DNA of 64,000 nucleotides, from NCBI GenBank assembly GCA_025935925.1, contig JAICUI010000005.1, positions 1-64,000 on the forward strand, given 5' to 3'. The notes below the pieces were generated by a model, which made no database searches, was not told the origin of the DNA, and worked only from the letters and a program-made list of their open reading frames with translations. The translations under genes were made by a program, and so were the position numbers. Origin of the DNA: Chloroflexota bacterium. Its GTDB lineage: Bacteria; Chloroflexota; Limnocylindria; Limnocylindrales; CSP1-4. This document shows, piece after piece, positions 1 through 64,000 of this stretch (position 1 is the stretch's first letter; each line of letters starts with the position of its first letter).

Positions 1-116
1 GGGGGGGGGGGGGTGGGGGGGGGGGTGGGGGGGTGGGGGGGGGGGGGGGGGGGGGGGGGGGCGGGGGGGGGGGGGGGGGGGCGGGGTCGGGGGGGGCGGG
101 GGGGGGGCGGCGGGCG
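1..116. repeat. poly-G low-complexity contig end
   Basis: Almost pure G with rare T and C. It carries no credible coding signal; glycine-rich readings are a by-product of GGN codons. It most likely marks an assembly or read-end artefact rather than chromosomal sequence. Confidence 0.8.
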
Positions 117-120
117 CGCG

Positions 121-200
121 GCCGGGTTGGCGGGCGCGCGGCCGGGTTGGCGGGCGCGCAGCCGGGTTGGCGGGCGCGCGGCCGGGTTGGCGGGCGCGAC
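121..200. repeat. 20-bp tandem repeat, four copies
   Basis: Four consecutive near-identical 20-base units begin at 121, 141, 161 and 181. Each reads GCCGGGTTGG followed by CGGGCGCG plus two variable bases. The array joins the poly-G end directly, so it may be real or a collapsed or expanded assembly artefact. Nothing else is visible up to 272. Confidence 0.75.
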
Positions 201-272
201 CCCAGCGCCGCTGGCGGCGTGACCCAACCCGACTGGCGGCGGGATCCGCGCCGCCGGTGACGCGGTCCGCGG

Positions 273-1172
273 TCACCGCCGGGGCCGCGACCTCGCCGCG
301 ATCCGCTCGAGCGCTCCGTCCCAGCCGGCATCGAACGGCTTGCCCGGCTCGTCGAGATCGATGGCGACCGGCGCATGGTCCGACGGCGTAGGCGGCCCCT
401 TGCGCGCCTCGCGGTCGATCTCCGCCCACACGACCCGCGACGCCACCGGCGCGGTCGCGTACAGGAGGTCGATGCGCATCCCTTCGTTGCGGTGGAAGTT
501 CCCGGCGCGGTAGTCCCACCACGAGAACCGCCCGGGTTCCGGCCGCAGCGAGCGATACGTGTCGACGAGCCCCCACGAACGCAATCGCGCCAGCGCGTCG
601 CGCTCCGGCGGCGAGACGTGCGTCCCGCCGTGCGCGCGCTTCTCGCTCCAGACGTCCTCGGGCGCCGGCGTCACGTTGTAGTCGCCCGCCAGCAGCAGCG
701 GCTCATCCGGCGACCGCGTGTCGCCCAGCCAGCGCGACAGCCGCTCGAACCAGCGCAGCTTGCCGGCGTAGAACGGCGAGTCGACCACGCGCCCGTTCGG
801 CGCATAGAGCGACACGAACCGGATCCCGTCGATCACCGCCGAGACCATCCGCGCCTCGTCGAACGGGTCGAAGTCGTCCTCGCTGACCTGCACGGTCGCC
901 CCGGCCGACGAGTCGCGGACCGGGCCGTCGCCGAAGTTCGTGATGACGTCGCTGGCGGGAAGCCTCGACAGGATCGCCACGCCGTTCCAGCGCCCCTCGC
1001 CGTGATGGACGACGTCGTACCCGAGCATGCGCAGCGGCAAGACCGGCGCCTCGGCGTCGCTGAGCTTGGTCTCCTGGATGAGCAGGACGTCGGGCTCGGC
1101 GCGCACGAGCCACTTCTCGACCGCCTCCATCCGGGCCTTGAGCGAGTTGACGTTCCAGGTCGCGATCCGCAT
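273..1172 (-). CDS. xth: exodeoxyribonuclease III (AP endonuclease)
   Basis: This is an EEP-fold DNA repair nuclease that trims 3' blocked ends and incises abasic sites in base excision repair. Visible motifs are WNVNS at residues 6-10, QETK with metal-binding Glu34, LYAPNG in the middle, GDYN near 162-165, and SDHAP with catalytic His266 near the C terminus. At 299 residues it is somewhat longer than the usual 255-270. The ATG at 1172 is chosen because homology begins exactly there. It lies 7 bases after the stop of the upstream ACT-domain gene, so the two are probably co-transcribed. Confidence 0.93.
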   Translation of the reverse strand: MRIATWNVNSLKARMEAVEKWLVRAEPDVLLIQETKLSDAEAPVLPLRMLGYDVVHHGEGRWNGVAILSRLPASDVITNFGDGPVRDSSAGATVQVSEDDFDPFDEARMVSAVIDGIRFVSLYAPNGRVVDSPFYAGKLRWFERLSRWLGDTRSPDEPLLLAGDYNVTPAPEDVWSEKRAHGGTHVSPPERDALARLRSWGLVDTYRSLRPEPGRFSWWDYRAGNFHRNEGMRIDLLYATAPVASRVVWAEIDREARKGPPTPSDHAPVAIDLDEPGKPFDAGWDGALERIAARSRPRR

Positions 1173-1179
1173 CCGGGCC

Positions 1180-1893
1180 TCAGTACCGCCGGCCGCGCTG
1201 CTTCGCGAGGTCGAACGTCGCGGTGTCCGACACGGCCATGACCGCCATCGTGCCCGCCTGGACGGGGTCGCTGACGACGAGGTCGACGTGGTCGCGGATC
1301 GACCCGACCATGTTGAGCGCGATGATCGGCACGCCGGTCGCGCGCAGCTCGTCGGCCGCGCGGCTGATCTCGCCGCCCATGATCGACCCCGCGAGCACGA
1401 GCATCCGGGCGCGCGGCAGATCGGCCACCGCCCGAACCGCCGACGCGATCGGCTCCTCGCCGACGAGCGGGATCGTGTCGACCGAGATCCGCTCGCCGCG
1501 CAGGTTGTGGCGGTCGGCCTCGGACACCGCGCCCAGCGCCACCTGCGCGACCTGTGCCCCGCCGCCGACGACGATGACCCGCTTGCCGAACACCTTTCCC
1601 AGCGGCCGGGTGAGCCGCATCGCGAGCACGTCTCGCAGCGGCTCGAGCACGGCGACCAGCGCGGCCTCGTCGGCGTCCTCGACCTCGAGCTCGAGCTCGA
1701 CCGTCGGCTTGCCGTCGTCGACGGACTCGATCGCCTCCGTGCCGGGCGCCCGGCGCACCGTCGAGAGCGTCCGCACCCGCCCGCCCGCCTGCCCGACCGC
1801 ACCCGCGATGGCGGCGACGGCACCCGGCTCATCGCGCACCGCGAGGTGGACCGCGACGGCGGACGGCAACGGCTGGGGGTTCCGGCGCGGCAT
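1180..1893 (-). CDS. ACT-domain protein, DUF5612-like
   Basis: This 237-residue protein has an N-terminal ACT-like ligand-binding domain (about 10-95; motif DEPGAVAAIAGA). An alpha/beta domain follows (about 105-237) with a glycine-rich VIVVGGGAQVA strand-loop and a LVLAGSIMGG segment resembling SIS or Rossmann folds. The layout resembles DUF5612 proteins, whose function is not established. It sits between a second ACT gene upstream (24 bases away) and xth downstream on the same strand. A role as an amino-acid-sensing regulator or enzyme is inference from the ACT domains only. Confidence 0.7.
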   Translation of the reverse strand: MPRRNPQPLPSAVAVHLAVRDEPGAVAAIAGAVGQAGGRVRTLSTVRRAPGTEAIESVDDGKPTVELELEVEDADEAALVAVLEPLRDVLAMRLTRPLGKVFGKRVIVVGGGAQVAQVALGAVSEADRHNLRGERISVDTIPLVGEEPIASAVRAVADLPRARMLVLAGSIMGGEISRAADELRATGVPIIALNMVGSIRDHVDLVVSDPVQAGTMAVMAVSDTATFDLAKQRGRRY

Positions 1894-1916
1894 CCGGCGA
1901 GGCTCGGTCGCGGCGA

Positions 1917-2189
1917 CTAGGACGGCCGGCCGGCGACGATGTCCGCGATCGACAGGCCCGTGGGCTCGCGGCCGCTGGTCGGGTCGTGCTCCTCGAACGC
2001 GATCCCGAGCGCCGAGAACGCCTCGCGCGTCTGCGTCGCGTCGCTGGTCGTGAGCATCAGCGCGCCGTCGGTGTCCTCGGCGACGCCGACGATGCCGGTG
2101 ATGTTGACGCCGCGGTCGGCCAGCGCCTGGGCGACCCTCGCCAGCGAGCCGGGGCGGTCGTCGAGCTGGACCGTGAACCAGATCGTCAC
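1917..2189 (-). CDS. single ACT-domain protein
   Basis: This 90-residue protein is essentially one ACT domain, with LDDRPGSLARVAQ at residues 8-20 and a DRGVNITGI turn typical of the first helix and second strand. Such stand-alone ACT proteins bind amino acids and act as regulatory subunits or sensors. The GTG at 2189 is chosen over longer readings because a perfect AGGAGG lies five bases upstream and homology starts there. It heads the minus-strand group with the DUF5612-like gene and xth, divergent from the ArsC/Spx-like gene. Confidence 0.82.
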   Translation of the reverse strand: MTIWFTVQLDDRPGSLARVAQALADRGVNITGIVGVAEDTDGALMLTTSDATQTREAFSALGIAFEEHDPTSGREPTGLSIADIVAGRPS

Positions 2190-2225
2190 GCGCGAACCTC
2201 CTGCCGACCATGGTACGCGGGGCGC

Positions 2226-2267
2226 TACCCTGCGGCGATGGCCACGACGCGTTCGCCACACGGCTGA
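2226..2267 (+). other. possible leaderless 9-codon leader ORF
   Basis: A TACCCT -10-like box (2226-2231) lies six bases before an ATG at 2238 that opens a 9-codon frame ending in TGA at 2265-2267. The last base of that stop is the first base of a further ATG (2267) in frame with the downstream ArsC/Spx-like gene. The arrangement suggests leaderless initiation with translational coupling, but no clear -35 box is seen. Confidence 0.3.
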
Positions 2268-2302
2268 TGCCCGCGCCGCTCGGCAACACGCCGACGAAGA
2301 GG

Positions 2303-2659
2303 ATGCCCAACATCCAGGTGTTCGGCACGGACGACTCGAACGCGACGCGCGCCGCGCTCCGGTTCTTCCGCGAGCGGCGCATCGTCGTGCATTACGTCGA
2401 CCTGCGGAAGAAGCCGATGGCCGCCGGCGAGCTCCGACGCTTCGTCGACCGGCTGGGCGCGGCCGATCTCCTTGACACCGAGAGCCGGCCGTACCGCGAG
2501 CAGGGGCTCGCGTACCTCGCGACGGACACGCAGGGCATCACCCAGCGGCTCCTCGCGGACAGCCGCCTGCTGCGCCTCCCCCTCGTGCGCTACGGGGACG
2601 CGTGCACGGCCGGCCGCGACGAGGCCGCGTGGAAGGCATGGCTGTCGCCGCAGCGCTGA
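2303..2659 (+). CDS. ArsC/Spx-family thioredoxin-fold protein lacking the catalytic Cys
   Basis: This 118-residue protein matches the ArsC/Spx layout: an N-terminal FGT strand-loop, an ATRAALRFFRER helix, a middle VDLRKKP strand, and a C-terminal LPLVRYGD segment. The position where family members carry the redox Cys reads D-D-S (residues 8-10), and the only Cys is near residue 100. It may therefore not be an arsenate reductase. An alternative ATG at 2267 would add 12 residues and would be coupled to a mini-ORF. It lies just upstream of the LOG-family gene on the same strand. Confidence 0.75.
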   Translation: MPNIQVFGTDDSNATRAALRFFRERRIVVHYVDLRKKPMAAGELRRFVDRLGAADLLDTESRPYREQGLAYLATDTQGITQRLLADSRLLRLPLVRYGDACTAGRDEAAWKAWLSPQR

Positions 2660-2702
2660 CGCGCGCGTCAGCGCCGACCGGGCCGGTGGCACACTCGTCG
2701 CC

Positions 2703-3557
2703 ATGAGCGACACGGACGCCCGAAAGCCCGCCGATGCCGGCCAGGCGGCCGGCCCCCCGACCCGCGGCAGCCATGCCGCCGCCAAGGCGAAGGCCGCCTC
2801 GCCGCGCACCGTCCGGCGGGGCCGGGTCTCGATGCGTCCCGAGACGAGCGAGCGCCTCGGGCGCCACGGTCGCACCGAGGACGAGAAGCTGCTCGCCACG
2901 ACGCGCGACCGGGAGGCGTTCCTCGACACGGACACGTGGCGCGTCCTCCGGATCCAGTCGGAGTTCGTGGAGGGATTCGAGGCGCTCGCCGGCGTCGGCC
3001 GCGCGGTCGCGGTGTTCGGGTCGGCGCGGACGCCCGAGGACAGCCCCCAGTACGGCAAGGCGCGCGTGGTCGGCGAGGAGCTCGCGAAGGCGGGCTTCGC
3101 GGTCATCACGGGTGGCGGGCCGGGCGCGATGGAGGCCGCCAACCGCGGAGCACACGAGGCGGGCGGGCTGTCGATCGGCTGCAACATCGAGCTGCCGCAC
3201 GAGCAGCACGTCAACCCGTACGTCGACCTGTCGGTCGAGTTCCACTACTTCTTCGCGCGCAAGACGATGTTCGTGAAATACGCCGACGCGTTCGTCATCC
3301 TGCCCGGCGGGTTCGGGACCCTCGACGAGCTGTTCGAGGCCCTGACGCTCATCCAGACGGGCAAGATCCGCAACTTCCCGGTCGTGCTCATGGGCCACGC
3401 CTACTGGGACGGGCTCCTCGCGTGGATCCGCGACGTCCAGCTGCCGGCCGGCGCTGTGACCCAGGCGGACGTCGACCTCCTGACCGTGACGGACGACCCC
3501 GCCGAGGCGGCCCGGATCATCGCGGCCTATGCCGAGGCGAGCGGCATCACGGGGTGA
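2703..3557 (+). CDS. LOG-family (TIGR00730) Rossmann-fold nucleotide phosphoribohydrolase
   Basis: This 284-residue protein carries the signature PGGFGTLDE near residue 200 and GGGPGAMEAAN near 138, the nucleotide-monophosphate binding and catalytic loop of the LOG/YgdH family. These enzymes cleave ribose 5-phosphate from nucleoside monophosphates, including cytokinin precursors. The first ~85 residues are a basic, low-complexity extension before the conserved core. A CACACT box lies seven bases before the ATG. The stop overlaps the GTG of the EamA transporter (GTGA), so the two are translationally coupled. Confidence 0.88.
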   Translation: MSDTDARKPADAGQAAGPPTRGSHAAAKAKAASPRTVRRGRVSMRPETSERLGRHGRTEDEKLLATTRDREAFLDTDTWRVLRIQSEFVEGFEALAGVGRAVAVFGSARTPEDSPQYGKARVVGEELAKAGFAVITGGGPGAMEAANRGAHEAGGLSIGCNIELPHEQHVNPYVDLSVEFHYFFARKTMFVKYADAFVILPGGFGTLDELFEALTLIQTGKIRNFPVVLMGHAYWDGLLAWIRDVQLPAGAVTQADVDLLTVTDDPAEAARIIAAYAEASGITG

Positions 3558-4513
3558 CCGACCTCGCCGAGCCGCTGCCCGGCGTCGCGGCCGCGCGGAT
3601 CCGTCACGCACCCACGGGGTACGTGCTGTACGTCGTCGCGGCGCTGCTGTTCGCGGTCAACGGCACGGTCGCGAAGTCCCTGCTGCTCGCCGGGTTCGAG
3701 GCGAGCGCCCTGTCGCAGCTCCGGGCGACCGTGGCGTTCCTGATCCTGCTCGCCTTCGTGGCCCTGCGCCGTCCATCCGCGCTCCGGCTGCGGCGCGCCG
3801 AGCTGCCCCTGCTCCTCGTGTACGGGGTGCTGGGGATCGCGCTGACCCAGTTCCTGTACTTCGCCGCGATCGAGCGGCTGCCGATCGGCATCACGCTGCT
3901 CATCGAGTTCACCGCGCCGCTCGTGATCGCGGCGTGGTTCCGCATCGCATGGAAGCACGAGACCAAGCCGGTCGTGTGGGGGGCGCTCGCGACGGCGGTC
4001 GTCGGGCTCGCGATCGTCGCGGAGGTCTGGGAGGGCCTGACGCTCGACCCGCTGGGCATCGCATTCGCCGTCGGCGCGATGCTCGCGCTGGTCGTGTACT
4101 ACCTGAGCGCCGACGTCCAGGTCCGCCGGCCCGACGCGCGCGACCCCGTCAGCCTCACGATGTGGGGCATGGCGGCGGCCGCGCTGTTCTGGGCGATCGT
4201 CAGGCCATGGTGGACGTTCCCGTTCGAGGCGCTCGGTGGCGCGCAGCCGATGTTCGCGGACGCCGGTCCGGTGGTGCCCGTCGCGGCGCTCGCGACGTGG
4301 ATGATCGTCCTCGGGACCGTCGTGCCGTTCTCCCTCGTGGTGGTCTCGATGCAGCACCTGCGGGCGTCGCAGGCGAGCGTCGTGGGCATGACGGAGCCGA
4401 TCTTCGCGACGGTGATCGCGTGGCTGGCGCTGGGCGAGTCGCTCGACCCGGTCCAGCTCGCCGGCGCCGGGATCGTGCTCGGCAGCGTCCTCGTCGCGGA
4501 GCTCAACCGCTGA
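3554..4513 (+). CDS. EamA/DMT-superfamily permease
   Basis: This 319-residue inner-membrane transporter has about ten hydrophobic segments arranged as two EamA repeats (roughly 25-150 and 170-310). The second repeat ends in the family-typical MTEPIFATVIAWLALGE segment. The substrate cannot be read from sequence; the superfamily exports or imports metabolites and amino acids. Translation starts at a GTG overlapping the LOG gene stop. The last 11 bases overlap the tail of the convergent Rieske gene. Confidence 0.87.
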   Translation: MTDLAEPLPGVAAARIRHAPTGYVLYVVAALLFAVNGTVAKSLLLAGFEASALSQLRATVAFLILLAFVALRRPSALRLRRAELPLLLVYGVLGIALTQFLYFAAIERLPIGITLLIEFTAPLVIAAWFRIAWKHETKPVVWGALATAVVGLAIVAEVWEGLTLDPLGIAFAVGAMLALVVYYLSADVQVRRPDARDPVSLTMWGMAAAALFWAIVRPWWTFPFEALGGAQPMFADAGPVVPVAALATWMIVLGTVVPFSLVVVSMQHLRASQASVVGMTEPIFATVIAWLALGESLDPVQLAGAGIVLGSVLVAELNR

Positions 4514-4985
4514 CCGGGACCGCCACCTCGATCGTCCCGTCCACGACCCGCACCGGGTAGTAGCGCAGCCGGCGGACGCGGGTCAGCCGGCGCGCCTCCG
4601 CCTTCGGCCCCGGCGGGTCGTCCTTGGGCTCCTTGCCCGGCGGGCTCCACACGGGCTCGTAGCGGCCGTCGGGCCACAGGCCGCCGGTCGTCGGCATCTG
4701 GACCGGATCGCCGGACGCGAGATCGAAACGCCCGTTGTGGAGCGGGCAGCTCACGACGCAGCCGTCCAGCGAGCCGATCGACAGCGGCGCCGACATGTGC
4801 GGGCAGCGGTCGTCGGTGGCGACGATCCCACGCTCGGCGTGCACGAGGGCGATGTCGAGCTCCCCGAACGTGACCCGGCGCATCGCGCCCGGCGGGAGCT
4901 CCGCGACGGGGAGGGCCACGCGGAACGGCGCGCCGGACGTGCCGATCGCGGCGAGGTCGGGCGGGTAGGGGAGGACGTCGGGCAT
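4503..4985 (-). CDS. Rieske [2Fe-2S] domain protein
   Basis: This 160-residue soluble protein has a Rieske cluster site: CPH and CPLH motifs about 17 residues apart in the central third, followed by GRFDLASG. It resembles small Rieske ferredoxins or subunits of aromatic-ring and nitrite-reductase-like systems. No oxygenase gene lies nearby, so its redox partner is unknown. The ATG at 4985 is preceded by TACCAT at 4994-4999, eight bases upstream, suggesting a leaderless or near-leaderless transcript. Confidence 0.88.
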   Translation of the reverse strand: MPDVLPYPPDLAAIGTSGAPFRVALPVAELPPGAMRRVTFGELDIALVHAERGIVATDDRCPHMSAPLSIGSLDGCVVSCPLHNGRFDLASGDPVQMPTTGGLWPDGRYEPVWSPPGKEPKDDPPGPKAEARRLTRVRRLRYYPVRVVDGTIEVAVPVSG

Positions 4986-5128
4986 CGCTCCCGATGGTAG
5001 CGCCGCGCCCTGCAAGCGCGGTGTCACGGTGCCTCGGGCCGTCCGCGCCCGCTCGTCATGGAGCAGGCAGAGCATGGGTCGCGAGGAGACACTTGCCGGC
5101 CATCGGCCGGACGGAAAGGTGGGCAACC

Positions 5129-5770
5129 ATGACCGAACAGTCGACGACAGGCGGGACGGCCGGCGGCTCGCAGGATCGCCTCCAGCAGGCGGCCAGCGAC
5201 GTGGTCGACAAGACGACCGAGACGGTCGGCAACCGCATCGACGAGCAGGGATCGAGCCAGCTCCAGCGGGCGGGCGACATGCTCGGCTCCGTGGCGCAGG
5301 CCGTCCGCGACAGCGGCGACCAGCTGCGCGACCAGCAGCCCCAGGTGGCGAGCGTCGCGGACACCGCGGCGAGCCAGATCGAGCGGTTCGCGGGCCACGT
5401 CCGCGAGAGCCGCCCGAGCGACCTGCTCCACGATGTCGAGCAGTTCGCTCGCGAGCAGCCCGCGATCTTCCTCGGCGGGGCGCTGCTCGTCGGCGCCGTG
5501 GCGGCCCGGTTGCTCAAGGCGTCGCCGCAGGCCGGCAACGGCATGCAGGCGGGCTACGGCAGCTCCACGTCCCGCTACGGGACGGGCTACCGGACCGGGT
5601 ACGGCGGTGACTACGGGAGCGACTACGGCACCCGGTACGACCCGGGCTACGGCGGTTCCGCGTACGGCGGATCGGGCTCCGGTGCGTCCGGCTACGGATC
5701 CGCCGCAGGCTCGTACGGCGATCCCGGAACGACGATGGGGACGGTGGGCGATGGCGGCACCCAGGGATAG
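5129..5770 (+). CDS. membrane-anchored protein with Gly/Tyr-rich tail
   Basis: This 213-residue protein of unknown function has a long polar helical N-terminal half rich in Gln, Asp and Ala (about 10-115). One membrane segment follows near residues 118-140 (IFLGGALLVGAVAARLL), then a Gly/Tyr/Ser-rich tail with repeated YG and GYG units. The architecture resembles DUF3618-neighbour stress proteins that bracket a single membrane helix with amphipathic helices. It is the first gene of a three-gene operon. Its stop lies 20 bases inside the following holin-like gene. GGAAAGG upstream of the ATG is a plausible ribosome-binding site. Confidence 0.75.
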   Translation: MTEQSTTGGTAGGSQDRLQQAASDVVDKTTETVGNRIDEQGSSQLQRAGDMLGSVAQAVRDSGDQLRDQQPQVASVADTAASQIERFAGHVRESRPSDLLHDVEQFAREQPAIFLGGALLVGAVAARLLKASPQAGNGMQAGYGSSTSRYGTGYRTGYGGDYGSDYGTRYDPGYGGSAYGGSGSGASGYGSAAGSYGDPGTTMGTVGDGGTQG

Positions 5771-6146
5771 CGAATCGCTCGGCGACCTCTTCGGGCGCCT
5801 GAGCACGCAGCTGGGGACGCTCATCCGGCAGGAGATGGAGCTCGCCCGGGCCGAGCTCACGGCGAGCGCGCAGCGCACCGCCCGCAACGCGTCGCTCGTC
5901 GGGATCGGCGCGGCGATCGGCTACGCGGCCTTCCTCGCGCTCGTGGGTGCCGCGATCGCGCTGCTCGACGCCATCGGTCTCGATACGTGGGTCGCGGCGC
6001 TGGTCGTGGCGATCGTGCTCGGGATCGTCGCGTTCGCGCTCGTGCAGCGCGGCCGGTCGCAGCTCAACGCCGCGTCGCTCGCGCCGCGACGGACCATCGA
6101 GAGCCTGAAGGACGACGCCGAGCTGGCGAAGGAGCGAGTCCGATGA
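5751..6146 (+). CDS. phage-holin-family (Holin-X type) two-TM membrane protein
   Basis: This 131-residue protein has an N-terminal amphipathic helix (LSTQLGTLIRQEMELARAEL) followed by two close membrane spans (about 45-70 and 75-98) and a charged tail. That is the Holin-X/DUF1469 pattern common in GC-rich chromosomes next to DUF3618 genes. Despite the family name it is not evidence of a prophage. The ATG overlaps the preceding gene by 20 bases, and its stop overlaps the next ATG (ATGA). Confidence 0.83.
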   Translation: MAAPRDSESLGDLFGRLSTQLGTLIRQEMELARAELTASAQRTARNASLVGIGAAIGYAAFLALVGAAIALLDAIGLDTWVAALVVAIVLGIVAFALVQRGRSQLNAASLAPRRTIESLKDDAELAKERVR

Positions 6147-7309
6147 CGAACGAGGAGCGCGACGCGCTGTGGGCGGCCGACGACGCCGCGGTCCCGTCGA
6201 GCGGGCCCGTCGGCGCCGACGACGACCTGGCCGACACCGACGACCTCGACATCCAGGTCGAGGTGATCGCGGCGGGCATCGACGACACGCGCGCCGACCT
6301 CGGCCAGACCATCGACGAGATCGGCCGGCGCCTCGAGCCCGGCAACGTCGCGCGCGAAGCCGGGCAGTCGGTGCGCGACGCGACGACGAGAAAGGTGGAC
6401 CACATGACCACGGGAATCCAGGAGACGTTCGACGACGTCCGGCACGGTAACGCGTCGGGGATCGTCGACACGATCACCCGCAATCCCATTCCGACGGCGA
6501 TGGTCGCCGTGGGCCTCGGGCTGCTGTTCATGAACCGCGGCTCGCAGTCGTCCGGCAACGGCAACGGCGGGTCGTCGCGGTACGGGCAGCGCTCCTACGC
6601 GCAAGGCTACGGCGACCCGTACGGCCAGGGCTATCGGCGGCCGTCGGACGACTGGCAGCGGTCGCCGGACCGGGGCTCGGTCGTCGACCGCGCCTCGGCG
6701 CGGCTGTCGTCCGCGACCGATGACGCCGGCCAGAGCGTCCAGGACCTCGCCGGCACGGCGAGCCAGCGGATGCAGGACGTCGGCGACCAGGTGAGCCAGA
6801 CGGCGAGCCAGGTGCAGGACCAGGCCGGGATGGCGATGGACCAGGCCGGCATGGCGGTGCGCCGCGGCTCCGGCCAGGCGCGGCAGATGTTCCAGGAGAA
6901 CCCGCTCGCGTTCGGGGCGGTCGCGGTCGCGGCGGGCGCGGCGATCGGCATGCTCGCCCCGAGCACCGACGTCGAGCGCCGGACCATCGGCCCGGCTCGC
7001 GACCGCTTGGTCGACCAGGCCGAGCAGCACGTGAACCAGGCGATCGACTCGGTGGCCCAGGGAGGCGGCGGGTCGTCGTCGAGCGGCAGCTCCTCGTCGA
7101 GCGGCAGCTCGTCGTCGCCGAGCGGGTCGACCGCGACGTCGTCGACGGGCTCGGGCTCGACGAGCACGCGCTCCACGTCGAGCCGGTCACGGACCTCGAC
7201 GCTGGGCACCGGCGGCACCTCGACGTCCCGCGGCAACAAGGCGTCGAGCAAGTCGCCGGGGCAGCAGCGCGGCTCGTCGGCGACCAACCAGAGCGGCGCC
7301 CCGGACTGA
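6143..7309 (+). CDS. DUF3618-domain membrane protein with Ser/Gly/Thr-rich tail
   Basis: This 388-residue protein has an acidic N terminus and a DUF3618 core around residues 45-85 (TRADLGQTIDEIGRRL). A first membrane segment lies near 115-130 and Gly/Tyr/Arg-rich linkers follow. A long heptad-like Gln/Asp/Ala helix occupies about 185-250, and a second hydrophobic segment lies near 258-275. The last ~70 residues are low-complexity Ser/Gly/Thr. Function is unknown; the family is associated with membrane homeostasis. Translation is coupled to the holin-like gene by ATGA overlap, and a strong hairpin follows the stop. Confidence 0.8.
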   Translation: MTNEERDALWAADDAAVPSSGPVGADDDLADTDDLDIQVEVIAAGIDDTRADLGQTIDEIGRRLEPGNVAREAGQSVRDATTRKVDHMTTGIQETFDDVRHGNASGIVDTITRNPIPTAMVAVGLGLLFMNRGSQSSGNGNGGSSRYGQRSYAQGYGDPYGQGYRRPSDDWQRSPDRGSVVDRASARLSSATDDAGQSVQDLAGTASQRMQDVGDQVSQTASQVQDQAGMAMDQAGMAVRRGSGQARQMFQENPLAFGAVAVAAGAAIGMLAPSTDVERRTIGPARDRLVDQAEQHVNQAIDSVAQGGGGSSSSGSSSSSGSSSSPSGSTATSSTGSGSTSTRSTSSRSRTSTLGTGGTSTSRGNKASSKSPGQQRGSSATNQSGAPD

Positions 7310-7329
7310 TCCGCGGCCGCCGGAATCGC

Positions 7330-7366
7330 GACGCCCCGGCCGCCCGATGGGCAGCCGGGGCGTCTT
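7330..7366. terminator. bidirectional intrinsic-type terminator
   Basis: A perfect 11-bp stem (7330-7340 with 7354-7364) has a loop that itself contains GCCC/GGGC, followed by a short TT. It lies exactly between the convergent DUF3618 operon and the MFS gene, so it can serve both strands. Confidence 0.7.
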
Positions 7367-7391
7367 GCTGATCGCGCCGGACGGGGTCCGG

Positions 7392-9110
7392 TCAGTCGAG
7401 GCTGGGAGCGGGCTTGCGGGCCGGAGCGCCGGCCTCCTGGGTCGGCACCGGCGCGGCGTTGCTCGCGCGGAGCGGGATCTCCTTGATGGCGAGGGCGGCG
7501 ATGACGGCCACGATCGCCCCGAAGACCCCCAGGTAGAACGTGTTGGCGACCGCGAGGCTGAACGCCCCGTGGATGCCCTCGACGATGTTCGGCACGAACG
7601 GCCGGACGACCTCGACGAACGCCGGCGGGATCCCGGCGAGGATCGCCGCCCCCATGTCGCCGACCGCGGTCAGGCTGCCCATGTCGAAGCCGCCGCCGCC
7701 CTGCTGGAAGCCCTGGACGATCTGGGCCGGGACCCCCGCCGACGTGAGCTGCGGGACGAGGTCGTTCTGGAACGCCGTCGCGAAGATCGTGCCCACGAAC
7801 GCCAGGGCGACCGAGCCGCCGATCTGGCGGAAGAACGTCAGGTTGGACGTGGCCACGCCCATCTGGCGGAAGGGCACTGAGTTCTGGATCACGATCGTGA
7901 ACACCGAGAACGTGGGGCCCACGCCGAGGCCGGCGAGGAACATCCAGAACCACACGACCGGCAGCGGCGTGTCCTTGGTCAGCTGCGTCATGAGCGCCGT
8001 GGCGATGCCCAGGAGCGCGATCGCGCCGACGAGGATGAGCTTGTACCGGCCCGTCCGCGCCACGGCGATGCCCGAGGCGATCGAGCTTCCGATGAGGCCG
8101 ACGACGAGCGGCAGCGCGGCGAGGCCGGAGTTCGTCGGCGAGAAGTTCTGCACCACCTGGAACCAGCGGGGCAGGAACACGATCGCGCCGAAGAATGCGA
8201 ACGCGGCAAAGAAGATCGACACCATCGACGCCGAGTAGGCGCGGCTGCGCCACAGGTCGAGCGGGACGATCGGCTCCTTGGCCCGCGCCTCGGCGAGGAT
8301 GAACAGCACATAGCCGACGATGCCCGCGATGATCAGGCCGCCGACCTGCGGGTCGGTCCACTCGTACAGCGTGTTGGTTGCGCTGTTGGTCAGGCCCTTG
8401 AACGTGAGACCGATCAGGAACAGCGTCGTCGCGATCGTGAAGATCACGCCGCCGATGATGTCGAAGTTGCGGCTCGCGTTCTTCGTCTTGACGGTCGGCA
8501 GGATCCGCTGGATCACGGCCAGGGCGACGATGCCGATCGGGATGTTCACGTAGAAGATCCAGTGCCAGCTGATGTGCTCGGTGAGCCAGCCGCCGATGAG
8601 CGGCCCGGCCACGAAGGCGACACCGAACACGGCGCCGAACAGGCCCTGGTACCGGCCGCGCTCGGCCGGGGTGAACATGTCGCCGATGATCGACAGCGCG
8701 ACCGGGAACAGCGCACCGGCGCCGATGCCCTGGATGCCGCGGAAGAAGATCAGCATCGCCATGTTCTGGCTCAGGCCGGACAGCGCCGAGCCGATGAGGA
8801 AGATCGTGATGCCGATCATGAACATCGGCTTGCGCCCGTAGATGTCGGACAGCTTGCCCCAGAACGGGACGCTGATCGTGCTCGTGAGCAGGTAGCTGGT
8901 CACGGCCCAGGTGTAGAGGTCATTGCCGGCCAGCTGGGACACGATGGTGGGCAGCGCGGGACCGACGATCGTCTGGTCGAGCGCACCCAGGAAGAGCCCG
9001 AGCATGACCGCGAACAGCACTTCGAGCTTCGCGCGCTGGCTCAGGCCCAGGGCTGGATCGTCCTCGAGCGAGGGCGTCCCGCCGTCGTAGGCGGTGGGCA
9101 TGGCTTCCAT
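7392..9110 (-). CDS. MFS multidrug exporter, DHA2/EmrB type (14 TM)
   Basis: This 572-residue major facilitator is predicted to export drugs or other hydrophobic compounds with proton exchange. It has LDQTIVGPALPTI in TM1 (motif D1), GKLSDIYGRKPMF (motif A), a RGIQGIGAGAL segment (motif B) and AGPLIGGWLTEHISWHWIFYVN-type motif C, with about 14 hydrophobic spans. The ATG at 9110 has GGAGGG upstream at a longish spacing; an in-frame ATG at 9146 is the alternative. It lies 81 bases downstream of a MarR gene on the same strand, the classic arrangement for an inducible efflux pump. Confidence 0.9.
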   Translation of the reverse strand: MEAMPTAYDGGTPSLEDDPALGLSQRAKLEVLFAVMLGLFLGALDQTIVGPALPTIVSQLAGNDLYTWAVTSYLLTSTISVPFWGKLSDIYGRKPMFMIGITIFLIGSALSGLSQNMAMLIFFRGIQGIGAGALFPVALSIIGDMFTPAERGRYQGLFGAVFGVAFVAGPLIGGWLTEHISWHWIFYVNIPIGIVALAVIQRILPTVKTKNASRNFDIIGGVIFTIATTLFLIGLTFKGLTNSATNTLYEWTDPQVGGLIIAGIVGYVLFILAEARAKEPIVPLDLWRSRAYSASMVSIFFAAFAFFGAIVFLPRWFQVVQNFSPTNSGLAALPLVVGLIGSSIASGIAVARTGRYKLILVGAIALLGIATALMTQLTKDTPLPVVWFWMFLAGLGVGPTFSVFTIVIQNSVPFRQMGVATSNLTFFRQIGGSVALAFVGTIFATAFQNDLVPQLTSAGVPAQIVQGFQQGGGGFDMGSLTAVGDMGAAILAGIPPAFVEVVRPFVPNIVEGIHGAFSLAVANTFYLGVFGAIVAVIAALAIKEIPLRASNAAPVPTQEAGAPARKPAPSLD

Positions 9111-9191
9111 TGGTTGCTGACGTCCCTCCTTGGGGTTCCGTGGCATCGCCGCTCGGGCAGGGCGGCTCGCGCTGATGGTGGTGGTGGCGTA

Positions 9192-9698
9192 TCAGCCTTC
9201 GTTCGACGATCCGTGCAGGTTTGATGCAGGATCGTCCGTGGCCGCCTCGAGGGCCGCCCGCACCCCTGCGGTCGCGCGGGCGATCGTCGGCAGCTCGTCG
9301 GTGTCCATTCGGCCGAGGACGTCGCGCATGAGCTCGTCGCTCAGGGCGTCGTTCTCTTCGATGAGGCGCGCGCCGGCGGCCGTGATGCGAACCATCACGA
9401 TGCGCCGGTCCTCGGGCACGCGCGTCCGCTCGACGAACCCGCGCTCCTCCAGCCGGTCGATGAGGCCCGACGCGTTCGAGAGGGAGACGCCGAGCAGGTC
9501 GGCGAGGCGGCTCATCGTCATGACGCCGGTGCGCTGCAGCGTGAGCGCGATGTGGAACTGCGCCATGCTCACGCCGAGCCGGACGAGACGCTCGCTCATC
9601 GCCGACTTCATCACCCACGTCGTTCGCTTGAAGTCCGCGATGATCTGGTCGATCAGGTCGCCGGAAGTGCTTGCCTCCGGGGGAATAGTTTGGGTCAC
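9192..9698 (-). CDS. MarR-family transcriptional regulator
   Basis: This 168-residue winged-helix repressor has a helix-turn-helix at about 65-90 (MSRLADLLGVSLSNASGLID) and a wing with the DxR signature VPEDRR near 103. MarR proteins dimerise, bind palindromes and are released by phenolic or drug ligands. The GTG at 9698 is seven bases from a TATCAT -10, so the mRNA is probably leaderless. A near-palindrome sits between its -35 and -10, consistent with autorepression. It likely controls the co-oriented MFS exporter and possibly the divergent LLM oxidoreductase. Confidence 0.9.
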   Translation of the reverse strand: MTQTIPPEASTSGDLIDQIIADFKRTTWVMKSAMSERLVRLGVSMAQFHIALTLQRTGVMTMSRLADLLGVSLSNASGLIDRLEERGFVERTRVPEDRRIVMVRITAAGARLIEENDALSDELMRDVLGRMDTDELPTIARATAGVRAALEAATDDPASNLHGSSNEG

Positions 9699-9705
9699 GT
9701 GAACG

Positions 9706-9733
9706 ATGATATTCGCGTGAATGATCCTGTCAA
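9706..9733 (-). promoter_or_regulatory. marR promoter with overlapping operator-like palindrome
   Basis: On the minus strand TTGACA (9733-9728), a 16-base spacer and TATCAT (9711-9706) form a strong sigma-70-type promoter whose start point falls on the GTG of the MarR gene. The imperfect palindrome ATTCGCGTGAAT (9711-9722, 10 of 12 positions symmetric) fills the spacer. A perfect TCACGTGA lies at 9695-9702. Both are candidate MarR sites. Confidence 0.7.
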
Positions 9734-9766
9734 CGTCAATGTTCCACGCGGAATGCAGGAGTCGAG

Positions 9767-10729
9767 ATGCGGTTCGCGCTGATGATCGAGCCCCAGATGG
9801 GCCTCACGTACGAGGAGCAGCTCGCGGTCGCGCGGCATGCGGAGGCGGCGGGCTTCGAGGCGTTCTTCCGCTCGGACCACTACGAGTCGTTTCCCGGGGA
9901 CGCCGGCAACCCGACGACGGACGCGTGGACCGTCATCGCCGGGCTCGCGCGCGACGTGCCACGGATCCACCTCGGCGTGCTCGTCTCGCCGATCACGTTT
10001 CGGCTGCCGGGCCACCTCGCGAAGGTCGTCCTCACGGCCGACGAGATGAGCGGCGGCCGCGTCGAGATCGGGATGGGCGCCGGCTGGCACGACGACGAGC
10101 ATCGCCGCCACGGGTTTCCGTTCCCCGAGATCGGCGAGCGGGCGGACATGCTCGAGGAGGCGCTGGAGATCGTCCACGGCCTGTGGGAGGAGCCCGACGG
10201 CTGGTCGTTCATCGGCGATCACTGGGCGATCGAGGACTCCCTGTTCCGGCCCAAGCCCGGGTCGCTGCCGGGCCGCGACGGTGGGCGGCCGAACATCATC
10301 ACCGGCGGGCAGGGGAGCCCGCGGGCGTACCGGATCGCGGCTCGCTGGGCGGACGAGTTCAACCTGTCGTCGAGCAGCCCGGAGGTCGCGTCGACGAAGT
10401 TCGGGGAGCTGGATGCCGCCGTCCGCGCGGCGGGGCGCGATCCGTCGACGCTGACGCACTCGGTCATGGCCGGCGTCCTCGTCGGCCGGGACCGCGACGA
10501 GATCCGCCGGCGCGAGCGGGACCTGCTGGCGGTGTTCGGCGGTGCCGACGAGGAGTCGGAGACCTGGATGGCCGCGCGCCGGCCGCGATGGGTGTACGGG
10601 ACGCCCGACGAGGCGCGCGAGGTCGTGAAGCGGTTCGAGTCGGCGGGCGTCCAGCGGCTGATGCTGCAGGACTTCCTGGCCCGCGACCTGGAGATGATCG
10701 ACCTGGCCGGCGAGGCGCTGATCGGCTGA
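9767..10729 (+). CDS. LLM-class F420-dependent oxidoreductase
   Basis: This 320-residue TIM-barrel protein belongs to the luciferase-like monooxygenase superfamily. It shows a FFRSDHYES active-site strand, an IHLGVLVSPITFRLPGHLAK segment, GRVEIGMGAGWHDDEH (about 97-112), and a C-terminal GTPDEAREVVKRFESAGV. These features fit TIGR03560-like, F420-using members that oxidise or reduce unknown substrates. GGAG lies nine bases upstream of the ATG. It is transcribed divergently from the MarR gene across the palindromes, so it may belong to the same regulon. Confidence 0.87.
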   Translation: MRFALMIEPQMGLTYEEQLAVARHAEAAGFEAFFRSDHYESFPGDAGNPTTDAWTVIAGLARDVPRIHLGVLVSPITFRLPGHLAKVVLTADEMSGGRVEIGMGAGWHDDEHRRHGFPFPEIGERADMLEEALEIVHGLWEEPDGWSFIGDHWAIEDSLFRPKPGSLPGRDGGRPNIITGGQGSPRAYRIAARWADEFNLSSSSPEVASTKFGELDAAVRAAGRDPSTLTHSVMAGVLVGRDRDEIRRRERDLLAVFGGADEESETWMAARRPRWVYGTPDEAREVVKRFESAGVQRLMLQDFLARDLEMIDLAGEALIG

Positions 10730-10757
10730 GGCGTCGTCGATGGGCCGGGCGATGCGG

Positions 10758-11993
10758 TCAGGCGTTCGCGTCGTCGGCGACCTCCGCGGCCCGCAGGTAG
10801 GTGGGGTCGTTGCGTCGGATCGCGTCGGGGTTGCGACCGAGCGCGTGTGCGATTTCGAGCGTCACCAGCTGCAGGGGCGCCGCGCCGCCGAGCAGCGCCG
10901 ACAGCGCCGCCGGCAGTGACGCGTCGTCCGGCACGACGATCCGGCCGCCGGGCGTCAGCTCGTCCTGGATGGCCGCGGCGGCCGCCGCCCCGAGGATCGC
11001 CGCCGGCCGCATCCCGACCTCGCGAGCCGCGGCCAGCGCCTGCCGAGCTCGCTTCGCCCGCGCCTCGAGACCCGTCGGCTCGAGAAGGACGAGGATCATC
11101 GCCGTGTCGCGACCCGTCGCCGGCAGGTGCCCGTGGAGGAACGTCTCGAGGTCGCGCATGGCGCTCGGGATCCACGCGGCCTCCTCGACCTTCAGGGTCA
11201 GCTCGCGCGCGGTGACCCGGTCCGCACCGGACCCGACGACCAGCAGCTGGCGTGCGGCCGCGACCGTTGCCGCGATCACCGCGTCCGGCCGGTTGTCGCG
11301 CGACGCCCCATGGGCCGCGTCGATGCCCTCGAGGAGCCGGGTTCGAAGCCCGTGCCCGGTGATCGGTGATCCGGCGACCATGCCCGACACGACCCCGGCG
11401 GCGACGATCGGCGACACGTAGCCGATCGTGTGGCACCACGATCGGTCGAGCTCCAGCGTCGAGACGACGACGTCCGCGACCGACGCAGCCGGGCTCGCGC
11501 CGCTCGCCGTGATCGTCGCCGTGCCCGCACCGGCGGCGCGCGACGCCAGCATCGCGTCCAGCGTCGCGGCCGTGCCGCCCTCGTGGCTGATCCCGATCAC
11601 GAGCCCCGTCGCCGGCGGATCGAGGGCGAGCTCGAACGCCTGGGCGGCGACCGGCGGCGGGCCGTCGAAGGGAGCCGCGGCCCACGCGTCGCGCAGCACT
11701 GCCGTCACGCCCAGCGCCGCATGCTCCGACGTGCCGCAGCCGGTGACGACGATCGGCCGCCCCGCCTCTGCCGCGCCGCGCACGACGCCCGCGAGCCGCT
11801 CGGCGGATCCGTCCGCGAGGCTCCGCTCGGCGATCCGCGCCGCCAGCGCGGGCTCCGCGGCGATGCTCTCGGCCATGGCCCACGGCGGCCCGGCGCGCAC
11901 CGCGGGCATCGGCAGGTAGTCCCAGGGGTCCGGCGCACCCGAGAGCGGCGCGTCGGGATCGAAGCCGGCGAGGCTCGCGCGCAGGTCGTCCAT
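10758..11993 (-). CDS. SIS-domain sugar isomerase/deaminase-like protein
   Basis: This 411-residue protein has two SIS (sugar isomerase) domains. The first carries VVTGCGTSEHAALG near 84-97 and GISHEGGTAATLDA near 145-158. The second carries VVGSGADRVTARELTLKVEEAAW near 263-285. The arrangement matches the isomerase half of GlmS or AgaS-type proteins, without a glutaminase domain. The phosphosugar substrate is not predictable. A TACGAT box ends seven bases before the ATG, suggesting leaderless expression. It converges with the LLM gene. Confidence 0.85.
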   Translation of the reverse strand: MDDLRASLAGFDPDAPLSGAPDPWDYLPMPAVRAGPPWAMAESIAAEPALAARIAERSLADGSAERLAGVVRGAAEAGRPIVVTGCGTSEHAALGVTAVLRDAWAAAPFDGPPPVAAQAFELALDPPATGLVIGISHEGGTAATLDAMLASRAAGAGTATITASGASPAASVADVVVSTLELDRSWCHTIGYVSPIVAAGVVSGMVAGSPITGHGLRTRLLEGIDAAHGASRDNRPDAVIAATVAAARQLLVVGSGADRVTARELTLKVEEAAWIPSAMRDLETFLHGHLPATGRDTAMILVLLEPTGLEARAKRARQALAAAREVGMRPAAILGAAAAAAIQDELTPGGRIVVPDDASLPAALSALLGGAAPLQLVTLEIAHALGRNPDAIRRNDPTYLRAAEVADDANA

Positions 11994-12040
11994 GCGGCGG
12001 ATCGTAGAGCCGGCCGAGCGCCCGGACGCCGCCGTTCCGG

Positions 12041-12535
12041 TTACGGCCCCGGCAGCCGTCCGATCCGCCGGAGCGACGGGCCGTACCGGAACCACGCCCG
12101 CGCCACGAGCGCATCGACCGTCACCGGCCCGTACCGCCGCGAATCGACGGCCGCCCCGTGACCGGCCGCAGCCAGCTCATCGTCGGACGCGTCGCCCCGC
12201 AGCCAGGCCTCGTCGTCGCCCATCTGCAGCCAGCCGTCGGCGAACCGGACCCAGTCGCCGGGACGCGCCGCCACGCGCTTGATCGCGAGGGTCCCCGACG
12301 CGGGCTCCCGGAACACGACGATGCTCCCGCGCCGCGGCCAGCGGCGGACCGTCGGGTCCAGGAGCAGCCAGTCGCCGGGATCGACGGCCGGCGTCATCGA
12401 CCCGTCGGCGACCGTGACGCGCCACAGGCCGGCGAGCCCTCGACGGCCGCCGTCGGCGCGCGTCCGGCCCGCGACCACGCGCGGATACGGTGAGGCCCCG
12501 CCGGTCGACGGGGCCTCGGAACGGGGATCCGGCAC
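12041..12535 (-). CDS. sodX: Ni-SOD maturation protease, S26 signal-peptidase-like
   Basis: This S26/LexA-like serine protease is predicted to cleave the leader of the adjacent nickel superoxide dismutase so that its His1/Cys2/Cys6 hook can bind nickel. The catalytic dyad is visible as Ser in DGSMTP (near 47) and Lys in LAIKRVAA (near 85). A C-terminal VDSRRYGPV box is typical of S26. The GTG at 12535 follows sodN by ten bases. A later GTG at 12478 (145 residues) is possible because a hairpin occupies the first codons. The pairing with sodN strongly supports the assignment. Confidence 0.85.
   Translation of the reverse strand: MPDPRSEAPSTGGASPYPRVVAGRTRADGGRRGLAGLWRVTVADGSMTPAVDPGDWLLLDPTVRRWPRRGSIVVFREPASGTLAIKRVAARPGDWVRFADGWLQMGDDEAWLRGDASDDELAAAGHGAAVDSRRYGPVTVDALVARAWFRYGPSLRRIGRLPGP
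12492..12517 (-). terminator. hairpin at the sodN-sodX junction
   Basis: A perfect 9-bp stem (12492-12500 with 12509-12517) has an 8-base loop and no T-tract. It lies just after the sodN stop and within the first codons of the longer sodX reading. It may stabilise the sodN 3' end or attenuate read-through so the protease is made in smaller amounts. Confidence 0.45.
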
Positions 12536-12545
12536 GGAGCCGGGA

Positions 12546-12977
12546 TCAGCTCGGGCGGCCGGCCACGCGGGTCTTGCCCTCGCCGCCGGTGGCCTTCCAC
12601 GCGGCGTCGACCTCGTTGATCAGGTCGAGCAGCTTCTGGGCGTCGGCGATGTCGGTCGATGCCTTGACCTTCGAGACCTGCTTGGTCGCGTTCCAGAACA
12701 GCTCGTGGAGGTTCGGCACCGTCTCCAGGTGCTCGGGCTTGAAGTAGTCGTGCCACAGGACGTCGAGGTGGTGCTTCACGAGGTCCGCGCGCTCTTCCTT
12801 GATGTGGATCGCGCGCGTCGTGAAGGCCGGGTCGCTGTTGCCACCCATCTTCTCGATGATCTTGTAGCAGGACTCGGCCTCGATCCGGGCCTGCTCGGGG
12901 TCGTAGATCCCGCACGGCAGGTCGCAGTGCGCGTGCGCGACGGCCTTCGGGGCGAGGAGGCGGGCGACAAGGGACAT
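12546..12977 (-). CDS. sodN: nickel-containing superoxide dismutase precursor
   Basis: This 143-residue precursor dismutates superoxide using nickel. A 16-residue leader ends in AHA, followed immediately by the invariant nickel hook HCDLPCG (17-23), which after cleavage gives His1, Cys2 and Cys6. The rest is the four-helix bundle, including YKIIEKMGG, IHIKEERADLVKHH and LWHDYFKPEHL. GGAGG lies six bases before the ATG. The downstream sodX supplies the processing protease. Nickel could come from the transporter encoded at 53 kb. No Fe- or Mn-SOD gene is seen in the window. Confidence 0.96.
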   Translation of the reverse strand: MSLVARLLAPKAVAHAHCDLPCGIYDPEQARIEAESCYKIIEKMGGNSDPAFTTRAIHIKEERADLVKHHLDVLWHDYFKPEHLETVPNLHELFWNATKQVSKVKASTDIADAQKLLDLINEVDAAWKATGGEGKTRVAGRPS

Positions 12978-13357
12978 CTGGGACCTCCGGGCAGTGGCGG
13001 CGGGTGGTGCCGCATCCGTGGGGCCGAGCGATGGCCCCGGCCGGACCAGTGTCCGCGCGCCCGTCCGCCACTGTCAAACGAAGGTCGGGCGGTCGCGTTG
13101 TGATGCGGCGTGCGATTGTCCGACGGCTGCATGCCGGTCTAGGATCGCGGGGCGCCGTCCCAGTGCGGCTCCGCCCGGCATCGCCGGACGAGGGTTCCGT
13201 CATCGACCTCGGCGCTTGGTACGGCAGGTTCGATTCCTGCCTCACCCGCTCGCCGTGCCGGATCGGCGGAGACGCAGCGCGTCGGCGGCCCTGCAGGGCT
13301 TCGGGCCCTCCGTCGTCGACGCGTGATCCGGCCCGGCGGGCGACCACGGAGTGAAGC
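12978..13357 (+). promoter_or_regulatory. intergenic region with a promoter-like site and a tRNA T-arm look-alike
   Basis: This 380-base gap separates divergent sodN and the band-7 gene. On the plus strand TTGTCC (13116-13121), 18 bases and TAGGAT (13140-13145) form a plausible promoter about 200 bases before the band-7 start. At 13224-13240 a perfect 5-bp stem with loop TTCGATT imitates a tRNA T-arm, but no acceptor partner exists. The leader could hold structured RNA; no ORF is convincing. Confidence 0.35.
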
Positions 13358-14173
13358 GTGGACGTCCTCGTCTGGCTGGTCGTCATCGCGATCCTCGTCG
13401 CGTTCGTCGCGCTGCTCGTGCGGGCCGTGCAGTTCACGACGGTCCACGACTACGAACGCGGCCTGCGGTTTCGCCAGGGCCGTCTCGTCGGTCTCGTGGA
13501 GCCCGGGGTGCACCCGACGTTCGGGCCGTACACGGAGCTCCGGGCGCTCGACGTGCGGCCGTCCATGGTCCCGATCGAGGGCCAGGAGATCCTGACCGCT
13601 GACGGGGTCGCGGCAAAGGTGAGCCTCGTGGCCCGGTACGTGATCGGCGACCCCGTGGCGGCCATCACGCAGGACGCCGACTTCCGGCGGACGGCGTACC
13701 TCGTGCTGCAGCTCGGCATCCGGCAGGCGGTGAACCGGCGGACGCTCGACGAGAACCTCGCCTCGCGGGCGGAGCTCGGCCCGGAGGTCCGGGAGCTCGT
13801 CGCGGCCCGGCTGGCGGCGATCGGCGTGGAGCTCCTGGAGGTGGAGGTCCGGGACGTGATGCTGCCGGGCGAGCTCAAGCGGGCGTACGCGTCGGTCATC
13901 ACGGCCCGCAAGGAAGGTGAGGCGGCGCTCGAGCGGGCGCGAGGCGAGACGGCGGCCCTCCGCGGCCTCGCGAATGCCGGCCGGACGCTCGCCGACAACC
14001 CGGGGCTGCTCCAGCTGCGGATCTTGCAGGAGCTCGGCGCGTCGAGCGGCAACACCGTCGTGTTCGGGGCGCCTGATGGAGCGGTGCCGATGCCTCGGGC
14101 GCCGGGCGCGACCCCGCCCGCTCCAGCGGTCGACACCCCGGCCACCAGGGCGCCGCGCCAGCCCCGGTCCTGA
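13358..14173 (+). CDS. SPFH/band-7 (slipin-like) membrane protein
   Basis: This 271-residue protein has an N-terminal membrane helix (2-24) followed by an SPFH domain: RGLRFRQGRLVGLVEPGVH near 35-52, DVRPSMVPIEGQEILTADGV, and AVNRRTLDENLASRAEL. A short coiled segment (EGEAALERARGETAALR) and a proline/alanine tail complete it. Slipins scaffold membrane microdomains and often pair with NfeD proteases, but no nfeD gene is adjacent. GGAG lies upstream of the GTG start. Confidence 0.88.
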   Translation: MDVLVWLVVIAILVAFVALLVRAVQFTTVHDYERGLRFRQGRLVGLVEPGVHPTFGPYTELRALDVRPSMVPIEGQEILTADGVAAKVSLVARYVIGDPVAAITQDADFRRTAYLVLQLGIRQAVNRRTLDENLASRAELGPEVRELVAARLAAIGVELLEVEVRDVMLPGELKRAYASVITARKEGEAALERARGETAALRGLANAGRTLADNPGLLQLRILQELGASSGNTVVFGAPDGAVPMPRAPGATPPAPAVDTPATRAPRQPRS

Positions 14174-14272
14174 GCCTCGCGCCAGCCCCCGTCCCGAGGC
14201 GCCGCGCAAGGCTGCGAACCGGCATGCCGGGGTTACCGGGTGGCGTCCGGGCGGCCCGGTATCATCCGCGCG

Positions 14273-15706
14273 ATGACCGAACGAGGCCTTCCGCCCGACG
14301 GCGCACCGGCGTGCCCGTTCGTGGCGTTCGAGGACGATCGCGACGCCCGCTCCACCGTCCCCGACCACCGTCACCGCTGCTTCGCCGAGTCCCGCCCCGC
14401 GCCCCGCGCGCTCGCGCACCAGGAGGCGTACTGCCTGTCGTCGGCGTTCCCGGTGTGCCCGACGTTCCAGGACTGGGCACGCCGCGAGGCCGCCGCCGCG
14501 CGACCGACACCCGTCGCCTCGCCGCTGCCACACGACGAGGCGGCGCCCGAGAGCTACCCGATGCCGCCCCGCGACCGGGACCCGCAGCACCCCGCGGGCT
14601 CCGACACCGGTGAGCTGCCGCCCCGCCGAAACCCGCCGCGCGACTGGGCCGCGCCGCCGCCGTGGACGGGGGATCCGGCGCAGGCACCCGCCGCGGGGGC
14701 GATGGGCGCCGCCGCGATGGGCGCCGCGGTGACTGGCGGCGGAGCCGCGGGCGCGTCGCGTGACGGCGCCATCGACGACGACGTCCCCGCGATTCCGCCA
14801 CGTCCGACGAGCCCGGATGCCGCGGCGGCCACGCCCGCGACCGGGACCGCACCGGGCGCATGGGGCGCGGAATCGCGGGGCCTCGCCGGCAGCGCCGCGT
14901 ACCGGCTGGCGGGTCCCGATCCCCACGAGCCGGAACCCGCCTCGCCGCAGCCTGCGGCGCCGGAGCGCACGACGCCGCAGCGCACCGCTGACGAGGCCCG
15001 CGCCGCCGCGCCGGGAGCGCTTGGGGCCGGGGTCGCGGCCGCGGCCGCCGCCGGAACGAGCGCGGCGTGGGCGACAGAGCTGCCCGAACCACCCGTGCCC
15101 GCACCGCCGACAACGCCGGCCCCGTCCCGCCAGGCCACGCCGCCAGCTGCGACGCCGCGACCGTCGCCCTCGCAGGCCCGGCCCGACGACCGCTCGGGCG
15201 GCTCCCAGGGCGCAGCTGCGGCGAACGGCAACCGCGGGCGCCAGGACGCCGCGGAGCTGTTCGGGCCGGCATGGGAGGCGCCGCGCCGCTACGAGGCCTA
15301 CCCCACGCTGCGGACGAGGGTCGGGCTCCCCTCGTTCAACGGGATCCCGAAGCTCGGGGTTGCCGCGGCCGTCATCCTGGTGGCGGCGCTGTTCCTGTTC
15401 CTCTTCGGGCCGAACCTGCTCGGCTTCGGCAAGAACGACCAGCCGGGCGCCGGTGGGGCTCCGACCGCGACGCCGGTCGTCCAGGCGACCGACACCCCGG
15501 TGCCCACGACGCCGCCGCCGCCGACGCCGCAGACCTACGTCGTCGCGAAGGGCGACACGTTCTCGAAGATCGCGAAGAAGTTCGGGGTCACGGTCGAGGA
15601 GCTCAAGGCCGCCAACCCGCAGGTCAAGAACATCGACAAGATCCAGATCGGCGACCAGCTCACGATCCCGACGCCGACGCCCGAGGACGCGTCCGCGCAG
15701 CCCTGA
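14273..15706 (+). CDS. LysM-domain membrane protein with N-terminal four-Cys motif
   Basis: This 477-residue protein has a cytoplasmic N-terminal module with Cys14, Cys36, Cys54 and Cys62 plus several His (DHRHRC, AHQEAYC). A Pro/Ala-rich linker of about 290 residues follows, then one membrane helix near 362-383, and an extracellular LysM at about 421-466 (YVVAKGDTFSKIAKKFGV). LysM binds peptidoglycan-type glycans. A TATCAT box ends seven bases before the ATG, implying a leaderless mRNA. The long linker is compositionally biased but stays in one frame. Confidence 0.85.
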   Translation: MTERGLPPDGAPACPFVAFEDDRDARSTVPDHRHRCFAESRPAPRALAHQEAYCLSSAFPVCPTFQDWARREAAAARPTPVASPLPHDEAAPESYPMPPRDRDPQHPAGSDTGELPPRRNPPRDWAAPPPWTGDPAQAPAAGAMGAAAMGAAVTGGGAAGASRDGAIDDDVPAIPPRPTSPDAAAATPATGTAPGAWGAESRGLAGSAAYRLAGPDPHEPEPASPQPAAPERTTPQRTADEARAAAPGALGAGVAAAAAAGTSAAWATELPEPPVPAPPTTPAPSRQATPPAATPRPSPSQARPDDRSGGSQGAAAANGNRGRQDAAELFGPAWEAPRRYEAYPTLRTRVGLPSFNGIPKLGVAAAVILVAALFLFLFGPNLLGFGKNDQPGAGGAPTATPVVQATDTPVPTTPPPPTPQTYVVAKGDTFSKIAKKFGVTVEELKAANPQVKNIDKIQIGDQLTIPTPTPEDASAQP

Positions 15707-15730
15707 GCGCGCCGCCGCGGGCCCGATCCG

Positions 15731-16066
15731 TCAGCGGGTGTAGGGCGCGAGGTTGATCGAGGTGATCTTGCCGGCCTCGACGCGGAACTGGGCGTCGAGG
15801 TGCTGGCTCGGGGCGCCGGGCCGGATGACGACGAGGTCCGCCTGGTAGGTGTTGCCGAGGTCGCGGACGTCCCCCGGGACCATCTTCAGGCCCTTGTCGG
15901 CGCGCAGGAACCAGCCACCCACCTGCTCGACGCCGCGCAGCGTCCGCGCGTTGTCGCCGACGTGGATCCGCATCTCGGTCTTCTCGTCCATCAGCCCGAC
16001 GGCGCCCGTGACGTCGCCCGCGTTCAGGAGCTCGAAGAACACTTCCATCGTGTCGGTCGCACCCAT
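15731..16066 (-). CDS. SnoaL/NTF2-like fold protein
   Basis: This 111-residue alpha+beta cone protein begins TMEVFFELLNAGDVTGAVGLM, the usual first helix pair of NTF2-like/SnoaL proteins. It continues with strands around WFLRADKGLKMVPGD and AQFRVEAGKI. Members are small ligand-binding proteins or isomerases; no catalytic residues can be assigned. A TACACT box lies six bases before the ATG. It converges with the LysM gene, with 24 bases between the stops. Confidence 0.75.
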   Translation of the reverse strand: MGATDTMEVFFELLNAGDVTGAVGLMDEKTEMRIHVGDNARTLRGVEQVGGWFLRADKGLKMVPGDVRDLGNTYQADLVVIRPGAPSQHLDAQFRVEAGKITSINLAPYTR

Positions 16067-16126
16067 GCCGCGAGTGTAGCGCGAGGGCGCGCGGCGCCCG
16101 GGCGCGGCGCCGAACGGAGCGTCGCG

Positions 16127-17950
16127 CTAGAACCCGCCGCCGGCGCCACCGCCACCGCCACCGGAGCCGCCACCGCCGAACCCGCCGCCCGACCCCGACG
16201 ACGACGGCGAGTTTCCGATCGTGCCGAGCGCCGCCATCATCCCGCCGAAGTTCGGGATCGGCGACGAGCTCATGACGCCCGGCGCGAAGCCGCCGGATCC
16301 GGCGTTGCCCGACCACGACCCGTCACCGCCGCTGCCGTACCAGACGGGGATGTAGCCGCCTGACGCCCGGCCGTGCTGGAGGTCGTCGGCCGTGCGCTCG
16401 AGCACCTGCTCGACCTGCGTCTGGAGCCCGAGCGCGACGCCCCACACGACGGCGTCGTCGGGGCTCTCGATGAGCGGGATCGCGGATTCGGCGACCACCT
16501 GGTCCATCGACCGGGCCTGCGCCATCGTCTTCTCGAGCGTCCGCCGATACGCCTCGAGCATCGCCCGGATCATGGCGCCGGGCATCGTGCGCGCGGGCAT
16601 CGACCGGGCGAGGATCATCAGCACGATGCCGGCCCCGAGCAGCGCGAGGCCGACCACGGTGAGCCCGTCCGACGGCAGATTGAACGCCGCGACGAGCGCG
16701 ATGACGGCGACGACGAGCACGAGGCTCGCGCGCCCCACCCAACGCCGGGTCGATCTTGCGGGCGGCTCGACGAACCAGCCGTTCTTGACGACGTGATCCT
16801 CGATCAGGGAGTCGAAGCCCGCGACGTCCTTGCCGAGCTTGAGCATGTCGTCGGGCGCGACGTAGCCGTCGCTGCCGCCGAGGCCGGAGAGCCGGCCGTC
16901 GAGGAAGCTCGTCGCCGGATCGAGCGGGCGGGAGCGGGCGCGATCCCGGCGCCACTGGGCCTCGGGATCGAGCTGCTCCGAGCCTGGCGGACCGGGCGGC
17001 AGCGGGCTGCCGGCGCCATCGACGGCGTCGACCTCGTGGTCCTCGGGACGGGTGAGGATGCCGACCTTCGTCGCGTTGCCGAGCAGCCCCGTCTTCTCGG
17101 CCTGGAACGCGATCATGCCGCGGGCCGCGAGGTCGAGCGAAGCCGCCGTCAGGGCGCGGCGCGTCGACCGGCCCTCGCGGATGACCGCCCCGGCCGCCGG
17201 CGTGAGCCCCGGTGGGGGCGCCGGCATGTGGATCGACGGGTCGTCGAGGTAGACGGGGTCGCGGCCGTGCCGGACCCAGCTCGCGAGGCCCCACACGACG
17301 ATCGCGATCGCGGCCAGCGGCGCGACCAGCAGCCCGAGCACGGCGTTGACCTGGCGAGCGAAGTCGAGCTCGGCGGCGTGGGCCGGGGACGCCGCCGCGT
17401 CGACCTTCGCCATCGCCGCGAGCAGCGCGCCGTCGAGGTCGCAGTCGCGCAGCAGCGGCAGCATGTCGTCCTCGTAGATCGCCTGCCGCTCCTGGTTGGT
17501 GAGGAACTTCGCGCGGAACCCCGGTCCCGCGTACAGCTGCACCTGGCCGTGGCAGGTGTCGTTCTCCTCGAGGTTGAACAGGATCACGAGGCCGTCGTCG
17601 AACCCCTTGCGGCCGACGCCCCACTGGTCCATCAGCGCCTGGGCGTCGGACTCCGCCTCGTCGCTGGTCTGGCAGCACGGCACGGTCTGGGTGTAGACGA
17701 CGACCTCGGCGCCGGTCCGCTGCTCGATGCCGTCGATGGTCTGCTCGGCCTGCGCGCGCGTGGCCTCCTTGAGGGCGTTGGCGGTGTCGTACACCGCGCG
17801 GTCGTTCTCGGGGCTCGGAAACGGCGGTCCCGCGGCGGCGGCGGTCGAGACCCACGGGCCCGCGAGCGCGACGAGGGCGACCATGGCGAGCAGCGGCAGC
17901 GGGACGCGGCGGGTGATGCGACGAGGCGGGATGGGGCGGCGGTCCGTCAT
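16127..17950 (-). CDS. TPM-domain / DUF2207-type membrane protein with glycine-rich tail
   Basis: This 607-residue exported membrane protein has a signal peptide (about 12-39, ending AAAA). A TPM domain follows at about 48-190 (motifs DTANALK, GAEVVVYTQT, DDGLVILFNLEE). One membrane helix lies near 217-235, and a DUF2207-like cytoplasmic region has two further helices near 420-460. The tail is almost all Gly and Ser. Two internal cysteines (PCC) and Cys near CHGQ may be extracytoplasmic. The role is probably cell-envelope quality control or adhesion. A TATCGT box ends six bases before the ATG. Confidence 0.85.
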   Translation of the reverse strand: MTDRRPIPPRRITRRVPLPLLAMVALVALAGPWVSTAAAAGPPFPSPENDRAVYDTANALKEATRAQAEQTIDGIEQRTGAEVVVYTQTVPCCQTSDEAESDAQALMDQWGVGRKGFDDGLVILFNLEENDTCHGQVQLYAGPGFRAKFLTNQERQAIYEDDMLPLLRDCDLDGALLAAMAKVDAAASPAHAAELDFARQVNAVLGLLVAPLAAIAIVVWGLASWVRHGRDPVYLDDPSIHMPAPPPGLTPAAGAVIREGRSTRRALTAASLDLAARGMIAFQAEKTGLLGNATKVGILTRPEDHEVDAVDGAGSPLPPGPPGSEQLDPEAQWRRDRARSRPLDPATSFLDGRLSGLGGSDGYVAPDDMLKLGKDVAGFDSLIEDHVVKNGWFVEPPARSTRRWVGRASLVLVVAVIALVAAFNLPSDGLTVVGLALLGAGIVLMILARSMPARTMPGAMIRAMLEAYRRTLEKTMAQARSMDQVVAESAIPLIESPDDAVVWGVALGLQTQVEQVLERTADDLQHGRASGGYIPVWYGSGGDGSWSGNAGSGGFAPGVMSSSPIPNFGGMMAALGTIGNSPSSSGSGGGFGGGGSGGGGGGAGGGF

Positions 17951-18235
17951 GCGCCAACGATAGAGCCACGATCGACCGGCGGCGGGGCCTTCGGGCGGCG
18001 GGGACGACCGGTGGCGGCGTCGACCGGCGGCGGTGTCGGCGGCCACGGGTTCCCGTGGCGAACCACCGGGACGCGATTTCGCGCGATCTCGCGTCCACGG
18101 TTCGGCGGGAGGACAAGGACGTCCAGTTTCGGTTCGTCGGAGCCAGCTGGAAGGCCACTCGTGGCTCGGTGGTCCTCCGAGGGAACACCGACCACTCGCG
18201 CCGGGACGTGTCGCGGTCGAGCGGTCGGGGCGCCC

Positions 18236-20226
<1,991 letters not shown>

Positions 20227-20230
<4 letters not shown>

Positions 20231-21429
20231 CCCGCGAAGCGTACCCGCCCCCGCGAGCGTGCCGCGGTCAGCGTGCCGTTGGGCTCGAGCAGGACCTGCG
20301 GTGCCGCGGGCCGGCCGTTGTAGGTGGAGGCCATCGATGCGGCGTACGCGCCGGTCTCCGCGATCGCAACGAGGTCGCCCCGGTGGAGCGGCGGCAGCTC
20401 GGCGGAGCCGAAGGTGTCCGTGCTCTCGCAGATGGGTCCGTCGACGCGCGCCGCGGACGATGGCGCGGCGCCGGGGTGCACGGGCGCGCCGAGCGACGTC
20501 AGCGCACGCATCGGGTGCGTCGCGCCGTACAGGGCCGGCCGGATCAGCTCCGTCATGCCGGCGTCGATCACCACCACGCGCTCGCCGTCGCCCCGCTCCC
20601 GGACGTGCAGCACCGACGCGACGATCGTGCCTGCGGCCGCGACCAGGAACCGGCCCGGCTCGACGGCGAGGCGCGCCGGCCGACGATCCTCCGGCAGCGC
20701 CCCGATCAGCGCGGCGGCTTCCTCGGCGAACCTCGCGGGCCGGGGAACCGTGCCCGCATCGCCCACGGGGAACCCGCCGCCGACGTCGAGCGTGTCGAAG
20801 GCCGGCCGGCCGGCTCGGACGAGCGAAAGGACCGCGAGCCCGCGCCGCACGGCGTCGCGCCACGCGTCCACCGCCCCGAGCTGCGATCCGACGTGCAGGT
20901 GGATCCCGCGCGCCCGGATCGGGCCATCGGCCGGCAGCGCCGCGACCGCCGCCGTGAGCTCGGTCTCGGTCATGCCGAACTTCGCCGTCCCGCGCCCGAC
21001 CGCGAGGCCGCGGTGCGTCTCCGGCTGGACGTCGGGATTGAGCCGCACCAGCACCTCGAGCGGCGGCCGGCCGCCGGCACCCAGCCCGGCCCGGGCCGCG
21101 AGCGCGGCGAGGGCGTCCAGCTCCTCGGGGCTCTCGACGGCGACCCAGCGAAGCGGATCGCCGGCCGCGGCGGCGCGGACGGCGGCGCGGAGCTCCCCGT
21201 CGGATTTGCCGATCCCTTCGAGCGTCACGCCGGCATTCGGGATCCCGGCCGCGCGCGCGGCCGCCCATTCGCCCCGGGACACCACATTCGCCGCAAGCCC
21301 GAGCCTGCCGAGTCGTGCCACGATCGCCGGCACGTCGTTCGCCTTGACGGAGAACGCGCGCAGCCACGGATCGGGGAATGCGGCCTCGAGCTCGCCGGCC
21401 ACGGCGGCCAGCGCCGCGATGGACGTCAC
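20227..21429 (-). CDS. lysA: diaminopimelate decarboxylase
   Basis: This PLP-dependent fold-III (alanine-racemase-like) decarboxylase converts meso-diaminopimelate to lysine. It shows FSVKAN with the PLP Lys near residue 29, HLHVGSQ, DVGGGFP, EPGRF, GPICESTDTF and the C-terminal GAYAASMASTYNGRP. From the GTG at 21429 it has 400 residues. Family-like sequence (RRFGTPVHV) continues about 20 codons further upstream, but no ATG, GTG or TTG exists in frame before a TGA near 21523. The true start is therefore unusual or disturbed by a sequence error. It is coupled downstream to the methionine fusion gene. Confidence 0.92.
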
Positions 21430-21514
21430 GTGGACGGGCGTGCCGAACCGGCGGGCGGCCTCGCGGAGCGCCGGATCGATCGACGGCGCCTCCGGCCCGA
21501 CGCCGGTCGCGACG

Positions 21515-21904
21515 TCAGTCGTGGATCACCAGCCCGATGACCGTCGACACGATGGACAGCACGATCGACCCGATCAGCGCAGCGATGAACGCGTCGAGGC
21601 CCAGGCCGTGATCCGGGAAGCCGCCGACGGTGAACGGGATGTCGAGGAACTCGCCCGCGATCCACGCGACGAACAGGAACAGTGCGGCGTTGATGACGAA
21701 GCTGAACAGCCCGAGCGTCATCGCCGTGATCGGGAACGACAGCAGCTTCACGACCGGCTTGATGATCCCGTTGACGACGCCGAACACGATGGCGAGCAGC
21801 AGCAGCTGCGGGATCGATCCCGTGAAGTCGATCTGCGGGAGCAGCCACGCCACGATCGCGAACGCGACCGCCGTCGCGATGGTCCCGATGATGAAGTGCC
21901 GCAT
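21515..21904 (-). CDS. phage holin family IV (four-TM) membrane protein
   Basis: This 129-residue protein consists almost entirely of four hydrophobic helices. It has the family signature FGVVNGIIKPVVKLLSFPITAMTLGLFSF across TM2-TM3 and a GLDAFIAALIGSIVLS segment in TM4. The function in non-phage chromosomes is unknown. GGAGGG stands five bases before the ATG. It sits directly upstream of lysA on the same strand, so lysA translation may be coupled to it. A related module forms the N terminus of the 42.7-44.9 kb fusion protein. Confidence 0.86.
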   Translation of the reverse strand: MRHFIIGTIATAVAFAIVAWLLPQIDFTGSIPQLLLLAIVFGVVNGIIKPVVKLLSFPITAMTLGLFSFVINAALFLFVAWIAGEFLDIPFTVGGFPDHGLGLDAFIAALIGSIVLSIVSTVIGLVIHD

Positions 21905-22051
21905 GCCTGCCCTCCAGCGGTGTTGCCCGGGCGGATCATCGCAGATGGAGGCACCTGCAACCGTGCGGCGGCGCGCTGACAGCCCGTCCGTCACGAGCCG
22001 GCCGGCACGCTCGGGGTCCCGGGACAGCCGTCCCGCGCAGGAGGGCCTGGC

Positions 22052-22372
22052 ATGACGAACCCGCGCGATCCCGAGGGCCTGATGCCCGACGCCACCGACG
22101 AGGCCGGGCCGCCCGTCGGACCCGATGGCGCCTTGCCCGGCGAGGGCGCGGCGATCGACGGCGAATCGATCGACACGAACCCCGGCGGGCTCGCCGGGCG
22201 GACGGACACGGACGCGTTCGGGTCGGACCCGGACATGCGGTTTCCGGGCGAGTCCGAGGATCCGACGATGACGACGGCCGATGCGCAGACCGCACCCGTG
22301 ACCGCCGAGCCGCCGGACGCCGAGGCCGCCGACCTCGACCGCGACGTGGAGCTCCGGAACCCGGGCGTCTGA
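22052..22372 (+). CDS. small acidic, probably disordered protein
   Basis: This 106-residue protein is rich in Asp, Glu, Gly, Pro and Ala, with repeated D-x-x-G and NPG turns. It has no membrane segment, cysteine or recognisable domain, and I do not recognise the family. GGAGGG lies six bases before the ATG and codon usage matches the neighbours, so it is likely translated. It stands alone between the divergent holin-like gene and the DUF885 gene. Confidence 0.6.
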   Translation: MTNPRDPEGLMPDATDEAGPPVGPDGALPGEGAAIDGESIDTNPGGLAGRTDTDAFGSDPDMRFPGESEDPTMTTADAQTAPVTAEPPDAEAADLDRDVELRNPGV

Positions 22373-22438
22373 CCGGCCACGGCGCCGGCCGGCAGGACCC
22401 GGCTATGCTCGGTCCGTTCGCCATCGCCGGAGGTGCCC

Positions 22439-24193
22439 GTGACCGCCTTCAACGACCTCGTCGCGAGCTTCCTCGACGAGCTCTTCGAGCTGCAGCCCGA
22501 CTACGCGACGTGGGTGGGCGACCACCGCCACGACGGCCGCTGGCCGGACATGAGCGAGGCCGGCCGACAGGCGCGGCTCGCGTTCCTCGACCGGTGGCAC
22601 GCACGGTTCATCGCGGCGGACCCGGCGACCCTTAGCGACGACGAGCGGATCGATCGCGAGCTCGTCCTCGGTGAGCTCGACGCGTTCCGATTCGCGGAGG
22701 CGGAGCTGCGCGAGGAGACCTGGGCGCCGACGCTGTGGGTCTACCTGATCGGCGGCGGCCTCCATCCGCTCCTCGCGCGTGACTTCGCGCCGCTGGCGGT
22801 GCGCCTGGCGTCGGCCTGCGAGCGGCTCGAGGGCGTTCCGGCGCTCCTCGAGCAGGCGCGCGCCGTGACCGGATCGGACCCGGCGCGGCCCGTGTCGAGG
22901 CTCCACGCGGAGATCGCCGGGCAGCGCCTGGCCGGGGTGGCGTCGCTCGCGCGCGACGCCGTGGAGCAGGCCGAGGCGGCCGCACCCTCGGATGCAGGGG
23001 TTGCAGAGCTGCTGCCGAGGCTGCGCACCGCGGCCGACCGCGCGGCGTCGGCGCTCGAGGCGATGGGCGAGCACCTCGGCGCCGAGGTCGCGCCACGCAC
23101 GACGGGGAGTGCGGAGCTGGGCGAGCCGCTGTTCACGACCAAGCTGCGCCATACGCTTCGCGACCCGCGGATCACGGCCAGGGACGTCCTCGCCAAGGCC
23201 GAGCGCGAGTACGACGCCGTGCGCGCCGAGATGGTCCGCATCGCGGGCGAGATCTGGTCCGACTGGCGGCCCGGCGAGCCCAAGCCGGACGACGAGGGCG
23301 AGCTCGTGCGCGGCACGCTCGATGCGATCGCGGCGGACCATCCGGCCGCCGACGATCTGGTCGCGTTCTGCCGCGAGGAGCTCGGTCGCATCGAGGCCTT
23401 CTGTCGAGACCGCGAGGTCATCGGGCTCGTCGACGAGCCGCTGGACATCGACTGGACGCCCGAGTTCCTGCGCGCGTTCGCCGGCGCGATGCTCGATGCG
23501 CCCGGGCCGCTCGATGTCGGCCAGAAGTCGTTCTTCTCGATCACGCCGGTCCGGGAGGAATGGGACGACGCCGAGCGCGAGTCGTATCTGCGGGAGATGA
23601 ACTCGCGGCAGCTCCGCCTGCTGACGATCCACGAGGCGGTTCCCGGCCACTACCTGCAGGGCGCGTACGGGAACCGCGGCTCGTCGCTGGCGCGAAGGGT
23701 CTTCCATTCCGGCCTGTTCGCCGAGGGCTGGGCGGTCTACATCACCCAGGTGATGCTCGACCGCGGCTATGGCGACGACGACCCGGCGCTGTGGCTGGTC
23801 CACTGGAAGTTCTACCTGCGTGCCGTCGTCAACGCGATCATCGACGTGCGGATCCACACGATGGGCATGACGTCGGCGGAGGCGATCGACCTGATGGTCG
23901 ACGGGGCGTTCCAGGAGCGGTCCGAGGCGATGGCCAAGGACGAGCGGGCGCGGCTGTCGTCGACCCAGCTCGTGACGTACTTCCTCGGCTCGGCCGGGAT
24001 GTGGGAGATCGAGGACGAGGCGCGGCGTCGCGCCGCGGCTGCCGCGGGCGGCTCACGGGACGACGTCCCGACGCCGCGCGTGGTCGGCGGCTACGGCCCG
24101 ACGCCCGGGTTCGACGAACGGGCCCACCTCGAAGCGGTCATTTCGCACGGCGCCCCGCCGATCCCGATCCTGCGCCAGATCCTGCTCGGCTGA
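22439..24193 (+). CDS. DUF885 family protein (putative zinc carboxypeptidase-like)
   Basis: This 584-residue helical protein of the DUF885 family carries the metallopeptidase-like motif TIHEAVPGHYLQ near residues 400-411. Further family blocks are FAEGWAVYITQ, LRAVVNAIIDVRIHTMGM and a C-terminal YFLGSAGMWEIE. Members are proposed metalloenzymes acting on peptides, but substrates are largely unproven. No signal peptide is seen. The second of two nearby GTG codons (22439) is chosen because GGAGG precedes it by five bases; the first (22433) overlaps that site. Confidence 0.88.
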   Translation: MTAFNDLVASFLDELFELQPDYATWVGDHRHDGRWPDMSEAGRQARLAFLDRWHARFIAADPATLSDDERIDRELVLGELDAFRFAEAELREETWAPTLWVYLIGGGLHPLLARDFAPLAVRLASACERLEGVPALLEQARAVTGSDPARPVSRLHAEIAGQRLAGVASLARDAVEQAEAAAPSDAGVAELLPRLRTAADRAASALEAMGEHLGAEVAPRTTGSAELGEPLFTTKLRHTLRDPRITARDVLAKAEREYDAVRAEMVRIAGEIWSDWRPGEPKPDDEGELVRGTLDAIAADHPAADDLVAFCREELGRIEAFCRDREVIGLVDEPLDIDWTPEFLRAFAGAMLDAPGPLDVGQKSFFSITPVREEWDDAERESYLREMNSRQLRLLTIHEAVPGHYLQGAYGNRGSSLARRVFHSGLFAEGWAVYITQVMLDRGYGDDDPALWLVHWKFYLRAVVNAIIDVRIHTMGMTSAEAIDLMVDGAFQERSEAMAKDERARLSSTQLVTYFLGSAGMWEIEDEARRRAAAAAGGSRDDVPTPRVVGGYGPTPGFDERAHLEAVISHGAPPIPILRQILLG

Positions 24194-24292
24194 CGGCCGG
24201 TCCGGGCGGCGCGGGACTCCTCGTGCTGCCGATTCGCGACCCAGGGTCGCCGTCATGACAGGACTCGCGGCGCACGCCGACGAATCAGCGAC

Positions 24293-27200
24293 TCATGGTC
24301 GGCGCGGCGATCGATCGGAAGGTGCCGCGGGGCCCTGGTCCGGTTCGGAATCAGCGGCTGGCTGTTGATCGTCCCCGGAAGCCGGGGGCGTGATCGGCGC
24401 CCCTGGAGCCAGCGGCCCCGCAGGCAGCGCGGTCGCGTTCGGCAGGACCGGGGTGCTGCGTCGGGCGGACGACGCCGGCGTGGCGCCGTCGGCGACGGCC
24501 TCACGCAGCCGATCGACGCGATAGCCCGACGCCTCGGCGGCGTCCGAGAGGCGGCGCTCCAGCACCGAGAGCTCGACGGGCCGCTTCGCGCGGTCCTTGC
24601 GCGGCGTGAGGATCCGCTCCAGGCGGCCCATCCAGGCGAGCAGCTCCTGCCATGAATCGCCGTGGACGTACTCGACGCCTTCCCACGTGTTAACGCGCAG
24701 GAAGGCCCGCACCGCCGGGTGCGCCAGCCACGCGTCGACGAGCCGCGCCGGGAGCGTCGCCGCAGGTCCACCGAGCCCGGACGGCAGCGGAAGATCGAGC
24801 AGCATCCGAACACGCTCCGCCGCCCACCACGCCTGCCCCTCGTCGAGGCCCCGGCCGCGCAGACCATCCGCCACGACCGGCGCCAGTCGCAGCTCCTCGT
24901 ACCACGCCCGGCTCGTCGGGCCGACGGGCGCGCCTCTCGGGAGCGAGCCCAATGGCGCGAGGAGCGTCCAGAGCCGCAGCGCCGCCTGCTGCGACGGGTC
25001 GTCGACGCCGGCGATCACCGCCTGGGCACGCTCCGACCGCTCCGCGATCGTGTCGACGACCGCGCCGCGGTCGCCCTCGGTACCGGTGGCCTCCGCGACG
25101 GCATCGACGAGCCGCGAGACACCGTCGCGAGACGGCTCCGCGATCACCGCGCGAAGCGCCTCGTGGACCGGGTTCAGCTGCTGGTCGCGCAACGCGTCCT
25201 CCAGGGATGGCACGCCGCCGTCGCCGATCCGCGCGGCGAGCCGGCGCCACACGCCCGCGCTGTCGTGGAGCTCCCGAAGCTCCCAGAACACCCGTGTCTC
25301 GTACGCGCGCAGACGGACGTGGATCCCGCGCTCGCGGATCTCCGCGACCGAACGCAGGTACTCGAGGCCCGTCCGCTGGTCGCGGAACGTGAGCCAGCGG
25401 TCCGCGGCGTCACCCTCGGCGAGCCCCAGCCCCTGCGCCAGCGTCCGACGCTCGAGCCGCTTCGAGCCGTCGTCGCCCTTCACGGCGAAGGCGGCCGAGT
25501 CGCGGATCCAGCCCGACGTCTCCGCGTACCGGTTGTGGTACACGACGAGCGACCGCGAGCCGCCGCTCCCGTTCGAATAGGCGAATACGTGCTCGTCGAC
25601 GCCGCCGCCGTCGGCCGTCACGTCGTACAGCACGAAGTCGCGCGCCTCGGCGAAGTCGCCGCGCCGGTGGAGGAGCGGCACGATCTCCCGCTCGTGGCGG
25701 GCGATCAGCCACTCGTCGGGCTGCTCGTCGAGCGTCGCCCGCCGGAACTCCATGCCGTACTTCTCGGCAAACCCCTCGAACTGTCCGTGGCCGAGCATCG
25801 GCAACCCCGGCAGGGTGGCGAGGAGCGTCGCGACGCCGATGTACTTGTCGCCCTTGCCGAACTGCTCGACCGCGGTCTTCTCGTCCGGGTTGTTCATGAA
25901 GTTCACGTAGCGCTTGAGGATCTCGGGATCGAACTCGAGGGTCTCCTTGAGCACCCGCCGGTAGCCCGCGTTGTCCTCGTCGCGGAGCATGTGCATGAAC
26001 GCGCTGTTGTAGACGCGGTGCATGCCGAGCGTGCGGACGAAGTAGCCCTCGAGCAGCCAGAACGCCTCGGCGAGGAGCAGGGTGTCGGGCACCTCGGCGG
26101 CGACCCGGTCGACGACGTCGCGCCAGAACTCGTGGGGCATCGCGGCGTCGAACTCGGCCTGGGTCATCGTCCCGTACTCGGCGCGCGACGGGATCGCGCC
26201 GCCGCCCTCGCCGGGTGCCGGGAACCACAGCCGCCGGACGTGCTTGCGGGCCAGCACCATCGCGGCATCGAACCGGATGACGGGGAACTTCCGGGCGACC
26301 GACAGGATCGTCTGGATGACCTGCTCGCGGACGGCGGCAGCCGAGAAGTCGAGCTGCGCGGTGTCGTTCCAGGGGAAGCTCGTGCCGTCGTTGCCGTGGT
26401 AGACGTAGCGCCGCTCGCCGGACGACCGGTCGCGCCACTCGAACGTCACGGCGGCGTCGGTGTTGTTCCAGTAGTGGTCCTCGATCCGGATCTCGACGCG
26501 GTCGTCGTCGGCGAGGTTCTCGCCGCTGTACGTGTAGCCCGGATAGGGCGGGTGGGGGAGCGACAGGAACCAGTCGGGGCGGTCGATCACCCAGCGTGAG
26601 TCGATGCCCATGTGGTTGGGCACCATGTCGCTCGCGAGCCGGATACCGCGGGCCCAGGCGCGGCCCCGCAGGTTCGCCCAGGCGTCGTCGCCGCCGAGGT
26701 CGTTCGCGATCACGTAGTCGTCCAGCGAATACGCCGAGGCTGCCGCCTCCGCGTTGCCGCGCCACTGCTTGATCCGCTGGCTGGCGTTGCTGCGCTCCCA
26801 GAGCCCGATGAGCCACAGCCCGGTGATGCCCCAGCGCGCCAGGCGGTCGAGCTCTTCGTCGGGGATCTGGTCGAGCGTCCGGATGTCTCGCGCGTACCGC
26901 CGCGACAGCTGGTCGAGCCACACGTGGGTCGACTTCGCGATCAGGACGAGGCGCGGCATCCAGGCCGAGTCGCTCGAGAAGCGCTCCGGCTCCTGATCGA
27001 GGCCGGTGAGATCGGGCGCCTCGCCATGACCGGCGCCGTCGCCGAACCCACCACCGCCGAAGCGGAGGTGCATGCCGCGCTCCTCCTCCGCGATCACGTC
27101 GAGCGTCAGGAGCAGGCGGTCCAGCAGCTGGTCGAGGGCCTGCCCGAGGAGCCCGCGCCACTGCTCGCGGACGTACCTCAGCTGTCCGGCGAGGGACGTC

Positions 27201-27796
27201 GGGTGGGCGCGGGCGGGCGCACGCAGGAGCTCGACGAGCGTCTCGCCGTTCGGTCCGATCGGCCGGAGTGCGCCCTGATGGGTCTCGAGGACGGCCATCG
27301 CGGCGTCGCGATCCGCCGCCGGCACGGGCGCGTCGTCGACGAGGACCCTCAGGGGACGGGCGGCCGGGTTCTCGTTCGCAAGGCGGACGAGCAGGAGCTC
27401 CTCGACGCGGGCCGGGTCCGGGGCGCCATCGACGTCCGGGAACTCGTCGCCGACGGCATCGAGGAGGCCGTCGACGCGCGGCTCACCGAGGGCGTGCTCG
27501 ACGGCGTCGGTCGTGGCCTCCATCGACGCCTGCGGCTCGATCTCGGCGGCCCTCTCGACCAGGAGGTGGAAGATCTCGTGGAGCAGCTCGAGCGCCGCGA
27601 GCTCGCCGGCCTGCGCGCTCGGTTCGCCCGCCCGCCGCGTGGCGTTGATCTTCGCGACGACGCGCCGGGCCGCGGGCAGGTTCGCCGCCACCCGTGACTG
27701 GTCGCCGGGTGTCGCCCCGGTCGTGGCGGAGACGGGCGACGTGGCGTCCAGCCCGAACCGCTCACGGGCGGTGCGCGAGTAGGGCAGGGCTCGCAT
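24293..27796 (-). CDS. GH13 alpha-amylase family protein, long form
   Basis: This 1167-residue glucan enzyme has a helical N-terminal region (about 1-270) of the kind seen in large Chloroflexota amylases. A GH13 barrel follows with region I DMVPNHMG, region II RFDAAMV (nucleophile Asp near 511), region III LLLAEAFW (acid Glu near 575) and region IV NNPDE near 636, where the usual NHD His is Pro. A helical C-terminal domain ends in a Pro/Ser/Asp-rich tail. No signal peptide is obvious, suggesting intracellular glucan breakdown. A GACACT box lies six bases before the ATG. Confidence 0.88.
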   Translation of the reverse strand: MRALPYSRTARERFGLDATSPVSATTGATPGDQSRVAANLPAARRVVAKINATRRAGEPSAQAGELAALELLHEIFHLLVERAAEIEPQASMEATTDAVEHALGEPRVDGLLDAVGDEFPDVDGAPDPARVEELLLVRLANENPAARPLRVLVDDAPVPAADRDAAMAVLETHQGALRPIGPNGETLVELLRAPARAHPTSLAGQLRYVREQWRGLLGQALDQLLDRLLLTLDVIAEEERGMHLRFGGGGFGDGAGHGEAPDLTGLDQEPERFSSDSAWMPRLVLIAKSTHVWLDQLSRRYARDIRTLDQIPDEELDRLARWGITGLWLIGLWERSNASQRIKQWRGNAEAAASAYSLDDYVIANDLGGDDAWANLRGRAWARGIRLASDMVPNHMGIDSRWVIDRPDWFLSLPHPPYPGYTYSGENLADDDRVEIRIEDHYWNNTDAAVTFEWRDRSSGERRYVYHGNDGTSFPWNDTAQLDFSAAAVREQVIQTILSVARKFPVIRFDAAMVLARKHVRRLWFPAPGEGGGAIPSRAEYGTMTQAEFDAAMPHEFWRDVVDRVAAEVPDTLLLAEAFWLLEGYFVRTLGMHRVYNSAFMHMLRDEDNAGYRRVLKETLEFDPEILKRYVNFMNNPDEKTAVEQFGKGDKYIGVATLLATLPGLPMLGHGQFEGFAEKYGMEFRRATLDEQPDEWLIARHEREIVPLLHRRGDFAEARDFVLYDVTADGGGVDEHVFAYSNGSGGSRSLVVYHNRYAETSGWIRDSAAFAVKGDDGSKRLERRTLAQGLGLAEGDAADRWLTFRDQRTGLEYLRSVAEIRERGIHVRLRAYETRVFWELRELHDSAGVWRRLAARIGDGGVPSLEDALRDQQLNPVHEALRAVIAEPSRDGVSRLVDAVAEATGTEGDRGAVVDTIAERSERAQAVIAGVDDPSQQAALRLWTLLAPLGSLPRGAPVGPTSRAWYEELRLAPVVADGLRGRGLDEGQAWWAAERVRMLLDLPLPSGLGGPAATLPARLVDAWLAHPAVRAFLRVNTWEGVEYVHGDSWQELLAWMGRLERILTPRKDRAKRPVELSVLERRLSDAAEASGYRVDRLREAVADGATPASSARRSTPVLPNATALPAGPLAPGAPITPPASGDDQQPAADSEPDQGPAAPSDRSPRRP

Positions 27797-27870
27797 GGGA
27801 GCAGTGTCGCACTGCCCGCGGCGCCGAGCATCCTGATCGGGGCGCGTGACGGTCCTTGACCTTGTCAAAT

Positions 27871-28159
27871 GCTCGCCCCCCGGTCGTCAAACCGGTGGGA
27901 CGCGAGCGGGCTTGCCATCCGCTCACCGGGTGGGCGTACTGCGATCGTTCTGCGCGCGTCGCTTGTCAGTGGCACACCGTATGAGCATTCGATCAACTGG
28001 CCGGCTTCCGGCTCGACCTTGCGCCCGTGGATGGAGCGTCTGACAAGCACGGACGCGGGGTGACGCTCGTGGGCGAGCCTCGAGCTCCCACGTCGCTGGG
28101 CATGCCCCGCGTAACGTCCGCCTCGTGAGCGTCTGACAAGCGGTGAGCGTCTGACAAGC
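27871..28159. repeat. 15-bp repeat cluster between the amylase and GntR genes
   Basis: GAGCGTCTGACAAGC occurs exactly at 28034-28048, 28127-28141 and 28145-28159. Inverted partial copies lie at 27961-27969 (9 of 9 bases) and 27871-27884 (about 12 of 14). The two downstream copies are spaced 18 bases apart, close to two helical turns. The cluster fills most of the 422-base gap 27797-28218, which otherwise holds no ORF. A multi-site operator is the simplest reading. Confidence 0.7.
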
Positions 28160-28218
28160 GGCAAGTCAAGTGAGGTAACGCGCCCGCGCGCGACGTGGGC
28201 CGCGCTGCCTTCCCGGCC

Positions 28219-29259
28219 TCAGGCCTCGACCGGCTCGGCCTCGTGGGTCGGCACCCGCTCGATCGCCCGGCGCAGGAGCTCGAACCCGGCCGGGTCGAAC
28301 TCGTAGGTCCAGTTCCGCAGCCGCTCGGCGCGCTCGAACCGGCTCTCGAGCCCGAGCGCGATCGCCTCCCGCGAGAGCAGCACGAGATCGGCGTCGCGAT
28401 CCACCCGGTCGAGCTCCTCCTCGGTGTGCGCCACCGCGGAGATGATCCGGACGTCGGTGGTGCCGGCCAGCTGCAGCACCTCGGCGATGTTCTCCACGCC
28501 GCGCTGCGACCCGCACACGACGCCCACCGACGACCCGGGCCGGAGCGCGGCGATCTCCTGGATCAGCGACATGTACCCGGGTCCGACGAGCATCGCGACC
28601 ACCGGCACCCGCCCCGCGACGTGGGCCTGCGCCTCGTCGGCGTGGAAGGTCGTCGTCGCGACGAGGTCGTAGTGGTAGCGGTCGAGCCGCTCGGGGATGT
28701 CGTCGAGGAGCACCGGCGTGACCTCGACGCGGTCGGGGAACGCCTCGGTGATCCGCTCCGCGTCGACGTTCGCGTCGGCCGTCGTGCATTCCGCGAACAG
28801 CACCCGAACGTGCGGTCCGGGACGCTTCCGCTCGGTCGCCGCGGTGAACGTCGCCTGCGCCACCTCGTCCGGCGTGAACCCGAGCTGCGCCGCCCGCCGC
28901 AGCGTCTCCGCGACGATCCCCGCCAGGGCATCGGACCCGCGGCGTACCGGCGGCCGATCGACGACGCGCGTGCCCGCCCCGTGCCGGCCGACCGCGTAGC
29001 CGGCGTCAGCGAGCCGGCGGTACACCGCCCGGATCGTGTTCGGGTTGACGCGCAGCGCTGCCCCGAGGTCCCGCACCGGCGGGAGCCGCGTGCCCGGCTG
29101 GAGCCGCCCGGACTCGATCTGGTACGCCAGCTGCCAGTAGATCTGGGTGGAGATCGGGACGTCCGAGTCACGCTCGATGTCGAGCTCGGCGGCGTGCGCG
29201 TGCGCGGTCGCCACGGGCCGTTCGGGCCCGGCCGGTTCGCCATTCGGGTGACTTGACAT
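28219..29259 (-). CDS. GntR-family regulator with large C-terminal sensor domain
   Basis: This 346-residue regulator has an N-terminal GntR winged helix (about 30-100; TQIYWQLAYQIESGRLQPGTRLPPVRDL, NTIRAVYRRLADAGY). A ~230-residue C-terminal alpha/beta domain alternates strands such as VRVLFAECTTADANVD, PVVAMLVGPGYMSLIQEI and SVGVVCGSQRGVENI. It resembles periplasmic-binding or Asp/Glu-racemase folds rather than FCD or UTRA. The ligand is unknown. The ATG lies within 10 bases of a divergent TTGACA promoter and an inverted repeat, suggesting control of its own gene and of the small membrane protein. Confidence 0.85.
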   Translation of the reverse strand: MSSHPNGEPAGPERPVATAHAHAAELDIERDSDVPISTQIYWQLAYQIESGRLQPGTRLPPVRDLGAALRVNPNTIRAVYRRLADAGYAVGRHGAGTRVVDRPPVRRGSDALAGIVAETLRRAAQLGFTPDEVAQATFTAATERKRPGPHVRVLFAECTTADANVDAERITEAFPDRVEVTPVLLDDIPERLDRYHYDLVATTTFHADEAQAHVAGRVPVVAMLVGPGYMSLIQEIAALRPGSSVGVVCGSQRGVENIAEVLQLAGTTDVRIISAVAHTEEELDRVDRDADLVLLSREAIALGLESRFERAERLRNWTYEFDPAGFELLRRAIERVPTHEAEPVEA

Positions 29260-29301
29260 AGTCCGCTAGTCCAACTAAGGTCTGACTTGGCCTAGTTGAC
29301 T
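29253..29301 (+). promoter_or_regulatory. consensus promoter overlapped by an inverted repeat (candidate GntR operator)
   Basis: TTGACA (29253-29258), a 17-base spacer and TAAGGT (29276-29281) make a near-ideal sigma-70 promoter. The arms AGTCCAACTAAGG (29268-29280) and CCTAGTTGACT (29291-29301) are inverted repeats with two one-base bulges, covering the -10 and the start point. A regulator bound here would block transcription of the small gene at 29341 and could sense the adjacent gntR. Confidence 0.75.
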
Positions 29302-29340
29302 GTACCAAGCAGCGGCCAGACCCCCAGAAGCGAGCCTCAC

Positions 29341-29460
29341 ATGGATGTTCTCGTCATCGCCCTCGCCCTCGTCCTGATCGGAATCGTGGCGGTCGCGGCC
29401 AACGAGCTTGGCGTCGACAGCCGTGACGGCTTCCATCCCGAGCCCACCGGCCTCGGCTGA
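29341..29460 (+). CDS. 39-residue single-pass membrane protein
   Basis: This small gene sits in its own transcription unit. The protein has one hydrophobic helix (about residues 3-20) followed by a short polar tail containing DSRDGFHPEP. The reading frame runs from ATG to TGA with typical GC-rich codon use. It is preceded by a consensus promoter whose start point lies about 53 bases upstream and followed by a 10-bp terminator hairpin. No strong Shine-Dalgarno is visible. Divergence from gntR over a shared operator suggests it is the regulator's target. Function unknown. Confidence 0.65.
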   Translation: MDVLVIALALVLIGIVAVAANELGVDSRDGFHPEPTGLG

Positions 29461-29515
29461 TCTTCGCACGTCTCCTCGGGCGCCGAACCCTCCTTCCGGC
29501 GCCTGACCAGCCCAT

Positions 29516-29540
29516 CGACCCCCGGTTCGCCGGGGGTCGT
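29516..29540 (+). terminator. intrinsic-type terminator with TTCG tetraloop
   Basis: A perfect 10-bp stem (29516-29525 with 29530-29539) closes a TTCG tetraloop, an unusually stable RNA hairpin, followed by a short TTGG. It ends the small membrane-protein unit and lies 66 bases before the convergent GH57 gene end. Confidence 0.7.
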
Positions 29541-29605
29541 TGGATTCCCGGGACCGGCGACGAGGGGCCGGAGACGCCCGGGACCCGCGACGCGGCACCG
29601 TCCGC

Positions 29606-31033
29606 CTAGCCTCGAGGCGGCGGCTGCCCGACCTCGGCCAGCGCGTGCCGGTAGATCCTCGCGCCGTCGATACCGAGCCCAGGCGAGATCAGCGTCCCGA
29701 GGTCGGCGACGAGCCGCGTCTCCAGATCCGTGCCGGCGACCCCGTCCACCAGCCGGACGGCGCGAGCCGCGGCCCGCAGCACCTGGCGGGTCTCGAAGCG
29801 CGACGGGTCCTGCCAGAACCAGCCGCACGAGGCGAACATCGCGAGGCGCCAGCGCTGCGCGTCGAGCAGGTCCAGGAGGCGCCGGCGATCGTGCCCCGAA
29901 GCGCCGGGCCCGAGGCACGCGGCCGCGAAGGCCTCGGCTTCCTGCGCGCCGATCACCACGTCGACGTACCGGTCGCGCGCCGCCCACGGATCCGGCCGGC
30001 CCGGGAGGTCGCGGAACGCCGCCTCGGTCACGACGTCGATCCCGCCCGCGAGGCGCTCCAGGGCCGCGCGCAGGGGCGCCTTCCACCGGCCGTCGTCGGC
30101 GTCGGGGCACTCGCCCGACCACCGGAGGACGCCGTGGTGGCAGCTCCACGAGGTCCGCTCGCGGATGCGGACCTCCGGATGCAGCTGGCCCGGCGGGGTC
30201 GCGACGGCGTCGGCGAGCGTCACGACGTCGTAGCCGCGGTCCGGCGTGGCGTCCGACGGGGCGACGAGGCGGTGGAGGAAGAGGTCGCGGAACGGCTGGT
30301 GGTGGCCGTAGAGCTCGCCGTCCGTGGCGATCACCACGACCGGCCCCGTGCCGTCCGACGGCGCGCCGGCAAACCGCGGCGCGACTCGCTCGCGCGCGAA
30401 CCGGTCGGCATCCCGCGTGACCGCCGGCTCGAAGGACACGGCGCCCGACAGCTCTCCGTCGTAGAACAGCACGTTGATGTGGCGGCCGTCTCCGACGTCG
30501 ACGCGGTAGGGGACCCGCGTGTCGACGTGGCCTTCGGCCTGCCACGGCGCGAGGATCGTCGCCTCCACGCCCTCCTCGGCGAGGAGCCCCAGGGTCGTGA
30601 GGTCGACGGCCGTCTCCGGGAGCCACGCGGCGCGCGCGGTGCGGCCGAAGCGGGATTCGAAGTCGCGGAGCCCCCAGCGGATCTCGGTCCTCCGGTCGTG
30701 GACGGAGGCGAGCGGGAGGATCGAGTGGTGGAACGGCTGCGCGATCGCCGGCCCGTCGACCGCGCCGCCGCCCAGGGCGTCCGACGCGGCGAGCTCGGCG
30801 AGCACCTCCGGCGCCGACGACGCCAGGTACGCCGTGAGCGTCGGGCCCATGTTCCAGCTCGCATGCGCGAGCGTGCCGCGCTCGGCATTGGGCCGGTAGC
30901 ACTCGGCGGTGATCCGCTCGTTCCAGTCTCGGAACGGCGCCGCCGACGGGTCCGGCGGCACCACGCCCGTGAACGGGTCGACGCGGAACGGCTGGTAGAA
31001 GTGCGCGTGGACGACGAGGCGAGGCCGGCTCAT
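29606..31033 (-). CDS. GH57/DUF3536 glycoside hydrolase
   Basis: This 475-residue protein has a GH57-type N terminus (VVHAHFYQPFRVDP, residues 6-19; PETAVDLTTL near 135; ATDGELYGHH near 215). The C-terminal DUF3536 signature CGWFWQDPSRFETRQVLRAA lies near 400. GH57 enzymes are retaining alpha-glucan hydrolases or branching enzymes, but the specificity of DUF3536 members is not established. It follows the GH57 amylase by 34 bases on the same strand, and the GlgP gene lies further upstream, so all three probably form an operon for alpha-glucan metabolism. Confidence 0.88.
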   Translation of the reverse strand: MSRPRLVVHAHFYQPFRVDPFTGVVPPDPSAAPFRDWNERITAECYRPNAERGTLAHASWNMGPTLTAYLASSAPEVLAELAASDALGGGAVDGPAIAQPFHHSILPLASVHDRRTEIRWGLRDFESRFGRTARAAWLPETAVDLTTLGLLAEEGVEATILAPWQAEGHVDTRVPYRVDVGDGRHINVLFYDGELSGAVSFEPAVTRDADRFARERVAPRFAGAPSDGTGPVVVIATDGELYGHHQPFRDLFLHRLVAPSDATPDRGYDVVTLADAVATPPGQLHPEVRIRERTSWSCHHGVLRWSGECPDADDGRWKAPLRAALERLAGGIDVVTEAAFRDLPGRPDPWAARDRYVDVVIGAQEAEAFAAACLGPGASGHDRRRLLDLLDAQRWRLAMFASCGWFWQDPSRFETRQVLRAAARAVRLVDGVAGTDLETRLVADLGTLISPGLGIDGARIYRHALAEVGQPPPRG

Positions 31034-31067
31034 CCGGGGGCGGGTGTCCTCCGGGTGGCAGCCGCCC

Positions 31068-33233
31068 TCATCGGCCGGACGTCTCGGCCGCGGCCTTGTC
31101 GCGCGCGACGGCGACCCGCTGCGTCAGCGCGAAGCGCCGCGTCTCACCCGCCGCGAGGGTGACGGGCCACGAGAACAGCAGCGCGCTGCCCTGGTAGACG
31201 CGCTCGAACCCGGCCTCCGAGTTCGACACGGTCTCGATGGGGCTCCACCACGCGTCCGCGGCCGGCTCCGGGCGCGCGTCGATCGCCACGCCGACCCAGT
31301 CGTTGCCGTAGCCGATCGCCCGGACGGCCGACGCCTGCCCGGTCGCGTCGTGCCCCGTCCGCGAGCCGTCGACGTCGTACCACGCCGACGGGTTGCCGCC
31401 GCCGCCGAGGAGGTGGAGCGACAGCTCGAGGCCCAGGCGCGCCATGACCGGCGTGTCGCCCCGGTGGTGCACCTCGAGCTCGACGATGAGCTGGGGATCC
31501 AGGCGACCGCCGGCCAGGCGGATCGTCTTCGAGATCGCGAGCGGCTGCCCGAGCGCGGACCCGTTGCGCGACAGCGAGACCTGGCCGGGGGCGACGTGGT
31601 CGACCTGCCAGTCGCCGTCGCGGAAGTCGCCGAGCTCCTCGTCGGTCGCCGCGGCGACCTCGTCGGGGGTCACGTGCGGATCGAGGAAGCGCACCAGGGC
31701 GGACCGCCGCTCGTGGTCGTCGTACTGCAGGCGCGCCGCGAGGCCCGGCTCCTTGACCATCACGATGTCGTGGATCGACGCGACGCCGCCGTCATCGCCG
31801 TCGGCAGCCGCCGGCTGGGCGCCTGCCATCGCTTCGGCCTCGTGGGCGCGGAGCGTCTCGTGGTACGCCTCGGGACGCCGGCGCATGACCGCGGTCAGGG
31901 CGTGCCGCGCGGCGCGGACGTCCCAGCCCGCGATGCCGGCGCCCTCGGTCGGCTTGACCGTCACGACCTGGCCCGGCTCCGCGAGCCGCACCTCGACGCG
32001 GCCGTCCATGTCGAGGTCGAGCAGGTCGCCCGTCCGCGCGCGGCCGAGCGCGGCGTCGGCGAGGTCCTCGGCAGCGATCAGGTGCTCGTACGTCGCGAGC
32101 CGCATGTGGCTGATGTAGATCCCGCCGAACAGCCCGTGCCAGTAGCAGTCGTTGGACTGGCCGCGATGGAGGTGGTCGATCGCGCTCGACTTCGACGGGC
32201 CGTCGGGCATCGCGGCGACCTTCGCGGACGTCCGGAGCATCTGCTTGTGGAGGTCGTTGATCTCGCGGTACTTGACCTGGAAGTTGCGCCAGAACCCGCC
32301 GCGCAGGAAGCGCGCCGCGGGGTCGTGGCGCTCCACGGCGTCGTGGAGCAGGCGGCTGAAGACGATCGTCTCCGCCGGCGGCAGCGCCCACTCGCCCATC
32401 TCGGCATAGGACGACGTCGGGACGTACACGCGGCCGATCGCCGGCTCGCGGTCGAGCCACTGGGACGGCGTGACGGTCGAGAGCCACGACGCGTTGGCCT
32501 CGAGCGCCTCGAAGAAGCGTTCGACCCACCGGCCGCTGCCCCAGCAGTGCTCGTAGGTCGTGGGCCACGCGCCGAACTTCTCGCCGTCGTCGCCCATCAT
32601 CCCGACCCGGTCGCCGGCCTCGGTCGCGTGGTCCCGGAGGTAGTCGATCACCGACTCCACCGTCCCGAACGGGATCCGGTAGCGCAGGCCCTGCTCCGTG
32701 CCGAACACCGTCAGCAGGTTGCCCTGGTCCTCGGTCGTGTAGGCGCCCCAGAGGTTCTCCTCGGGGATCGCCGCGGCGCGGAAGTGCTGGTCGTCGAGGA
32801 TGGTCCAGCGGTAGCCGGCGGTCGCGAGCGCCGTCGGCAGGTCGGGTTCCCAGACCCGCTCCGCGAGCCACGCGCCGCTCGGCCGGCGGCCGGTGATGGA
32901 CTCGACCCGCTCCGCCATCCGGACGAGCTGGTCGACGCGATCGGGCGCGGGCAGCGAGGCGAGGATCGGCTCGTACAGTCCGCCGCCCAGCAGCTCCACC
33001 TGCTGGCGCCCCGCAAGCGCGGCCAGCCGCGCGAGGAACTCCGGCCGCTCGGCGGCCAGCCACTCGAGCAGCGGCCCGGTGTAGTGCAGCGAGAGCCGGA
33101 CGCCGGGATGGCGCTCCAGCGCTTCGAGCAGCGGCAGGTACGCGCGGTCGTAGACCTCCGCGAACACCCAGCCGAAGTTGCCGACCGGCTGGTGGTTGTG
33201 GATCGCGAGCGCCAGCGAGATACGGGGGGCCAA
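31068..33233 (-). CDS. GH57 alpha-amylase / 4-alpha-glucanotransferase-like
   Basis: This 721-residue enzyme has all GH57 blocks: HNHQPVGNF (12-20), GGGLYEPIL, WLAERVWEP with the nucleophile Glu near 124, and GDDGEKFGAWP with the acid Asp near 214. DUF1925/DUF1926-type beta domains follow (about 300-715), as in Thermococcus-type 4-alpha-glucanotransferase and AmyA. It rearranges or hydrolyses alpha-1,4 glucan. The start is a TTG at 33233 with GAGG upstream. It lies 27 bases after glgP in the minus-strand operon. Confidence 0.9.
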   Translation of the reverse strand: MAPRISLALAIHNHQPVGNFGWVFAEVYDRAYLPLLEALERHPGVRLSLHYTGPLLEWLAAERPEFLARLAALAGRQQVELLGGGLYEPILASLPAPDRVDQLVRMAERVESITGRRPSGAWLAERVWEPDLPTALATAGYRWTILDDQHFRAAAIPEENLWGAYTTEDQGNLLTVFGTEQGLRYRIPFGTVESVIDYLRDHATEAGDRVGMMGDDGEKFGAWPTTYEHCWGSGRWVERFFEALEANASWLSTVTPSQWLDREPAIGRVYVPTSSYAEMGEWALPPAETIVFSRLLHDAVERHDPAARFLRGGFWRNFQVKYREINDLHKQMLRTSAKVAAMPDGPSKSSAIDHLHRGQSNDCYWHGLFGGIYISHMRLATYEHLIAAEDLADAALGRARTGDLLDLDMDGRVEVRLAEPGQVVTVKPTEGAGIAGWDVRAARHALTAVMRRRPEAYHETLRAHEAEAMAGAQPAAADGDDGGVASIHDIVMVKEPGLAARLQYDDHERRSALVRFLDPHVTPDEVAAATDEELGDFRDGDWQVDHVAPGQVSLSRNGSALGQPLAISKTIRLAGGRLDPQLIVELEVHHRGDTPVMARLGLELSLHLLGGGGNPSAWYDVDGSRTGHDATGQASAVRAIGYGNDWVGVAIDARPEPAADAWWSPIETVSNSEAGFERVYQGSALLFSWPVTLAAGETRRFALTQRVAVARDKAAAETSGR

Positions 33234-33260
33234 GCTGCGTCCTCGGTCCGGAATCGGCGG

Positions 33261-35465
33261 CTAGCCCGACGTGGCGCCGCTCGCGGCGGGCTCCTTGATG
33301 GGCCCGGACCCGGCGGCCGCCGCCGGGAGGTACAGCCGCTCGACGTACTCGTGGAGCATCCGCGTCGTGGAGAACCGCCAGATGGTGCTCGCGATCGAGT
33401 TGCGCATCAGCTGCGCCCAGCGATCGGGCAGGCCGCCGGCGTCGCGCTCGTAGTACGCGGGCACGAGCTCGTCCTCGAGGATCCGGTAGAGGTCCTGTGC
33501 GTCGGCCCAGTCCTGCGCGCCCTCGTCCGGGTTCGTGTCGCGGCCGCCGATCGCCCAGCCGTTGTCGCCGGTCCAGCCCTCGTCCCACCAGCCGTCGAGG
33601 ACGCTCACGTTGAGCACGCCGTTCGCGGCGGCCTTCATGCCCGACGTGCCCGACGCCTCGAGCGGCCGGCGCGGGTTGTTGAGCCAGACGTCCACGCCCT
33701 GGACGAGGAACCGCGCGATCCGGATGTCGTAGTCCTCGAGGATGAACACGCGGCCGCGCAGCTGCGGGCTGCGCGACTTGCCGAAGATGTCCTGGATCAC
33801 GCCCTGGCCGGGCCGGTCCGCCGGATGCGCCTTGCCGGCGAACACGACCTGGACGGGCCGTTCCTCGTTCCACAGCAGGCGGGCGAGCCGGTCCTGGTCG
33901 CTGAACAGCAGCGATGCGCGCTTGTACGTCGCGAAGCGGCGCGCGAAGCCGATCGTCAGGACGCCCGGATCGAGGACCTCCTCCAGCTCCTCGAGCGCCG
34001 CCGGCGACTCGCCGTGCCGCGCGAACTGGCTGCGCAGCCGGCCGCGGGCGAAGATCGCGAGCTCCAGCTTCTGGCGCTGGTGCGCCTCCCACAGGTCCTG
34101 CGTCGGCAGCTGGTCGATCCGGTCCCAGAAGCGCTTGGCCGGCGGCTGGTCGTCCATCGCGTCGAGGTCCGCGTTGGTGTAGCGCTCGAGGGCGTCGCGC
34201 ATCGGCTGGCCGACCCACGTCGGCGTGTGCACGCCGTTCGTGAGCCCCAGGATCTCGCTCGGCGCGACGCCGCTCCAGGTGCTGTTCGCGGTGTGGCCGT
34301 GGAGGATCGACACCGCGTTTGCGCCGTGTGTCAGCCGCAGCGAGAACGCCGTCATGTCGAACTGCCCGGGGTCGCCCTCGACGCCCATCCCGAGCTGCAG
34401 CACCCGGTCGACCGGGACGCCGCCGGTGCCCGGCCGCCCGTCGCCGTCGAGCAGCGGCCCCGCGACCCGGCGCACCAGGTCCGCGTCGAACCGCTCGTTC
34501 CCCGCCGACACCGGCGTATGGATCGTGAACACGCTGTCGCGCCTGACCGTGTCCAGCGCACGGTCGAGCGGCGTGCCGGCCGCCACGAGCTCCCGCGCCC
34601 GCTCGGCGAGCAGGAACGCGGAGTGGCCCTCGTTGAGGTGCCAGACCGCAGGATCGAGGCCCAGGATCCGCAGCGCGCGGACGCCGCCGACGCCCAGCAC
34701 CAGCTCCTGGTGGAGGCGCATCTCGCGACCGCGCACGTACAGGATGTGGGTGATCGGGCGGTCGGAGTCGTCGTTGTCCGGGACGTCGGTGTCGAGCAGC
34801 AGGACCGGCACGCGCCCGACCTGCGCGAGCCAGACCGCGGCCGCGAGGTCGCGACGCGGGAGCGGCACGGTGACGGTCAGGGGCTGCCCGACGCCGTCGA
34901 GCACCCGCAGGATGGGCAGCCGCGACAGCTCGTAGTCGGGGTACGCGTGCTCCTGGTGGCCGTCGGCGTCGATCGTCTGGCGGAAGAACCCGCGCCGGTA
35001 CATGAGCCCCACGCCGACGAGCGGCAGCGCCATGTCCGACGCGGTCTTCATGTGGTCGCCGGCGAGGACGCCCAGGCCGCCGGAGTAGATGCCGAGCGAT
35101 TCGTGGAACCCGTACTCGGCGCAGAAGTACGCGATCGGGCCCCCGAGCTGGTCGCCGTGATGACGCGAGAACCAGTGGTCCGCGCCGTTGGCCATGTAGG
35201 CGTCGAACTCGGCGAGCAGGTGCTCGTACTCGGCCATGAACGCGGCGTTGTCGAGCAGCTGCGACCAGTTGACCGAGCCTTGGAGCACCGGCACCGGGTT
35301 CCGATAGCGAGCCCACGCCCCCGCGTCGATCCGGCTGAACAGCGTCCGCGCGCGCGGATGCCAGCTCCACCACAGGTTGTAGGCGAGGCGCCGGAGCCCC
35401 TCGAGCTTCGGCGGGAGCGCGAATGCGGCGCCGGGCGCGACGGGGACTCGGACTTGGGGCTCCAT
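33261..35465 (-). CDS. glgP: alpha-glucan (glycogen/maltodextrin) phosphorylase, short GlgP family
   Basis: This 734-residue PLP enzyme of the short phosphorylase family (TIGR02094) releases glucose 1-phosphate from alpha-1,4 glucan. It shows LAYNLWWSWHPRA at the N terminus, CAEYGFHESLGIYSGGLGVLAGDH, LNEGHSAF, NGVHTPTW, and the PLP loop SGTSGMKAAANG with Lys near 610. The ATG at 35465 is chosen because family homology starts there and a TTCACA-N18-TATCAT promoter ends nine bases upstream. It is the first gene of the glucan-degradation operon and divergent from glycogen synthase. Confidence 0.94.
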   Translation of the reverse strand: MEPQVRVPVAPGAAFALPPKLEGLRRLAYNLWWSWHPRARTLFSRIDAGAWARYRNPVPVLQGSVNWSQLLDNAAFMAEYEHLLAEFDAYMANGADHWFSRHHGDQLGGPIAYFCAEYGFHESLGIYSGGLGVLAGDHMKTASDMALPLVGVGLMYRRGFFRQTIDADGHQEHAYPDYELSRLPILRVLDGVGQPLTVTVPLPRRDLAAAVWLAQVGRVPVLLLDTDVPDNDDSDRPITHILYVRGREMRLHQELVLGVGGVRALRILGLDPAVWHLNEGHSAFLLAERARELVAAGTPLDRALDTVRRDSVFTIHTPVSAGNERFDADLVRRVAGPLLDGDGRPGTGGVPVDRVLQLGMGVEGDPGQFDMTAFSLRLTHGANAVSILHGHTANSTWSGVAPSEILGLTNGVHTPTWVGQPMRDALERYTNADLDAMDDQPPAKRFWDRIDQLPTQDLWEAHQRQKLELAIFARGRLRSQFARHGESPAALEELEEVLDPGVLTIGFARRFATYKRASLLFSDQDRLARLLWNEERPVQVVFAGKAHPADRPGQGVIQDIFGKSRSPQLRGRVFILEDYDIRIARFLVQGVDVWLNNPRRPLEASGTSGMKAAANGVLNVSVLDGWWDEGWTGDNGWAIGGRDTNPDEGAQDWADAQDLYRILEDELVPAYYERDAGGLPDRWAQLMRNSIASTIWRFSTTRMLHEYVERLYLPAAAAGSGPIKEPAASGATSG

Positions 35466-35474
35466 GAGCGGCCC

Positions 35475-35504
35475 ATGATACGCACCGGGTTTGCGGCGTG
35501 TGAA
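35475..35504 (-). promoter_or_regulatory. glgP promoter
   Basis: On the minus strand TTCACA (35504-35499), an 18-base spacer and TATCAT (35480-35475) lie with the -10 only nine bases from the glgP ATG. The mRNA would have almost no leader. Confidence 0.6.
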
Positions 35505-35595
35505 CCGGTTTAGCCGCCGCCGTTGCACGTTCCTGACGGCGGGGTCCGGTCACGTCGGGTCTCGCGCGCCGCGGGGCCCGCGATAGGATCGCCGG

Positions 35596-37059
35596 GTGAC
35601 GATGCGTGTCGCGCTCCTGGCGGCCGAGTGCGAGCCGTGGGCGAAGACGGGCGGCCTCGCCGATGTCGTCGATGCCCTCGCCCGGGCGCTGGGCCGCCTC
35701 CCGGAGGCCCGCACCGAGCTCCACGCCCCGGTCGACGTCCTGATGCCGCGCTACCGGTCGGTCCGCGTGCCGGACACGGCCGTCGCCGAGCCAGCGCTCG
35801 CCATCCCCGACCCGCAGGGCGGCGAGCCGCTGGAGGTCACGATCCTCGACGTCCCGGCCGACGGCTACCGCCTGCGCCTCGTTGACGTGCCCTCGGCGTT
35901 CGACCGCGACGCGCTGTACGACCATCCCGACGACCCGTGGCGGTTCGCCGTCCTGTGCCGGGCTGCGCTCGCGGCGCTCGAGCGCGACGGCACGCCGCTC
36001 GACGTGTTGCACGTCCACGACTGGCACACCGCGCCGGCGCTCCTCGACCGCGCCCGGGGCGTCGCGCGTGGCGACGCGTTCCTCGACGGCATGGCGGTCA
36101 TGCTCACGGTCCACAACCTCGCGTACCACGGCTGGACGCCGAACGAGCAGCTCCCGCAGCTGGGCCTCGAACCGGGCGAGCGCCTCGCCGGGACGAACCC
36201 GGACGGCGTCGACCTCCTCCTCACGGCGATCCAGCGCTCGGAGCTCGTCAACACGGTGTCCCCGGGGTTCGCGGCGGAGGCGCTCACGCCGGCGTTCGGG
36301 ATGGGCCTCGATCCGACGCTGCGGACGCTCGGCGACCGCTGGTTCGGCATCCTCAACGGCATCGATCCCGGCGTGTGGGACCCGTCGTCGGACCCCGCGC
36401 TCGCGGCGACGTACTCGAGTGAAGCTCGGAGCGGGAAGGCGGCCTGCCGCCGCGACCTGCTCACGCGCGTCGGGTTCGATCCGCACGACGACGGCGTCGT
36501 GCTCGGGATGATCGGCCGGCTCGACCCGCAGAAGGGCTTCGACCTGCTCGCCGACGGCGCCCGGGACCTGCTCGCGCAGGGCGCGCGGATGATCGTCCAG
36601 GGCAGCGGCCACGCCGCGCTCGCCGACCCGTTCCGCGCCCTCGCCGCGGAGGAGCCACGGCGCGTGGCCCTCATCGAGCGCTTCGACCGGGACATGGCGC
36701 GGCGGATCTACGCGGGCTCGGACCTGTTCCTCATGCCGTCGCGCTTCGAGCCGTGCGGCCAGGGCCAGATGATCTCGCTCCGGTACGGGACGCCGCCGGT
36801 CGTCCGGCGCACCGGCGGCCTGGCCGATTCCGTGGTCGACGCCGACGAGCGGCCCGGCGCCGGCACCGGCTTCGTGTTCGACGACGCGACCCCGGAGGCC
36901 TTCGTGGCGGCGATCGGCCGCGCGGCGGCGCACCGGCGGGATGCGACCGCCTGGTCCGCGCTCCTCGACCGCGGCATGGCGGTGGACTTCAACTGGGTCA
37001 CGGGCTCCGCACCGACGTACCTCGAGGCGTACCGGCGGGCCGTCGCCCTCCGTCGCTGA
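35596..37059 (+). CDS. glgA: glycogen/starch synthase (GT5)
   Basis: This 487-residue GT5 glucosyltransferase elongates alpha-1,4 glucan from ADP-glucose. Seen: EPWAKTGGLADVV with the substrate-binding KTGG, HDWHTAP, VHNLAYHG, NGIDPGVWDP, GRLDPQKGFDLL, and the C-terminal RFEPCGQGQMISLRYGTPPVVRRTGGL. The GTG at 35596 is preceded by TAGGAT six bases upstream, implying leaderless translation; an in-frame ATG at 35602 is the alternative. It is divergent from glgP. Neither glgC nor glgB is adjacent. Confidence 0.92.
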   Translation: MTMRVALLAAECEPWAKTGGLADVVDALARALGRLPEARTELHAPVDVLMPRYRSVRVPDTAVAEPALAIPDPQGGEPLEVTILDVPADGYRLRLVDVPSAFDRDALYDHPDDPWRFAVLCRAALAALERDGTPLDVLHVHDWHTAPALLDRARGVARGDAFLDGMAVMLTVHNLAYHGWTPNEQLPQLGLEPGERLAGTNPDGVDLLLTAIQRSELVNTVSPGFAAEALTPAFGMGLDPTLRTLGDRWFGILNGIDPGVWDPSSDPALAATYSSEARSGKAACRRDLLTRVGFDPHDDGVVLGMIGRLDPQKGFDLLADGARDLLAQGARMIVQGSGHAALADPFRALAAEEPRRVALIERFDRDMARRIYAGSDLFLMPSRFEPCGQGQMISLRYGTPPVVRRTGGLADSVVDADERPGAGTGFVFDDATPEAFVAAIGRAAAHRRDATAWSALLDRGMAVDFNWVTGSAPTYLEAYRRAVALRR

Positions 37060-37155
37060 TCCGGTCGGGCAAACTCGACATGGCGCACGCCCCCGGGCGT
37101 GCGAGAATCGGGCCGACATCCCGACCCAGTCGCGGCCGCGCCGCACGGAGGCCCG

Positions 37156-37542
37156 ATGCCCAGGCAGTTCGTCGTCCAGGTCGCCAACCAGCCAGGCGAG
37201 ATGGCCCGCCTCGCCGAGCAGATGGCGGCGGCCGCTGTGGACCTGCGCGCGATCGGCGGCGGCGGGCTCGGCGACTACGGTCACTTCATCATGACGACGG
37301 CCGACGACGACGGCGCCCGGCGGGTGCTCGAGGACGGCGGCTGGACCTATCTCGAGGGCGAGTCCCTCCTGACGGAGGTCGAGGACCGGCCGGGCGGCCT
37401 CGCGATGATCGCCCGCGAGCTGGCGGACAACGGCGTCAACGTGCTCGGCCACCTGTTCCTCGGGCGCTGGAGCGATCGCGCGACGTTCGCGTTCGTCGTC
37501 GACGATCCGGACAAGGCGCGCCCGATCCTGGAGCGCCGCTAG
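37156..37542 (+). CDS. tandem ACT-domain protein
   Basis: This 128-residue protein has two ACT-like halves. The first carries ANQPGEMARLAEQMAAA (about 9-25), and the second EDRPGGLAMIARELADNGVNV (about 75-95). It probably senses small ligands such as amino acids as a dimer. GGAGG lies six bases before the ATG. It follows glgA by about 100 bases on the same strand and is likely a separate or read-through unit. Confidence 0.82.
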   Translation: MPRQFVVQVANQPGEMARLAEQMAAAAVDLRAIGGGGLGDYGHFIMTTADDDGARRVLEDGGWTYLEGESLLTEVEDRPGGLAMIARELADNGVNVLGHLFLGRWSDRATFAFVVDDPDKARPILERR

Positions 37543-37693
37543 CCAGACGTCCCGGGCGGGGACTGTTGCGCATCTGCAACGCCGGCTGCGCCGTCGTTCG
37601 CGCGGGTGCACTCCGAGCCGGTGCGGTGGAGTGGCGAGACCCGGTCGTCATGGGGCATCCTGTCGGCAGCCCGTCACGTGGAGACCCTTGCCG

Positions 37694-38569
37694 ATGCGTC
37701 GCCTGTCCGCGCTCCTGATCGCCTCCCTGCTGCTCGCGCTCGCCGCGGCGCCGGCCGACGCCGCCACCGTCCAGCGCGTGTTCAGCGCCAGCGTCGGCAC
37801 GGGCGGAACCAACGGCACCACGAAGATCACCGTGTACACGGACGGGCGCGGCCGCGTCGACTACGCGCTGAAGGGCCTGCGGAAGAGCGCGACGTATCGC
37901 GTCGAGATCCGGCGCAGGACGTGCGCGAACCTGGGCACCGTCGTGACCCGGATCGCCGGCGTGACCACCACGTCGACCGGGCGGGTGACGCTCGGCCGCA
38001 CGATCGGCCAGACGAACATGAACCAGATCTGGGCCGCGAACTGGTCGAGCCGGCTCGCGATCCGGTTCGTCTCCGGGACGTCGATCCGGTGCGGCAACCT
38101 CAACTTCACGCACGCGACACGCGTCAGCATCCCGGCCTACTCGATCAACCTGCCGGTGGTGCGCGCCCCGAGCGGCTACCCGTACTGCAACGTCGCCATG
38201 TACATGGGCACGCTCAGCCAGCCGACCGAGCCCGGGGTCACGTTCATCATGGCCCACGCCCGGACGGGCATGTTCCTGCCCCTGCTCAAGCAGTGGCAGC
38301 TGAACAAGGGCGTGAACATGATCGGCAAGAAGGTCTACGTGTACACGTCGAACAGCAAGGTCTCGACGTACCAGATCTTCGCGGTGAAGGGCATGACGTC
38401 GGTCCAGAGCGCGGTGACCACGACGGCCGAGGAGCTGTGGCTCCAGACGTCGACGGGACCGCACGGGACCGCGCTCAAGCTCGTGGTGAAGGCGCGCCGC
38501 CTGTCGACCGTCAGCACCACGTACGCGGCGTCCCACCCGAAGCCGCACATCGTCCACTGCGGGTACTGA
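37694..38569 (+). CDS. exported sortase-like protein lacking the catalytic Cys
   Basis: This 291-residue secreted protein has a clear signal peptide (1-24; basic start, LLIASLLLALAAAP core, cleavage after ADA). An N-terminal beta domain is followed by a sortase-like barrel in which FIMAHARTG presents the expected His near 187. The strand that should carry the nucleophile reads LQTSTG, with Ser253 or Thr254 where Cys is expected and Lys262 where Arg is usual. It may be a non-catalytic cell-wall binding relative. GGAG lies upstream of the ATG. Confidence 0.6.
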   Translation: MRRLSALLIASLLLALAAAPADAATVQRVFSASVGTGGTNGTTKITVYTDGRGRVDYALKGLRKSATYRVEIRRRTCANLGTVVTRIAGVTTTSTGRVTLGRTIGQTNMNQIWAANWSSRLAIRFVSGTSIRCGNLNFTHATRVSIPAYSINLPVVRAPSGYPYCNVAMYMGTLSQPTEPGVTFIMAHARTGMFLPLLKQWQLNKGVNMIGKKVYVYTSNSKVSTYQIFAVKGMTSVQSAVTTTAEELWLQTSTGPHGTALKLVVKARRLSTVSTTYAASHPKPHIVHCGY

Positions 38570-38579
38570 GCCCGGCGGG

Positions 38580-39680
38580 CTAGGGACCCGCGTCCGCCCG
38601 CCACCAGCGGATCGCGCCCGGATCGGCCGCCGGCTCGATCATCGCGAGCAGCGCGCTCGCCTCGGCCTCGACCGCGGCGCGGTCCGCCCCGTCGAGGACG
38701 ACCATCGGCCGCAACGCGATCGACGTCGCGGGACCCTTGCCGACGGGCTTCCAGATGCCGGCGACGAACCCGTCGACGAGGAACACGGGTGCGGTGATGT
38801 TGTCGCCGAGCTCCGGCCAGTCGAGCTCCGGGATGATCCGCGAGCGGTCCTGGTGCGAGAGCAGCGCGTTGTCGTAGTCGGGCAGGAGCCGGACGGGCGC
38901 GATCTCGTCGCCGGTCAGGATCGGCGCGTCGGGGACGTCGAACAGCTCGCGTCCGCGCTCGTCGCGAAAGGTCCGGAGGCGTGGCCGGAGCCGCTCGAAC
39001 GCTGCGCGCAGGCCCGTGAGCCGCGACCACGCCGAGGCGTCACCGACCGTCGCGGGCCCGAACGCGCGGAGGTAGCGGAGCAGCGTCTCGTCCGGCGCCG
39101 TGACGTCCGAGACGTCGAGCCCCGTCCACGCCCGGATCGTCGTCAGCCGGACCGCACCGGACCGGTTCCACAGGCCGCGCGGCGTCGCCTGGAGCGTCGG
39201 CAGCTGGTTGCGCGCCGCGTACGCCAGGGTTCCGGCGTCGAGGTCGGGCCATCGCTCGCCGATCGCCGCGCGCAGCTCCTGCATCGATCGCGGTCGCTCC
39301 TCGACGAGCGTCCGCGCCAGCGCCAGGACCGGCTCGAGGTCCACGCCGGCCACGCCCGGCCCCCAGGTGCGGGTCGCGAACAGCTCCCGATCGAGGACCG
39401 GCTGCACGACCGGTCGAAGCGCCGCGGCGTCCCGCGCCGTGACGAGGTGGATCGTCCCGCGCATCAGGACCATCCGGACCGCCGCGCGCCGCTCGAGCGC
39501 GTCCGAGAGATCGAGCGGGTCGAAGTCCCGCAGCCGCGCGTGGAGGGCGTGGTACGGCGACCATGCGTTCTGCGCCTGGAGGCCGACGAGGTGCTCGACG
39601 GCATCGAGCGGCGCCACCGGCGCCCGCTCGAGGAGCAGCTGCCGCGCCAGCAGCGTCCGGTTGAGGACCCGCCGCGTCAG
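38580..39680 (-). CDS. AlkZ-like winged-helix DNA-binding protein (putative DNA glycosylase)
   Basis: This protein of about 366 residues belongs to the winged-helix HTH_42/AlkZ family, some members of which are DNA glycosylases for interstrand crosslinks. Visible blocks are GLQAQNAWSPYHALHARL, MVLMRGTIHLVT, a helical middle, and LLPDYDNALLSHQDRSRI with VDGFVAGIW near the C terminus. The family-typical N terminus LTRRVLNRTLLARQLLLER begins at a CTG (39678-39680). No ATG, GTG or TTG is in frame nearby, so a CTG start is proposed. It follows the PAS gene by about 35 bases and may be coupled to it. Confidence 0.78.
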   Translation of the reverse strand: MTRRVLNRTLLARQLLLERAPVAPLDAVEHLVGLQAQNAWSPYHALHARLRDFDPLDLSDALERRAAVRMVLMRGTIHLVTARDAAALRPVVQPVLDRELFATRTWGPGVAGVDLEPVLALARTLVEERPRSMQELRAAIGERWPDLDAGTLAYAARNQLPTLQATPRGLWNRSGAVRLTTIRAWTGLDVSDVTAPDETLLRYLRAFGPATVGDASAWSRLTGLRAAFERLRPRLRTFRDERGRELFDVPDAPILTGDEIAPVRLLPDYDNALLSHQDRSRIIPELDWPELGDNITAPVFLVDGFVAGIWKPVGKGPATSIALRPMVVLDGADRAAVEAEASALLAMIEPAADPGAIRWWRADAGP

Positions 39681-39715
39681 GACCGGCCCGGCGTCCCGCC
39701 GGCGGGCGGCCCCGC

Positions 39716-40219
39716 TCAGGACAGGTCGCGGCTCGCGGACGTGGCGAACATCCGCTGGTACTGGGCTCGGAACAGCTCGATGAGCTCGTTCACCCGGGCG
39801 GCCTCCTCGCCGCCCGGCTCGACCTCCACCAGCCGCCGCTCCGCCTGCCGCCACTCGGCGAGGACGTCCGAGATCGTGTAGATGCGAACCGTCAGGTCGG
39901 CTGTCGGCCGCTCGACGGGATGGAACACGACGCGGTAGCCGTCGCCCTCCGGGACGATGGCCGTCCTGGCGCGGACGAGCTCCCCATCGATGCGCCGGAA
40001 CGTGCTCTCGAGCAGCAGCCCTCTCGCCGACGAGGCGGCATACGCGCGCTGGAAGGCGCTCTGCTCGTCGGGGTCGGGCGCGACCGGCGCGAAGGTGTCG
40101 GGGGTCGTCGCGCGGAGCACGTCCACGGACGGCACGCCGAGCAGCTCCAGCGCCGTCTCGTTGGCGTCGACATAGCGGCCGGAGGCATCGAGGGTGACGG
40201 CGGCGGTCGGTCCGGGCAT
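39716..40219 (-). CDS. PAS-domain protein
   Basis: This 167-residue protein is mainly one PAS domain (about 5-115; AAVTLDASGRYVDANETALELLGV) followed by a polar C-terminal helix. It has no kinase, cyclase or HTH output, so it likely works by protein-protein contact or as a small-ligand or redox sensor; the cofactor is unknown. AGGAG lies 11 bases upstream of the ATG. It heads a two-gene unit with the AlkZ-like gene. Confidence 0.8.
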   Translation of the reverse strand: MPGPTAAVTLDASGRYVDANETALELLGVPSVDVLRATTPDTFAPVAPDPDEQSAFQRAYAASSARGLLLESTFRRIDGELVRARTAIVPEGDGYRVVFHPVERPTADLTVRIYTISDVLAEWRQAERRLVEVEPGGEEAARVNELIELFRAQYQRMFATSASRDLS

Positions 40220-40402
40220 CGGGTCGTGGGGCTCCTGGGGGTCGCGGGACGTCGGACGGATTCGGGAGTGTACGCGGCGGCCGCGGCAGGCCGCCACCCC
40301 TGGGGCCCGCGACCGCTGCAATGTCGCTGCGATGCGCGGCGCCCGTCATTGCAACGGGCCCGTGATCCGCGAACGGAGCCCGAGGGCTCAGGATTGCGCC
40401 CC

Positions 40403-40765
40403 ATGGGCCCCGAATCCGCACAAGCCGGTCACGGCGACGACGCACCTCGCGAGCCGCGCGACGCGCGCGGCTCGCCCGTCGAGAACGACGTCGCCGGACA
40501 TGGCCGTGCCGGTGACCGGTTCCGGCCGACGCTGCTGGTGAACCCGCCGACCGATACGCGGCTGCGGACGACGCTCGACGCGATGCTCGACGAGCACGCC
40601 CCGGCGACGCCGTCGGAGCTGCAGGCGCTCGTTCGCCCCGACTATCCGCGGATCGTCGTCCGGGCCCGACAGCTCGAGCACGAGTCGCTGATCGTCTGGT
40701 ACGTGTACCGCGAGGGCTACTGGGTCCCCGCGGCGACGGACGGGGCCGCGGGCCAGGCGCGATGA
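40403..40765 (+). CDS. hypothetical protein with winged-helix-like C-terminal half
   Basis: This 120-residue protein has a disordered charged N terminus (about 1-45). The compact C-terminal part (about 50-110) reads TLDAMLDEHAPATPSELQALV, then IVVRARQLEHESLIVWYVYREGYWVP. That helix-helix-strand pattern resembles small winged-helix domains, though I cannot name a family. Its stop overlaps the ATG of the next small gene (ATGA), supporting translation of both. It has no cysteine or membrane segment. Confidence 0.6.
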   Translation: MGPESAQAGHGDDAPREPRDARGSPVENDVAGHGRAGDRFRPTLLVNPPTDTRLRTTLDAMLDEHAPATPSELQALVRPDYPRIVVRARQLEHESLIVWYVYREGYWVPAATDGAAGQAR

Positions 40766-40995
40766 GCGACCCGCGAGAGGACGACCTGCGGACGACCTAC
40801 GAGGCGGTCGACGACGAGCTCTCCGAGCTGCGCCGGACGGAGGAGGCGAAGCAGGCCGAGCGTCCGGGCACGCCCCGGCACGCGGAGCTGGCCCGCAAGG
40901 CGAAGGAGCAGGCCGATCTGCTCCGCCGGACGACCGCGGTCGAGGCGGAGCTTGCCGACGAGCTCGAGGACAATCCCGGCCGCGCCCCGCACTGA
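40762..40995 (+). CDS. small charged coiled-coil protein
   Basis: This 77-residue protein is dominated by Glu, Arg, Asp, Leu and Ala in a continuous helical pattern (DDELSELRRTEEAKQAE; LARKAKEQADLLRRTT), predicting a short coiled coil. The family is unknown. The ATG overlaps the stop of the upstream gene by four bases, so the two are translated together and may form a complex. Confidence 0.6.
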   Translation: MSDPREDDLRTTYEAVDDELSELRRTEEAKQAERPGTPRHAELARKAKEQADLLRRTTAVEAELADELEDNPGRAPH

Positions 40996-41047
40996 CGGCG
41001 CGCGGTTCAGCGCGCAGCGGCTCGCCGTTCACGAGGCAGGGAGGGGA

Positions 41048-41123
41048 TGGAGCGGGAGACGGGACTCGAACCCGCGACATGCGGCTTGGAAGGCCGCCGC
41101 TCCACCAACTGAGCTACTCCCGC
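41048..41123 (-). tRNA. tRNA-Gly (anticodon TCC)
   Basis: The gene reads on the minus strand from 41123. The acceptor GCGGGAG pairs with CTCCCGC, the D-arm contains AGCTCAGTTGGT, and the anticodon loop CTTCCAA gives TCC. The T-arm GCGGGTTCGAGTCCCGT precedes the discriminator T and an encoded 3' CCA (41048-41050). All stems are intact. Confidence 0.95.
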
Positions 41124-41224
41124 ACCGGACCGGCCGGCCTTCGCCGGAAGGCCGCAACCGATGGCAGTGCGCAGACGATACCCCACTTCGCCACGGGGTC
41201 CAACCTCCGGGGCGGTGGCGCGCG

Positions 41225-41656
41225 TCAGCCCGACGCCAGGCGCACGAGCTCGGCGTCGATGGCCGCCGCGGCGTCATCGACGCTGGCGAGGTGCTGCTCG
41301 ATGTGCGCGTCGGCGGCCCCGATCAGCATCGCGTTGTAGGGCATGTCGTCCGAATCGCCGGTGCCCCGGAAGTCGCTTCGGAACAGCACGACGGGCTTCT
41401 GCTTCCCGAACGCGTAGCCGCACTCCCAGCACGTCCCGGAATCCGGGTCCGCGCCGTCCATGATCGCCACGACGCCGTCCGCCCACTCGAGCCCCGAGAG
41501 GTCCTTGAGGAAGATCGCCCGCGCGGAGCGCTCCGAAGCCGGGTTCTCCTGCGGCACCCAGACCTCGTGACCGGCCGTCCGCAGCCGGGCTGCCAGCTGG
41601 ACGTTGAACTCGCGCTCCGGCGTGGTGAACAGGGGCCCGGCGAGGTAGATCTTCAC
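41225..41656 (-). CDS. nucleoside 2-deoxyribosyltransferase family protein
   Basis: This 143-residue Rossmann-like protein shows IYLAGPLFT (3-11), a central LEWADGVVAIMDGADPDSGTCWECGYAF with the likely nucleophile Glu near 78, and a KPVVLFRSDFR strand. These enzymes exchange bases on 2'-deoxynucleosides in salvage. The start is GTG at 41656 with GGGAG upstream. Divergent, 99 bases away, lies a ribokinase, so the pair may handle ribose and deoxyribose from nucleoside salvage. Confidence 0.9.
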   Translation of the reverse strand: MKIYLAGPLFTTPEREFNVQLAARLRTAGHEVWVPQENPASERSARAIFLKDLSGLEWADGVVAIMDGADPDSGTCWECGYAFGKQKPVVLFRSDFRGTGDSDDMPYNAMLIGAADAHIEQHLASVDDAAAAIDAELVRLASG

Positions 41657-41755
41657 GTGAGATCGCAGCTCCCGTCATCACCGGACGGCGACCTGCCGCC
41701 CGGCACATCGGGCACCATTGTCGGCGAACCCAGCCCTCGTCGGGAGCCGCAGCGC

Positions 41756-42697
41756 ATGGCAGACCAGCCCCGCATCGCCGTCGTCGGGAGCACGATGATC
41801 GATCTCATCGCGTACCCGCCCCGTGTCCCGGCCGAGGGCGAGACCATCCAGGGCCGCGACTTCCAGCTCGGCTTCGGTGGCAAGGGCGCGAACCAGGCCG
41901 TCATGGCCCGCCTGCTCGGCGCCGAGGTGGCGATGGTCAACGCCCTCGGCGACGACGTCTTCGGCGACATGACGGTCGCCAACTTCGAGACGTTCGGGAT
42001 CGACGGGAGCCACCTCGTGCGCGTGCCGGGTTCGAGCGGCGTCGCGTCGATCTGGGTCGAGCCCGACGGCACGAACCGGATCATCTGCGTCGCCGGCGCC
42101 AACGACGCGATGGTGCCCGCCGACGCCGCTCGCGCGGTCACGGCGCTCGCCCCGGCGCTCGTGATCGGCCAGTTCGAGATCCCGCAGCCCGTGACCACCG
42201 CGGCCTTCTCGGCGGCTCGGTCGGCGGGCGCGGTCACGGTGCTCAACCCGGCTCCGGCCGCCGACATGGATCCCGACCTGCTCGCGGTGTGCGACTGGGT
42301 GATCCCCAACGAGGTGGAATTCGCGCGGCTGGCCGACGCGTCCAGCGACGCGACGGACGACGACATCGCGGCCTTCGCCCGGCGGACGGGAACCCGCGTC
42401 GTCGTGACGCTCGGGGCGCGAGGGGCGGCGCTGCTCGGCGAGGACGGGACGGTCCGGCGGATCCCGGCGCCCGCCGTCGCCGCGTCCGACACGACCGGGG
42501 CGGGCGACGCGTTCGTCGGCGCGTTCGCCTACGGCCTCGCGCGCGGGCTCGACGAGGTCGACGCCGTCCGGCTGGGCGTGCGCTGCGCGTCGGACAGCGT
42601 CCAGCGGCCGGGAACGCAGCGATCGTTTCCGCGTGACGTCGAGGTCGGCGAGCTGCTCCCGCACGCTGCCTCGCGAGGAACTCGCACGCTGTCGTAG
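41756..42697 (+). CDS. rbsK: ribokinase (PfkB family)
   Basis: This 313-residue PfkB-family sugar kinase phosphorylates ribose, or a close sugar, with ATP. It has the N-terminal GFGGKGANQAVM box near 40-51, a FGIDGSHLVRV strand, and the C-terminal DTTGAGDAFVGAFAYGL box with catalytic Asp near 253. It is full length. GGGAG lies nine bases before the ATG. The neighbouring deoxyribosyltransferase suggests nucleoside salvage. Ribose specificity is inferred from overall similarity and is not proven. Confidence 0.88.
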   Translation: MADQPRIAVVGSTMIDLIAYPPRVPAEGETIQGRDFQLGFGGKGANQAVMARLLGAEVAMVNALGDDVFGDMTVANFETFGIDGSHLVRVPGSSGVASIWVEPDGTNRIICVAGANDAMVPADAARAVTALAPALVIGQFEIPQPVTTAAFSAARSAGAVTVLNPAPAADMDPDLLAVCDWVIPNEVEFARLADASSDATDDDIAAFARRTGTRVVVTLGARGAALLGEDGTVRRIPAPAVAASDTTGAGDAFVGAFAYGLARGLDEVDAVRLGVRCASDSVQRPGTQRSFPRDVEVGELLPHAASRGTRTLS

Positions 42698-42726
42698 GAG
42701 CGTGCTCCGGCGATGATCGGACGGGG

Positions 42727-44886
42727 TCAGCCGGTGGCGTCGGCGACGATCGGTGCGGACGGCTCCGACGGTCCGGCGGCGACGGGCGCAGGTGCGGCTC
42801 CGGGCCGCCCGAGCTCGATCCCGATGTCGGACAGCCACCGCCGGATGTTGCGGTAGATGGCCGGGGCGCCGTAGGGCACGGGCTCGTCGAGCTCCCAGTC
42901 CTTGGGGTGGAGGATGAAGGGCCTGGTCTGCATCCCGCCGTACCCGCCGTGGGACCCGATGAGCTCCTCGTACGCCGCGACCTCGCCCAGCTCGGGCTCG
43001 TACTGGCTGAGCAGCAGCAGATCCGGTGCGTGTTCCATCGCATCCTGGCGGCGCAGGTTGTCGACAATGTGCGGGCCGAACTCCGCCGTCGGATCCTCGC
43101 CCTCGGCGTGGCCGTCCTCGAGGTACATGACGCCGCGCGGCCCGATCGCCACCCCGCCGCGGGCGGAGCGCACCTGGACGAACGAGTTCCCGGGATGCTC
43201 GGCCAGCGCCTGCACGAGGCCGGGATGCAGCTCCTCGAGCTCCTCGAGCGAGAGCCGGTGGTCGTGGCCGGTGAAGTAGATGAGGCCGAGGTTCCCGGAT
43301 CCGACGACGGCGATCGAGCCCGGGTCGGCGGGCGTTTCGGGTTCCTTGGGTTCATCGAGGTCGACCACGCCGTCAGATGACGTCCGGTTCGCGAACGCGA
43401 GCCGTGCCGTCGCCGCTCCGACGCCTCGCGAGCGGGTCACCTCGGACAGGAACGCGTTGAGGAACGCGGATCCCTCGGCGGCCGCCTGGGTCTTCTGGAC
43501 GAGCTTTGCCCGGCCGCCCATCAGGCGCAGGACGAGGTCGCCGAGGCTCTCGCCGTAGCGCTGCTTGAACGTCGCGCCGAGGCTTTGGCCATGGTCGGAC
43601 AGCACGATGAACCGGTACGGCCGCGGGGCGGACTCGGCGGCCTTGGCGAGCGTCCCGATCGCGGCGTCGACGCCGTCCAGCGCCTCGAACGACTCGACCC
43701 GCTCCGGCCCGCAGTGATGCGCGAGCTCGTCGTAGTCGGTGAAGTCGGCGTAGATCACGTTGGCGCCGCGGTACATCTCCTCGATGATCAGCGAGACGTT
43801 GATGTCCCGGAGCAGGACGTTGCTGGCCGCGCGCATCCCCGCGTACTTCATGCCGCGATGCATCTGGGGCGTGATCCCGCGGCGCCGCGTGCGGCGTGCC
43901 TGGTACTGCTCCTTGACCACCTCGGCGAGGAACAGCGTGAAGGAGCGGAGGTAGCCGGTCGGGCTCAGGAAGAAGCCGTAGAACGCCTTGCTGTCGCCGA
44001 TGCCCTTGGACCCGTCGACGAGGCCGGCGGTCGTGAGGTAGGACCGCCCCGCATCCCCGGTCACGAGGTTGCAGATGCTGACGCCGTCGTTCGACAGCAA
44101 CCCCTCGCCGTTGCTGTGGCGCTTCACGAGCTCGGCGGCATCGGCTGGCTTGCTCGAGACGCGGAACAGCTGCGTGTCGCGCTCGAACCAGCGGAATGCC
44201 GGGAGCCCGTCGTTGTTGCCGTGCAGGATGCCGAGCTGGCTCGCCGAGGTCATCGACGGCAGCATCGCCTCCCACTGGGACAGCTTGTGCGAGCCGCCGC
44301 GGACCCAGCTCGACATCGTCGTGACGGAGCCGGCGCGGATGCGGGCCGCGACGATGGGGTGGGCGAGGCCGTCGATCTGGACGATGACGAGGCCCGGCTT
44401 GTCGCTCGGGGCGGCGCCCGTCTTGGATCGGAGCGACTGGACGAGCGTCGCGTAGTAGGAGCCGCCGGAGTCGACCCCGAGGATCGCCGTCAATGCCGTG
44501 TTGATGCCGGCATACAGGAACGAGCCGACCACCGCGGTCACGATCCGATCGACGTGGACGCCCGGCGAGAGGGTGGCGACGACGTAGAAGGCGACGACCT
44601 GGAGGACGAGGACCAGGACGGCCGTGAGGATCAGCGATCGTGGGGCGACGAACAGGAGGAGGACCGGCCGGATCAGGGCGTTGAACAGCGCGACGAGCAC
44701 GATCGCGAGGACGCCGGAGAGGAAGGTGTCGACGTGGATCCCGGGGAGGATCCAGGCCGTGAGCGCGAACGACACGATCGCGACCACGGTGACGATGACC
44801 AGGCGCTTCAGGAGGCCGGCCGGTCCGCCGCGCCAGTCCCACAGGATCCGCAGCTGCGTGCCGTAGAGGTCGATGAGGCGGCCCAT
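42727..44886 (-). CDS. fusion of holin-IV-like membrane domain and alkaline-phosphatase-fold domain
   Basis: This 719-residue membrane protein has an N-terminal four-TM block (about 27-155) resembling phage holin family IV (ALFNALIRPVLLLF, SFLYAGINTALTA). An alkaline-phosphatase/phosphodiesterase domain follows (about 170-640) with VIVQIDGLAHP, MLPSMTSASQ providing a candidate Thr/Ser nucleophile, DFTDYDELAHH, VLSDHGQS and YFTGHDHRL as metal-ligand strands. It probably cleaves a phospho-ester at the outer or periplasmic face. GGGAG lies five bases before the ATG. A stand-alone holin-IV paralogue is at 21.5 kb. Confidence 0.85.
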   Translation of the reverse strand: MGRLIDLYGTQLRILWDWRGGPAGLLKRLVIVTVVAIVSFALTAWILPGIHVDTFLSGVLAIVLVALFNALIRPVLLLFVAPRSLILTAVLVLVLQVVAFYVVATLSPGVHVDRIVTAVVGSFLYAGINTALTAILGVDSGGSYYATLVQSLRSKTGAAPSDKPGLVIVQIDGLAHPIVAARIRAGSVTTMSSWVRGGSHKLSQWEAMLPSMTSASQLGILHGNNDGLPAFRWFERDTQLFRVSSKPADAAELVKRHSNGEGLLSNDGVSICNLVTGDAGRSYLTTAGLVDGSKGIGDSKAFYGFFLSPTGYLRSFTLFLAEVVKEQYQARRTRRRGITPQMHRGMKYAGMRAASNVLLRDINVSLIIEEMYRGANVIYADFTDYDELAHHCGPERVESFEALDGVDAAIGTLAKAAESAPRPYRFIVLSDHGQSLGATFKQRYGESLGDLVLRLMGGRAKLVQKTQAAAEGSAFLNAFLSEVTRSRGVGAATARLAFANRTSSDGVVDLDEPKEPETPADPGSIAVVGSGNLGLIYFTGHDHRLSLEELEELHPGLVQALAEHPGNSFVQVRSARGGVAIGPRGVMYLEDGHAEGEDPTAEFGPHIVDNLRRQDAMEHAPDLLLLSQYEPELGEVAAYEELIGSHGGYGGMQTRPFILHPKDWELDEPVPYGAPAIYRNIRRWLSDIGIELGRPGAAPAPVAAGPSEPSAPIVADATG

Positions 44887-45013
44887 GGTGCTCCCGTCGC
44901 GGCACGCGCCCCGTGCGACGCCCGGCGCGGCTCCCGCGCAGCGTAGCCGGTGCCGGGGCGACGCGGGGCGCCGCGCCCTCCGCGCCGAGCCCGGGCGCGC
45001 GGGTGGTGCGGGT

Positions 45014-47044
45014 CTAGGAGGTGGCCTTCCGCCGCTCGCGGCGGCGCCGCTCGCCCTGTTCCGGCACGAGCTCGGCGGCGGCCCCGGCCGGCAGCGAGCG
45101 CCGCCGCTGGTGCTGGCGGCGGTCCGTCTCGACGCCCGACGGTAGCAGCCGGATGGGTGGTTCCGTGACGATGATCTGGCCGAGGATGACGGGCGCCGGC
45201 AGCGGCCCCGAGGCACGCGACCCGTCCGTCTCGGCGATCGCGCCGAGCGACACCCGGAACCCGGCGCGCCGGTGCTGCGGAGGCATCAGCGTCAGCTGTC
45301 CGACCGGCCCGTCGCCCGGGAACCAGCGGACCCACTCCTCGTTGAACGTCTCGAAGTCCGCGGGGTCCTTGAGCGACCAGTTCGCGAGCGCGATCCGGTC
45401 GAGCGACGACCCGGCCTCCTCGAGTCGCGTGCGGAGGTTCTCGAGGCACTGGCGCGCCTGCGCCTTGATCCCGTCGCCGACGAGCCGCCCGGTCTCGGGC
45501 AGCACGGGCCCGACGGACGACACGTAGGCCATGCCGCCGGCGATCACCGTCCGCCCCAGCCCGAACGTGAGCGCGGGCGACTCGCCGCTGTCGATCCCGA
45601 TGGACCGGCCCTTGCCGACCCGCTGCGCCGTCGGCCGCGACGGGTCCTCGGGTGGGATGCCGAACTCACCCTCCGGGAGCGCGATGCCGCTCGCCGCGAA
45701 CTTGGGCATGAACGTCGGGCGCATGCCGGTCGGCCGGAGATCGCCCTGGATCTTGCCGCGCGCGTCCACGCCGGTCTGCTGGAAGACGAAGATGTCCTGG
45801 GTGAGGATCTGGTCGTCCTCGATCCCGTAGACCTCCGTGATGTTGACGATCTTGCGCGAGCCGTCGCCGAGGCGGGCGGTGTGGACGATGAGGTCGACGG
45901 CCGACGCGATCTGCTCGCGGATCGTGCGCAGCGGCATCTCGTACCCGGCCATCAGGATCATCGTCTCGAGCCGCCGCAGCATGTCGGGCGGGCTGTTGGC
46001 GTGGCCCGTCGAGAGGGACCCCTCCTGGCCGACCGTCATGGCCTGGATCATGTCCAGCGCCTCGCCCGCACGGCACTCGCCGACGATGATCCGGTCGGGC
46101 CGCATGTGGAGCGAGTTGCGCAACAGGTCGCGCGTCGTGATCTCGCCGAGGCCCTCGAGGTTGGGCGGGCGCGCCTCGAGCGTGATCACGTGCTCCTGGC
46201 GCAGCTGCAGCTCTGCCGCGTCCTCGATCGTGATGATCCGCTCCTCCTCGGGGATGAACGCGGAGATCACGTTGAGCGTCGTCGTCTTGCCGGAGCCGGT
46301 CCCGCCGGACACGAAGACGTTCAACCGCGCCTCGACGCACACGCGCAGGAAGTCGAACATCTCCGCCGTCGCCGTCCCGAACCCCACGAGGTCCTCGACG
46401 GTGTACGGACGCGCCGAGAACTTGCGGACGGTGATGACGGGCCCGATGAGCGACAGCGGCTCGATGACGCAGTTGACGCGCGAGCCGTCGGGCAGGCGGG
46501 CATCGACGCGCGGGCTCGACTGGTCGATGCGCCGGCCGAGCGGCGTGATGATCCGGTCGATGATCCGCAGCACGTGGTCGTCGTTCAGGAACGACGTCGC
46601 GACGCGCTCGATCTTGCCGCGCCGCTCGATGTAGATGTGGTCCGGGCCGTTGACCATCACCTCGGTGATCGACTCGTCGCGGAGCAGCGGCTCGAGCGGC
46701 CCGAGCCCGGTCACCTCGGCGAGGATCTCGTCGACCAGCCGGACGCGTTCGTCGCGCGTGACGGCCAGGGAGTTGCCGGCGAGGTAGCGGTCGACGATGC
46801 CGTCGACCTGTGGCCGCAGGTCGGGCGTGTCGGTCGCCTCGAACAGCGCGTGGGAGTTCGTGACGACCTCGGTCTGGAGGCCGCGCCGGACCTCGCGCAG
46901 GAACTCCTCGCGCGCCACCACGGTCTCGCCCGCCGGCACCGTCGGCACGAGGGCGTTGATGGGCGCGGGCGGCTGGGGCCCCTGGACCTCGTCTTCGAGC
47001 TGCTGCTCGCGCTGCGCGCGCTGGATGCGCTGGGTGAGGGACAT
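45014..47044 (-). CDS. CpaF/TadA-type secretion ATPase fused to a RidA-like domain
   Basis: This 676-residue protein has residues 1-480 as a complete CpaF ATPase: N-terminal helices, DESITEVMVNGPDHIYIE, Walker A GGTGSGKTTT near 246-255, Asp box ITIEDAAELQL, Walker B IIVGECRAGEALDM near 318 and the STGHANSP His box. Residues ~495-605 form a YjgF/RidA-like domain (FGLGRTVIAGGMAYVSSVG; QARQCLENLRTRLEEAGSSLDRI), followed by an Arg-rich tail. CpaF powers Flp/Tad pili, yet no other tad gene is in the window. The fusion is in one open frame. Confidence 0.88.
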   Translation of the reverse strand: MSLTQRIQRAQREQQLEDEVQGPQPPAPINALVPTVPAGETVVAREEFLREVRRGLQTEVVTNSHALFEATDTPDLRPQVDGIVDRYLAGNSLAVTRDERVRLVDEILAEVTGLGPLEPLLRDESITEVMVNGPDHIYIERRGKIERVATSFLNDDHVLRIIDRIITPLGRRIDQSSPRVDARLPDGSRVNCVIEPLSLIGPVITVRKFSARPYTVEDLVGFGTATAEMFDFLRVCVEARLNVFVSGGTGSGKTTTLNVISAFIPEEERIITIEDAAELQLRQEHVITLEARPPNLEGLGEITTRDLLRNSLHMRPDRIIVGECRAGEALDMIQAMTVGQEGSLSTGHANSPPDMLRRLETMILMAGYEMPLRTIREQIASAVDLIVHTARLGDGSRKIVNITEVYGIEDDQILTQDIFVFQQTGVDARGKIQGDLRPTGMRPTFMPKFAASGIALPEGEFGIPPEDPSRPTAQRVGKGRSIGIDSGESPALTFGLGRTVIAGGMAYVSSVGPVLPETGRLVGDGIKAQARQCLENLRTRLEEAGSSLDRIALANWSLKDPADFETFNEEWVRWFPGDGPVGQLTLMPPQHRRAGFRVSLGAIAETDGSRASGPLPAPVILGQIIVTEPPIRLLPSGVETDRRQHQRRRSLPAGAAAELVPEQGERRRRERRKATS

Positions 47045-47166
47045 GCTCGCCTGGTGGCTCCCCGGAGACCGGACCCATCCCGGGGGCCGGCTGCGGGCGA
47101 TGGTAAGCCGGAACGCGGATGACGCGAAAGTACCGGGACCTCGCTGGTGTGGGCGTCGGCGCACCG

Positions 47167-47195
47167 TTGACGTGACACCGGGCCACCGCTACGGT
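47167..47195 (+). promoter_or_regulatory. promoter upstream of DUF4395 gene
   Basis: TTGACG (47167-47172), 17 bases and TACGGT (47190-47195) form a strong sigma-70-like promoter. The expected start point coincides with the GTG at 47202 of a 32-codon ORF, leaving about 190 bases of leader before the DUF4395 gene. Confidence 0.6.
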
Positions 47196-47201
47196 TCGTG
47201 C

Positions 47202-47300
47202 GTGGTTGGGACCCTTCACGCCCAGTGTCCCGGAGCCCGGTGCTCCTGTCGCCGGCGAGCGCCGGTGACGGTCGAGCGCGTGGCGCCCCGCGGGGCCTGA
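47202..47300 (+). CDS. possible leaderless Cys-containing 32-residue leader peptide
   Basis: The GTG start lies six bases after the TACGGT -10, the same geometry used by many genes here. The 32-codon frame encodes Cys at positions 9, 14 and 16 and many Arg. A GC-rich perfect palindrome (47285-47296) overlaps its last codons just before TGA. It could be a Cys-responsive attenuator for the DUF4395 gene. Coding evidence is weak. Confidence 0.3.
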   Translation: MVGTLHAQCPGARCSCRRRAPVTVERVAPRGA

Positions 47301-47389
47301 CCCACCGCCCGAACCGCTCCGGCGCTCGCGAACCCGGCCCGCGCCCCCCCCGGCGCGCCTTCGTCACCCTGTCCGCCCCGGAGCTCATC

Positions 47390-47902
47390 GTGTCCGTCAT
47401 CCCGCTCACGCCCACGCCCGCGCGCTTCGTCGATCCTCGTGGCCAGCGCTTCGGCGCCGCGGTGTCCGCCGCAGTCCTCGCGGTCGCCTTCGTCCTCGAC
47501 CTGCCGTGGCTGGCCGCGCTCGTCGGCGTCAACCTGCTCGTGTCCGCCGCGTTCGGCACGCGGCTGTTCCTGCCCGGCCGCGCCTGGCCGGCGATCCGCC
47601 GCGCGCTCCGCCTCGGGCCGGTCGAGCCCGAGCACGAGTACCCGCCGCGCTTCGCGCAGGCCATGGGCGGCACGTTCCTCGCGCTCGCGTCGCTCGCCTT
47701 CGTGCTCGGCTTCGCCCCGATCGGGTGGCTGCTGACGGCCGCCGTCGCCGGTCTGCAGGTCGTGCTCGCCGCGACCGGGATCTGCGTCGGCTGCCGCCTG
47801 TACTTCCTGCGCTGGTGGGTGCCCTCGCAGTTCGCCCGGCTTGCGCGCCGGACGGATCGGCTGCGCCCGCTGGCGGTGCCGGCGCTCCAGCGCGTCAAGT
47901 AG
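47390..47902 (+). CDS. DUF4395 membrane protein
   Basis: This 170-residue integral membrane protein has four hydrophobic spans in two pairs (about 25-60 and 100-140). The family signature FVDPRGQRFGAAV lies near the N terminus, APPRF-like YPPRFAQAMGG in the loop, and GICVGCRLY near 135 with a CxxC-like Cys-Val-Gly-Cys pair. The family is uncharacterised; the paired Cys suggest redox or sulfur chemistry at the membrane. The GTG at 47390 is chosen because GGAG stands six bases upstream and homology starts there. Confidence 0.8.
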   Translation: MSVIPLTPTPARFVDPRGQRFGAAVSAAVLAVAFVLDLPWLAALVGVNLLVSAAFGTRLFLPGRAWPAIRRALRLGPVEPEHEYPPRFAQAMGGTFLALASLAFVLGFAPIGWLLTAAVAGLQVVLAATGICVGCRLYFLRWWVPSQFARLARRTDRLRPLAVPALQRVK

Positions 47903-47961
47903 GCCCTCGCCCGGACCAGCTCGGGAGGCCGCGGAGGATCGCGGCTCGGCGTCCGCCCGGG

Positions 47962-48639
47962 TCAGGCGCCCGCGGCGTCGAGGAGCCCCGCCCGGTACGC
48001 GATGATCGCGGCCTGCGTGCGGTCGGCGGCGCGGAGCTTCGCGATGATGCTCTGGACGTGCTTCTTCACCGTGTCCTCGGCGATCGACAGCTCGCCGCCG
48101 ATCTCCTTGTTCGTGAGGCCCTCGGCCAGGCGCCCGAGCACGTCGACCTCGCGGGGCGTCAGCCCGAACGCCTCGGGTCCGCGGCGCGTCTCGGCGTGGC
48201 CCCGCGCCGGCGAGCCCCCCGGCGTGAGCGCGTCGCGCAGCAGCGTGGGGTCGATCGCGAGCTGGCCGTCCGCGACCGCGGTCAGCGTGGCGAGCAGGTC
48301 GACCGTCGACGCATCCTTGAGCACGTAGCCCGCGGCGCCGCGGCGGATCGCCTCGAGGACGTACGTCCGGTCGTCGTACAGCGTCACGATGACCACCGGC
48401 ACGGGGTCGTCGAGCCGCTTGAGCGCCTCGAGGCACGCGAGACCGTCCATCCCCGGCATCCGGATGTCGAGCAGGACGATGTCGGGCGCCAGGCGGGTGA
48501 CGGCGTCGAGCCCGGCCTCGCACCGGTCCGCCTCGCCGACGACCTGCAGCCAGTCGGCCGTCGACAGCATCGCCTCCAGGCCGCGTCGCGACATCTCGTG
48601 GTCGTCGATCAGGAGGACGCGTGTCGCGCGATCGGTCAT
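47962..48639 (-). CDS. NarL/FixJ-type response regulator
   Basis: This 225-residue regulator has a receiver domain (7-125) with acidic pair Asp12/Asp13, phosphoacceptor Asp58 in VLLDIRMPG, Thr in VIVTLYDD and Lys in YVLKDAS. The LuxR-type HTH (about 155-215) reads LTPREVDVLGRLAEGLTNKEIGGEL. Its ATG overlaps the stop of the methyltransferase-histidine kinase gene by four bases, so it is the cognate partner. Target genes are unknown. Confidence 0.93.
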   Translation of the reverse strand: MTDRATRVLLIDDHEMSRRGLEAMLSTADWLQVVGEADRCEAGLDAVTRLAPDIVLLDIRMPGMDGLACLEALKRLDDPVPVVIVTLYDDRTYVLEAIRRGAAGYVLKDASTVDLLATLTAVADGQLAIDPTLLRDALTPGGSPARGHAETRRGPEAFGLTPREVDVLGRLAEGLTNKEIGGELSIAEDTVKKHVQSIIAKLRAADRTQAAIIAYRAGLLDAAGA

Positions 48640-50114
48640 CGTCGGTCTCCCCCGTCATCGCCGGCGCCGTCGGCGGGCACCGAGGGCAGCTCCAGCACGA
48701 GGCCGGCACCCGACCCGACCGAGGCGATGCGCGCCGTGCCGCCGAGCCGTGCCGCCAGGCGCTGGATCGACGCCAGCGCGCGCCTGCCGTCCTCGTTCCG
48801 GGGGTCCGCGAGCGCCGACCCTCCCTCGCCGGTCAGCGTGATGATGCGCCGATCCCCGGGGGCGCGGAGGTCGATCGCGACGGCGGCACCGGGTGCCGAT
48901 CGGTCGAGCGCGGTCGCGGCCTCGGTCACGAGATCGAACGAGGCGGCCTCGAGCGTCACGGCGTCCCGCGACAAATCGCCGTCCACCTCGACCGGCCTGC
49001 CGGTGCGCGTCCGACGCTCCGCCCAGCCTCGGACGGCGGCCGCGAGGCCGAGCTCCTCTAGTCCCGGCGCGACGAGGCCGTCGCCGATCGCCCGCAGCTC
49101 GCGCATCCCGGCCAGCAGCTGCTCGCCTGCCGCCTCCAGGTCGGCTCGCGTCCCCGGCTCATCGTCACGCGCCCTCGCCGCCTCGAGGAGCCGGTAGGCG
49201 GCGACGAGCGACTGCCCCGCCACGTCGTGCAGCTCGTCGGCGGCGCGCCGGCGGACGGCGCCGGCCGCGTCGGCCCGGCCGGCCGCGGCGTCGAAGCCGG
49301 GCTTCGTCGCTCGCAGCGAGAAGAACAGCGGCAGCTCACCGCGCGCGTCCGGCGGCAGCCGGTAGCGGCCGTCTCCCGCGTCGGCGAGGAACGCCACGGG
49401 CCACTCGACGAACGGGTGCTCGTGGACGAAGTCCAGGAGCAGCCCGGCGTCGATCAGCGCGCTGATGATCTCGCCCAGCGAGTGGCTCCAGCCGTGCTCG
49501 ACGAGGCCCTCCGTCGGCGCGGTCGGGTCCGCGTACGACCCGTGGACGTCGAAGGTGATGGGGTCGCGGTGCGACCAGTAGGGGTACGCGAGCCGGAGCT
49601 CGCCCGGGGCGACGTCCTCGTCGGCGAACACCTGGGCGACCGGGTGGATCTCCGTGACGTAGAACGTGCCGCCGGGCTTGACGAGCGACGCGACCACGCG
49701 GGCCCAGCCCTCGATGTCGGGCAGCCAGCCGAGCACGCCGCGCGACGTGTAGACGATGTCGAACGCCTCCCGGACCGCGTCCGGCGCGTCGTAGACGTTC
49801 GCCTGCACGAAGCGCGCCTCGAGGCCGACGTCGGCAGCGAGGGTCCGCGCTGCGGCGATCGCCTCGGCGCTGAAGTCGATCCCCGTCACCCGCGCGCCCA
49901 GCCGGGCCCACGACAGCGTGTCGAGCCCGAAGTGGCACTGCAGGTGGAGCAGCGTGCGGCCGGCGACCGGCCCGACCTCGGCGCGTTCGTAGTCCGCGAG
50001 CCGGATCGGGCGGGACCCGTCGAGGAACGATGCGACATCGTAGAACGCGGACGGGACGTGGATCCGCGTCCAGGCGTCCCACAGCGCCTGGTTGTCGCGC
50101 AACGGCTGGTCCAT
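48636..50114 (-). CDS. SAM-dependent methyltransferase fused to a NarL-type histidine kinase
   Basis: In this 492-residue protein, residues 1-270 are a class I SAM methyltransferase (LLHLQCHFGLDTLSWARLG near 55-73, VTGIDFS, TSRGVLGWLPD, LPLFFSLRATKP at its end). After about a dozen residues comes a HisKA_3 segment, RRRAADELHDVAGQSL, with the phosphoacceptor His296. A poorly conserved ATPase domain (about 385-480) retains LGGTARIASVGSGAGLVLELP but lacks a clear N-box Asn and DxGxG. There is no stop between the parts. It is translationally coupled to the response regulator. TACACT lies eight bases before the ATG. Confidence 0.87.
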   Translation of the reverse strand: MDQPLRDNQALWDAWTRIHVPSAFYDVASFLDGSRPIRLADYERAEVGPVAGRTLLHLQCHFGLDTLSWARLGARVTGIDFSAEAIAAARTLAADVGLEARFVQANVYDAPDAVREAFDIVYTSRGVLGWLPDIEGWARVVASLVKPGGTFYVTEIHPVAQVFADEDVAPGELRLAYPYWSHRDPITFDVHGSYADPTAPTEGLVEHGWSHSLGEIISALIDAGLLLDFVHEHPFVEWPVAFLADAGDGRYRLPPDARGELPLFFSLRATKPGFDAAAGRADAAGAVRRRAADELHDVAGQSLVAAYRLLEAARARDDEPGTRADLEAAGEQLLAGMRELRAIGDGLVAPGLEELGLAAAVRGWAERRTRTGRPVEVDGDLSRDAVTLEAASFDLVTEAATALDRSAPGAAVAIDLRAPGDRRIITLTGEGGSALADPRNEDGRRALASIQRLAARLGGTARIASVGSGAGLVLELPSVPADGAGDDGGDRR

Positions 50115-50372
50115 GGCCCGGGAGTGTAGGCACGGGCCGGGCGGGTATGCTCCCCGTGAACCGGATGCGTGATGGCGGCGTCGGCAGCCGGTGGACCGCT
50201 GGCCGCGGGTCCCGTGATGCAACTGCAATGCGCCCGAAATGCTTTACGGAAGTACCGCAACGCATACTGCATTCCTCGGATGACCCTCCGCGCCCGCGTC
50301 GCTAGGCTCTCGTGAGCCGTCGGGCGGGCCGCCCGACCTCGATCGCACGCGCCCCCGCAGCCGGTCTCCTGT

Positions 50373-52772
50373 ATGCGCAGTCCGCGGCTCCGCCTCCGCC
50401 GTCCCGCTCCTCGTGCGCTGCTGATCGCGGGCGCCGCGACCCTCGGCATCGTCCTCGTCGTCGGTCTCGTCGCAACCCTGCTCCGACCCCAACCCGTCAC
50501 GGGGTCGTCGCCGGTGTTCACGATGACCTCGGGGTGGACCCTGCTCGAGCTGCAGCAGCGGCTGGAGGCGGGCGACGTGACCGCCGTCACCGCGACGGGG
50601 ACGCCCGGCGCCGGCGACGGCCACCTGGTCGCGCGGCGCAGCGACGGCACGCTCGTCCCGATCGACCTCACGGTCGCGCCCGAGGAGGCCGCGAGGTCGC
50701 TCGCCGCGCTCGGGTACGGCGACCGGCTCACCGACGAGGCATGGGCCGCCGCCCGTGCCACCCGGCCACTGGCCGGCCAGCCTGCCGATCCCGTCCGCAC
50801 GATCGTCGGCGCGGCGCTGCCGGTCGCGATGATCGTGGCCGTGCTGCTGCTCGTGCTGTCCGCGTTCCGTGGTGGTCTGCGGATGCGGCGTCCGGCGGCC
50901 TTTGCCGTCGTGATGCCCGGCCGCGGCGAGGCCAAGGCGACCGGCAACGGCAGCGGACCCGTCGGCGTGCGCCTCGCGGACGTCGCCGGCTGCGACGAGG
51001 CCAAGTCCGAGCTGACCGAGGTGATCGACTTCCTGCGCGACCCGGACCGGTTCGCCCGGCTCGGGGCCACGCTGCCCCGCGGTGTCCTCCTGTACGGACC
51101 GCCGGGCACCGGCAAGACGATGCTCGCCAAGGCGGTCGCCAACGAGGCGGGCGTCGCGTTCCTCCACGTCTCGGGCTCCGAGTTCGTGGAGAAGTACGTC
51201 GGCGTCGGCGCCAAGCGCGTTCGCGACCTGTTCGCGCAGGCGCGCAAGCTCGGTCGCGCGGTGATCTTCGTCGACGAGTTCGACGCGCTCGCCAAGCAGC
51301 GCGGCGGCCCGAACGGCCACGAGGAGCGCGAGCAGACGCTCAACCAGCTGCTCGTCGAGCTCGACGGGTTCGCGCCGAACGACGACATCGTCGTGATCGC
51401 GGCGACGAACCGCCTCGACGTCCTCGATGCCGCCGTCCTGCGGCCGGGCCGCTTCAACCGCAAGGTGCACGTCGGGCTGCCCGACGTCCGCGGCCGGCGC
51501 GAGATCCTCGGCGTCCACACGCGGGACAAGCCGCTGACGGCGACCGTCGACCTCGACAACCTCGCCCGCAAGACGTACGGCTTCTCGGGCGCGCAGCTCG
51601 CGGATCTCGTCAACGAGGCGGCGATCCTCGCGGCGCGTGGCGGCGCCGAGGCCATCGACGGCCCCGACCTCCAGGCGGGCTGGCTCAAGGTGGCGGTTGG
51701 CACGGGCCGGCGGCGGTCGATGGACGAGCGGGAGCGCGCGATCATCGCCGCGCACGAGGTCGGTCATGCGATCTGCGGCCGCGTCCACGGTGACCGGCGG
51801 CGCGTCGAGGAGATCAGCCTCTTCGCGCACGGCGAGGCGCTGGGCGTGACCGTGAGCAGCCAGGAGGACAACGACCTTCCGTCGGAGTCCGACCTCCACG
51901 CCCGGCTGGTCGCCCTCATGGGCGGTCGCGCCGCGGAGGAGCTGCTGTTCCACGAGGTGACCGGCGGCGCGTCGAACGACTTCGAGAAGGCGACCCAGAT
52001 CGCGACGACGATGGTCACGCGCTTCGGCATGGGCCGCGATCCCGACGCGCCCGATGCGGGCCTGTCCGGTCGCGGCGTGCTCTCGCTGTTCGTGCCGCGC
52101 AACGGCGGCAACCTGCCGTCCGAGGTCCAGCCGGCCGCGACGCGCGCCATCCGGGCGATCCTCGACAAGGCCTACGCAGACGCGTGCGACACGCTCGCCG
52201 AGCACCTCCCGACGCTGCGCAGGATCGCGGCGTACCTGGTCCAGGAGGAGCGGCTGGACGGGGAGACGTTCGCCGCCCTGTTCGACGGGACGATCGAGGT
52301 GCCGGCCGCCGACAGCGAGTGGCGACCGGCGGGCACGCGGCCGCGCGATTGGGCCGACGTCGTCCCGTTCCGGGATCGCCGGCTGCGGGGCGGGAACGCG
52401 GCGGCCATCGCAGCGATGCGGCCGGTCCCGGAGCTCGCGCCGTTCCCGGATCCCCAGGCCCCGGCGCCCGGGCCGGACCCGGAGCCGCTCGCCGAGCCCA
52501 TCCCGATCTCGGCGACGCTCGCCGACGACGTCTCGGCCGCGGTCTCCGCGGACCTGGAGCCCGCGGTGGACGCGATGGCATCCGACGAGATGGTCGCCAT
52601 CGCGCCGGCGCGCGTGCAGGCCTTCGAGACGTCCGCCCCGCCGCCCGCCGTGCGGGCGCGGGCGGTCGCCGCGCCGCGTTCGAGGGTGACGGGCCGGGTC
52701 CGGCGGACCGCCGCCTCCTGGCTCCAGGTCGCCGCCATGCGGATCGCCCCAAAGGATCGCGCCGTCCGCTGA
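50373..52772 (+). CDS. ftsH: ATP-dependent zinc metalloprotease FtsH
   Basis: This 799-residue membrane AAA+ protease has TM1 near 15-37, an extracytoplasmic domain, TM2 near 145-165, Walker A GPPGTGKT near 241-248 and Walker B VIFVDEFDAL. The second-region-of-homology Arg lies in LRPGRFNRK. The zinc site is HEVGH at about 460-464, with the third ligand Asp in GGASNDFEKAT. It degrades misfolded membrane and regulatory proteins. A C-terminal extension of ~130 residues, rich in Pro/Glu/Asp/Ala and ending basic, is longer than usual. It is divergent from the methyltransferase-kinase gene. Confidence 0.94.
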   Translation: MRSPRLRLRRPAPRALLIAGAATLGIVLVVGLVATLLRPQPVTGSSPVFTMTSGWTLLELQQRLEAGDVTAVTATGTPGAGDGHLVARRSDGTLVPIDLTVAPEEAARSLAALGYGDRLTDEAWAAARATRPLAGQPADPVRTIVGAALPVAMIVAVLLLVLSAFRGGLRMRRPAAFAVVMPGRGEAKATGNGSGPVGVRLADVAGCDEAKSELTEVIDFLRDPDRFARLGATLPRGVLLYGPPGTGKTMLAKAVANEAGVAFLHVSGSEFVEKYVGVGAKRVRDLFAQARKLGRAVIFVDEFDALAKQRGGPNGHEEREQTLNQLLVELDGFAPNDDIVVIAATNRLDVLDAAVLRPGRFNRKVHVGLPDVRGRREILGVHTRDKPLTATVDLDNLARKTYGFSGAQLADLVNEAAILAARGGAEAIDGPDLQAGWLKVAVGTGRRRSMDERERAIIAAHEVGHAICGRVHGDRRRVEEISLFAHGEALGVTVSSQEDNDLPSESDLHARLVALMGGRAAEELLFHEVTGGASNDFEKATQIATTMVTRFGMGRDPDAPDAGLSGRGVLSLFVPRNGGNLPSEVQPAATRAIRAILDKAYADACDTLAEHLPTLRRIAAYLVQEERLDGETFAALFDGTIEVPAADSEWRPAGTRPRDWADVVPFRDRRLRGGNAAAIAAMRPVPELAPFPDPQAPAPGPDPEPLAEPIPISATLADDVSAAVSADLEPAVDAMASDEMVAIAPARVQAFETSAPPPAVRARAVAAPRSRVTGRVRRTAASWLQVAAMRIAPKDRAVR

Positions 52773-52780
52773 TCGATCCC

Positions 52781-52800
52781 GGCCGGCGCGCGCGCCGGCC
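52781..52800. terminator. GC-rich palindrome after ftsH
   Basis: A perfect 20-base palindrome of G and C starts eight bases after the ftsH stop. It would form a strong hairpin but lacks a T-tract, so it is a probable, not certain, terminator. Confidence 0.45.
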
Positions 52801-53004
52801 TGCCGTCGCTGTCACGGGGAAGGGAGATGGCGGCGGTCGGAGGGGGAACGTGCGACTCGGGGAGGGAGAGGCGACCGCCGCCGGACATAGCGTCGCGTCG
52901 GGCGCGTTGAAGCGGGGTCGCTCGCGCCGAACGCCGCCTCGCATCGGCATGCCGAGGTCATTACACGGCGACCCGCATCCGTCACGCCGCGGAACGCGAA
53001 GGGG

Positions 53005-53050
53005 TTGACGTCGCGCGCTGCGACGTCCGATCCTATTGCAACGCGTTGCA
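53005..53050 (+). promoter_or_regulatory. promoter and perfect palindrome before the nickel transporter gene
   Basis: TTGACG at 53005-53010 is a likely -35; the -10 is less clear (GATCCT or TCCTAT near 53029-53036). The 14-base perfect palindrome TGCAACGCGTTGCA (53037-53050) follows at the expected start point. Its TTGCAA-type half sites resemble those of nickel-responsive Fur relatives (Nur), and a Fur-family gene is the second gene of this operon. The rest of 52801-53004 shows nothing distinct. Confidence 0.6.
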
Positions 53051-53082
53051 GTTACGCACGCTCGCAACAGCAGGAGGGCCGG

Positions 53083-54075
53083 TTGACGGTTCCCGATCTC
53101 GCGCTCGTCCCGCCGCTCGCCGCCGTCGCCGTCGGGAGCGGTCTCGGCATCCTGATCACCGGTCTCCTGCTCGGGTTCCGGCACGGCTTCGACTGGGACC
53201 ACCTCGCGGCGATCACCGACATCACGTCGACCACCGCCGCCGCGGATGCGGGGAGCGACCTGCACGAAGAGCAGCACCAGGCGGCGTCACGCGGCCACGA
53301 GCATCCGCACGGTGGCCGGGCCGAGATGGTCGTCCACGAGTCGGGCGGCGGGGCCGCGGTCGCGACGATGTCGTCGCTGGCGTCCGTGGGCGTGGGCCGG
53401 TCGCGACTGGTCAAGGAGCAGCGCCACGCGATCGTCCTCGGGACGCTGTACGCCTTCGGGCACGCGCTCGTGGTGTTCTCGCTCGGGATGCTCGCGCTCG
53501 CCTTCGGCGCGATCCTGCCGGACTGGGTCGACCCGATCATGGGCCGGATCGTGGGCTTCACGCTGCTGTTCCTGGGCGTGTGGGTCTTCATCTCGCTGTG
53601 GCAGTACCTCCGGAACGGGACCGAGTTCCGGCTGCGGAGCCGCTGGATGCTGGTGTTCGACGGCGTCCGTTACGCGTGGCGGCGGTTCCAGGCCCGGATG
53701 CACGGCCACGAGCACGTCGCGCCGCTCGAGATGAGCTCGTACGGCTATCGAACCGCATTCGGCGTCGGCATGATCCACGGCATCGGCGCCGAGACCGGGT
53801 CGCAGGCCCTGCTGATCGCCGCGGTCGGCGGCGCGACCGGCGCCGGGCTGGGCGTGCCGATGCTGCTCGCGTTCATCGTCGGCCTTCTCGCGTCGAACAC
53901 GCTCGTCGTCGTCGTGTCGGCGACCGGGTTCGTCGCCGGGCAGATCCGCCGCCCGCTGTACATCACGATCGGCGTGCTGGCCGGGATCTTCAGCATCGCC
54001 GTGGGGCTCGCGTTCATCACCGGGACCGAGTCGATCCTGCCCGACCTCACGCAGCTGCTCGGCGGCGGCCTGTGA
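53083..54075 (+). CDS. NiCoT-like nickel/cobalt transporter
   Basis: This 330-residue membrane transporter contains the Hx4DH motif RHGFDWDH (His34, Asp39, His40) in TM2, the signature of nickel/cobalt permeases. A His-rich loop (HEEQHQ, HEHPHGG) near 67-85 is likely metal binding. About seven hydrophobic spans follow, with GMIHGIGAETGSQALLIAA in the second half. The TTG start at 53083 is chosen because AGGAGG precedes it. It is coupled by overlapping stop/start to a Fur-family gene, so regulated nickel uptake is the simplest role. Confidence 0.85.
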   Translation: MTVPDLALVPPLAAVAVGSGLGILITGLLLGFRHGFDWDHLAAITDITSTTAAADAGSDLHEEQHQAASRGHEHPHGGRAEMVVHESGGGAAVATMSSLASVGVGRSRLVKEQRHAIVLGTLYAFGHALVVFSLGMLALAFGAILPDWVDPIMGRIVGFTLLFLGVWVFISLWQYLRNGTEFRLRSRWMLVFDGVRYAWRRFQARMHGHEHVAPLEMSSYGYRTAFGVGMIHGIGAETGSQALLIAAVGGATGAGLGVPMLLAFIVGLLASNTLVVVVSATGFVAGQIRRPLYITIGVLAGIFSIAVGLAFITGTESILPDLTQLLGGGL

Positions 54076-54584
54076 CGGCGAGCCGGCAGGTGGCGCCGGC
54101 GCGGAGCGCGGCTCCCTCCGCTCCCTCCGGTCCCTCGGCTCCCTCCGCGACGGCGACCGCACCCTGGGACGAGCTCCCCGCGCGCATCCGTGCCCGCGGC
54201 CTGCGCTGGACGCCGCAGCGCCGGATCCTCCTCGAGGTGCTGTCCCGCAGCGAGGGCCACGTCACGGGCGCGGAGCTCGTCGAACGCTGCCGCGCGGCCG
54301 ATCCGTCGACCGTGCCGTCGACGGTGTACCGGACGCTCGACGTGCTGGAGGAGCTGGGTATCGTGCAGCACGCCCATGGCGCCGACGGTCGCGAGGAGTT
54401 CCACGTCCTGCCCGTCAGCCAGCACGGCCACCTGCACTGCCTGGGGTGTCACCAGTCGTGGGAGATCTCGTCCGACGAGGCCGCGGCCCTCGGCCGGGTC
54501 CTCGAGCGCGAGCGGGGGTTCGCGATGGACCTCTCGCACCTCACGGTGTCGGGGCATTGCCGCGCGTGTGGCGGCGATGGCTGA
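54072..54584 (+). CDS. Fur-family metalloregulator (possible Nur)
   Basis: This 170-residue regulator has a Ser/Ala/Pro-rich N terminus (1-35) and a winged helix at about 40-105 (LRWTPQRRILLEVL; STVPSTVYRTLDVLEELGIV). The dimerisation domain has HGHLHCLGCHQ and a C-terminal HCRAC pair forming the structural zinc site. Fur relatives use Fe, Zn, Mn or Ni. Nickel is inferred from the coupled transporter (GTGA overlap) and the TTGCAA-type palindrome upstream. It may also control sodN, though no matching site was found there. Confidence 0.85.
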   Translation: MTASRQVAPARSAAPSAPSGPSAPSATATAPWDELPARIRARGLRWTPQRRILLEVLSRSEGHVTGAELVERCRAADPSTVPSTVYRTLDVLEELGIVQHAHGADGREEFHVLPVSQHGHLHCLGCHQSWEISSDEAAALGRVLERERGFAMDLSHLTVSGHCRACGGDG

Positions 54585-55107
54585 GGTCCCGTACCGGTTC
54601 GCGGGGCGCGTGCCGGCCGGCGTCACGCCCGTCGTCCCGGGACCCGGCGAGGAGTCCGTGTGGGACTATCCGCGGCCCCCGCGCGTCGAGGCGGTGCCCG
54701 AGCGGGTCCGGATCGTGATCGACGGGATCACCGTCGCGGACTCCACGCGGGCCGTCCGGGTGCTCGAGACCGCCGGCGCACCGGTGTACTACGTCCCACG
54801 CGACGACGTGCGCCTGGACCTGTTCGCGCCCTCCGCCCGGACGTCGAGCTGCGAGTGGAAGGGCGCGGCGTCGTACTGGTCCTCTACGGCAGGCCGCGGT
54901 CGGCCGGACGTCGCGTGGTCGTACGAGCGGCCGCTCGCGGGGTACGAGGCGATCACGGGGCACCTGGCGTTCTACGCGAGCCGGGTCGACGAGGCATGGG
55001 TCGGTGACGAGCGAGCGACGCCGCAGCCGGGCGGGTTCTACGGGGGCTGGATGACGTCGCGCATCGTGGGCCCGGTCAAGGGCGAGCCCGGCTCCTCCGG
55101 CTGGTAG
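54577..55107 (+). CDS. DUF427 domain protein
   Basis: This 176-residue protein has an N-terminal segment of about 45 residues followed by a DUF427 domain: RVRIVIDGITVADSTRAVRVLETAGAPVYYVPR, CEWKGAASYWSS and HLAFYASRVDEAWV. The family's function is unknown. The ATG overlaps the end of the Fur-type gene by eight bases, placing it third in the nickel operon. Its last ~70 bases overlap the tail of the convergent serine hydrolase gene. Confidence 0.83.
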   Translation: MAEVPYRFAGRVPAGVTPVVPGPGEESVWDYPRPPRVEAVPERVRIVIDGITVADSTRAVRVLETAGAPVYYVPRDDVRLDLFAPSARTSSCEWKGAASYWSSTAGRGRPDVAWSYERPLAGYEAITGHLAFYASRVDEAWVGDERATPQPGGFYGGWMTSRIVGPVKGEPGSSGW

Positions 55108-55943
55108 GCGTCGAGCACCGCGTCCGACACGGCGGGCCACGCGTCGCCCGCCCACGCGCCGAACGGGCGGTCGGTGAGGCATGCGACCGCGATCCGGGCC
55201 ACCGGATCCACCCACAGGAACGTCCCGCTGCGGCCGAAGTGCCCGAACGTCTGCGGCGAGTTGCGCGCCCCGGTCCAGTGCGGCGCCTTCGACCCGCGGA
55301 TCTCGAACCCGAGTCCCCAGTCGTTGGGATCCTGGAATCCGAAGCCGGGCAGGACGCCGCGCAGCCCCGGCAGCTGGACGCGTGCCGCCTCGGCGAGCAG
55401 GTCGCCCGGAAGCACCGACGGCGCGAGCAGCTCGTGCGCGAACGTGGCGAGGTCGGCCGCCGGACCCACGGCGCCCTGCGACGCCGGACCCTCGAGCCGC
55501 GTGCCGTCCATCCCGAGCGGGCCAGTCACCCAGCCCGAGACGAGGCTCGCGAACCCGGCGCCGGCGCGCGTCGCGACCAGGTCGCCCAGCAGGTCGAACG
55601 CGGCGTTGGAGTAGATCCGGGTCCGCGCCGGCGGCGACAGCGCAGTGTCTTGGTCGGGCGCAAGCCCCGAGGCATGGGCGAGCAGGTGGCGCACCGTCGA
55701 GCCGGGTGGTCCCGCGGGCTCGTCGAGCGCCACGAGACTGCGCGACACCGCGACCAGGACCGTTGCGGCGGTCAGCGGCTTCGTGACGGACGCCCACGGC
55801 AGGGGAAGGTCGAGCGGCCCGCGTGCGGCCACGAGCCCTTCCACGTCGACGACGGCCACGGTGGCCGCCGATGCGCCCCATGCGTCGACCGCCTCGAGGA
55901 CGCGACGATCGAACGCGGCCGATCGCCGCGACGCCTGGATCAC
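55038..55943 (-). CDS. serine hydrolase, beta-lactamase class C family
   Basis: This 301-residue penicillin-binding-protein-like hydrolase has the catalytic SxxK as SVTK (Ser52, Lys55), the second motif YSN near 110, and GHFGRSG near 235 in place of the KTG box. Such enzymes are esterases, peptidases or beta-lactamase relatives. No signal peptide is evident. GTG starts at 55943 and overlaps the stop of the upstream DUF190 gene (GTGA). The C-terminal codons are antisense to the end of the DUF427 gene. Confidence 0.88.
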   Translation of the reverse strand: MIQASRRSAAFDRRVLEAVDAWGASAATVAVVDVEGLVAARGPLDLPLPWASVTKPLTAATVLVAVSRSLVALDEPAGPPGSTVRHLLAHASGLAPDQDTALSPPARTRIYSNAAFDLLGDLVATRAGAGFASLVSGWVTGPLGMDGTRLEGPASQGAVGPAADLATFAHELLAPSVLPGDLLAEAARVQLPGLRGVLPGFGFQDPNDWGLGFEIRGSKAPHWTGARNSPQTFGHFGRSGTFLWVDPVARIAVACLTDRPFGAWAGDAWPAVSDAVLDAYQPEEPGSPLTGPTMRDVIQPP

Positions 55944-56287
55944 GGCACGCTGTCGCCGCCGGCGCGATAGACCACGACCTCGACGTGTTCCAGCGTGATG
56001 AGCCCGCCGCGCACCATCGCCTCGAGCTCGGGGAGCACGCCGCGGATCCGGTCTTCGGCATCGACCGCCTCGAGGAGGATCGGCAGGTCCTCGGACAGGG
56101 CGAGGATCCGGGTCGTGTGGACCCGCGACGAGCGGCCGTAGCCCTCGATCCCGCGGAAGACGGAGACGCCCCGGATCCCGCGCTCACGGAGCAGCCGGAC
56201 GATCGCGTCGTACAGCGGCTTGCCGTCGTGGGTGTCGGACTCGCCGATGTAGACGCGGACGAGCAGCGCGTCGCCTTCGATCGTCAC
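55940..56287 (-). CDS. DUF190 family protein
   Basis: This 115-residue ferredoxin-fold, PII-like protein shows RVYIGESDTHDGKPLYDAIVRLLRERGIRGVSVFRGIEGYG, the DUF190 signature, and a C-terminal EHVEVVVYR strand. DUF190 genes commonly accompany the fluoride exporter CrcB, as here (11 bases downstream of it). GGAGG lies six bases before the GTG. It probably modulates fluoride efflux, although the mechanism is unproven. Confidence 0.9.
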   Translation of the reverse strand: MTIEGDALLVRVYIGESDTHDGKPLYDAIVRLLRERGIRGVSVFRGIEGYGRSSRVHTTRILALSEDLPILLEAVDAEDRIRGVLPELEAMVRGGLITLEHVEVVVYRAGGDSVP

Positions 56288-56297
56288 CGATCGCCTC

Positions 56298-56672
56298 CTA
56301 CGGCAGGGCGCGGCCGACCGCGAGCCCGGCGATCACCGCGACCAGGCCGAGGGCGACCGATCCGACGAGGTTGATCGCCGCGAGCTGCCAGGCGCCGTCC
56401 TCGACCAGCCGCCACGACTCGAGCATCCACGTCGAGAACGTCGTGTACGCGCCGATGAACCCGATCATCACCGGGCCACGGATCGTCGCGGGCAGGACGT
56501 CGCGCTCGGTCGCCCACGCGAACAGGAGCCCGAGGACAAAGGCGCCGCTGAGGTTGACGACGAGCGTCCCGAACGGGAACGCGGACTGCGCACGCTCGCT
56601 GACCGACAGGTCGACGACGCGGCGCGCGATCGCCCCGAGGAAGCCGCCGATCCCGACCAGCACGAGCTCCAT
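56298..56672 (-). CDS. crcB: fluoride exporter CrcB/Fluc
   Basis: This 124-residue four-TM fluoride channel works as a dual-topology dimer. Seen: GIGGFLGAIARR in TM1, LVVNLSGAFVLGLL with the conserved Asn, and GFIGAYTTFSTW with the Phe-box residues of TM3. The ATG is five bases after the stop of fabI. No fluoride riboswitch is visible, so expression probably depends on the fabI promoter. Only one crcB copy is present here. Confidence 0.93.
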   Translation of the reverse strand: MELVLVGIGGFLGAIARRVVDLSVSERAQSAFPFGTLVVNLSGAFVLGLLFAWATERDVLPATIRGPVMIGFIGAYTTFSTWMLESWRLVEDGAWQLAAINLVGSVALGLVAVIAGLAVGRALP

Positions 56673-56677
56673 CGGCG

Positions 56678-57460
56678 TCAGTCGCCGAGCGAGGGCACGC
56701 CCAGGATGTTGAACCCGCCGTCGACGTAGATGACCTCGCCCGTCACGGCCGAGCTCAGGTCGGAGGCGAGGTAGGTCGCGGTCTTGCCGCAGTCCTCGAT
56801 CGAGATGTGCGAGCGCAGCGGCGCCAGCTGGTCGAACGGGCCGTAGAGCTTGCGGAAGCCGGCGATCCCGCCCGCGGACAGGGTCCGGATCGGGCCGGCG
56901 GAGATGGCGTTGACGCGGATCCCGTCCGGCCCGAGGTCGGCGGCGAGGTACCGCACGGACGCCTCGAGCGCCGCCTTGGCCACGCCCATGACGTTGTAGT
57001 GGGTCACGACCTTCTCGGCGCCGTAGTAGCTGAGGGTCATGATCGACGAGCCGCGGTGGAGGTAGGGGCGAGCCTCGCGGGCGAGGGCGACGAGGCTGTA
57101 CGCGGACACGTCCATCGCCAGCGCGAACCCGTCGCGCGACGTGTCGACGAAGCTGCCGTCGAGGTCCTCGCGCTTGGCGTAGGCGATCGCGTGGACGAGG
57201 ATGTCGAGGTCGCCCTGCTGGTCGTGCCACTTGCCCAGGACGGCCTTGATCTCGTCGTCCCTGGTGACGTCGCACGGCTCGACGAAGGGGCTCCCGATGC
57301 GCTCCGCGAGGGGCCGGACGCGCCGCTCGATGAGGCTCTCGACCGAGGAGAAGCCGACCAGCGCGCCCTCGTCGTGGAACGCCTTGGCGATCCCCCAGGC
57401 GATCGAGTGGTCGTTCGCGACGCCGAACACGAGCGCCTTGCGCCCGTCGAGCAGACCCAT
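56678..57460 (-). CDS. fabI: enoyl-[acyl-carrier-protein] reductase
   Basis: This 260-residue short-chain dehydrogenase of the FabI type catalyses the last reduction of fatty-acid elongation using NADH or NADPH. It shows FGVANDHSIAWGIAKAFHDEGA at the N terminus, VHAIAYA, LSYYGAEKVVTHYNVMGVAKAALE with the Tyr-x6-Lys catalytic pair, and VNAISAGPIRTLSA. GGAGG stands nine bases upstream of the ATG. It heads a minus-strand run fabI-crcB-DUF190-serine hydrolase with very short gaps or overlaps. Confidence 0.94.
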   Translation of the reverse strand: MGLLDGRKALVFGVANDHSIAWGIAKAFHDEGALVGFSSVESLIERRVRPLAERIGSPFVEPCDVTRDDEIKAVLGKWHDQQGDLDILVHAIAYAKREDLDGSFVDTSRDGFALAMDVSAYSLVALAREARPYLHRGSSIMTLSYYGAEKVVTHYNVMGVAKAALEASVRYLAADLGPDGIRVNAISAGPIRTLSAGGIAGFRKLYGPFDQLAPLRSHISIEDCGKTATYLASDLSSAVTGEVIYVDGGFNILGVPSLGD

Positions 57461-57590
57461 CCGCCAGATCCTCCTTCGTAGGTTCCGCATGATGCCCGAC
57501 TTGCTCGACGTGCCGCGCTGATCGGATGCGGGTCCGCACGCAGGCGGACGCGACGGCCGGGACCTCGGTCGCCGCCGGGCAGGCCGCCCG

Positions 57591-59210
57591 CTACGTCGTC
57601 GGGCGCGTGATCCGCACGTCGTCGACGCCCGCCTCGACGGTCGAGTCGGCGGCGCCGTCCTGGGCCTCGAACCGCAGGTGGATCGTCTGGCCGGCCCACG
57701 CGTCGAGCCCGATGCTCGCCGAGCCCCACGTCCCCGCAACCGTCGACGCCGATCCCGTGCGCTCCCACACGACGGTCTGCGTTCCGCTCGCGTCCTCGAC
57801 GATCGCCCGGAGGTGGTCGTCGGCCGACGACGATGCCGTGTGCGCGAACAGCCAGCGGAACGCGAGCCGCTGTCCGGTCCCGACGGGCAGCGTGATCGAG
57901 CGAGAGCGGGCGGTGGTGCGCCCATCGAGGTCGAACTCGCCGATGGAGGATCCTGCGCGCGTGCCGGTGACGAACGCGCTGGACCCGGACGGCACGCCGT
58001 CGGGCTGCAGCGTGACGCCGCTCGACGTCGCGGACCGCTGCGGGTTGCCGCGGGTCCAGCGCCCCGACGCCGGCGCAGTGTCGCTCCGATCGGGGTCGAT
58101 CGTCCACCCTCGGGCGACCTCCAGGTCGTCGTCGAACGCGCCGCAACGCTCGATGCGGACGGTCGCGCCCAGCACGGCCAGCGGGCACCACGCGCGCTCC
58201 ATCAGGTACAGCACGGCCTCCCGGTTGCGTGACGTCTCCGGGCCGATCATCGAGTCCTTCGGATAGTCGACGACGGACATCTCGAGCGTGTACGAGAACA
58301 CGCGGTACGTGCCGTACAGGTAGTCGCGCGTCGTCCCGTGACTGACGTACAGGTCGCTCGCCTGCTCGGGCCGGTAGCCGTTGGTCGACGCCATGTGCCT
58401 CCCGATCGCGGCCAGCGCCGCGTGGTCCTGCGAGGTCATGTCCGAGGGCACGTTCGTCTTCGTGTAGCCGTACGGCCACATCACCAGGCGGCCGTCCTCG
58501 TGGAACGAGATCGCGACCCGGATCTGCTGGACGCCGTTCACGACGCGGCTCTTGAGGAAGTCCCGCATCGCGCGCGTCTCCGGGGCGGAGAACGCGTACG
58601 GCCCGTGGTACGTGATCGCGAGCGGGTTGGTCGAGGTGCGGCCGCCGGTTCCCCAGCGGTAGCCGTAGTTGCGGTTGAGGTCGGTGCCGATCGTCCCGTT
58701 CGCGTTCGGCTGGCGGTTCTTGCGCCAGTAGTGGAACGCGCCGTCGTGGATGTCGAACTCGGCGCCGTCGGGGTTCATCGCGAACACGATCCACACCTCG
58801 GTCGAGTTCACGATGTTCGTGACCCGCGGGTCCGTGCCGTAGCCGTCGACGAGCCAGTGGAGGATGTGCAGGGTCATCTCCAGGCCCATGTGCTCGTCGC
58901 TGTGGTGGAGGCCGTCGAACAGGACCTCCGGCTCGTTCTCGTCGATGCCGACGTTGTCGCTGATCTTCGCCGCCCACAGCTGGCGACCCTTGTAGCTGGT
59001 TCCGATGCTGAACCGCCGGACGATCGACGGATGCGCATCGGCGACGGCCTTGAGCTCCGCGGTCAGCTCCGCGTACGTGTGGTAGCCGTGATGGCCGGCC
59101 GGGAACTCGGACGCCGACGTCGTCGCGGGAAGCGCGATCACGGCCACGAGCGCGGCGACCAGCGCCAGCGAGGAGGACGATCGACGAAGACGGCGAACGA
59201 CGGCCTGCAT
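57591..59210 (-). CDS. secreted M14 zinc carboxypeptidase
   Basis: This 539-residue exported metallocarboxypeptidase has a signal peptide (1-33; LALVAALVAVIALPATTSASE). An M14 domain (about 40-350) has zinc ligands in HHSDEHMG (His, Glu near 103-106) and SFHEDG, substrate-binding NRNYGYRW, and the catalytic Glu in YTLEMS near 309. A C-terminal beta-sandwich/MAM- or jelly-roll-like region follows (about 380-539). It trims extracellular peptides. GGGAGG lies nine bases before the ATG. Confidence 0.93.
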   Translation of the reverse strand: MQAVVRRLRRSSSSLALVAALVAVIALPATTSASEFPAGHHGYHTYAELTAELKAVADAHPSIVRRFSIGTSYKGRQLWAAKISDNVGIDENEPEVLFDGLHHSDEHMGLEMTLHILHWLVDGYGTDPRVTNIVNSTEVWIVFAMNPDGAEFDIHDGAFHYWRKNRQPNANGTIGTDLNRNYGYRWGTGGRTSTNPLAITYHGPYAFSAPETRAMRDFLKSRVVNGVQQIRVAISFHEDGRLVMWPYGYTKTNVPSDMTSQDHAALAAIGRHMASTNGYRPEQASDLYVSHGTTRDYLYGTYRVFSYTLEMSVVDYPKDSMIGPETSRNREAVLYLMERAWCPLAVLGATVRIERCGAFDDDLEVARGWTIDPDRSDTAPASGRWTRGNPQRSATSSGVTLQPDGVPSGSSAFVTGTRAGSSIGEFDLDGRTTARSRSITLPVGTGQRLAFRWLFAHTASSSADDHLRAIVEDASGTQTVVWERTGSASTVAGTWGSASIGLDAWAGQTIHLRFEAQDGAADSTVEAGVDDVRITRPTT

Positions 59211-59385
59211 GCGACGGATCCTCCCTCGGCGACCCGCCGGCGTCGATGGCCAAGTCGTCCCGGGCGCATCGTCCCGCCATCGACCGCCCGCCGCCTCCCG
59301 CAGCCGCACTAGACTGGGCCCAACGCCCCGCCGACCTCGCGCGCCCGCCGCACCCGCAGGCGCGCCTCCACCCGGGAGACCCGCG

Positions 59386-60954
59386 ATGACCGCCGAGCGA
59401 ATCAAGATCACGTACGCCACGCTGCGCGCCGACAACGAGGAGCTGCAGGCGCAGTACGAGGCGGGTCTCGAGAAGGCGAAGGCGCGGCTCGGCGAGGAGC
59501 ACCGGAACTTCATCGACGGCCAGGAGCGCGACGGCGACGGGACGTTCGAGGTCCGCTCGCCGATCGATTCCGAGATCCTCGTCGGGACGTTCGCGAAGGG
59601 CACGCGGAAGGACGTCCAGGACGCGATCGCGGCGGCGCGGCGCGCGCAGCCGGCGTGGTTCCGGCTCGGCTGGGAGCGGCGGCTCGAGATCCTGAGCAAG
59701 GCGGCGGAGCTCATCTCCGAGCGCCAGATGGAGTACGCGGGGCTGATGGCGATCGAGGTCGGGAAGACCCGGCTCGAGGCCCTGGGCGAGGTCGAGGAGG
59801 CGGCCGACCTCATCCGCTACTACTCGAAGACGGCCGAGGACAACGCGTTCTACGACCACCCGATGGACAACCTCGGCGACGCCGCGGTCCACACGCGGTC
59901 GATCCTGCGCCCGCACGGCGTGTTCGCCGTCATCAGCCCGTTCAACTTCCCGATGGCGCTGGCCGTCGGGCCGTCGAGCGCGGCGATGCTCGCGGGGAAC
60001 ACGGTCGTCTTCAAGCCGGCCTCGGCGTCGGCGATGACGGCGATCGCGATCAAGGAGGCCTACCGCGACGCGGGCGTGCCCGACGGCGTGTTCAACCTCG
60101 TGATGGGTCCGGGCGACACGGTCGGCGACGAGCTCCAGACGAACCCCGGGATCGACGGCATCGTGTTCACGGGCTCGTACGAGGTCGGCTTCGAGCTGTT
60201 CAAGTCGTTCTCGACCGCATGGCCGCGGCCGTGCATCGTCGAGATGGGCGGCAAGAACCCGGCGATCGTGCTGCGCTCGGCGGACCTCGAGGAGGCAGCC
60301 GAGGGCATCCTGCGGGCGGCGTTCGGGTTCTCGGGCCAGAAGTGCTCTGCCAACTCCCGGGTGTACGTCGAGCGGCCCGTCCACGACGAGCTCATCCGGC
60401 AGCTCGTCGAGAAGACCGAGAAGCTGGTCGTCGGCAACCCGCTGCCGCGGACCGCGTTCACCGGTCCCGTCATCGACGACCGCGCGGTGTCACGGTTCCA
60501 GCAGGCGGTGTCCGAGGCGCGCCGCGACGGGACCGTGTTCACCGGCGGCGAGCGCCTCACCGACGGCGACCTCGCCCGCGGCCACTACGTGGAGCCCACC
60601 GTGGTCGGCCTGCCGAGCTCGCACCGGTTGTTCCGCGACGAGCTCTTCGTGCCGTTCACCGCCGTCGCGCCGGTGGACTCGCTGGACGAGGCCCTCGCCC
60701 TCGCCAACGACAACCCCTACGGGCTGACCGCCGGCGTGTACTCGCAGGACCCGGCCGAGGTCGACCGGTTCCTGAACGAGATCCACGCGGGCGTGCTGTA
60801 CGTCAACCGGCGCGCCGGCGCGACGACGGGCGCGTGGCCGGGCGTGCAGGCGTTCGGCGGCTGGAAGGCCTCGGGGTCCACCGGCAAGTCCGGGCTGTCG
60901 ATGTACTACGTCGCGCAGTTCCTGCGGGAGCAGAGCCACACCGTCGTCGACTGA
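59386..60954 (+). CDS. aldehyde dehydrogenase, 1-pyrroline-5-carboxylate dehydrogenase-like
   Basis: This 522-residue NAD(P)-dependent ALDH has an SPFNFPMALAVGPSSAAMLAGNTVVFKPA cofactor segment, the general base Glu286 in CIVEMGGKNP, the nucleophile Cys320 in SGQKCSANSR, and a C-terminal GGWKASGSTGKSG loop. The N-terminal ~45 residues match the PruA/RocA group. It is followed within 102 bases by a class III aminotransferase, so the pair may oxidise the semialdehyde from GABA, ornithine or a related amine. GGGAG lies nine bases before the ATG. Confidence 0.9.
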   Translation: MTAERIKITYATLRADNEELQAQYEAGLEKAKARLGEEHRNFIDGQERDGDGTFEVRSPIDSEILVGTFAKGTRKDVQDAIAAARRAQPAWFRLGWERRLEILSKAAELISERQMEYAGLMAIEVGKTRLEALGEVEEAADLIRYYSKTAEDNAFYDHPMDNLGDAAVHTRSILRPHGVFAVISPFNFPMALAVGPSSAAMLAGNTVVFKPASASAMTAIAIKEAYRDAGVPDGVFNLVMGPGDTVGDELQTNPGIDGIVFTGSYEVGFELFKSFSTAWPRPCIVEMGGKNPAIVLRSADLEEAAEGILRAAFGFSGQKCSANSRVYVERPVHDELIRQLVEKTEKLVVGNPLPRTAFTGPVIDDRAVSRFQQAVSEARRDGTVFTGGERLTDGDLARGHYVEPTVVGLPSSHRLFRDELFVPFTAVAPVDSLDEALALANDNPYGLTAGVYSQDPAEVDRFLNEIHAGVLYVNRRAGATTGAWPGVQAFGGWKASGSTGKSGLSMYYVAQFLREQSHTVVD

Positions 60955-61007
60955 GGCCGTCGGGCGCTCGTTCCACCGCGGATCGCGGGGTAGCCGGCTG
61001 CTATCCT

Positions 61008-61026
61008 CCTATGCATTCTGCATAGG
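61008..61026. promoter_or_regulatory. operator-like palindrome before the aminotransferase gene
   Basis: CCTATGCA, a TTC spacer and TGCATAGG form a perfect 8-bp dyad 31 bases before the GTG start. A further TATGC half-site follows at 61030-61034. The AT-rich dyad stands out in GC-rich DNA and is typical of a GntR- or Lrp-type operator. No regulator gene is adjacent. Confidence 0.65.
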
Positions 61027-61056
61027 CTTTATGCGGAGACAGTTCGGAGGTCGCCC

Positions 61057-62415
61057 GTGACGCCGCCGCTCCAGGCACGCACCGTGCCGGACATCGTGAC
61101 CGCGCCGCCGGGGCCGAAGGCCCGCGCGCACATCGAGTTCGACCATGCGTGGACGAGCCCGAGCCTCCCGCGGGCGTACCCCATCGTCCCCGTGCGCGGC
61201 CTCGGCTGCGCGGTCGAGGACATCGACGGCAACGTGTTCCTCGATTTCGCCGCCGGGATCGCCGTCAACTCCACGGGTCACAGCCATCCCGAGGTGGTCG
61301 CGGCGATCCAGCGCCAGGCCGCGGAGCTCCAGCACTTCTCGGCGAGCGACTTCTACCTGCCGATCTACGCCGAGGCCGCGGCGGAGCTCGCCCGCATCGC
61401 GCCGATGCGCGGCCCGAACCGCGCGTTCATCGGCAACAGCGGGGCCGAGGCGGTCGAGGCCGGCATCAAGCTTGCGAAGTACCACACGAAGCGCCAGAAC
61501 CTCGTCGCGTTCCTCGGCGGGTTCCACGGCCGCACGATGGGCGCCGTCAGCCTGACCGCGTCGAAGGCGAAGTACCACGCACACTTCGGGCCGCTGCTCC
61601 CCGGCGTCTACCACGTGCCGTTCGGGAACGAGGGCCTCGACGAGCTCGAGCGCCGGGTCTTCAAGCGCCTGATGCCGGGCGACGAGTTCGCGGCCGTGAT
61701 CGTCGAGCCCATCCAGGGCGAGGGCGGCTATGTCGTCCCCGAGGACGACTTCCTGCCGCGCCTGCGCGAGCTGTGCGACCGCCACGGGATCCTGCTCATC
61801 GCCGACGAGGTCCAGTCGGGCGCCGGCCGGACCGGCAAGATGTGGGCGATCCAGCACTGGGACGTCGAGCCCGACATCGTGCTCACCGCGAAGGGGATCG
61901 GGTCCGGGATGCCGGTCGGCGCCATGGTCGCCCGGTCGGACCTCATGACGTGGGGACCCGGCGCGCATGGCAGCACGTACGGCGGCAACCCGGTGGCGCT
62001 CGCCGCGCTGCTGGCGACGATCGGCCTCCTCGAGGGCGGTCTCATCGCGAACGCCGCGATCCGCGGCCGCGAGCTGCTCGACGCACTGCGCCCGCTCGTC
62101 GCGCGTCATCCCGACCTGGTGAAGGACGTGCGCGGCAAGGGCCTCATGATCGGCGTCCAGTTCGACTCGGGCGACACCGCCGAGGCCGTGCAGATGCAGG
62201 CGTTCGACCGCGGGCTCCTCGTCCTCGAGGCGGGCGACGACTGCGTACGGATGTCGCCGCCGCTCGTCGTGTCGCAGGCCGAGGCCGCGACCGCGGTGCG
62301 GATCTTCACCGAGGCGGTCGAGGCGGTCGCCGCGCACCGCCCCGAGGCGGTCGCGGCCGTGGAGCAGGCGGACGAGCGTGGGCTGGCCGTGCAGGGGGTC
62401 GAGGCCGGCGGCTGA
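61057..62415 (+). CDS. class III aminotransferase (GABA/omega-amino acid transaminase-like)
   Basis: This 452-residue fold-I PLP aminotransferase shows VEDIDGNVFLDFAAGIAVNSTGHSHP, FIGNSGAEAVEAGIKLAK, GGFHGRTMG, a VEPIQGEGGY strand, IADEVQSGAGRTG, and the PLP Lys279 in LTAKGIGSGMPVG. It is most like 4-aminobutyrate aminotransferases, but acetylornithine or other omega-amine specificity cannot be excluded. GGAGG lies six bases before the GTG start. Together with the upstream aldehyde dehydrogenase it suggests a two-step amine-to-acid pathway under a palindromic operator. Confidence 0.88.
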   Translation: MTPPLQARTVPDIVTAPPGPKARAHIEFDHAWTSPSLPRAYPIVPVRGLGCAVEDIDGNVFLDFAAGIAVNSTGHSHPEVVAAIQRQAAELQHFSASDFYLPIYAEAAAELARIAPMRGPNRAFIGNSGAEAVEAGIKLAKYHTKRQNLVAFLGGFHGRTMGAVSLTASKAKYHAHFGPLLPGVYHVPFGNEGLDELERRVFKRLMPGDEFAAVIVEPIQGEGGYVVPEDDFLPRLRELCDRHGILLIADEVQSGAGRTGKMWAIQHWDVEPDIVLTAKGIGSGMPVGAMVARSDLMTWGPGAHGSTYGGNPVALAALLATIGLLEGGLIANAAIRGRELLDALRPLVARHPDLVKDVRGKGLMIGVQFDSGDTAEAVQMQAFDRGLLVLEAGDDCVRMSPPLVVSQAEAATAVRIFTEAVEAVAAHRPEAVAAVEQADERGLAVQGVEAGG

Positions 62416-62520
62416 CCGCTGGCCGGGGCCGCGTCCGCGGGCGCCCGATAGGCGCGCGATAAGCGAACGGCGGTTCCGCCACGGGCCGCCGCGACGCCCG
62501 GTCCGCCACGATCGCGTCCC

Positions 62521-63474
62521 ATGAGCCTGCTCCTCGTCGTCGCGCGTCCGTCACGCCCGTCGTCCGGCGAGCCGCTTCCGGTCGCCGGAGACGCGGACCA
62601 GGCGGCCGCGACCGCCACCGCACGCGCGGACGTCTGGCAGGCCGTCCGGCACGAGGTCGCGGAGCTGCGCGGCGCGCGTTCGATGGCCGCCGCGGGCGTC
62701 TCGCCCGGCGCGCTCGACGCCCTCGCGCGGGCCATCGCCGACGACCCCGAGGACCCGTCCGTCCGCTACGCCGCGGACGCCGACGAGGCCGTCGCCGATG
62801 CCGAGGCCGCGATCGAGGCCGGCGCGCGCGCGATCGCCGTCGTGCCCGTCGCGCTCGCGCTCGACGAGGACGAGGACGGGCTGGCGGCACCGAGCCTGGC
62901 GCATCTCCACGACCGGCTCGACGAGCTCGCCCGGAACCATCCCGGCGTCGACGTGCAGTACGTCGGCCCGCCGTACCACGCGGTCCCGGCGCTGGAATCC
63001 GCGATCGCCGCGCTGCGGCCCGTGGATTCGGAGGAGCCGCAGCTGCTCGCCGCGGCGATCCAGCGTGCGTTCGGCGGCGATCTCGATCGATTCGGCCGGT
63101 TCATGAGCGCGCTCCAGGCGGGCGTGCCGCCCGGCACGCGGCTCGTCCTGCGCGGGAGCGCCGTCCAGGGCGAGTCGTACAAGACGGGCGAGCCGTTCGA
63201 CGCGCGCGGACCCGGGACGAGCGACCTCGACGTGGTGCTGATCGGCGAGGACGCGATGGCGGCGTGGGAGCCCGAGGCGTTCTACATCCCCGGCGTGAAC
63301 ACCCAGCCGCTCTACGACGACGCGCCGGATCTCGCCCATCCGCGCCTCGAGCGCGCCCGGCGCGAGGCCCAGGAGGCCGCCGGGCGGCCGGTGTCGCTGC
63401 AGGCGATGTCGCGCTGGTTCCTCGACCTCCGCTCGGGTTTGCAAGGGACGCCATACGTGGTTCTCGGCGGCTGA
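62521..63474 (+). CDS. CbiX-like domain fused to a nucleotidyltransferase domain
   Basis: In this 317-residue protein, residues ~45-165 resemble a CbiX/sirohydrochlorin chelatase half (IEAGARAIAVVPVALA; ELARNHPGVDVQYVGPPY), but the metal-binding His motif is replaced by acidic residues. Residues ~195-317 look like a Pol-beta-type nucleotidyltransferase: VLRGSAVQGESY then GPGTSDLDVVLIG supplying the GS and D-x-D motifs. The substrate is unknown. It has no HEPN partner next to it. An EEP-family gene follows after 16 bases. Confidence 0.72.
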   Translation: MSLLLVVARPSRPSSGEPLPVAGDADQAAATATARADVWQAVRHEVAELRGARSMAAAGVSPGALDALARAIADDPEDPSVRYAADADEAVADAEAAIEAGARAIAVVPVALALDEDEDGLAAPSLAHLHDRLDELARNHPGVDVQYVGPPYHAVPALESAIAALRPVDSEEPQLLAAAIQRAFGGDLDRFGRFMSALQAGVPPGTRLVLRGSAVQGESYKTGEPFDARGPGTSDLDVVLIGEDAMAAWEPEAFYIPGVNTQPLYDDAPDLAHPRLERARREAQEAAGRPVSLQAMSRWFLDLRSGLQGTPYVVLGG

Positions 63475-63490
63475 CCCCTACCATCGCGTG

Positions 63491-64000
63491 GTGCGCGTCG
63501 TCTCGTACAACATCCGCTTCGGGGGCGGACGACGGGTCGCCCTCATCGGCGCGGTCCTTGCCTCGCTGCGGCCGGACGTCGTCCTGCTCCAGGAGGCGAC
63601 GGACCCGATCGCCGTCGATCGCATCGCTCGCGGCGCCGGGCTGCCGCACGTCTTCCGGCGGCCGGGCTGGAGCGTGGCGGCGCTGACCCGGGACGAGCCC
63701 GACGACCTCGAATGGCACCGGCCCGGCCGCGCGCGCGGGTTCCTGGAGGTCGACCCCGCCGGCGCCGACGGGATGCGGCTGCTCGGGATGCACCTCCCGG
63801 CCGGGCTGTCGCAGCGCGGCGAGCGCGCGAGGTTGCGGAGCGTGGAGTCGCTGCTGGACTGGGCTGGCGGCGAGGCCGACGACCGGACGCTGATCGTCGG
63901 CGACCTCAACTCCGTGGCGCGCGGCGACGCGCCGGTCGTGCGCGGCATGCCGCTGTGGCTGCGGCTGCTGCTGCGGTTCGACGGCGGGATCCGGTTCGAG
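63491..64000 (+). CDS. endonuclease/exonuclease/phosphatase family protein, truncated by the window
   Basis: The first 170 residues of an EEP-superfamily hydrolase are present; the frame is open at the window edge. Seen: RVVSYNIRFGGG (the N-terminal Asn), DVVLLQEATD with metal-binding Glu, LLGMHLPAGLSQRGERARL and LIVGDLNSVA with GDLN. The C-terminal catalytic His is beyond 64000. Members are DNases, sphingomyelinases or phosphatases. A TACCAT box ends six bases before the GTG at 63491; a second GTG at 63488 is less well spaced. Confidence 0.85.
   Translation, partial: MRVVSYNIRFGGGRRVALIGAVLASLRPDVVLLQEATDPIAVDRIARGAGLPHVFRRPGWSVAALTRDEPDDLEWHRPGRARGFLEVDPAGADGMRLLGMHLPAGLSQRGERARLRSVESLLDWAGGEADDRTLIVGDLNSVARGDAPVVRGMPLWLRLLLRFDGGIRFE

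Follow-up and report, generated by a model that had tools for sequence, protein, structure and literature searches.

A CpaF-type secretion ATPase with a C-terminal RidA-fold domain in a family of uncultured Chloroflexota

The window analysed here is a 64,000-nucleotide stretch of a Chloroflexota genome (contig JAICUI010000005.1), and it carries on its minus strand, at positions 45014 to 47044, a gene encoding a CpaF-type ATPase joined in frame to a RidA-fold domain. The open reading frame begins with an ATG at position 47044, a start shared by its homologues, and ends with a stop at 45014, giving 676 codons plus stop and a product of 676 aa. The original prediction of a CpaF with a C-terminal RidA-like domain was borne out by a Pfam search of the window protein, in which both domains were significant: T2SSE (PF00437) at residues 112–392 (E = 1.4e-58) and Ribonuc_L-PSP (PF01042) at residues 498–578 (E = 6.7e-13; 49.1 bits vs. 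a cut-off of 27.3). The nearest solved structures by sequence are those of CpaF for the first half (E = 1e-113) and of YjgF/RidA proteins for the second half. Scans for terminators, promoters and tandem repeats near the gene returned none.

All parts of the gene lie on the minus strand, and their conservation was assessed in an alignment of the window copy with 31 other distinct full-length fused copies (n = 32). The protein opens with a variable N-terminal region and a three-helix region (residues 1–94; positions 46763–47044), in which the mean pairwise identity of the fused copies is 37%. The CpaF N-terminal domain (NTD) and ATPase core follow (residues 95–460; 45665–46762), with the Walker A K253, the Asp box E278, the Walker B E323 and the His box H348 all retained. 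The linker (residues 461–492; 45569–45664), as defined by the alignment, opens with a conserved FGIPPEDP motif and averages 49% pairwise identity, with 4 of its 32 positions invariant. The RidA-fold domain (residues 493–606; 45227–45568), delimited by Pfam, the alignment, the predicted fold and structure matches, averages 67% identity and has 21 invariant positions out of 114. As anticipated for a canonical CpaF, the unfused proteins of relatives stop near residue 463–484; the shorter CpaF of relatives, ending near residue 470, is a separate, unfused paralogue.

The frame had been read as running on into both a RidA-like domain and a basic tail; the first part of this reading stood, while the tail (residues 607–676; 45017–45226) proved to have no conserved role. 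In most relatives the stop lies 0–5 codons past the RidA domain, and the few that continue have dissimilar extensions. The TAG or TGA stop of three copies from the same genus aligns with the window's GAC at residue 607, and the DNA downstream of this point shows no conservation with those three copies. The roughly 70 residues encoded there are predicted to be disordered in the AlphaFold model of the full protein. Judged from these alignments, the basic tail is a read-through of a lost stop codon, private to the window genome and not a family trait.

The fused gene is found in uncultured Chloroflexota of a single family from soil and groundwater. Public genomes, when scanned, yielded numerous Chloroflexota bins in which the entire architecture is present at 63–76% identity, and the survey of the phylum that the original prediction had called for showed the fusion to be shared by relatives: full-length copies occur in 44 of the 107 genomes of the window genome's GTDB family, and about nine further copies are broken by contig ends (both hand counts). 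Three genomes hold two fused-type genes each, namely G127 (contigs C44 and C37), G071 (C111 and C231) and G073 (C140 and C277); in G071 and in G073 one of the two is broken by a contig end. In a search of the class, 48 of 177 genomes matched at E ≤ 1e-200, every one of them in the same GTDB family. When a profile built from the RidA domain of the fused copies was run over 400 genomes of the phylum, fused copies scored 190–225 bits and standalone proteins no more than 119 bits. Neither the 177 class genomes nor the 400 phylum genomes yielded a fused copy outside the family, only standalone RidA proteins. In a phylogenetic tree the fused copies group together as a single clade (support 100/99) adjoining the ordinary CpaF of the same family; these ordinary paralogues are about 61–67% identical to the fused query. 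The fusion is of single origin, and both of its halves have long been conserved. The missing stop codon of the window copy might point to an error of assembly or gene calling, or to a duplicate in decay, but the architecture is common to more than 30 independent bins with catalytic and RidA-core positions conserved, a degree of conservation that refutes this scarcely credible reading.

Within the ATPase half, adding 34 to the window numbering gives that of Caulobacter crescentus CpaF in an ungapped alignment anchored at Walker A (K253/K287), Walker B (E323/E357) and the His box (H348/H382). The Walker A and B motifs, the Asp box and the His box are intact, and among the nucleotide-site residues examined only R347 is changed. 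This residue is the arginine finger that reaches the gamma-phosphate of the neighbouring subunit and is reported to be conserved in such ATPases (PMC12019362). Its counterpart in the window protein is H313 (46106–46108), and the position is His in all 38 fused copies that cover it and Arg in every unfused CpaF read (47, plus 18 partial ones), a change within the ATPase that the original prediction had overlooked. Conversely, position 213, occupied in the window protein by R179 (46508–46510), is Arg in 37 of 37 fused copies and in none of the approximately 65 unfused CpaFs compared. Two apparent unfused exceptions in these site counts are fused genes broken by contig ends. Frequent changes in fused copies are likewise seen at positions 374 (H to Q) and 371 (N to T). 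The new arginine sits two residues before D215, which in C. crescentus CpaF stabilises R347, and it is a fair guess, though only a guess, that the arginine has been relocated from 347 to 213. The residues named as contacts with the TadB/TadC platform (PMC12019362 and PMC11300603) are also still present: G204, R205, D208, E331 and G334 in 32 of 32 fused copies, and R206 in 31 of 32. These residues hardly vary in any CpaF, however, so that folding or ring assembly may be what preserves them.

The loss of the finger raises the possibility that the fused protein is a regulatory subunit, which would enter mixed hexamers with ordinary CpaF and slow or pause the motor, the RidA domain controlling its entry or their assembly. 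Since R347 acts across subunits (PMC12019362), a subunit lacking it could not complete the active site of its neighbour, and the resulting mixed ring would be slowed or paused. The 61–67% identity to ordinary paralogues and the disappearance of R347 from all fused copies, with the rest of the site retained, are in keeping with this idea. However, the equally universal arginine at 213 looks compensatory and would be needless in a pure poison subunit, and we regard such a role as unlikely.

The RidA half is well defined as a fold. PF01042 is matched independently by all 32 fused copies, the RidA part of the full AlphaFold model has pLDDT values mostly of 90–98 (94 when modelled alone, both as monomers), and its best PDB matches found with Foldseek are RidA/YabJ (TMq 0.82). 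The residues associated with catalysis are gone. The position of RidA Arg105, G582 in the window protein (45299–45301), is Gly in every fused copy counted (40 of 40; 32 of 32 in the full-length alignment), as the original prediction had anticipated in finding the arginine absent, and is Arg in 12 of 12 standalone relatives read. The Glu120 position is Gly in 31 of 32 copies, the residue at the Tyr17 position is not retained, and the segment between the Arg105 and Glu120 positions is lengthened by a two-residue insertion bearing a near-invariant Arg-Arg-Ala-Gly-Phe. Against TIGR00004, which models the detoxifying hydrolases, the fused domain scores 47.9 bits, below the cut-off of 106.25, while a standalone RidA of the same genome scores 152.2 bits.

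An active imine or enamine deaminase merely tethered to the motor is therefore very improbable: the RidA fold and the nearest kin, which are standalone Chloroflexota RidA proteins about 42–50% identical that keep the catalytic arginine, would suit it, but the Arg105, Glu120 and Tyr17 changes and the failed TIGR00004 score run against it, and in RidA itself replacement of the arginine by alanine nearly abolishes activity (PMC4433059). Imine hydrolysis is not thought to occur in Rid proteins without the catalytic arginine (PMC4433059). On the strength of its sequence, the fused RidA domain is not an imine deaminase. Because the catalytic arginine is lost, binding or scaffolding is favoured over catalysis, which agrees with the earlier preference for a binding role, and the RidA fold here is probably a non-catalytic module of a motor.

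The genomic surroundings of the fused gene are those of an orphan. None of the 20 neighbouring genes scanned is a tad or flp gene, in line with the earlier statement that none lay near, and neighbour clustering of 33 fused loci showed no tad gene in their flanks and no common neighbours except among close kin, so that operon context offers no hint of function. Directly downstream in the window (42727–44886, minus strand) is a gene for a 719-aa protein with a four-helix phage-holin-type membrane domain and a type I phosphodiesterase domain, a position not conserved in relatives. Elsewhere in the window, one frame combines a methyltransferase with a HisKA_3 histidine kinase (48636–50114, minus strand) and is followed by a LuxR-type response regulator (47962–48639, minus strand).

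Tad genes do occur elsewhere in these genomes. The TadB/TadC pair of the family adjoins an ordinary, unfused CpaF, and the T2SSF matches, among those listed for the family, lie on contigs other than that of the fused gene when compared by eye. In G004, a genome of the same genus, the Tad locus and the fused gene are on different contigs; by inspection the locus comprises Flp pilins, a CpaB-like protein, a response regulator-ParA (TadZ-like) protein, an ordinary CpaF, TadB and TadC, the last two confirmed by Pfam. Four tandem Flp-like pilin genes of very similar sequence are found there (L124:11941–13199). The search for tad genes elsewhere in the window genome recovered an incomplete Tad locus: contig C88 (11,078 bases) carries TadC at its end, together with a TadB that is cut short. 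A homologue search found no ordinary CpaF in this genome, probably because it was lost to the C88 contig break inside tadB. A search for TadZ in the same genome gave only relatives of the G004 TadZ-like protein at 37–41% identity, on contigs other than C88 (G000:C106:52428–53564 and G000:C66:45847–46602).

This separation from the Tad locus invites the view that the duplicate has left pili altogether and drives or scaffolds another process through its RidA domain, a Tad-independent role that we consider doubtful, if somewhat less so than a regulatory subunit in mixed rings. Its orphan position and unrelated neighbours fit such a role, as does the hand count of co-occurrence, in which the fused gene is present in 44 of 89 genomes with T2SSF and 9 of 18 without, i.e., no association with TadB/TadC in a test blunted by incomplete bins. 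Fused copies also occur in bins without detected T2SSF, some of them with two fused copies; G070 and G073 are good-quality bins with the fused gene and no detected T2SSF, but other good bins of their genus do have T2SSF, so gaps in the bins are possible, though not proven. Set against these points are the platform-contact residues, still retained across the clade, and the presence of TadB/TadC in 16 of the 18 good-quality bins that carry the fused gene (hand count).

The reading we tentatively prefer, at a little short of an even chance, is that the fused protein is a second, specialised subunit of the Tad motor, whose RidA-fold pseudoenzyme serves as a regulatory, structural or putative ligand-binding module. 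The C. crescentus Tad system is served by a single bifunctional CpaF (PMC12019362), which makes a second CpaF a candidate for a specialised motor. In this scheme CpaF would have been duplicated, one copy becoming specialised when a RidA domain joined its C terminus. The fused protein would form a hexameric ring able to dock on the TadB/TadC platform of ordinary CpaF, with altered nucleotide coupling, and may serve as an alternative motor, e.g., one for retraction only or for pausing. Free RidA proteins are trimers; the six RidA domains of the ring would stabilise it and/or bind a small ligand that sets motor activity. Control of export or retraction through metabolite sensing, as first suggested, is a conjecture. 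A bolder version, in which one Tad platform serves two motors, with a RidA-fold ligand sensor gating the second and the relocated arginine (213 for 347) taking part in the catalytic cycle of that second motor, is speculative and in our judgement improbable as a whole.

Were it true, a two-motor Tad pilus would explain directly, at the molecular level, how extension and retraction are kept apart in some Tad systems; an unknown regulatory element is one possibility that has been named for the extension/retraction switch of the single Tad motor (PMC12019362). With its changed finger residue and its domain of a small-molecule type, the fused motor would be nature's own experiment on the need for R347. 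The fused protein is also a first candidate for a metabolite-controlled Tad motor, and a case in which a motor has acquired the RidA fold as a module that is probably not catalytic. The literature searched contained no paper describing a CpaF-RidA protein.

Among known systems the closest is the Tad (type IVc) pilus motor CpaF/TadA of C. crescentus (PDB 8rjf, 8rkd and 9e24), with which the fused protein shares the three-helix region, the NTD and the ATPase core, as well as the Walker A and B motifs, the Asp and His boxes, R217, R223 and the platform-contact residues. It differs in its C-terminal RidA-fold domain, in having His for R347 and Arg at 213, and in its location outside a tad locus. 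With the Rid (YjgF/YER057c/UK114) family the fused domain has in common the fold and the PF01042 match, whereas the losses of Arg105, Glu120 and Tyr17, the insertion with its conserved Arg-Arg, the failed TIGR00004 cut-off and the covalent tie to a motor set it apart. Absence of the catalytic arginine is shared with Rid4–Rid7, subfamilies of unknown function, but these have Trp or a variable residue at the arginine site and keep the glutamate (PMC4433059), while the fused domain has Gly at both, and its nearest kin found are arginine-bearing proteins. The PilT/PilU accessory motors of type IVa pili likewise present a second motor paralogue possibly acting on one platform; the likeness is an analogy only, as they belong to a different ATPase branch from the fused CpaF, and any retraction role here is hypothetical. 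In a Riflebacteria contig (JACQZM010000152.1; L094:5431–10329), one open frame of 1633 aa was also seen to hold three successive T2SSE ATPase domains. In a survey of 292 CpaFs, three architectures were described that differ at the N terminus only (PMC12019362). C-terminal additions of another kind are found in three Bacillota bins (L097:5710–8529, L092:1837–4638 and L100:5599–7839), where a single open frame (747–940 aa) encodes CpaF and, after it, an RcpC/CpaB domain. Since such additions exist, CpaF-RidA is best described as a variant of the known CpaF architecture with an unusual change in its active site.
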